A DNA stretch of 35,113 nucleotides from an uncultured Meiothermus sp. Lineage in GTDB: Bacteria; Deinococcota; Deinococci; Deinococcales; Thermaceae. This document shows, piece after piece, positions 1-35,113 of this stretch (within the stretch, counting starts at the first letter, position 1; each line of letters starts with the position of its first letter). The position numbers and the translations under genes are program-made. The DNA lies in contig CALFDH010000226.1 in assembly GCA_937950405.1 (NCBI GenBank), forward strand, positions 1 to 35,113, read 5' to 3'. The notes beneath the pieces are model-generated. The model did not search any database and was not told where the DNA came from. It saw nothing but the letters and a program-made list of their open reading frames with translations.

Positions 1-1189
1 AGTCATAAGGCCGGACGAAGCGGAGACGGTAGCCAGCCTGTACCAGCCGGCCAACATCCCTGGCCCAGGTGGCGGGGTCGCAGGCGATGTAGAGAATCTC
101 TTTGGGCCGTCCTTCCAGCAAACCCGACAATACTTCGGGGGAAAGGCCGGCCCGGGGCGGGTCAACCATGACCAGATCGGCGGGCAGGTGCTTTGCGAGT
201 ACACGCGCGTCGTCTTGTTTAAAAGCCAGGTTTTGCACCCCCAGCCGATCCCGGTCGGCCTCGCCGCGCTTCACTGCACTGCGGTTGATTTCAATGGCCA
301 CCATTTGCTCAAAAAGGGGTGCGAGGTGCAGGCTCAGCACCCCACTGCCCGCGTACAGCTCTACCGCCTTGCGACCCGGAGCAACCAACCGGCTAGCTTC
401 CCGAAACAGCAGCCCAGCCGCCTTTGGATTGACCTGGGCAAAGCTTTGCACGTTTACCGTTGAGAGGATACCTCCAAAATCCTCCAGAAGGTCGGTGGCC
501 CCCGCCAGGTGTTGGATGCGGCCCCGGAAACGACCCCTGGGGCTCTCCTCTGCCCACACCACCCCCGCCATGCCCTCCTGCACCAGCGCCTGGGCGGTTT
601 TCTTGAAAAACCGGGCCTGCCCACCCATAAAGCCGACCTGGACTTTGTGTTCGTAGATGGAGCCGCGCAGCACGACCTCCTCGAGGCTAGACAGCGGCCA
701 GCCAGACAGCAGTTCAAAGGCGGGCTGGAGCGGCTCGGCGATGAGCGGGTCCTGGGAGACCCGAATCAGGTGGCTCGAGCGGGGCTGGCGGTAAGCCAGG
801 CCGCCCAGGGGGTGCAGGGCGTACTGGGCAGCAGTGCGATAGTGGAGGCCCTCTTCGGCTCCGTAGGTGGGGGAGGGCTGGATGGGGGAGACCTCGAAGG
901 TCAGTTTGGCAATGCGCCCCAAGGACTCCTGCACAAACCCCTGCTTGATGGGCAATTGAGCCGGGTATTCCAGGGGCAGGTCTGCCGAGGGGGGTAACGG
1001 CTTAAGGTAACGCGCCGGGTGGGGCTCGAGTACCCGGATAACCTGGCCCTCGAGGTGGTTTTTGCGTTCACGTAACTCCGCTTCGACCACTTCGCCGGGC
1101 AGGGCGCCGCGTACCAGGGCGGTGCCCGATGGGGTTCGGGCCAGCCCCAGCCCTCCGGCGATCAGCTTTTCGATGTGTAACCTGGGCAC
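1..1189 (-). CDS. class I SAM-dependent RNA (uracil-5-)methyltransferase, TrmA/RlmD family; 3' end outside window
   Basis: Reverse-strand reading from GTG at 1189 gives [39 protein letters not shown]...(TRAM-like start) and ends ...[59 protein letters not shown], with the DPPRAG and YIACDP motifs of the family. Same frame at both ends. Confidence 0.85.
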
Positions 1190-1290
1190 ACCTCACCATA
1201 CCGCATGACCCGTAAATGTTGGTCTTGGAGGTTGACGCCGCCCTGACGCTGGGGAATAATCAACCCGGTTGGCACAAGGAGGAAACAGGA

Positions 1291-2238
1291 ATGAAAAAGA
1301 CGTTGTTGCTATTGGCCTCTCTTGCTCTGGCAGGCTCTGCCTTTGCACAAACCTTCATCACCATTGGCTCGGGCGGCACGACCGGGGTCTATTTCCCCGT
1401 GGCTACCGGCATTGCCAAGCTGGTCAACGATGCCAACATCGGCGTGCGGGCCAACGCCCGTTCCACCGGTGGCTCGGTCTTTAACATCAACGCCATTGCC
1501 TCGGGTGAGCTCCAGATGGGTCTGGCCCAGAACGACATTGCCTTTTACGCCTACAACGGCACCGGAATCGCAGCCTTCGATGGCAAACCCGTCAAGAACA
1601 TCCGGGCGGTGGGCATTCTCTACCCGGAAGTGGTGCACGTGGTAGCCCGCGCCGGGGCCGGCATCAACACCATCGCCGACCTGCGCGGCAAGCGGGTGGT
1701 GATTGGGGATGTGGGTTCGGGCACCGAGCAGAATGCCCGCCAGGTGCTCGAGGCCTACGGTCTCGGCCTGAACGACCTGCGAGAAGCCATCCGGGTCAAC
1801 CCTAACAACGCCCTGGCCCTGCTGCAAGACGGGCGTGCGGATGCCTTCTTCTTCACCGGTGGCCTGGGAGCCTCGGTGATCAGCCAGGCCGCCCAGACCA
1901 TTCGTGTACAGCTGGTGGAAGTCGAGTACCGCCGGGTGCAGGAGCTTGCCAAAAAGTATCCCTTCTACCGTGCTTTCAACATTGATGGCGGCATCTATCG
2001 CGGGGTGGACGTGACCACGCCTTCGGTGGCGGTGCTCTCGATGTGGCTGGCCGCCGACAGCGTCAGCGCCGATGTGGTTTACAACATGCTCAAGGCCACC
2101 TTTGATAACCCCGAGTTCAAAACCATCCACCCCAACCTGCAGCGTTTCTTCAACGTCAACACTGCTGCCCGCAACCTGCCCATCCCGCTGCACCCCGGTG
2201 CCGAGCGCTTCTATCGCGAAAAGCGCATCATTCGCTAA
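1291..2238 (+). CDS. TAXI family TRAP transporter solute-binding protein
   Basis: MKKTLLLLASLALAGSAFAQTFITIGSGGTTGVYFPVATGIAKLVND; signal peptide plus TAXI-family GSGGTTGVYFPV motif; AAGGAGG upstream of ATG 1291 (the track ORF starts earlier at 1216). Confidence 0.92.
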   Translation: MKKTLLLLASLALAGSAFAQTFITIGSGGTTGVYFPVATGIAKLVNDANIGVRANARSTGGSVFNINAIASGELQMGLAQNDIAFYAYNGTGIAAFDGKPVKNIRAVGILYPEVVHVVARAGAGINTIADLRGKRVVIGDVGSGTEQNARQVLEAYGLGLNDLREAIRVNPNNALALLQDGRADAFFFTGGLGASVISQAAQTIRVQLVEVEYRRVQELAKKYPFYRAFNIDGGIYRGVDVTTPSVAVLSMWLAADSVSADVVYNMLKATFDNPEFKTIHPNLQRFFNVNTAARNLPIPLHPGAERFYREKRIIR

Positions 2239-2253
2239 GAAGTGAAAGCCTGT

Positions 2254-2279
2254 GGGGCCGACCCCTAGGGGTCGGCCCC
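2254..2279 (+). other. perfect 12-bp inverted repeat with 2-nt loop between receptor and permease genes
   Basis: GGGGCCGACCCC-TA-GGGGTCGGCCCC; no T-tract follows (GGCTTATTGG). Confidence 0.85.
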
Positions 2280-2423
2280 GGCTTATTGGTAGAACCCACC
2301 TGGATGGGAGGACCCGTTCCTTCAAACTAAAGGAAAATAGACGCACAGCCAGTTTGGGTGTAAAACTATGCAAGCCGGAGTGCCAAAAGGTGCAATCCCA
2401 GAACGTTTTGCAGGAGGTTATGG

Positions 2424-4469
2424 ATGAGCAAAGAAATGCCGGAGGCCCAGGCCCAGCAACTGGTGGAAGAGACCGAACTGGGGGGGCGCAAACCCACCAA
2501 CTGGTCGCGCTGGTTGATTCTTGGCCTGGCGGTGGGATGGAGTGTGTTCCAGGTCTGGGCTACCTGGGTCGGTTCGCTGGATGCCCTTTTTTTCCGGGCC
2601 ACCCACCTGGCGTTTGCTTTTGCGCTGGTATTTCTGGTGTACCCCTTCAATCGAAAGAGCCGCCGCGACCGGATTCCCCTCTTCGACTGGATTTTGGGCA
2701 TCACCGCTACCCTCTCGGCGGCGTATGTGATGTGGCAGTACAAGGACATGATCGAAGTACGCGGCGGTCTGGCCAACCAGACCGACCTGATTGTTGGAAG
2801 CCTTACTATTCTGATGCTGTTGCTGGCCGGATGGCGTTCGCTGGGGCCGGCCATGCCCATTATTTCTATCGTGTTTATGCTCTTCGCCCTGACTGGGCCT
2901 CAGGGTTTGTTTCAGGGACAGTTGCCAGGTGCTTTGGGCCAGTTGCACGCGGGGGTGCAGTGGCGTTCGCTGGTGAGCCAGTTGTTCATGAATGCCTCGG
3001 ATAGCATCTGGGGTACCCCCATTGGGGTTGCGGCGCGTACGGTATTCGTGTTCGTGCTCTTTGGGGCCATCCTCGAGCGGGCCGGGGCCGGGAAGTGGTT
3101 TACCGATCTGGCTTTTAGCGTGCTGGGCGGGGTACGCGGCGGGCCTGCCAAGGCTTCGATTGTCTCCTCGGCGCTCACGGGAGTGGTGTCAGGTTCCTCG
3201 ATTTCCAACGTGGTGACCAGCGGCACCTTTACCATCCCGGCCATGCGGCGGGCGGGCTACACCGCCGAGAAGGCGGGGGCGGTTGAGGTGGCAGCCAGTT
3301 CCAACGGGCAGCTCATGCCCCCGGTGATGGGGGCGGCGGCTTTCATCATGGCCGATTTCCTGGGGGTACCCTACTCGGCGCTGGTGGTCATGGCGATTGT
3401 GCCTGCCCTGCTGGCTTATACAACGCTATTTATTTTGGTGGACCTGGAAGCGGTCAAGCTGGGTTTGAAGGGCCTACCCAAGGCCGAACTGCCCAGGTTC
3501 TGGCCCACGCTACGGGCCGGCTTGCACTATGTGTTTCCCCTGGGCTATTTGCTCTATGCACTGCTCATTATTGAACTTTCGCCTGAGCGTGCTGCGCTCA
3601 ACACCATTTTCTTGATGATTGGGGTAGCTCTGCTGCAAGAACTCTACCACGCCCAGCGCTCCGGTCAGGGGTTGATGAGCGGGCTTCGTTCCTTTGCCCA
3701 GATCCTGATCGAGGGTTTTGCCAACGGGGCCCGCAACATGGTGGGCATTGCTATTGCCACCGGTCTGGCCGGCATCATCATTGCGGTGGTACTGATCACC
3801 AACATCGGGTTCGGCCTTACCGACCTGCTGCAAACCATCTCGGGGGGGAACCTGCTGGCGGCCTTGTTCCTGGCCCAGCTCATCAGCCTGGTGCTGGGCA
3901 TGGGCCGGCCCACCACCGCCAACTACGTGGTGATGGCCAGCCTGGTGGTTCCGGTGGTCACCAAAATTGCCGAGCAAAGTGGCATAGACTATGGCTCGCT
4001 GACCTTCTCGGGTATTGAGGTGCCCATCCTTAAAATCGTTGCCCACATGTTCGCCTTCTACTTTGGCATCATGGCCGACTCCACCCCGCCGGTGGCGCTG
4101 GCAGCCTATGCGGCCTCGGCCATTGCCAAGGGCGACCCCTTCAAGACAGGGGTTCAGGGCTTTATCTATGAGCTACGAACAGCCCTGCTGGCCTACATGG
4201 TCTTCTTCAACCCTGGCTTGCTGATGATTGGGGTGGAGAGCGTGCTCGAGGGTGGTCGCATTATCGTAACAGCACTCCTTGGGCTTACGGCTTTTTCGGC
4301 AGCGACGCTGGGGTATTTGTTGGGAAATGCCAACTGGTTGCAGCGCCTGCTGTATCTGGCCGCTGCGTTTATGCTGATGCCCAACAACCCCAACACCGAA
4401 ATCATCGGGTTGGTGGTGCTGGGGGTGACGCTGGCCTGGCAGTGGTTAGCACGCCGTATGGCAGCCTGA
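2424..4469 (+). CDS. TRAP transporter fused permease (DctQM-like, TAXI system)
   Basis: 681-aa polytopic protein with ALTGVVSGSSISNVVTSGTFTIPAMRRAGYTAEKAGAVEVAASSNGQLMPPVMGAAAFIMAD, typical of fused TRAP permeases; downstream of the TAXI receptor. Confidence 0.92.
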   Translation: MSKEMPEAQAQQLVEETELGGRKPTNWSRWLILGLAVGWSVFQVWATWVGSLDALFFRATHLAFAFALVFLVYPFNRKSRRDRIPLFDWILGITATLSAAYVMWQYKDMIEVRGGLANQTDLIVGSLTILMLLLAGWRSLGPAMPIISIVFMLFALTGPQGLFQGQLPGALGQLHAGVQWRSLVSQLFMNASDSIWGTPIGVAARTVFVFVLFGAILERAGAGKWFTDLAFSVLGGVRGGPAKASIVSSALTGVVSGSSISNVVTSGTFTIPAMRRAGYTAEKAGAVEVAASSNGQLMPPVMGAAAFIMADFLGVPYSALVVMAIVPALLAYTTLFILVDLEAVKLGLKGLPKAELPRFWPTLRAGLHYVFPLGYLLYALLIIELSPERAALNTIFLMIGVALLQELYHAQRSGQGLMSGLRSFAQILIEGFANGARNMVGIAIATGLAGIIIAVVLITNIGFGLTDLLQTISGGNLLAALFLAQLISLVLGMGRPTTANYVVMASLVVPVVTKIAEQSGIDYGSLTFSGIEVPILKIVAHMFAFYFGIMADSTPPVALAAYAASAIAKGDPFKTGVQGFIYELRTALLAYMVFFNPGLLMIGVESVLEGGRIIVTALLGLTAFSAATLGYLLGNANWLQRLLYLAAAFMLMPNNPNTEIIGLVVLGVTLAWQWLARRMAA

Positions 4470-4520
4470 GAAAAGGATTTCCAGGGAACAGCCCTGCTAA
4501 TCTGCTGGTGTTGTGCACTT

Positions 4521-4654
4521 AAGTTGCGCCCGTATAAGGTCTGGAGATGAATCCAAGCCGCGCTAGAAAATCATGCTCCGGGCGCAATACCCGAATGATT
4601 TTCGATCATGCCATTATCCAAAACACAAGCAGGAGGCACTTATACCAAATCTGC
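4521..4654. repeat. dispersed intergenic repeat, copy A
   Basis: 4521-4646 aligns without gaps to 30740-30865 (126 bp, about 11 mismatches by hand alignment); AAATCTGCT (4647-4654/5) reappears at 30975-30983 after an insertion in copy B. Confidence 0.9.
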
Positions 4655-4691
4655 TCAGAAGTGACCCAAAAGCGATATACAAGTCCCGCGG

Positions 4692-4739
4692 ACGCGCCCC
4701 CTGGCGCGGCAAGTGAGGGGCGCGTTTAGCGCCGCTCAC
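4692..4739. other. overlapping, mutually exclusive inverted repeats
   Basis: ACGCGCCCC (4692-4700)/GGGGCGCGT (4717-4725), and GTGAGGGGCGC (4713-4723)/GCGCCGCTCAC (4729-4739, one mismatch), share the central GGGGCGC. Confidence 0.75.
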
Positions 4740-4800
4740 GCGCAGAGTTGGTATTCGAATTTGGTCCACTTTCCATCGGGTGCATTCAGAACCATTGCCC

Positions 4801-5223
4801 ATGAAGCTTTACCTGGCCGAGCTGACTGACACGCGCTCGCCCCTGGCCTTGCGCCGGAGGGGCCTGGTGCAGCTCAGCGGGCTGACCCTGGCGCTTCAGA
4901 TGCTGCACCTGACCCTGGCCTGGCTGGCAATTCCACCCCTGTGGGATCTGCCCCCCTGGGCAGCCTGGGCGGTGAGTGGTTTTTTTGGTGCGGTACTGCT
5001 GGCTGTAGGGGTATTCGCAGTCCGTCCCTCCACTAAACGACCCCACCTCGAACCGGTGCGACAAATTTTTTGGGCGGCGTTCTGGCTGGGAGTGGCCTGC
5101 CTGGCCGCAATTTTTGCGGCGCGGCTGGCCTTTGGGTTAGGGGTGGTGTTGTTTTTGACTTTTGGGCTGGTGGGTTACGGGATTGCTTTTGGACGCTTGT
5201 GGTTTGGGTTGAGCAAAGCGTGA
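4801..5223 (+). CDS. small integral membrane protein of unknown function
   Basis: MKLYLAELTDTRSPLALRRRGLVQLSGLTLALQMLHLTLAWLAIPPLWDLPPW...; several predicted hydrophobic segments. Confidence 0.6.
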   Translation: MKLYLAELTDTRSPLALRRRGLVQLSGLTLALQMLHLTLAWLAIPPLWDLPPWAAWAVSGFFGAVLLAVGVFAVRPSTKRPHLEPVRQIFWAAFWLGVACLAAIFAARLAFGLGVVLFLTFGLVGYGIAFGRLWFGLSKA

Positions 5224-6063
5224 CCACCAGGGTCTGCTGCTAGAGGTGGGCCTTGCCAGCAATTGCTCAATTCGGGGCAGGGCCTCCTCGGCCCGCTTGC
5301 GACCTAGCTGGTAAGCCAGGTCGGCCTTGGTGTAGTCGAAGGTTTCGATGGGAGGGTCGGCAGCCAGCGAGATGACCACATCGGCCTGGGACAGCGCCAT
5401 GCTCAAAAGGCGGCGGCGCGAGGCCTCGCCGGCCTGTAGAGCGGCCTCCAGCGCACTTTTGGGCTCGCTGGGCACGACCCGGTTGGAAACATCCACCGCT
5501 ACGATGGGCCCGGCCTGCAGGGCTCTGGCTGCCGTGACCGGTACTTTTTCGGCCACATCGCCATCCACCAGAAGCCGTCCGTGCCACTCTACAGGCGGAA
5601 AAATGCTGGGTACTGCACTGCTCGCCGCCAGGGCTTCGGACACCGGCCCTGCCCGAAGCATGACCAGCTCGCCGGTGTTGAAATCGCAAGCCTGGATGAC
5701 CAGTGGAATGGGACTCTCTTCAATGCGACGCTCGCCAAACAGGGTGCGGTAGCCCTGGCGAATTTTGCTTCCCTCGGCCAGGTAGGGCCGCCGTACAAAA
5801 TCCACCAGCCGGGTTACCTGGTACAGGGCGCCGGTTTTTTGCAGGCGCTCGAGTTCGGGGTCCTTGAGCCACTCGCTCAGGTCGTTATGGTGCACGGTGA
5901 TGCCAAAAGCATAGGTGGCGGCTGCCAGCGCGCCTGCTGAACTACCCGCCAGACCGGCGATGGGAATTCTGGCCTCGGTCAGTACGTCCAGCACCGCCGT
6001 GTGTGCGCTGCCGCGAACCCCGCCGCCTCCCAGTGCCAGCACAATACCTTCCATACGAATCAT
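5137..6063 (-). CDS. patatin-like phospholipase family protein
   Basis: LALGGGGVRGSAHTAVLDVL, GLAGSSAGALAAATYA (GxSxG), LLVDGDVAEKVPV (catalytic Asp region). Confidence 0.88.
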   Translation of the reverse strand: MIRMEGIVLALGGGGVRGSAHTAVLDVLTEARIPIAGLAGSSAGALAAATYAFGITVHHNDLSEWLKDPELERLQKTGALYQVTRLVDFVRRPYLAEGSKIRQGYRTLFGERRIEESPIPLVIQACDFNTGELVMLRAGPVSEALAASSAVPSIFPPVEWHGRLLVDGDVAEKVPVTAARALQAGPIVAVDVSNRVVPSEPKSALEAALQAGEASRRRLLSMALSQADVVISLAADPPIETFDYTKADLAYQLGRKRAEEALPRIEQLLARPTSSSRPWWSRFAQPKPQASKSNPVTHQPKSQKQHHP

Positions 6064-6406
6064 GGTAACAGAAAAATTAGACTGAGTGCAGTGATTTTTG
6101 TTAAGTTTAGCTAATTGACCCTGAAACTCATTCTAGACGCCTGATGTTCAAGCCTGGGGGTGATCAAACGCCAGGGTATTTGATAGGTGGGGGCTTTGAG
6201 TCTGCCGGAGATTTGGACGTGTAGAAACAGAAGTGCCGGTTCAAACGTGTTTTTGAACAAAAGCGGGGGTTCATACAGGCATGTTGTTCAAAGCTCCCAA
6301 ACCCGAGAGTCCTGGCTGGTGCCTGGCCTAAAGAGATTGGTGAGCAAAGTGGCTGGTGAGAAGCATAAGGAATTTGTCATGCCCGGCTACGCGGCAAAGG
6401 GGTAGC

Positions 6407-7198
6407 ATGAAGGATATGGTTCCAGAGCTATCCAAAGTGCCCGGCATTTTGGGAGAGATATCCAGACGGCGCTATAGCGAGGTGGTGGGCCTCGAGGGTC
6501 TCAAGTGGACTGTGCCAGCAGCGGCCCCGCCTTCGTTCAGCCTGGCTTTGCGCCTGCCAGGTTTGTCGCTGATTGCCGAAGTGAAACGCAAGAGCCCCTC
6601 ACAAGGAGAAATAGCGGTGGCCCTCGAGGCCGCTCAGGTGGCCCGCGCCTATGCGGCAGGCGGCGCCAGGGCCATCAGTGTACTCACCGAACCGCACTAT
6701 TTTGCCGGTTCGGATCAGGATTTGCTCGAGGTGCGGCAGGCGGTGGACTTGCCCATTCTGCGTAAGGATTTCACCGTACACCCCGTGCAAATTGCCCAGT
6801 CGCGGGCGCTTGGCGCTTCGGCGGTGCTGCTCATTGTGGCGGTGCTGGGTTCCCTGACGGAGGCGTATCTGAAGCTTGCCCATGAGCACGGTCTGGACGC
6901 GCTGGTCGAGGTGCACGACGAGGCCGAGCTCGAGGTCGCGCTGGCGGCGGGAGCCCCGATTATTGGGGTCAACAACCGCAACCTGGCTGACCTGAGCATT
7001 GACCGCTCCACAGCGCCACGGCTGGGCCAGATGGCCCGACAGGCAGGGTTTGGCGGCCTGCTGGTAGCCGAGTCGGGCTACAGCGAACCGGCTCAACTGA
7101 CTGAGCTCGAGGGCCTCTTTGATGCGGTGTTGATAGGCACCAGCCTGGCCCGCAGCGCCAACTGGCAGGCGGCTGTAAGGCAGATGACCCGTATGTAG
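6407..7198 (+). CDS. trpC: indole-3-glycerol-phosphate synthase
   Basis: [75 protein letters not shown] motifs; ATG at 6407 preferred over the track start at 6356. Confidence 0.94.
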
Positions 7199-7345
7199 CC
7201 GCTCATGAGGGCTAGACTGGGTTTGTAGAGGAGCTTTTTTGGATAGTGATTCCCCTTGCAATGCCTGGCCCGGTGAAGAGCACCTCAAATCGAGGCAATG
7301 TGAGATTCGTGGCTCAAACGGAAGCGAGGATAAAGGGAGGAATGG

Positions 7346-10300
7346 ATGGCCCTGTATCTTAGCTTGCTGGGCCCGCCCCAGCTCTGGCAGGAGGGTAAGC
7401 CGGTCTCGAGCCTGCCCCGCAAAGCAGTAGCGATGGCGGCCTACCTGGCAGTGTCGGGCCAGGCCGTCGAGCGCGCGCGTCTGGCCGACCTGCTGTGGGA
7501 AGGAGCGGAAGAGGCGGTGCGGCGGAACCTTCGCCAGGAGCTTTTCCGCCTGAAAAATACAGCCTGGGAACGGATATTTGAACAAAGCCCTCAGCATATA
7601 GGGCTGGGGCCGGTAGAGACCGACCTCGAGGCTTTCCTGGCCTGTATGGCCAAAGGGGCCTGGTCGGAGGCGCTGGCCTTGTGGCGGGGGGGATTTCTGG
7701 CCGGACTCGACCCCAAGGCTTCGGAGAGCTACTGGGACTGGCTGATTCCCGAGCGCGAGCGGTGGGAGCGCCTCTACCGGGAAGCCATGCTGGGTCTGGC
7801 GCGTAGCCAGGAAGCAGCAGGCCAGTTTGCCGAAGCCCTCAAGGTCTATCAGAAGCTGCTTGCCGAAGACCCCCTCCAGGAAACCGAACAGCAGGCTGTG
7901 ATGCGTCTCTTCCTGCAAATGGGTGATCGTTCGGCGGCGCTACGGCAGTACGAGCAGTATCGGGTATTGCTGCGGGATCAACTGGGTCTGGAACCCAGCC
8001 CAGAGACCCAGGCTTTTGGGGCGCAGTTGCGGGAAGGGCAGCCTTTGCCCTTACAGCAGCCAGGGGTGGCCCAATTGTTGAGCGAGCCCCCCCTGGTCGG
8101 CCGCGGTGAGGACTGGGCCTGGCTCGAGGCCCACTGGGGGCGGGGCTTGTTGCTTTTGCTGGCCGACGCGGGGGTGGGCAAGAGCCGCCTGGCCCTCGAG
8201 TACGCCAAGCATCAGGTAGGGGCCGGCCCTTCCGAGACCCTGCGCATCCGCCAGCGCGAGAGCGGCCAGGGGATTGGCTTTAGCGGTTTGCTGGAAGCGC
8301 TGAGGCAGGCCCTCGAGGCGCAAAAACTGGGCAACCTCGAGCCCGCCTGGCGCGACGAACTGGCCCAACTGCTGCCCGAACTGGGCCTTCCGCCCACCAA
8401 CCCCCACAAGGCGCGGTTCTTTGAAGCCCTGTGCCGGGCTTTGCAGGCCGTTGTTCGCCCCGGCGGGGTGGTGCAGTGGGACGATCTACACTGGCTGGAC
8501 TGGGCCAGCCTGGAGTTCTTGCCCTATCTGGTACGCCGCGCAGGCAGTCTGGGTTTTTTCCTGCTGGGCACCGCCCGCCCCGAAGCCCTGCAAAAAAACC
8601 AGTCCGTGCGCCTCATTTTGCAAGAAATTGCTCGGGAAGACCGCCTTTTCCAGCGCTTGCTCCAGCCCCTGGATGCACCTGCGCTGGTGCAGTTGCTGCG
8701 CCAGATGTCGGGCCAGCGCGAAGGGGGCCAGCGTTTTGCAGAGCGCTTGTTTCAGGCTACCGAGGGCAACATGTTCTATGTCCTCGAGATTCTACGCTAC
8801 CTCTTCGACCAGGGGTTGTTGCGGGCCGAAGCCGGGGCCTGGCATACCCCCTTCGACAGCTTCACCTCCGACTACCGCGAGCTGCCCCTGCCCCCCAGTG
8901 TGCGCGATGCCCTACTGGAGCGGCTCCAGCGTCTGGGAGAGGGTGCTTTGCCCATTCTCCAGGCCCTCGCGCTGGCCGACTTCCCCTTGTCCCCCGAGAT
9001 GGCCGCAGGGCTGTCACGCCACCTGGGGGCTCCCATCACCGAGCTGGAAAGCCTGACCCAGAGCGGGTTTCTGCGCCTTGACCCCAGCGGCTACACCCTG
9101 CGGCACGAGCTGGTGCGACAAACGGTGCTGGCCGAGATGAGCGAGTCGCGTCGTCGCTGGCTACACGCCCGCATTGCCGATGCCCTCCGCGAGGTGGCGG
9201 GCCCCCTGCCCCAACTGGCCGCGCACCTCGAGGCCGCCGGGCAGCGCGCCGAAGCCTATGTGGCCCACCTGATGGCCGGGCGCAGCCTGCGCCGGGGGCC
9301 GCTGGCCCGGCAAGCCCTGGAGCACTATAACCGCGCCCTGGTGCTGTGCCCCCCCATGGAACCCGACCCCGAGCGCTTTCGAATGCTAATTGAAGCGGCG
9401 GAAACCCGGGTCACGCTGGGGCAGTTGCAGATTCCAGAACGCCAGGAAATGGCTCGTCTGGCCGAGAGCCTGGGCGAACATGAGCGTTTTCGCCTGCTCT
9501 TGCTGAATGCCGATGCCTCCCTGGCTTCGGGCCGGGTGGCCGAGGGCATCGCGGCGGTGCGGGAGGCCCTGCGCCTGGCCCAGACCCCCTGGCAGCGGGG
9601 CCATGCCTTATTCAAGCTGGCCTGGCTCGAGTACCGGGGCGGCGACCCCGATGTGCAGCTCGAGCCCCTCCTGGCCTCTATCCGAGCCTTTCAGGATATC
9701 GGCGACCAGGCCATGGAAACCCTGGCCTTGCGCAACCTCTCGGGTTACTGGTTCCGGCTGGGCGATCTGGCCAAGCACGGTGAAACATACGCCCAAGCCT
9801 TCAAGCGGGCCGCCGAAGTGCGCGACGACCTGCTGCTCCGGCGCTTACGGGCCGATAAGGTTGTGGTGGACTGGGTCAAGGGGGACTACGCCGCCAGCCT
9901 CCAGGTGGCCGAACTTTTGTACCAGGAAGCCCGCGAACGGGGCGACTGGTGGGCGGTGTGGGATGCTTTGCAAGGATTGCTCCTGAACGCAGCCGTGCTA
10001 GGTCTGGAGCCCGAACTCGAGGCCACCGTCCAGCGGGCCATGGTCGAGGCCGCCGAAGTGGGAGCCTGGCGCGACCTGGCCCTGTTGCGCTCCGACTACG
10101 GCAACGCCCTGATGGTGGCGGGCCGCCTGGAGGAAGCCAGAGGCGAGCTCGAGGCAGCCCTGCGCGACCTGCGCGAAATGGGCGAGCGGGCCAGGCTGGG
10201 CCATGTGCTCTTCAACTTAGGCTTCACCTTGCTAGAGCAAGGCTATCTGGAGCAGAGCCGGGAAACCCTGGATCAATCCGTAACCCTCTGGCGAGACCGT

Positions 10301-10618
10301 AAGGAATACCGCCACTCGGCCCGCTCCCTAGCTGCCCTGGCCCTGACCTACCACCGCGCGGGTGACAAGAAAAAAGCCCAGCAACTCTCGGAGGAGGCCT
10401 TCAGCCTTCGCGCCGAATGGGCACGGGGCATCTACGACCTGCCTTTGGTGCTCTACGTCCGGGCCCGGGCCCTGGGCGACCGCAGGGGCCGTGCGCTGCT
10501 GCTCGAGAGCCAGCAGCTTTTGCGCGACCTGGCCCAGCAGTTACCGCCCCATCTTGCGCGGCGCCTCCAGAACAACCGCTATGTGGCCTGGGCGCTCAGC
10601 AAGACCACCGGAACTTGA
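7346..10618 (+). CDS. large SARP/AfsR-like transcriptional activator: N-terminal OmpR-like DNA-binding and BTAD domains, STAND ATPase, TPR-rich C-terminus
   Basis: MALYLSLLGPPQLWQEGKPVSSLPRKAVAMAAYLAVSGQAVERARLADLLWEGAEEAVRRNLRQELFRLK; EEDPLQETEQQAVMRLFLQMGDRSAALRQYEQYRVLLRDQLGLEPSPETQ-type BTAD; P-loop ADAGVGKSRLALEYA; many helical repeats; 1090 aa. Confidence 0.88.
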   Translation: MALYLSLLGPPQLWQEGKPVSSLPRKAVAMAAYLAVSGQAVERARLADLLWEGAEEAVRRNLRQELFRLKNTAWERIFEQSPQHIGLGPVETDLEAFLACMAKGAWSEALALWRGGFLAGLDPKASESYWDWLIPERERWERLYREAMLGLARSQEAAGQFAEALKVYQKLLAEDPLQETEQQAVMRLFLQMGDRSAALRQYEQYRVLLRDQLGLEPSPETQAFGAQLREGQPLPLQQPGVAQLLSEPPLVGRGEDWAWLEAHWGRGLLLLLADAGVGKSRLALEYAKHQVGAGPSETLRIRQRESGQGIGFSGLLEALRQALEAQKLGNLEPAWRDELAQLLPELGLPPTNPHKARFFEALCRALQAVVRPGGVVQWDDLHWLDWASLEFLPYLVRRAGSLGFFLLGTARPEALQKNQSVRLILQEIAREDRLFQRLLQPLDAPALVQLLRQMSGQREGGQRFAERLFQATEGNMFYVLEILRYLFDQGLLRAEAGAWHTPFDSFTSDYRELPLPPSVRDALLERLQRLGEGALPILQALALADFPLSPEMAAGLSRHLGAPITELESLTQSGFLRLDPSGYTLRHELVRQTVLAEMSESRRRWLHARIADALREVAGPLPQLAAHLEAAGQRAEAYVAHLMAGRSLRRGPLARQALEHYNRALVLCPPMEPDPERFRMLIEAAETRVTLGQLQIPERQEMARLAESLGEHERFRLLLLNADASLASGRVAEGIAAVREALRLAQTPWQRGHALFKLAWLEYRGGDPDVQLEPLLASIRAFQDIGDQAMETLALRNLSGYWFRLGDLAKHGETYAQAFKRAAEVRDDLLLRRLRADKVVVDWVKGDYAASLQVAELLYQEARERGDWWAVWDALQGLLLNAAVLGLEPELEATVQRAMVEAAEVGAWRDLALLRSDYGNALMVAGRLEEARGELEAALRDLREMGERARLGHVLFNLGFTLLEQGYLEQSRETLDQSVTLWRDRKEYRHSARSLAALALTYHRAGDKKKAQQLSEEAFSLRAEWARGIYDLPLVLYVRARALGDRRGRALLLESQQLLRDLAQQLPPHLARRLQNNRYVAWALSKTTGT

Positions 10619-10622
10619 TTGA

Positions 10623-10658
10623 AAAATAACGCTAAAATAACGCTCAACTTGCTATTTT
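10623..10658 (+). promoter_or_regulatory. candidate SARP operator-promoter, site 1
   Basis: Tandem perfect 11-bp repeat AAAATAACGCT (10623-10633, 10634-10644), 8-bp spacer CAACTTGC, then TATTTT (10653-10658). Confidence 0.6.
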
Positions 10659-10711
10659 CAACAAAGCTCGGCCCACAACCATGTTGGGGCCAAGTGAGTA
10701 AGGGGGTAGGT

Positions 10712-10861
10712 GTGAGGTATTTGGCAATGGTTTTCGTGCTGGGTCTGCTCCTGCTGGCCTCCTGTGGGAGTCCTGGAGGAAGTGCTGCATGTCCCAACCC
10801 TGCGGTTTTTGATAACAGCCAGTGCAAGTTTGACGATGCCAACACCAAGTTTGGCCCCTAG
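10712..10861 (+). CDS. small predicted lipoprotein
   Basis: GTG start: VRYLAMVFVLGLLLLASCGSPGGSAACPNPAVFDNSQCKFDDANTKFGP; lipobox LLASC; upstream AGGGGG. Confidence 0.6.
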   Translation: MRYLAMVFVLGLLLLASCGSPGGSAACPNPAVFDNSQCKFDDANTKFGP

Positions 10862-10872
10862 GAGAGTGCTGC

Positions 10873-11448
10873 ATGAAGGGAAGCAATATCAAGTTCTTCT
10901 TTTTGGGTGTGGCTCTGGTAGCTACAGGTTTGTGGGCAATGGCAGTGACGATTCCCAACACCTTTACGAGCGGTGAGGCGCTGAGTGCAGCCAAGCTTAA
11001 CGCAAATTTCGCCGCGCTCAAAACGGCGGTAGACGCGCTCGAGGCCGCTGTCCCTGGCAAGCAAAACCGGGTGAGTGGAACCTGTGCGGCGGGCCAGTAT
11101 ATACGCTCGGTCAACGAGGACGGTACGGTGGTCTGTGGGAACCCAGGTGCCTTTGGCCAAGTTCGTGCAGACGGCTCTCTTCGTGGAGGAGCTCTAAACG
11201 TCGCTGCTGTGACCAAAGGTACTGGCGAGTACTGCATCACCTTCACGGTGCAACCCTCCCAGGGCCAGCTCGAGGCTTCACAAGTCACCCTCGCGGGGGA
11301 TGTGGGCTCAGGTGTTTTGTTTCCCAGGGTCAACAATGGTCAAGGGGGTTTTACCCTTTCTTGCCCAAGTGGCCTCGAGGTTGTTCTCACTAACGCAGCC
11401 GGAACCAAGACCGATGGACGGTTTAGCTTCTCGGTTCCGCCACAGTGA
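10873..11448 (+). CDS. secreted hypothetical protein, surface or phage-tail-like N-terminal motif
   Basis: N-terminal hydrophobic segment, then AVTIPNTFTSGEALSAAKLNANFAALKTAVDALEAAV, a motif common in bacterial surface and tail-like proteins. Confidence 0.7.
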   Translation: MKGSNIKFFFLGVALVATGLWAMAVTIPNTFTSGEALSAAKLNANFAALKTAVDALEAAVPGKQNRVSGTCAAGQYIRSVNEDGTVVCGNPGAFGQVRADGSLRGGALNVAAVTKGTGEYCITFTVQPSQGQLEASQVTLAGDVGSGVLFPRVNNGQGGFTLSCPSGLEVVLTNAAGTKTDGRFSFSVPPQ

Positions 11449-11628
11449 ACAAGGTTGATTCAGTTGTGTGTACTTGCCGGGTGGTATGCGCTTGGGGTAT
11501 TTGCGCAACGCAGAAATGTTTTGGGCCTATCAAGCTATTAACCTAGCATTTACCCTTTACCTTGCAGTGACCCTAGATACCACTGAATGCTTGGAGCGCA
11601 AAGATTGCCTTTCAGAATCTTGATTCTG

Positions 11629-11660
11629 TAACGGCAATATAACGCTGGACTTGTTAGCCT
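11629..11660 (+). promoter_or_regulatory. candidate SARP operator-promoter, site 2
   Basis: TAACGGC (11629-11635) and TAACGCT (11640-11646) at 11-bp period, 8-bp spacer GGACTTGT, then TAGCCT (11655-11660). Confidence 0.55.
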
Positions 11661-11711
11661 CTGCTCGGCTACAACCCGAAAACCACCGACCGGTTGAGCT
11701 TGGAGGTTTTT

Positions 11712-13223
11712 ATGAAACGTCTCTAGTGGATTCTGAGTATGAGTCTAGTTCCTCTACTGACGGCCTGCCCAGGAGGTGGTGGCGGCACCCCCAGCCTGGC
11801 AATCTCGCCCAAGCCCAGCACCGTAACTGCGGGCACCGTAGTCACCTTCAACGCCACCCTCTCTAACGCTACAGGCACCATAAACTGGACACTTTCCGGC
11901 GCGGGGTCGCTGTCTGCGACCACCGGCACTTCGGTCACCTACACCGCGCCCGCCAGTGTACCCACTCCCGCTAGCGTGACCCTGACGGCTACCTCGGGTT
12001 CTCTGAGCGATAATGTCAACTTCACCATTGCCGCACCTGCAGCCATTACGGTTGCCGGTACCGTAATCGGTATGAACCTAGAGCCCGTTGCAAGTGCGTC
12101 AGTTGTGATTACCTCGGGCAGTACCAATATAAGCACAACCACCAACGCAAGTGGTGCATTCAGTGTTGCCGGGGTAACGCCTCCATATGACGCGACTGTG
12201 GTTACTGGGAACCAATCGCTCATATACAAGGGTTTGACCCGAACCGATCCAACCCTGATCTTTCTTGGGGTTTCTCCAGGCGCTTCTCGCTCCGCATCGC
12301 TGAGTGGGACGGTTTCGGGGGGTGCAGGCTTCCCTGAACCTGCAAACCACGTGACCAAAACTGCTTTTGGATCACCCGAGGCGCTAGACAACGCAACCGC
12401 TGCCCCTGCTACGGGTGCTTATAACATGGGTACGGTAAGCTGGTTTGGCCCCACTACCACCACCGGAAATATTCATGCGCTCCAGTGGCTGTTCGATGCA
12501 ACAAACTTCCCCACCGACTATAAGGGATATGGGCAAAAGCTCAACGTAGCCTTGTCCGATGGTGGCGCATTTGCCAGCCAGAACGTCACCATGTCCGGGG
12601 TTAGCGAAGCTGCCATTTCGGGCTCGGTCACCCTTCCAGCTGGATATAATCTCGCAAGCAAGCGCATGTCAGTTGGTTTTGCAGACAGGTCTCTAATAGA
12701 GGTACTTTCAGATTTTGGTGCAAGCGCCAACTTCACCTATACCACCCCCAATGTCACTGGGGCAACCATACAGATGCGAATTGCTACGGTAAATGCTGCT
12801 GGAACCAGAGTGGTTACCACCAAACCTGGCCTTGCAGTCAATGCAACGGGAGTCTCGATTACCCTACCTGCGGGTTCAGACCTCAGCTTGCCACCAAATG
12901 CTGCCACAAATGTAAATAACAGCACGACCTTCTCCTATACGCCCTTCTCGGGGGGAGTGCACTTTGTGGTATTCGATGGCCCTGGGGCAAATCCCGATTA
13001 TGTGGTGGTAACTGCTGCTGCCAGCACTACCATTCCCAATCTCAGTTCGGTTGGGCTTGGACTGCCTCCGTCTACGGTCTATTCCTGGAATGTCCAGGGG
13101 GCAGCACCGTTCGCAAGCGTAGATGCTGCCGCAGGGCCTGGTGGCTGGCTGGCTGTGTTCCTGGGTACAGCCGAAGGCAGTCGGACTGCCTCCACAAACC
13201 GCTCATTTACCACCGCACCCTAA
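11712..13223 (+). pseudogene. lipoprotein with Ig-like/carboxypeptidase-regulatory-like repeats; TAG at codon 5 of the apparent signal peptide
   Basis: GGAGG then ATG AAA CGT CTC TAG TGG ATT CTG AGT ATG AGT CTA GTT CCT CTA CTG ACG GCC TGC: MKRL*WILSMSLVPLLTAC... in frame with the 494-aa ORF at 11739-13223. Translation could restart at 11739. Confidence 0.6.
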
Positions 13224-13237
13224 AGTGTCCAACGCCA

Positions 13238-13266
13238 AGGCCGGGGAATTCCCCGGCCTTTTTTGC
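13238..13266. terminator. rho-independent terminator
   Basis: 24-bp perfect palindrome AAGGCCGGGGAATTCCCCGGCCTT (13238-13261) followed by a T-run. Confidence 0.9.
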
Positions 13267-13277
13267 TAAGAGTTCAG

Positions 13278-13883
13278 CTAGAACCGACTGGCTATCTTGT
13301 CCCAGTTGATTACATTCCAGATCGCCGCCAGATAGTCGGGGCGGCGGTTCTGGTATTTGAGGTAGTAGGCGTGCTCCCACACGTCAATGCCCAGCAGGGG
13401 GGTGTGGCCTTCCATCAGGGGCGAGTCCTGGTTGGCGGTGCTGTAGACGTGCAGCTTGCCGTCTTTGTCCTTGACCAGCCAGCTCCAGCCGGAGCCGAAG
13501 CGGGTGAGGCCGGCCTGGGTCATCTTAGTTTTGAGCTCATCGAAGGAGCCAAAAATGGTGTTGATGGCCTCGGCCAGCTTGCCGGTGGGCTCCTTCGCGC
13601 CGCCGGGGGTCAGGATGTCCCAGAACAGGGTGTGGTTATGGTGGCCGCCGCCGTTGTTGCGCACGGCGGTGCGGATGTCCTCGGGCACCTGGGCAATTTT
13701 GCCGAGCAGCTCTTCGATGCTCCAGCTATGGAGTTCGGGGTGCTTTTCCAGGGCGGCGTTCAGGTTATTTACATAAGCCCCGTGGTGCTTGCCGTGGTGG
13801 ATTTCCATAGTCTGGGCGTCGATGTGGGGCTCGAGGGCATCCTTGGCATAACCGAGGTCGGGTAGTTTGAACGGATAACTCAT
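13278..13883 (-). CDS. sodA: superoxide dismutase (Fe/Mn)
   Basis: [40 protein letters not shown]..., [19 protein letters not shown] signature. Confidence 0.96.
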
Positions 13884-13956
13884 AGTGTAACCTCCGTGCT
13901 GTACTCTACGCCCGTACGCTGGCGTAAAGCTGTGACTAGGGACTCAAAATTACAGG

Positions 13957-13991
13957 GCCAAAAGCCTAAAGCCAAATGCCCAAAGCAAAAA
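13957..13991. repeat. degenerate heptanucleotide array (GCCAAAA type)
   Basis: GCCAAAA GCCTAAA GCCAAAT GCCCAAA GCAAAAA, strict 7-bp register. Confidence 0.7.
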
Positions 13992-14047
13992 ACTCACCAC
14001 ACCCTGACCACGAGAAACAGTGGCACGACCCCTTGCGACCTGCGACG

Positions 14048-15439
<1,392 letters not shown>

Positions 15440-15546
15440 AGCCTTTCTATTCTAATGGTCTTTGCGAGGCAGGCTAAAGGGACGATTAAACCCTGTGTTT
15501 GGGGCAGATTTGACTGCCTAACGCAACTCGGGGGATTCCCCCCGGA

Positions 15547-15573
15547 GCAAATTATTTGAATCCATTAATTTGC
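15547..15573. promoter_or_regulatory. 8-bp inverted repeat upstream of DUF5666-like gene
   Basis: GCAAATTA-11 nt-TAATTTGC. Confidence 0.45.
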
Positions 15574-15608
15574 TGGTTTGCGTAGCTACCCTGTAGAAAG
15601 GAGATTCC

Positions 15609-16772
15609 ATGAATATCAAAACCATCTTTTATGGCGTAACCTTGCTGGTACTTGCAGGCTGTAGCTCGAGCGGGCCGGGCACCGCCGTCAACCTGAGTGG
15701 TGTGGTCGTCCAGAGTGGGAATGCACTGGCCGTGAATGGGCGGGTCTTGAACCTCCAGGGCGCCAGCCTGACCGAGGACGGCGAGACCGCCAACCTGGCC
15801 GTGGCTGCCGGTATGGAGATTGTCGGAGAGGGCTCTGCCGAAAATGGGGGCCTGCGGATGCGCCAGGTGGATGTGCGCTGGCGGGCCAGGGGAACCGTGG
15901 ATGCGGTAGATGTCAGCAACAACACCGTAGATGTGGTGGGCCTGAGCGGCAAAGTCGGGCCGGGGAGCATCCTGGTGCAGGTCAACCCAGACGGCAGCCG
16001 CAACCCCCTCCCACTAAGCCAGCTTCAACCCGGTGATTATGTCAAGATGGCCGGCGTGCCGCAGGCCGACGACTCGGTGCTGATTACCCGCCTCGAGCGC
16101 AAGACCGAAGACAACCCGAACCGCGTCGAGCTTCGCTTGAAACTGCGCAACCTCGATGCGACCGCCAAAACCTTTACCTACGGCCTGCGCACCTACACCG
16201 TTAACTACAGCGCGGCCCAGGTCGAAGGAACCCTGAGCGAGGGGGTCTGGGTGCGGGTCAGGGCCACCAAGAGCGGCAATACCCTGAGCGCCAGCCGGGT
16301 GCGTACCGCCAGGGCCGAGGATGGTAACAAGCCGAACGGTCAGGAGGTTGAACTCAAGGGCCTGGTGGAGGGCTTCGACAGTAGCAGCAAAACCTTTGGC
16401 CTGGGTGGCTTTAGCATTGACTACAGCAGGGCAGAAGTGAAAGGAGCCCTCGCCAATGGGGCGCTGGTCGAGGTGGAAGGGAGCGTCTCGGGATCGGGTA
16501 AGATTGAGGCTCGTAAAGTGGAGGTGGAGGACGAGAACAAGATTGGTCAGGGCGAGGTAGAGGGCACCGTCAGCGACTTTAATGCCACTGCCCAGTCCTT
16601 GCGTATTGCCGGAGTGCCCATCAGCACCAAGCCCACCACCAAATACGAAATCAACGACAGCGAGGTCAGCTCGAGCGTATTCTGGGGTTCAGACCGTAAT
16701 GGCAGGCGGGCCAAGGCCAAAGGACAAACCCAGGCGGGGACGCTGGTAGCGGACAAGCTCGAGATCAAATAA
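15609..16772 (+). CDS. lipoprotein with tandem DUF5666-like domains
   Basis: MNIKTIFYGVTLLVLAGCSSSGPG (lipobox LAGC); repeated units such as ELKGLVEGFDSSSKTFGLGGFSIDYSRAEVKG and EVEGTVSDFNATAQSLRIAGVPI. Confidence 0.8.
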   Translation: MNIKTIFYGVTLLVLAGCSSSGPGTAVNLSGVVVQSGNALAVNGRVLNLQGASLTEDGETANLAVAAGMEIVGEGSAENGGLRMRQVDVRWRARGTVDAVDVSNNTVDVVGLSGKVGPGSILVQVNPDGSRNPLPLSQLQPGDYVKMAGVPQADDSVLITRLERKTEDNPNRVELRLKLRNLDATAKTFTYGLRTYTVNYSAAQVEGTLSEGVWVRVRATKSGNTLSASRVRTARAEDGNKPNGQEVELKGLVEGFDSSSKTFGLGGFSIDYSRAEVKGALANGALVEVEGSVSGSGKIEARKVEVEDENKIGQGEVEGTVSDFNATAQSLRIAGVPISTKPTTKYEINDSEVSSSVFWGSDRNGRRAKAKGQTQAGTLVADKLEIK

Positions 16773-16995
16773 GCACTTCTACTGCGTGTTTGTCACTGCA
16801 TCCAATTCGGTATATGTCGGGTACTGCTCCTTTGCGTGTGCTACCGAGTTTAGGGTTTGACAACCCCAACTTGGCGCAGCTAACGATGCTCAAATAGGTT
16901 GTATGACATCTCCCTGCGTGCCAGTCTCCGCCTTGAATTATCCATCAGGCCCGGCATGACAATCGCGGGAAGCAAAAATCGCTATTCTTTAATGC

Positions 16996-17991
16996 ATGTG
17001 GGATCTCGTCATCGTGGGTGCGGGGCCGGTGGGGCTGGCTGCCGCCATCGAGGCCAGACGCGCCAACCAGAAAGCGCTGGTTCTGGAAAAGGGAACCATC
17101 GTCAACACCCTGTATCGCTGGCCCAGGGAAACCGTGTTCTTTAGCGAGGCCAGAAACATCGAAATCGGGGGGCATCCCTTCTCCTCGCTTTCTCCTAAAC
17201 CCACCCGCCGCGAAGCCCTGCAATACTACCGCCGCGTCGCCGAAAACGAAGCGCTGGACATCCGCACCTATACCGAAGTGACCCGCATACACCAAGACGC
17301 CGGCCACTTCAGGGTTAGCTTCCGTGACCGCAGTGGCTCAGGCGAGCTGCTGACCCGCTTTGTTCTGGTGGCCACAGGCTACTACGACAACCCCAACCGA
17401 CTGGGCGTACCTGGTGAGGAGCTGCCCCACGTGCGCTACGGTCTGGATGAAACCCTGCCTTACTGGAACCAGCAAGTGGTGGTGGTCGGGGGTTCTAACA
17501 GTGCGGTGGAGGCGGCCCTCGAGCTCTACCGGGCCGGGGCCAGGGTTACGGTGGTTCACCGGGGGTCGGAGATTCGCCCCAGGGTGAAGTACTGGCTCAA
17601 GCCCGACTTTGAAAACCGCGTCAAGGAGGGCAGTATTCAGTTGCTGCTCAACGCGCGAATCCTGGAGATTACCCCCCGCGAGGTGGTGGTTGAAACCAAC
17701 GAATCAGGTTCCAGTCGGTTGCACCGCCTGCCCAGCGATTTTGTGCTGGTACACATCGGCTACCGGGCCGTGGATAACCTTTTACTGGAGGCGGGGGTGC
17801 GTTACGGTGGCGATGCGCCGCTGCTCTCGGAGCATTTTGAAACCAGCCTCGAGGGTCTCTTTGTGGCCGGTAGTGCAGGCTATGGCTCGGATACCCGGAG
17901 TGTTTTCATCGAAAATGGTCGGGAGCACGCGCAAAAAGCTGTTCAGGAGATGGTTCGGCGCAGAGCCGACCCTCTTGCAGTCGGTGTGTGA
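16996..17991 (+). CDS. ypdA: YpdA family putative bacillithiol disulfide reductase
   Basis: MWDLVIVGAGPVGLAAAIEARRANQKALVLEKGTIVNTLYRWPRETVFFSEARNIEIGGHPF; second nucleotide-binding motif VVVVGGSNSAVEAALELYRAGA. Confidence 0.85.
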   Translation: MWDLVIVGAGPVGLAAAIEARRANQKALVLEKGTIVNTLYRWPRETVFFSEARNIEIGGHPFSSLSPKPTRREALQYYRRVAENEALDIRTYTEVTRIHQDAGHFRVSFRDRSGSGELLTRFVLVATGYYDNPNRLGVPGEELPHVRYGLDETLPYWNQQVVVVGGSNSAVEAALELYRAGARVTVVHRGSEIRPRVKYWLKPDFENRVKEGSIQLLLNARILEITPREVVVETNESGSSRLHRLPSDFVLVHIGYRAVDNLLLEAGVRYGGDAPLLSEHFETSLEGLFVAGSAGYGSDTRSVFIENGREHAQKAVQEMVRRRADPLAVGV

Positions 17992-18062
17992 ATCGTCCTC
18001 AAACCTTCGGCAACAGCCTGGTTTGAGCTGCAATAAGAGCTATAACCCCAACCGGCCGCACC

Positions 18063-18092
18063 TTGACACGGTATACCAAACACCCGTAAACT
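18063..18092 (+). promoter_or_regulatory. sigma70-type promoter of the ilv operon
   Basis: TTGACA (18063-18068), 18-bp spacer, TAAACT (18087-18092). Confidence 0.75.
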
Positions 18093-18102
18093 CTTTCACA
18101 AG

Positions 18103-18177
18103 ATGCTTCTCACGAGCAGCCTAATCCTAGTAGTAGTAGGCCTAGTGATTACCAGGCCTGTGGGGGATTTGGTGTAG
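18103..18177 (+). CDS. branched-chain amino acid leader peptide MLLTSSLILVVVGLVITRPVGDLV
   Basis: Short ORF between promoter and attenuator; 14 of 24 residues are Leu/Ile/Val, including LILVVVGLVI; absent from the >=60-aa ORF track. Confidence 0.85.
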   Translation: MLLTSSLILVVVGLVITRPVGDLV

Positions 18178-18203
18178 CGAAGAGCTTAGAAGCGCATCCT
18201 AAA

Positions 18204-18232
18204 GCCCCCCGAACCACGGGGGGCGGTTTTTT
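18204..18232 (+). terminator. ilv operon attenuator
   Basis: GCCCCCCG-AACCA-CGGGGGGC stem (18204-18224) followed by GGTTTTTT, just upstream of ilvB. Confidence 0.88.
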
Positions 18233-18246
18233 GAAGGGGAGAAACT

Positions 18247-19932
18247 ATGAACGGAGCCGCCGCTATCTTGAAAGCCCTGGAGATGCAGGGAGTGGATACC
18301 ATCTTTGGGCATCCGGGGGGTACCATCATGCCCACCTACGACGCCCTCTACGACTCGCCGATTCGGCATATCCTGGTGCGCCACGAGCAGGCCGGGGTAC
18401 ATGCCGCCACAGCCTATGCCCGGGCTTCGGGCCGGGTGGGCGTGTGTATGGCGACCTCGGGGCCGGGGGCCTTGAACCTGGTGACGGGCTTGCAGGATGC
18501 GCTTATGGATTCGACCCCGGTGGTGGCCCTGACCGGCAATGTGCCGCAGCACCTGATCGGCACCGATGCTTTTCAGGAGGCCGACGTGGTGGGTATTACC
18601 CAGCCCGTGACCAAGCACAACATGCAGGTGCGCAATGTCAACGATATCCCTCGAGTCATAGCCGAAGCCTTTTACATCGCCTCTACCGGGCGGCCCGGCC
18701 CGGTGCTGATTGACTTTCCGAAAGACGTTCAGCTAGCCGAATTCACCGGTACCTTCGATGTGGAAGTGGATTTGCCGGGGTACAAGCCCACCTTCAAGGG
18801 TCACCCCCGGCAGATTGAGCGGGCGCTCGAGGCCCTGCAAAAGGCGGAAAAACCGGTTCTGATGGTAGGCGGTGGGGCGCAGAATGCAGCACCCGAAATC
18901 ATGGCCTTTGCTGAAAAAACAGGGATTCCGGTGATTCCCACTCTGATGGGGCTGGGAGCCTTTCCCGGAACCCACTCCCAGTGCCTGGGGATGCCGGGGA
19001 TGCATGGTTCGGTGGCGGCCAACCGGGCTATCCACCATGCCGACACCATTCTGGCGATTGGGCTGCGCTTCGACGACCGCGTAACCGGCAAGGTTTCGCG
19101 CTTTGCCCCCAACGCCCATACCGTGATTCATGTAGACATAGACCCTGCCGAGATCGGCAAACTGGTCAAGACTGCTATTCCGGTGGTGGGCGATGCCAAG
19201 TGGGTGGCGGCAGAGCTGGCCAAGGGGGCCAAAAAGTTGAACCTGAGCAAGTGGTGGGCGCAGCTCGAGGACTGGAAAGCCAAGCACCCCTTCGCCTGGA
19301 AGCCCAAGCCCCACCTGCAAAGCCAGGAGGTCATCCAGGCCTTCTGGGAGGCCACCCAGGGTAAAGCGGTGGTGACCGCCGGGGTGGGTCAGCACCAGAT
19401 GTTTGCGGCGCAGTTCTACAAGTTCGATAGGCCGCGCTCCTGGATCAACTCGGGGGGCCTGGGCACCATGGGGGTGGGTTTGCCCTTTGCCATCGGCGCA
19501 GCCCTGGCCCGCCCCGGCGAGCTGGTGATAGACTTCGACGGCGACGGCAGCTTCCAGATGACCCTGCAGGAGCTGGCCACCCTCAAAAAGCACGACCTGA
19601 ACGTCAAAATCGTGATTCTCAACAACGGCTTTTTGGGCATGGTGCGCCAGTGGCAAGACCTCTTCCATGCCAAGCGCTACAGCGAGGTGTACCTGGCCGA
19701 CTCTAACCCCGACTTTGCCAAGCTGGCCGAGGCCTACGGCATCCGGGGCATCACCCTGAGCGACAAGGCCAAGCTGCACGAGACGGTAAAGGAGGTTCTG
19801 GCCCACCCCGGCCCGGTGCTCCTGGAGGCCCGGGTTTACCACGAAGAGGGGGTCTTCCCCATGATTCCTTCGGGCGGAGCCGCAGAGGACATGATTATCG
19901 AGAATCCACGGGAGACGGTGGCTGGAGATTAG
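18247..19932 (+). CDS. ilvB: acetolactate synthase large subunit
   Basis: MNGAAAILKALEMQGVDTIFGHPGGTIMPTYDAL...; ThDP motif GDGSFQMTLQELATLKKHDLNVKIVILNN. Confidence 0.96.
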   Translation: MNGAAAILKALEMQGVDTIFGHPGGTIMPTYDALYDSPIRHILVRHEQAGVHAATAYARASGRVGVCMATSGPGALNLVTGLQDALMDSTPVVALTGNVPQHLIGTDAFQEADVVGITQPVTKHNMQVRNVNDIPRVIAEAFYIASTGRPGPVLIDFPKDVQLAEFTGTFDVEVDLPGYKPTFKGHPRQIERALEALQKAEKPVLMVGGGAQNAAPEIMAFAEKTGIPVIPTLMGLGAFPGTHSQCLGMPGMHGSVAANRAIHHADTILAIGLRFDDRVTGKVSRFAPNAHTVIHVDIDPAEIGKLVKTAIPVVGDAKWVAAELAKGAKKLNLSKWWAQLEDWKAKHPFAWKPKPHLQSQEVIQAFWEATQGKAVVTAGVGQHQMFAAQFYKFDRPRSWINSGGLGTMGVGLPFAIGAALARPGELVIDFDGDGSFQMTLQELATLKKHDLNVKIVILNNGFLGMVRQWQDLFHAKRYSEVYLADSNPDFAKLAEAYGIRGITLSDKAKLHETVKEVLAHPGPVLLEARVYHEEGVFPMIPSGGAAEDMIIENPRETVAGD

Positions 19933-19992
19933 TCTGAGCAGGTCTTGGGTCGTGTGTTGCAGGTCGCAGGCCAAAGGCTGTTTCCAGGCCCC

Positions 19993-20027
19993 GACCTGAG
20001 ACCTGGAACCTGAGACTTTAGACAGGA
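19993..20027. repeat. heptanucleotide array (GACCTGA type), ilvB-ilvN spacer
   Basis: GACCTGA GACCTGG AACCTGA GACTTTA GACAGGA. Confidence 0.7.
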
Positions 20028-20032
20028 GATTT

Positions 20033-20542
20033 ATGCGACATCTAGTTTCGGTGCTAGTACAAGACAACCCCGGCGTCCTGCAACGGATTGCGGGCCTGAT
20101 TGCACGGCGGGGGTTCAACATCGAGTCGCTGGCGGTGGGGCGTACCCACCTGGAAGGTCTTTCGCGGATTTCGCTGGTGGTTTCTGGGGACGATGCGGTG
20201 TTGGAGCAGGTCGAGAAGCAACTCAACCGGCTGATCGAGATCATCAAGGTTACCGACCACTCCGAGCCGCACGTGGAGCGGGAACTGGCTCTGGTCAAGG
20301 TGAGCATTGCCGGGATGGAGGAGCGTATGGAGGTCAAGGATATTGCCGAAGCCTTCCGCGCCCGCATTGTGGACGTGGCCAAGAAATCCATCATCTTCGA
20401 GCTGACCGGCGACTCCACCAAGGTATCGAACTTTGTAGAAGCCATGCGGCCTTATGGGCTGCTCGAGGTCATGCGTACCGGTGCGGTGGGCATGTCCCGT
20501 GGTGAGCAAGTACTCAAGGTACGTGAGAAAAAAGCTGTCTAG
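20033..20542 (+). CDS. ilvN: acetolactate synthase small subunit
   Basis: MRHLVSVLVQDNPGVLQRIAGLIARRGFNIESLAVGRTHLEGLSRISLVV (ACT domain). Confidence 0.96.
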   Translation: MRHLVSVLVQDNPGVLQRIAGLIARRGFNIESLAVGRTHLEGLSRISLVVSGDDAVLEQVEKQLNRLIEIIKVTDHSEPHVERELALVKVSIAGMEERMEVKDIAEAFRARIVDVAKKSIIFELTGDSTKVSNFVEAMRPYGLLEVMRTGAVGMSRGEQVLKVREKKAV

Positions 20543-20602
20543 GATGGGCCCTGCCCATCTTTTCTTTTGTGAGGAAGGTCGGGTAAAAGCGTACGCTTTT
20601 CT

Positions 20603-21663
<1,061 letters not shown>

Positions 21664-21700
21664 CGAGGGAACGGGCCTTAAATCGTCAGACCAGGGCCTT

Positions 21701-21728
21701 GACCTGCGACTTGAGACCTGAGACAACC
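21701..21728. repeat. heptanucleotide array (GACCTGA type), ilvC-leuA spacer
   Basis: GACCTGC GACTTGA GACCTGA GACAACC, followed by AGGAGG. Confidence 0.7.
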
Positions 21729-21738
21729 AGGAGGTTCT

Positions 21739-23298
21739 ATGCGGCACATCCGAATCTTTGACACCACTCTGCGGGACGGCGAGCAGAGCCCTGGGGTGGC
21801 CCTTTCGCTCCAACAAAAACTGGAGATTGCCCACGGCCTGGCCCGGCTGAATGTGGACATCATCGAGGCGGGCTTTCCGGTGAATGGGGCCAGCGAGTTC
21901 GAGTGCGTATCGCGCATTGCCGCCGAGGTGAAGGGGCCGGTCATCTGCGGGCTGGCCCGCACCCACAAGCTCGACATTGAGCGGGCTGCGGCGGCGCTGG
22001 AGAAGGCCGAGAAAAAGCGGATTCACATCTTTACAAGTGCCTCCAGGGTACACCTCGAGTACATGCTCAGGAAAACCCCCGAGGAGATTCTGGAAATCTC
22101 CGACCAGATGGTGCGCTATGCAAGGCAGTTCACCGACGATGTGGAGTTCAGCGCCCAGGACGTAATGCGGGCCGACTTCGACTTCGTCATGAAGCTGTAC
22201 GAGACCGCCATCAACGCCGGGGCTACCACCATCAACATCCCCGACACCACCGGCTACGGCACCCCGCAGGAGTACGGCAACCTGATCGGGCGCATCTACA
22301 AGGAGGTGGTGCGGGGCCGGGATGTGCATATTTCGGCCCACTGCCACGACGACCTGGGCATGGCCACGGCCAATAGCCTGGCGGCGGTGGAGAATGGCGC
22401 CACCCAGATCGAGTGCACCATCAACGGTATCGGCGAGCGGGCTGGCAACACGGCCCTCGAGGAGGTCGTGATGGCCCTTTACACCCGCCGTGACCACTAC
22501 AAGGCCCACACCCGCATCAATACCCGCGAGCTCTACCGCATGAGCCGGATGGTGGAGCGCTACACCGGCATGGTGGTGCAGCCCAACAAGGCCATTGTGG
22601 GGGATAACGCCTTTGCCCACGAGTCGGGCATCCACCAGGACGGTGTGATCAAGAACAAAGAAACCTACGAGATCATGAATGCCGAGTTGGTAGGCCGCCA
22701 GGCGGCAGTGCTGGTGCTGGGCAAGCACTCCGGGCGGGCTGCGGTGAAAAAAGCCCTGGCCGACCTGGGCTACAAGCTGGACGACGCCCAGATCGGCACC
22801 GTCTTTGCCCGCTTCCGCGAGATTGTGGAGCGCAAGGGCCCCATCGAGACCGAGGAGCTGCGGGCGCTGGTGGAGAGCGAGGCGGTTTCGGCCCCGCACC
22901 TGTTTTCCCTCGAGAAGCTCCAGTTCTTCTCGGGCTACGGGATGCTCCCCACCGCTACGGTAAGCCTCGAGACCCCCAAGGGGGTGGTGACCACCACGGC
23001 AATTGGCGATGGGCCGGTGGATGCGGTGTATAAGGCGCTATCCGAGGCGATTGGTTTCAAGCCCGAGCTGGAGCTGTACCGCGTGGAGTCGGTCACGGGC
23101 AGCACCGAGGCCCTGGGCGAGGTGACGGTCAAGCTCAAGCTGGGCGAGGTAATGGCTACCGGGCATGGCATCTCACCCGACATCATCGAAGCCTCGGCGC
23201 GGGCCTACCTCGATGCGGCCAACAAGCTGGCTGCCGGGCAGTCGGCGCGGCATCCCCGATCACTAGATGATGTACAGCGCTCTGGGCTGGGGAAGTGA
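21739..23298 (+). CDS. leuA: 2-isopropylmalate synthase
   Basis: MRHIRIFDTTLRDGEQSPGVALSLQQKLEIAHGLARLNVDIIEAGFPVNGASEFE; C-terminal regulatory domain. Confidence 0.95.
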   Translation: MRHIRIFDTTLRDGEQSPGVALSLQQKLEIAHGLARLNVDIIEAGFPVNGASEFECVSRIAAEVKGPVICGLARTHKLDIERAAAALEKAEKKRIHIFTSASRVHLEYMLRKTPEEILEISDQMVRYARQFTDDVEFSAQDVMRADFDFVMKLYETAINAGATTINIPDTTGYGTPQEYGNLIGRIYKEVVRGRDVHISAHCHDDLGMATANSLAAVENGATQIECTINGIGERAGNTALEEVVMALYTRRDHYKAHTRINTRELYRMSRMVERYTGMVVQPNKAIVGDNAFAHESGIHQDGVIKNKETYEIMNAELVGRQAAVLVLGKHSGRAAVKKALADLGYKLDDAQIGTVFARFREIVERKGPIETEELRALVESEAVSAPHLFSLEKLQFFSGYGMLPTATVSLETPKGVVTTTAIGDGPVDAVYKALSEAIGFKPELELYRVESVTGSTEALGEVTVKLKLGEVMATGHGISPDIIEASARAYLDAANKLAAGQSARHPRSLDDVQRSGLGK

Positions 23299-23626
23299 GA
23301 GCAACCGGCCTTCCTTCCCGGTGTTTAGCGTATGGGCAGCCTGGACGCGCTTCAAGCTACAGTTTTTCGCAAGGAGGAGCCGCTTGGGGAGGTTGAGTCT
23401 CCCAAAATCCTTGCCCTCACGCGTCACTATGTAGAGTTATTGCCCCGCTTTCAAAAAGACTTGGTGGATGAGCGAGATCAACTGTAATCTCGAGGGGGTC
23501 TTCAGTGCTGATGCAGCAGGTATGAAAGTAAATCCGCTGAAGGTTAGCGTTGGGCAAGTATTTTCGGACAAACGAAGCAAGGGCCTGTATCTCCTTGATT
23601 GGGGTTGTATGTGTTAAAATTGCCCT

Positions 23627-23830
23627 ATGGCACGGAAAATTGCCGCTGTGGTGTTCAAGGGGAAAATGGGCGAAGAGCCCTCGGATGCCGCTTACTGGAG
23701 GACGCGCTCGATAGTAGAACGCCTTGAGACCATAGAAAGCATCCGCGCCGAGTATCACGAGTGGAAATATGGCACTGCTCAGCCGAGACTTCAGCGAGTT
23801 CTTAGGGTTCTTAAGTCTGAATCAGGTTAG
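23627..23830 (+). CDS. small antitoxin-like partner of the downstream nucleotidyltransferase
   Basis: 67 aa with SDAAYWRTRSIVERLETIESIRAEYHEWKYG, a pattern often paired with AbiEii/DUF6036-type nucleotidyltransferases; overlaps the next ORF by 62 nt. Confidence 0.6.
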   Translation: MARKIAAVVFKGKMGEEPSDAAYWRTRSIVERLETIESIRAEYHEWKYGTAQPRLQRVLRVLKSESG

Positions 23831-24212
23831 GTATTTGCTGATCGGCGGCTATGCTGTGGGATTGCACGGCCATCCCCGCTACACCAAAGACCTGGACATC
23901 TGGGTTGAGGCCACACCAGAGAACGCCCAAAAACTGGTCAAGGCCATTGAAGATTTCGGCTTTTCCTCCCTCGAGCTAAAGCCAGAGGGCTTTCTCGAGC
24001 CCGGGGTTATCGTGCAGATAGGTTATCCGCCTGTTCGCATAGATTTGCTCACCAAAGCATCCGGTGTTGAGTTTGCCGAATGCTACCAAAACCGCCAATA
24101 GGTGGAGATAGACGGCTTGAAAGTCTCCCTCATCAGCCTGAAGGACTTGCAAAAAAACAAGCGAGCCACGGGCCGACACCAGGACCTGGCAGATCTGGAG
24201 AACCTGGAGTAA
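23769..24212 (+). pseudogene. nucleotidyltransferase-like (AbiEii/DUF6036-type) ORF interrupted by in-frame TAG at 24099-24101
   Basis: MALLSRDFSEFLGFLSLNQVRYLLIGGYAVGLHGHPRYTKDLDIWVEATPENAQKLVKAIEDFGF...YQNRQ*VEIDGLKVSLISLKDLQKNKRATGRHQDLADLENLE*; the sequence after the TAG is the expected C-terminus of the family in the same frame. Confidence 0.75.
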
Positions 24213-24214
24213 AC

Positions 24215-25804
24215 ATGAGTATTGAAATTCTCGACACCACCCTCCGCGACGGCACCCAGGGCGAGGCGGTAAGCCTTTCCTCAGACGACAAAATCGCCAT
24301 CGCCAGGCGTCTGGCGGCCTTCGGCATTCCCCTCATTGAGGGCGGCTGGCCGGGCAGCAACCCCAAGGATGCGGAGTTTTTCGCCCGCATGAAGGGGGTG
24401 GATCTGGGGGCGAGTCGGCTCAGCGCCTTTGGTTCTACCCGTCGCAAAGGGGTGCGGCCCGAGGACGACCCATCGGTGCAGGCCATGGTGGCGGCGGGTA
24501 CGCCGGTCGTAACGGTGGTGGCCAAGACCTGGGACTTCCACGTGACCCATGCCCTCGAGGTCTCGCTGGAAGAAAACCTCCGCATGATCGAGGAAACCTA
24601 CCGTTATCTGGTGGCGAAGGGTAAGCGGGTTATTCACGACGCCGAGCACTTTTTTGACGGCTACAAAGCCAACCGGGGGTATGCCCTAAAGACCCTCGAG
24701 GCCGCCGTGCGAGGTGGGGCCGATACCCTGTGTTTGTGTGATACCAACGGGGGCAGCCTGCCAGAAGAGGTCTTCGAGATAACCAAAGCCGTGCGAGAGG
24801 CTTTCCCGGGCCTGATTATCGGCATTCACCCTCACAACGACAGCGAGCTGGCGGTAGCCAACGCCCTGGCGGCGGTGCGGGCCGGAGCAACCCACGTCCA
24901 GGGCACCATCAACGGGTATGGGGAGCGTTGCGGCAACCTGAACCTGACCAGCGCCATTCCCAACCTGATGCTCAAGTACGGCCTCGAGCTCTTGGGCCTG
25001 AGCCCGGAGAAGCTCGGTCAGCTACGGGAGGTCTCGCACTTTGTGGATGAGCGGGCCAACCTGAGCCCCAATATCCGGGCACCCTACGTAGGCGATGCAG
25101 CCTTCGCTCACAAGGGCGGAATTCACGTCTCGGCGGTGCTCAAAGACCCCCGCACCTACGAGCACGTGCCGCCCGAGGCGGTTGGAAACACCCGCCGGGT
25201 GCTGATCTCGGATCTCTCGGGCCGCTCCAACCTGCTGGCCAAGCTGGCCGAGTCGGGGGTGGAGGTTCCCAGGGAGACCGCCGGGGCTTTGCTGGAGGAA
25301 GTCAAGCAGCTCGAGCACGCCGGCTACTCCTTCGAGGGGGCTGAGGCCAGCTTCTTCCTGCTGGCCCACCGGCTGCGAGGGGGCCAGCTACCTTTTAGCG
25401 TGGAGGGCTTTACGGTCTTCGTGCACGTCAACGATGCCAACCCCGAAACCCCCACCTGGGCCGAGGCCACCGTGCGGGTGCGGGTGGGCGATACCCTCCA
25501 GCACACCGCCGCTGAGAGTCAGCATGGGCCGGTCTCGGCGCTGGATAAGGCTTTCCGCAAGGCCATTGAGCCTTTCTACCCGGAGATTGCCGAGATAGAG
25601 CTTTGCGACTACAAGGTACGCATCCTCTCGGGCCAGGAGGCCGGTACCGCTTCGGGGGTGCGGGTGATGATAGAGATGCACCGGGCCGGCGAACGCTGGA
25701 GCACGGTAGGGGCCAGCAAAAACAACCTCGAGGCCAGCCTCAAAGCCCTCACTGATGGCTACGCCTACGTCCTGGTCAAAAGCCAGCCGGTTCCGCAGGA
25801 TTAG
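24215..25804 (+). CDS. cimA: citramalate synthase
   Basis: MSIEILDTTLRDGTQGEAVSLSSDDKIAIARRLAAFGIPLIEGGWPGSNPKDAEFF; the family's GGWPGSNPKD motif; track start at 24080 is upstream of the homologous start. Confidence 0.9.
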   Translation: MSIEILDTTLRDGTQGEAVSLSSDDKIAIARRLAAFGIPLIEGGWPGSNPKDAEFFARMKGVDLGASRLSAFGSTRRKGVRPEDDPSVQAMVAAGTPVVTVVAKTWDFHVTHALEVSLEENLRMIEETYRYLVAKGKRVIHDAEHFFDGYKANRGYALKTLEAAVRGGADTLCLCDTNGGSLPEEVFEITKAVREAFPGLIIGIHPHNDSELAVANALAAVRAGATHVQGTINGYGERCGNLNLTSAIPNLMLKYGLELLGLSPEKLGQLREVSHFVDERANLSPNIRAPYVGDAAFAHKGGIHVSAVLKDPRTYEHVPPEAVGNTRRVLISDLSGRSNLLAKLAESGVEVPRETAGALLEEVKQLEHAGYSFEGAEASFFLLAHRLRGGQLPFSVEGFTVFVHVNDANPETPTWAEATVRVRVGDTLQHTAAESQHGPVSALDKAFRKAIEPFYPEIAEIELCDYKVRILSGQEAGTASGVRVMIEMHRAGERWSTVGASKNNLEASLKALTDGYAYVLVKSQPVPQD

Positions 25805-25811
25805 CCCTGGG

Positions 25812-26336
25812 TCAAGTGTTGGGCTCAGGCCTTGCGGCCATCTTGGCGAGGGCTTTCTCCTCGGCGGGAATTCGGATAAAGAGCAACAGCGCGTTCAGAA
25901 GGGACGCCACCAGGGCTGTAATCCAGGCGTTGAAAATGAGCGGCAGTGAGAGCAGTTCCAGCGCTACGGCCAGGTAGTTGGGGTGGGGGAAGTAGCGGTA
26001 GGGCCCGGTGCGAACACGGGGTGCGCCGGGAACCACGATGATGCGAGTGTTCCAGTATCTGCCCAGGCTCTGGATGGCCCAGTAGCGCAGGCCCTGGGCC
26101 AGCAGGAACACCGCCAGCCAGAGCCCCCAGATGGGGGAGAGCTGGTTTCGTGCCAGGCCCTCGAGCAGCCACCCCAGCATCCAGCCGCTGTGCAGGACAA
26201 AAAAAAGCGGATAGTGTTCCCTACCAAACTCACGGCCTCCCCTGGCCAGCGCCCAGCGAAGATTGGCCTGGGCCAGGCGCAGCTCCAGCAAGCGCTGGAG
26301 GGCCACCACCGCAAGCGCTACCCAGATCGCTACCAC
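25812..26336 (-). CDS. isoprenylcysteine carboxyl methyltransferase (ICMT)-family protein, BpsB-like
   Basis: Hydrophobic protein with GRYWNTRIIVVPGAPRVRTGPYRYFPHPNYLAVALEL, typical of ICMT-like enzymes; overlaps the type III PKS gene. Confidence 0.8.
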   Translation of the reverse strand: MVAIWVALAVVALQRLLELRLAQANLRWALARGGREFGREHYPLFFVLHSGWMLGWLLEGLARNQLSPIWGLWLAVFLLAQGLRYWAIQSLGRYWNTRIIVVPGAPRVRTGPYRYFPHPNYLAVALELLSLPLIFNAWITALVASLLNALLLFIRIPAEEKALAKMAARPEPNT

Positions 26337-27391
26337 TCCAGTACCACCCCTTCGGCAGCAAAGCCGGGCCCCAAGGCGAGCAGCACCCCTTTACTGCCGG
26401 GCTGGGGCCGCTCGAGCTGGTACATCTGGCGGGCCAGTACAAAAAGCACGGTGGGGCTCGACATATTGCCAAACTTCTTGAGTACGCAGTGGGTGGCCTC
26501 GAGGCTCTTTTCATCCACCCCCATCCCGCTTTTATAGGCCGCGAGCACCTTGGCCCCGCCGGGGTGGAGGGTCCAGATGTCCAAGTCTTTGGCAGCTAGT
26601 CCGTAGCTGGCCAGCCCATCGCGGATCAGGTTCCCCAGTTCGCCCTCGACCAGGGCCGGGATGCTCTGGGCAAAGCGCACTTGCAGCCCCTCGGGGATTA
26701 CATCCCAGCCCATCACCTCGTAGCTCTCTGGCAGCAAGCGGCTGAACCCTCCCAGTACGCTGGGGCCCGCCGAATCTGGAGTACGGGCGTCCATACCCAG
26801 CACCACTGCCGCGGCCCCATCGGCAAACAGGCTGGTGGCGACCAGGTTGCTTTTGCTCAGGTCGCCCCGTACAAAGGTCAGGCTGCACAGTTCAACCGCT
26901 ACCATCAGCACGTACTGGCTTGGGCGACTTTGCGCCAGCTCGCCCGCCCGGGCCAGCCCGGCGGCGCCCCCCGCGCAGCCCAGCCCCCAGATGGGCAGGC
27001 GAACTGCCGAGAGCGGGAGGCCCAGGCGCTGTGCCAAGTGGGCCTCGAGACTCGGGGTCGCAATGCCGGTGGTGGTCACGAGTACCACCGCCCCTACCTG
27101 ATTGGGGGCAATGTGGGCAAGCTCGAGGGCCTCGAGGGAGGCTTTTTCACAAAGGTCTAGCGCAGTCTCGAACCACAACTGGTTTTTCTCGGCAAAGCTG
27201 TGGGGTTCGCCAAACCAAGCCAGGGGAGCCGATAGGTAGCGCGACTCAATGCCGGTGTTCTCGAACACCGTTATCAGCCGTTCCAGACCGGGCAAACCCT
27301 CAAACAGGCTGCGCACCAGGTTCCGAACCTCGGGCTGAGCCACCCGGTGGAGTGGATTTGCCAGGCCAACACCTAGAACTCGAGGCTTCAT
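26330..27391 (-). CDS. type III polyketide synthase (chalcone/stilbene synthase family)
   Basis: WGLGCAGGAAGLARA (catalytic Cys), WTLHPGGAKVL (His), LKKFGNMSSPTVLFVL (Asn). Confidence 0.9.
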   Translation of the reverse strand: MKPRVLGVGLANPLHRVAQPEVRNLVRSLFEGLPGLERLITVFENTGIESRYLSAPLAWFGEPHSFAEKNQLWFETALDLCEKASLEALELAHIAPNQVGAVVLVTTTGIATPSLEAHLAQRLGLPLSAVRLPIWGLGCAGGAAGLARAGELAQSRPSQYVLMVAVELCSLTFVRGDLSKSNLVATSLFADGAAAVVLGMDARTPDSAGPSVLGGFSRLLPESYEVMGWDVIPEGLQVRFAQSIPALVEGELGNLIRDGLASYGLAAKDLDIWTLHPGGAKVLAAYKSGMGVDEKSLEATHCVLKKFGNMSSPTVLFVLARQMYQLERPQPGSKGVLLALGPGFAAEGVVLEW

Positions 27392-27400
27392 TTCAGAACC

Positions 27401-28186
27401 TCAGGTATCGCTTTCTGGGGTCGCGCACGAGTTGCGGAAGACAAACTGGGAAATCCGTTTGCGCTGGTCAGACTTCCAATCAATCCGGGGGCGGGGTCTT
27501 TCAGGTGGCACATAACCCAGCCGATAGACGGCCATGAGCTCCAGGTGCTCGGGCACTTCCAGCAGCTTTTTTAGCTCATCCCATGCCTCGGGGATTTCCA
27601 TGGGCGTGGAGACAAACTGAATGCCCATGCCCAGCTCTACCGTGGTCAGCCAGATGTTCTCGATGGCCATGCCCAAGCCCAAAACGCTGTAGAAGCCGGA
27701 GAGTTGTCCGGGGCGATATTCCTGCTTGTCCAGTAGGGCAGCCAGTAGCAGCGGTGAGCCTGCGACCAGCTTGCGGTTGTCCTCGCCCAGGATCTGGGGA
27801 ACCCGCAAGGTTCGCAGGAGCCCCAGAGCAGAGGGACTCATGATCTGACGGGTAAAGGGGCGCAAGGGGCCTGGTAACTGGTCAATCAGAATACCGTCGC
27901 GCCGTTCGTCCATCTCTTTTTCTGTAAAACGGAAGTAGGGGCGATAGCGCTCGAAGAACTTGCCATCGGCGATCAATTGTTGCATGGTTCGTCCGCCAAT
28001 CTCGGCAATTTTTTCCCGCTTGGCTTTGTCCTCAATCAAAATGAAGCGCCAGGGCTGGGAGTTGAAATGGCTGGGCGCTCGGCTGGCGGCTTCCATCAGC
28101 AAATGCTGGTGTTCCCTGGATACAGGCTTGTCCAGAAAGGGGCCGTTGGTGGTTTTGCGTTTTCGGATAACCTCCAGGAACTCCAT
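27401..28186 (-). CDS. nitroreductase family protein
   Basis: [63 protein letters not shown]. Confidence 0.9.
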
Positions 28187-28187
28187 A

Positions 28188-28469
28188 TTATCCCCCTACT
28201 GCCAACAAGTATCCCACCAACCCTACCACACCCAGTGTGGGGTGGAGCCGGGTGCGGGGCTTGGCTTTGGGGAACCAGGCCAAGCAAGCCACGGTGAGGA
28301 GTAGCCACCACTCTTGGGTCAAAACCATCGCCAGGATAGTGCTGACAAAAACCACCAGGTATAGCCCGTGGTGCCAGATGCCGAAATGCGTCAGCCGAAA
28401 CTGTGCGGCCAGCCCCACCAGCATGTTGAGCGCATACAGGCTAAAACCCACTGCTACAAGAGGGGACAT
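28188..28469 (-). CDS. small integral membrane protein
   Basis: [93 protein letters not shown]; -10-like TATGCT 7 nt upstream of the ATG. Confidence 0.65.
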
Positions 28470-28539
28470 TGGCCCTAGCATAGCGCCATGCCGACTGCAA
28501 TGTGCAAGCTGCCTTACGGCCTCGAGGCCGGATCGTCCA

Positions 28540-29115
28540 TCACCGGAATTCGCAGCTCGAGCCGGTCCAGCGGCCCCCGCGGGTTTGGCACTCCCGCCGT
28601 AAGTTTTCTTCAGGGGCCCGCAACACGGCCAGCACCAGTCCGGCGGGGTAGCCACCCGAGCCCGCATTCAGGCCAAGCGTAAGGCGGTTCAGGGTGAAGG
28701 TTTCACGGGTGCTGGGCACCTGGGTACTGACGTAACTCTCGCCATCCCAGGCGTAGATTGCGCTCCGAATGACGCGATTACCGGGCCGGTAGGGTGGGTT
28801 CACCCGCAATTCAATCTCCAGGGGTTTGAGGAAGTTGGTCGCGCTCGAGGAAAGCCGGTAAATCCCCACCACTTCGCGCTCTGGCAGGGTCTGGATAAAA
28901 AACACCTCGTTCTGGGGTGGGGAAGTAGGTACTGCCTGGAGGCGCTCGAGACGAAAACGCACCGAGGAAACCAGCGCACCCGAGGGAACCACCACCTGAA
29001 TGCCGGGGAGTTGCAACGCTCCACCCTGAGCGCCAATGCGCTGCTCTACCACACGCACATTCTGACCAACCCCCCAGGTAGCCAACAGACCAAGCAGTAG
29101 CAGCAGCCGAATCAT
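28540..29115 (-). CDS. secreted hypothetical protein
   Basis: MIRLLLLLGLLATWGVGQNVRVVEQRIGAQGGALQLPGIQVVVPSGAL; signal peptide, 191 aa. Confidence 0.7.
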   Translation of the reverse strand: MIRLLLLLGLLATWGVGQNVRVVEQRIGAQGGALQLPGIQVVVPSGALVSSVRFRLERLQAVPTSPPQNEVFFIQTLPEREVVGIYRLSSSATNFLKPLEIELRVNPPYRPGNRVIRSAIYAWDGESYVSTQVPSTRETFTLNRLTLGLNAGSGGYPAGLVLAVLRAPEENLRRECQTRGGRWTGSSCEFR

Positions 29116-29225
29116 AGCTTCATCCTTTTCCTGGTTTCAGATTAATGCACAACCATCTGAGAAAATCCAGGTCGAACTCGGGTAATCGAGTGCGAACCCC
29201 AGGGGCTGGCTTTGGGCTGTCTCAT

Positions 29226-30647
29226 TCAGGAGACCACTAACTTCTTGGCTTCGGCCAGAACCGCTTTTAAGGTCTTATCGTCCGGAGCCTCACAGTAGAT
29301 GCGTAGCACTGGCTCGGTGCCAGAAGCCCTGAAGAGCAACCAGCCGGCTTGGCCGAAGAGCCACTTGGTGCCGTCCAGGTGCTCGGTACCACTCACCTGC
29401 TGTCCGGCTATGGTCTGCGGCCTCTGCACCCGGGCCATGGCGGCCTGGATATGCTCCATCGAGGGCAGTTGCAAATCTATCCGGTCGTAGGCGTGTTTGA
29501 AGCCCACCTCGGTTTCAATTTCGGCAAATTGCTGCCCCAGGCTTTTACCCGTTCGCACCACCGATTCTAAGAGCAACAAGGCGTTCAGCAGCCCATCGCG
29601 CTCGGGGATGTGACCGGCTACGCCGATACCGCCCGACTCCTCGCCTCCAATCAAGACGCCGCCTTTGAGCATCTCATCGGTGATGTACTTGAACCCAACG
29701 GGCGTGACCACTAGCTCCAGCCCCAGTTTGTGCGCGAGTTTGTCCACAATCTGGGAGGTCGAAAAGGTCTTGACCACCCGCCCCCGTAGCCCTTTGCTGT
29801 GCAGATGCTTGAGCAGCACTGCGAAAATCTGATGGCTGTTGAAGTTGCGACCCCCTGCCAGCACAGCCCCAATACGGTCAGCGTCGCCATCGTTGAGGGC
29901 GGCAAAGGTGGGGTCTTGCTCGGCTTTCAGCACGGTCATGATGGTGAACTGGTTCTGGGGGATGGGCTCGGGGTTAACGCCGTAAAACATCGGGTCGGGT
30001 ACGGCGTGCAACTCGCGCAAATCTAGCTTCAATCCTGCATGTTTGACAAAACCAGCCAGCCAACCCGCGCCCGCCCCGCCCAGGCTGTCGTGGTACATGA
30101 CCCCCTCGTAGGCCCGCAGGGCTTCCAGGTCCAACTGGCTGGCCAGGAAGTCGTAGTAGGGCTTGCGTACATCGAAGCTTTGTATGTTTGCACTCGAGTA
30201 CTTGGGTTCTGCACCCAGGTGCTTTTCCACCTCGGACACAAGAGCCGGGGTAGCGGCTCCGGCGTAGTTACCCTTAATCTTGAAGCCCAGGTATTCGGCG
30301 GGGTTGTGACTTGCGGTAATCATCACGCCACCATCGGCTTGCAGGTGCTTTACGGCAAAAGACAGTACCGGGGTGGGGAGATAAGACCGGGAAAGGTGCA
30401 CCTCCAGCCCATTGGCGGCCAGCACCGAGGCGGCCCGCTGGGCAAACTTGCCTGCCATAAAGCGGGTGTCGTAGCCGACCACTACTTTTTTGCCCTGCTG
30501 CTCGAGCAAATACTGGGCGTAGGCCTGGGCCACCCGGGCCACATTGTCGAAAGTGAATTGGTCGCCAATAATGGCCCGCCAGCCGTCGGTGCCAAACTTG
30601 ATGCCTGAGCTGGACTGATTACTGGCCATTTCATCTGCCATATCCAT
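29226..30647 (-). CDS. phosphoglucomutase/phosphomannomutase family protein
   Basis: IKFGTDGWRAIIGDQFTFDNVARVAQAYAQYL; GGVMITASHNPAEYLGFKIKG; DGDADRIGAVL; ASGTEPVLRIYCEA. Start 30647 or 30641, not 30716. Confidence 0.93.
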   Translation of the reverse strand: MDMADEMASNQSSSGIKFGTDGWRAIIGDQFTFDNVARVAQAYAQYLLEQQGKKVVVGYDTRFMAGKFAQRAASVLAANGLEVHLSRSYLPTPVLSFAVKHLQADGGVMITASHNPAEYLGFKIKGNYAGAATPALVSEVEKHLGAEPKYSSANIQSFDVRKPYYDFLASQLDLEALRAYEGVMYHDSLGGAGAGWLAGFVKHAGLKLDLRELHAVPDPMFYGVNPEPIPQNQFTIMTVLKAEQDPTFAALNDGDADRIGAVLAGGRNFNSHQIFAVLLKHLHSKGLRGRVVKTFSTSQIVDKLAHKLGLELVVTPVGFKYITDEMLKGGVLIGGEESGGIGVAGHIPERDGLLNALLLLESVVRTGKSLGQQFAEIETEVGFKHAYDRIDLQLPSMEHIQAAMARVQRPQTIAGQQVSGTEHLDGTKWLFGQAGWLLFRASGTEPVLRIYCEAPDDKTLKAVLAEAKKLVVS

Positions 30648-30739
30648 ACCTGCAACACTATACAGGGGGCAGGGAAGAGGGCACAGGGGGATGGAGAACT
30701 CGAGTTGTAGGAGCACTCTCCGGCGCTGGACGTAGGGTC

Positions 30740-30983
30740 AAGTTGCGCCTGTATAAGGTCTAGAGATGAATCCAGGCTGCGCTAGAAAATCATGCTCCCG
30801 GCGCAATACCCGAATGATTTTCGATCATGCCATTATCCAAAACTTAGGCGGGGGGTACTTATACCGGATTCAAAAAGATAGTCATACGAATCAAAAAATC
30901 AGAGGCTATCTTTTTGAATCCTAGAGAACTCCTTTTAGTCGGGTTAGTTCGTCACTTTTGGGTGACGAACAACCAAATCTGCT
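30740..30983. repeat. dispersed intergenic repeat, copy B, interrupted by a hairpin-ended insertion
   Basis: 30740-30865 matches 4521-4646; 30975-30983 (AAATCTGCT) matches 4647-4655; 30866-30974 is extra. Confidence 0.8.
30866..30971. mobile_element. candidate small non-autonomous insertion with hairpins at both ends
   Basis: Left: GGATTCAAAAAGATAG (30866-30881)/CTATCTTTTTGAATCC (30906-30921). Right: GTTCGTCAC (30947-30955)/GTGACGAAC (30962-30970). Flanked by ACC (30863-30865 and 30972-30974). Confidence 0.55.
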
Positions 30984-31063
30984 ATTAGATTTCCAAGATT
31001 GAAAGGGCATTGCTATCCCGCTCACCCCCCATCACGGGCGTGGTGATAGACTTCTAAGGCTTT

Positions 31064-33187
31064 ATGTCCGACCTCCTTTCTTCCCTCAATCCCTCCCAAC
31101 AGGAGGCCGTCCAGCATTTTGAAGGCCCGGCGCTGGTTGTAGCCGGGGCCGGCTCCGGCAAGACCCGCACGGTGGTACACCGGATTGCCTATTTGCTACG
31201 CGAGCGGCGGGTGTATCCGGCGGAAATATTGGCCGTAACCTTTACCAATAAGGCCGCCGGCGAGATGAAAGAACGGCTGGAAAAGATGGTAGGGCACGCG
31301 GCCAAAGACCTGTGGGTTTCCACCTTCCACTCGGCCTCGGTGCGAATCCTGCGCGCCTACGGCGAGTATGTGGGGCTCAAGCCGGGGTTCGTAATCTACG
31401 ATGACGATGACCAGAATACGCTTTTGAAGGAGATTTTGAAAGAACTCGAGGTTGAGGCCAAGCCGGGCCCTTTCCGGGCCATGATAGACCGCATCAAGAA
31501 CCGGGGCGATGGGCTGGTGGAGTTCATGCGCGAGGCCCCCGACTTTATCGGAGGGGTGCCCAAGGAGGTGGCTGCCGAGGTCTATCGCAAATACCAGAGC
31601 GGGCTGCGGATGCAGGGTGCGGTGGATTTCAACGACCTTTTGCTCCTGACCATCGAGCTATTTGAGCAGCACCCGGAAATCCTCCACAAGGTGCGCCAGC
31701 GGGCCCGGTTTATTCACGTGGACGAGTACCAGGACACCAACCCCGTGCAGTACGAGCTAACCCGCTTGCTGGCTGGTGAAAAGCCAAACCTGATGGTGGT
31801 GGGCGACCCCGACCAGAGCATCTATGGTTTCAGGAACGCCGACATCAACAATATCCTCGACTTCAGCAAGGACTACCCCGGCGCCCGGGTGATTCGCCTG
31901 GAGGAAAACTACCGCTCGAGCCATGCCATCCTTCAGGTGGCCAATGCCGTGATTGAAAAAAACGCTCTGCGGCTGGAAAAAGTCTTGCGCCCTACTAAAA
32001 CAGGCGGTGAGCCGGTGCGCCTGTATCGCGCCCCCAACGCCCGCGAAGAAGCTGCTTTTGTGGCGCGGGAAATTGCCAGACTGCGGGACTACCAGAATAT
32101 TGCCGTGCTCTACCGCACCAATGCCCAGTCGCGCCTGCTGGAAGAACACCTGCGCCGGGCCCAGATTCCCGTTCGGCTGGTGGGCGCGGTGGGCTTTTTT
32201 GAGCGGCGGGAGGTCAAGGATCTGCTGGCCTATGGTCGGGTCGCCATCAACCCTGCCGACTCCATCAACCTGCGCCGCATTGTCAATACGCCGCCTCGGG
32301 GCATCGGGGCGACCACGGTAGCTCGGCTGCTCGAGCACGCTCAGAAAACGGGCACCACCGTCTTCGAAGCCTTCCGGGCCGCCGAGCAGGTGATTAGCCG
32401 ACCCCAGCAGGTACAGGCTTTTGTGAGGCTCCTTGACGAGCTGATGGAAGCCGCTTTCGAGACAGGCCCGGCAGCCTTCTTCGAGCGGGTGCTCGACGAG
32501 ACCGGCTTCCGCGATGCCTTGAAACAGGAGCAGGACGGCGAAGACCGCCTGCAAAACGTGGAAGAACTGCTGCGGGCGGCCCGCGACTGGGAAGAGGAAG
32601 AGGGCGGTACCCTTTCCGACTTCCTGGACGCCGTAGCCCTGACTGCCAAAGCCGAAGAACCCCAGGGTGAAGCACCAGAGGAGGCCGTCACCCTGATGAC
32701 CCTGCACAATGCCAAGGGCCTCGAGTTCCCCACGGTGTTCCTGGTGGGTCTGGAGGAAAACCTGCTCCCCCACCGCAACAGCCTGAACCGCCTGGAAGAC
32801 CTAGAAGAAGAGCGGCGCCTCTTTTATGTGGGGATCACCCGGGCGCAGGATCGGCTCTATCTGTCCTATGCTGAGGAACGCGAAACCTACGGCAAGCGCG
32901 AGTTCTCCCGCCCCAGCCGCTTCCTGGACGATATTCCGCCGGATTTGCTCAAGGAGGTGGGAGCTTTTGGCGATACTGCTGTGCCGGTATTGTCCTACAG
33001 CCGCCCCGAACCCAAGCCCAAAACCCAGCTCTCCGAGTTCAAAGGGGGTGAAAAGGTCAAGCACCCCAAGTTTGGAAGCGGCACGGTGGTGGCCGCGATG
33101 GGCGGCGAGGTCACGGTGATGTTTCCTGGCCTGGGCCTGAAAAAGCTGGCGGTGAAATTTGCCGGACTGGAAAGGCTCGATGGATGA
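31064..33187 (+). CDS. uvrD: UvrD/PcrA-type superfamily I DNA helicase
   Basis: LNPSQQEAVQHFEGPALVVAGAGSGKTRTVVHRIAYLL; VDEYQDTNPVQYEL; VGDPDQSIYGFRNA; LMTLHNAKGLEFPTVFLVGLEENLLPH; C-terminal VKHPKFGSGTVV Tudor-like domain. Confidence 0.95.
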   Translation: MSDLLSSLNPSQQEAVQHFEGPALVVAGAGSGKTRTVVHRIAYLLRERRVYPAEILAVTFTNKAAGEMKERLEKMVGHAAKDLWVSTFHSASVRILRAYGEYVGLKPGFVIYDDDDQNTLLKEILKELEVEAKPGPFRAMIDRIKNRGDGLVEFMREAPDFIGGVPKEVAAEVYRKYQSGLRMQGAVDFNDLLLLTIELFEQHPEILHKVRQRARFIHVDEYQDTNPVQYELTRLLAGEKPNLMVVGDPDQSIYGFRNADINNILDFSKDYPGARVIRLEENYRSSHAILQVANAVIEKNALRLEKVLRPTKTGGEPVRLYRAPNAREEAAFVAREIARLRDYQNIAVLYRTNAQSRLLEEHLRRAQIPVRLVGAVGFFERREVKDLLAYGRVAINPADSINLRRIVNTPPRGIGATTVARLLEHAQKTGTTVFEAFRAAEQVISRPQQVQAFVRLLDELMEAAFETGPAAFFERVLDETGFRDALKQEQDGEDRLQNVEELLRAARDWEEEEGGTLSDFLDAVALTAKAEEPQGEAPEEAVTLMTLHNAKGLEFPTVFLVGLEENLLPHRNSLNRLEDLEEERRLFYVGITRAQDRLYLSYAEERETYGKREFSRPSRFLDDIPPDLLKEVGAFGDTAVPVLSYSRPEPKPKTQLSEFKGGEKVKHPKFGSGTVVAAMGGEVTVMFPGLGLKKLAVKFAGLERLDG

Positions 33188-33253
33188 AGCCTGTCTAAGT
33201 AGCGCTTTAGTTTTCCCTCGTCCAAACCGTACGTTGCCGAGTAGGGTGAGGAT

Positions 33254-33712
33254 ATGAAAAGGCAAGTGGGACGTTTGGGCGCCGTATTTGTTTTGTTGTT
33301 CGGTATGGCTTTTGCCAGCGGGGCCGATATAGGCTTTTCGGTACGCAACGGCCCCAACGGCAATTTCGTGGGGCATCTGGGGTTATATCTGGATGGCTTT
33401 CCCATTGACTTCCGTTCCCAGCTAGTGATTGGTGCTCCAGGTGGGCTTTACCTGAGCGGTGAGGTGGTGTACCCCCTGCCGTTCTTCATGCTGGTACGGC
33501 CCTATCTGGCCGGAGGCCTGGCGGTGGGTATCACCGGCTATACCGCGCAAAACGAGCTGCGGTTGCGCTTTGGTGAGCGTTTTTATGCCATTTTCTCGGC
33601 AGGCATCCAGTTTCCTGACCGTGGTTATCGCCCGTACCTCGAGGTTAGCCAGATTATTGGCTCGGAGAGCTTTCAGCGCTTCACGGTGGGCTTTATTATG
33701 GAAGGGTTTTGA
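33254..33712 (+). CDS. exported hypothetical protein, possible small beta-barrel
   Basis: MKRQVGRLGAVFVLLFGMAFASGADIGFSVRNGPNGNFVGHLGLYLDGFPIDFRSQLV; alternating strands, C-terminal Phe. Confidence 0.65.
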   Translation: MKRQVGRLGAVFVLLFGMAFASGADIGFSVRNGPNGNFVGHLGLYLDGFPIDFRSQLVIGAPGGLYLSGEVVYPLPFFMLVRPYLAGGLAVGITGYTAQNELRLRFGERFYAIFSAGIQFPDRGYRPYLEVSQIIGSESFQRFTVGFIMEGF

Positions 33713-33716
33713 AACA

Positions 33717-33751
33717 AGCCGATAGCGGATAGACCATAGCCGATAGCGAGA
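33717..33751. repeat. heptanucleotide array (AGCCGAT type)
   Basis: AGCCGAT AGCGGAT AGACCAT AGCCGAT AGCGAGA. Confidence 0.7.
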
Positions 33752-33789
33752 GACACCTTATTGCAATCGAGCATAGTAGATTAGGGGGG

Positions 33790-34542
33790 ATGCATTCCCG
33801 CGACTACGCCGCGACCCGCCCCCTGGTGGTTTTACATCAAGGTCAGAGCCGGTGGTATCAGCCGCTCTTGACGGCTTCGCTGCACCATAATTTGCCGCTA
33901 TTTGTCTATGCTGCTCAGCCTGGAATGGGCCTCGAGGCTGCCCTGATGGCCCTTCAGCCCCTGGGCTTTCGGGGCGCGGTTCTGGAAGACCCCGGACTAC
34001 AGGCGCTGGCCCTGGATGTGGTGCAGCACCTCGAGCCCGAGGCTCTCCAGGCCCGCCGGGTAGATCTGGTACTACCCGAAGTGACCGGAACCCGTGGGTT
34101 TTACCTGGAGCCCATCGCCCTGGCCAACCTGATTCGCCGCTATGCCTTCGGCGATAAGGCGCTCTGGCTGGGCCCCATCCGCTCCGAACTGGCCCAGGGC
34201 CTGCGCGGTCTCACCAAGGTCTCAGTATTGAGCCGGAGCTTTCCCGAAGGCGAAAGCTTTTTGGAGCTCCTACCGATCCCCCAGCGGGGGGTGGTGGCGG
34301 CGGCTGAAGTGCAGGCCACGGTGGTGGCCCGCCAGGCCGATCTAATCCTATATGCTGGTGGAAATCTACCGCTGGCCTTGCTTCAGCCCTACCACAGCGT
34401 AATCGCGCTCAAGCCGCTGCCCTCAGAGGCTCTGCGCTTGATAGGTGAGTATGTTCCCCCTGAGGAGTTCCAGAAGTTTCACCTGGCCGCCCTGCTTGAA
34501 GCGCTGGGGTATGCCCTGCCACCCGAAAACTTTGCGGTCTAA
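33790..34542 (+). CDS. hypothetical protein (weakly shikimate-dehydrogenase-like in style)
   Basis: 250-aa ORF MHSRDYAATRPLVVLHQGQSRWYQPLLTASLHHNLPLFVYAAQPGMGLEAALMAL; GC-rich coding style, no decisive motif. Confidence 0.65.
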   Translation: MHSRDYAATRPLVVLHQGQSRWYQPLLTASLHHNLPLFVYAAQPGMGLEAALMALQPLGFRGAVLEDPGLQALALDVVQHLEPEALQARRVDLVLPEVTGTRGFYLEPIALANLIRRYAFGDKALWLGPIRSELAQGLRGLTKVSVLSRSFPEGESFLELLPIPQRGVVAAAEVQATVVARQADLILYAGGNLPLALLQPYHSVIALKPLPSEALRLIGEYVPPEEFQKFHLAALLEALGYALPPENFAV

Positions 34543-34720
34543 TGCCAAACTTGCCTGGATAGTTATCGTGACGAGGCATTCCCAACCCCCTCATCCTTGG
34601 CGAGTCGCTTGCGCGATTCTGGTGCAAGCACTTGCAAAGCCGTAACCCGGGCGACACCTCAGACGCAGCCATAAACTTCCCTGACGTCATTCCTAAATGC
34701 CCCCTGGCGGGGTGTCGCCA

Positions 34721-34743
34721 CCTTCTCCCGCAAGGGGAGAAGG
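34721..34743. repeat. intergenic palindrome
   Basis: CCTTCTCCC-GCAAG-GGGAGAAGG. Confidence 0.6.
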
Positions 34744-34943
34744 AAAGGGGTTCGGGTGGATTTGGTATGTGGCTGTATCCAGTACGACGGTATTCCTGCG
34801 TTGGGTGCATTACAGCGCACCCCGTGCGTGGCAGTGGTGGGAACATCGATAAATATGCATGTTTTTGCAGTCTTTGTTTCAGTACAGCGTCGTAGAGATA
34901 CCCATACACTTCGATAGGTTTCATGAGCTATGGCCCTAAAACT

Positions 34944-34966
34944 CCCTCCCTACCACGTAGGGAGGG
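34944..34966. repeat. intergenic palindrome, CCCTCCCTAC family copy 1
   Basis: CCCTCCCTAC-CAC-GTAGGGAGGG. Confidence 0.65.
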
Positions 34967-35038
34967 CGGGTGAGGGTATCGGGCAAGGCCCAGCAATCAA
35001 GCGGCTGCACGAAGTTGCTGCTCAGCAACCCCACCTAA

Positions 35039-35061
35039 CCTCCCCTACGCCGTAGGGAAGG
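35039..35061. repeat. intergenic palindrome, CCCTCCCTAC family copy 2
   Basis: CCTCCCCTAC-GCC-GTAGGGAAGG, same layout as 34944-34966. Confidence 0.6.
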
Positions 35062-35113
35062 AATGAAAAGTCACCGGATTCGGCTTCCGTCATACAGCGC
35101 AGCTAGAGCCGTG

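Follow-up and report, generated by a model that had tools for sequence, protein, structure and literature searches.

The window, by which we mean the whole stretch of 35,113 nucleotides of DNA from Meiothermus, a hot-spring bacterium, that was analysed, carries at positions 7346-10618 of the forward strand a gene for a large SARP of the AfsR type (1090 aa, with a winged-helix DNA-binding domain, a BTAD, a STAND/AAA ATPase and TPRs), and two sites of the same layout and strand lie downstream of it. Site 1 consists of the tandem unit AAAATAACGCT x2 (10623-10644), in which the heptamer TAACGCT is found at 10627-10633 and again at 10638-10644, followed by the spacer CAACTTGC (10645-10652) and TATTTT (10653-10658). 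Site 2 consists of the heptamers TAACGGC (11629-11635) and TAACGCT (11640-11646), the spacer GGACTTGT (11647-11654) and TAGCCT (11655-11660). These features match base for base the original prediction, in which both sites were described as 11-bp repeats with an 8-bp spacer and TANNNT. The pattern TAACG-N6-TAACG-N10-TANNNT was present twice in the window and in none of 100 dinucleotide shuffles. The likeness to GCTCGGCnnACAACC that had been proposed for the leaders of both sites was weak; GGCTACAACCCG is retained at site 2 in relatives, and since the site-1 leader is unconserved in relatives a common leader was set aside. A perfect inverted repeat, CAGAATC-TT-GATTCTG (11613-11628), is located immediately 5' of site 2 and is only partly kept in relatives.

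The first gene after site 1 (10712-10861, forward strand, GTG start) encodes a predicted lipoprotein of 49 aa and the second (10873-11448, forward strand) a predicted exported protein of 191 aa, for which no Pfam match above the cut-off was obtained. The lipoprotein is 85.7-91.8% identical in the ortholog loci L063, L064 and L111 and 62.5% identical in L166, and in these four loci the 191-aa gene is kept behind the lipoprotein gene, the operator always precedes and the upstream heptamer of site 1 is retained. Site 2 is followed by a gene for a lipoprotein-like exported protein (11712-13223, forward strand), orthologs of which sit behind the operator in L063, L064, L111, L113, L156, L165 and L168, where the upstream heptamer of site 2 is also kept. 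In this assembly the 11712 gene contains an in-frame TAG at codon 5 (11724-11726; MKRL*W) and the open frame resumes at the ATG at 11739 (494 aa). Codon 5 is F or L in seven orthologs and no TAG was observed in the relatives examined; the stop, within 11712-11738, reflects either a genuine nonsense mutation or a mistake in the assembly. A secondary-metabolite cluster around the regulator was considered and found no support in the Pfam results for the neighbouring genes.

That the regulator is a SARP, as had been proposed, and of the AfsR type is supported by its Pfam domains and its predicted fold. Pfam matches were obtained for BTAD (7.5e-20), AAA_16 (5.8e-13, residues 250-401) and TPR_12 (3.5e-9, residues 954-1022), the sequence contains a GVGKS motif, and there was no Pfam call for the N-terminal DNA-binding domain. 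An AF2 model of residues 1-235, based on an alignment with 76 relatives, had a pLDDT of 95.3, and its best Foldseek match was AfsR in a transcription initiation complex (E = 3.7e-12), with a further match to EmbR (E = 1e-9); identity to AfsR in the aligned SARP domain was 22%. In a profile comparison the match to AfsR spanned its residues 25-267, and the top entry reached E = 1.1e-21. In AfsR of Streptomyces coelicolor the repeats have an 11-bp period, the 3' repeat lies 8 bp from the -10 and the protein binds as a side-by-side dimer; like the window SARP, it combines a winged helix, a BTAD, a NOD/STAND domain and TPRs with this promoter layout (PMC10936776). Three features expected of the AfsR type can be recognised here, namely a winged helix followed by a BTAD, a C-terminal NOD/STAND part with TPRs and the 11-bp/8-bp promoter layout, whereas binding and activation are inferred. 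The historical, non-structural trait from which SARPs take their name, activation of an antibiotic cluster in an actinomycete, does not apply, given the Thermaceae orthologs and the genes next to the sites, which encode exported proteins, small proteins, a DegT aminotransferase and others. The recognition helix is inferred to be formed by residues 55-68, EEAVRRNLRQELFR (7508-7549, forward strand), which are helical in the AF2 model and belong to a segment that varies between SARP groups. By inference, position 1 of the repeat corresponds to T-27/T-38, the bases read by R92 in AfsR, and alignment through EmbR suggests that the window equivalent of R92 should be R68.

Coupling between operator and target genes was examined in 16 loci, the window included, that carry an ortholog or close co-ortholog of the regulator; orthologs were found in Meiothermus/Thermaceae. 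The operator was present in 12/12 loci with either the lipoprotein/exported pair or an 11712-type gene downstream and in 0/4 loci with neither (L065, L068, L069 and L131, where it is absent or degenerate), a difference that is significant (Fisher's exact test, p = 5e-4) when shared ancestry is left uncorrected. The repeats were thus kept beside the orthologs that retain the targets, and the observation that would have refuted the prediction, loss of the repeats where both regulator and targets are kept, was looked for in these loci and not seen. The operator of M. granaticius (L067:5660-5707) has three 11-bp-phased repeats (TAACCCC, TAACGGG and TAACGCC) instead of two.

The genome scan that had been suggested gave 10 matches to TAACG-N6-TAACG in the 2.89-Mb genome (G000), those in C190 and C234 being copies of one site, and all 10 had TANNNT at exactly 10 bp, i.e. 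the same 8-bp spacer, even though a variable gap was allowed. Dropping the -10 requirement returned the identical 10 places with none added, and the reversed pattern had no match in this genome. Among the 151 family matches listed, with a gap of 1-25 bp allowed, the spacer was 8 bp in 115 and 7 bp in 12. The consensus over 101 distinct sites was (A/G)TAACGC-N4-(A/G)TAACGC(C/T)-N5-TGC-TAnnCT, with T in 44%, G in 61% and C in 68% of the sites in the columns before TA. The ACTTG that had been pointed out in the spacers is indeed common to both and, because of this consensus, is best read as probably representing an extended -10 (TGnTAnnnT), inferred from the column frequencies as TG C TATTTT at site 1 (10650-10658, forward strand) and TG T TAGCCT at site 2 (11652-11660, forward strand). 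Most TAACG sites do not adjoin a SARP. The genes behind them include both window targets, SARPs, other exported proteins, a DegT/DnrJ aminotransferase, stand-alone ATPase-like and glycosyltransferase-like proteins (functions other than DegT judged by eye from sequence) and two families of 65-70-aa proteins without Pfam match. The original prediction was too narrow in scope: copies of the operator are spread over the genome, and SARP/operator pairs form a set that extends throughout the family. A conserved TAACGCGCnTGTAACGA promoter was also seen without a convincing reading frame behind it (L055, L199, L205, L211 and L225), possibly because the gene start was misplaced or because the transcript is an RNA that is not translated.

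Each of the 17 family genomes in which the ortholog is intact had 6-16 TAACG matches, versus 0-4 in each of the 32 without it (G003, with a split ortholog copy and 18 matches, was excluded from the comparison). Within the genus, the counts of the 14 ortholog-bearing and 4 ortholog-lacking genomes do not overlap, and the gene for a 66-aa protein, a family whose function was not revealed by a Pfam search (no match), was present in 13/14 of the former and 0/4 of the latter; the operator precedes 13/13 of its orthologs. The genus comparison is not fully independent, since a single lineage may account for all four ortholog-lacking genomes. These four genomes retain one perfect TAACG site, at the DegT gene (L236-L239), which indicates that more than one protein may read TAACG. 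Furthermore, TAACG repeats are found outside the window group, upstream of the C167-type SARP and L129 and downstream of L100, and given that these are related SARPs the regulon may be shared. Together with the similar helices carried by related genes, these observations leave it possible, in our judgement on the unlikely side, that the window SARP controls the two adjoining promoters while the dispersed TAACG sites are shared among SARPs of overlapping specificity. The fall in site number where the ortholog is missing speaks against this and indicates that the ortholog accounts for most of the TAACG sites. In C167 (L051:2778-5130), another SARP of the genome, a TAACGT operator lies 11 bp ahead of the start codon; the gene is apparently split into two frames, its orthologs L132 and L178 being full length.

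For the family as a whole, a de novo scan was run on 89 non-identical Thermaceae SARP loci for any 7-bp repeat with a period of 8-14 followed by TANNNT at a spacer of 3-14, with no sequence named beforehand. Only period 11 gave a peak, located shortly after the SARP gene and in the same orientation, where the best spacers had 24-34 matches and nearly all other downstream cells no more than 2. No comparable peak was found on the reverse strand or in the gene interiors of these loci, and their upstream flanks showed only a weak excess at period 10 (up to 9). When the -10 requirement was dropped, 15 perfect 8/8 repeats were counted at period 11 and 0-1 at each of the other periods. From the scan output we assigned operator classes: class A, TAACGC (the window group, helix RRNLRQELFRL); class B, TGACG (QHNLRQTLYRL); class C, GCAACGC (RRNLRRELFRL or RANLRREL); class D, GTCATCC (RNNLAQALRRL); class E, CACTTATCTG, located upstream of the SARP gene (MNNLHQNLYHA); and class G, with GGAACGCC as the repeat unit beside the SARPs. 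A few members depart from the usual helix of their class, e.g. L100, L129 and L172. On a SARP tree built without the recognition helix the operator class changes 8 times, compared with 24-33 times when labels were shuffled. That different activator copies lie beside different repeats suggests, as far as sequences can tell, a readable protein-DNA recognition code. A single-residue rule (NLRR giving CAACG) was dropped, L178 having NLRR beside TAAC/TGACG-type repeats. Although the tree pointed to the GCAACGC operator having arisen in parallel in two SARP clades, a constraint that kept the groups together was not rejected (AU p 0.08 and 0.44), and no parallel origin is claimed. Small-protein genes (about 65 aa), related or similar to the TAACG-regulated one, were also observed directly 3' of other SARPs (L257, L258, L047 and L049), a position like that of afsS, which adjoins afsR in Streptomyces coelicolor.

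Regulators of the OmpR/PhoB type share the winged-helix fold and the 11-bp direct-repeat layout, and a conventional response regulator of this kind (e.g. MtrA-like) could in principle read TAACG with the SARP merely adjoining; the DegT sites that persist in the four genomes without a window SARP ortholog are compatible with such a reader. We nevertheless consider this improbable, given that other SARP groups adjoin other repeat units in the same layout, that the 11 genes of this genome with an OmpR-type Trans_reg_C domain all lie on contigs without a TAACG site, and that a receiver domain, the criterion for an OmpR/PhoB response regulator, was not among the Pfam matches of the window SARP. A few TAACG sites occur in other families of the phylum, and in the large sister genus g4, probably Thermus, 4/5 of the sites examined are divergent from a SARP-like gene, which makes it more likely that the sites there are read by another SARP than by a response regulator. 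The g4 promoters L092, L093, L094 and L097 are divergent from a short SARP-like ATPase gene and upstream of exported-protein genes. GTCAT sites, which in g4 appear only with the class D SARP, also argue against a response regulator: they were found in 17/17 genomes with a class D SARP versus 2/33 without, and in one 27-genome genus in 3/3 with versus 0/24 without, many of them within a few kb downstream of the class D SARP. This class D test is less exposed to the single-lineage problem than the TAACG test.

The earlier interpretation, an AfsR-type SARP acting on these promoters, is strongly supported by sequence evidence, in the absence of bench data. Layout, conservation, target coupling, co-variation, presence/absence association and fold can be read from the sequences and models. 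Binding, dimerisation, activation and signal sensing by the STAND/TPR part are inferred. In the proposed mechanism the SARP most likely binds as a side-by-side dimer through its winged helix, with one of the two (A/G)TAACGC repeats on each turn of the DNA. The pair of repeats would end 8 bp before the extended -10 and substitute for a -35 element, and it is therefore proposed that the SARP recruits RNA polymerase, which would switch on the 10712/10873 and 11712 genes. The same SARP, perhaps with relatives of like specificity, may drive about nine promoters in the genome. Many Thermaceae SARPs likewise lie just upstream of, or at, a repeat-bearing promoter of their own, with a repeat that varies between SARP groups together with the recognition helix. 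The SARP might instead bind the repeats as a repressor or at an autoregulatory site, given that some repeats precede SARP genes themselves (C185 and C167), but this appears very improbable because the distance of 8 bp from an extended -10, together with the location in place of a -35, matches the architecture of the activator AfsR (PMC10936776). Chance repeats, in favour of which nothing was found, are refuted by the shuffles and by conservation across relatives and can be disregarded. Taken as a whole, an AfsR-type SARP with the repeats as its operators, a regulon of about nine promoters and an expanded family in Thermaceae is an explanation that we hold with high confidence.

The nearest reported relatives in the phylum are DnrS of Thermus and a Deinococcus SARP response regulator. 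DnrS of Thermus thermophilus, in the same family, is a BTAD-containing activator needed for transcription of the nar and dnr operons; it has an N-terminal GAF and a C-terminal BTAD without STAND/TPR, and the parts of that report available to us describe no operator (PMC5748679). Deide_19260 of Deinococcus deserti is a SARP-type response regulator with a SARP output domain that, unlike the window SARP, has a CheY-like receiver and lacks STAND/TPR (PMC3564903). In the genome studied here, C170 has a BTAD and lacks the STAND/TPR layout. EmbR of Mycobacterium tuberculosis shares the SARP-type DNA-binding and BTA domains with the window SARP, with an FHA domain in place of STAND/TPR. The window SARP differs from the AfsR/afsS system in that it is from Thermaceae and not an actinomycete, that its repeat is TAACGC, that its inferred target genes encode exported proteins, a 66-aa protein and a DegT aminotransferase, and that Thermaceae have several SARP paralogs per genome with differing repeats. 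No description of a Thermaceae SARP/operator system was found in the literature searched (open-licence papers only).

The window thus adds to the AfsR kind a regulator from outside the actinomycetes whose regulon spans the genome, its binding and activation being inferred. Of more interest is the broader family in which SARPs and operators are linked: we think it probable that Thermaceae contain an expanded STAND-SARP family, many members of which are linked to promoters with their own repeats, and that operator and recognition helix have co-diverged. To our knowledge, nearly everything known of SARPs concerns activators of antibiotic genes in Streptomyces, and here the SARP-operator architecture would recur in thermophiles of a different phylum as a regulatory family with multiple copies. 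Since at least six operator classes are coupled to differences in the recognition helix, SARP specificity should be testable by swapping a few residues; candidate regulators are also assigned to dozens of exported and very small proteins that otherwise lack annotation. If true, such a family could serve directly as a data set from which to decode SARP-type DNA recognition and would represent parallel one-component sensors that control surface and small proteins.
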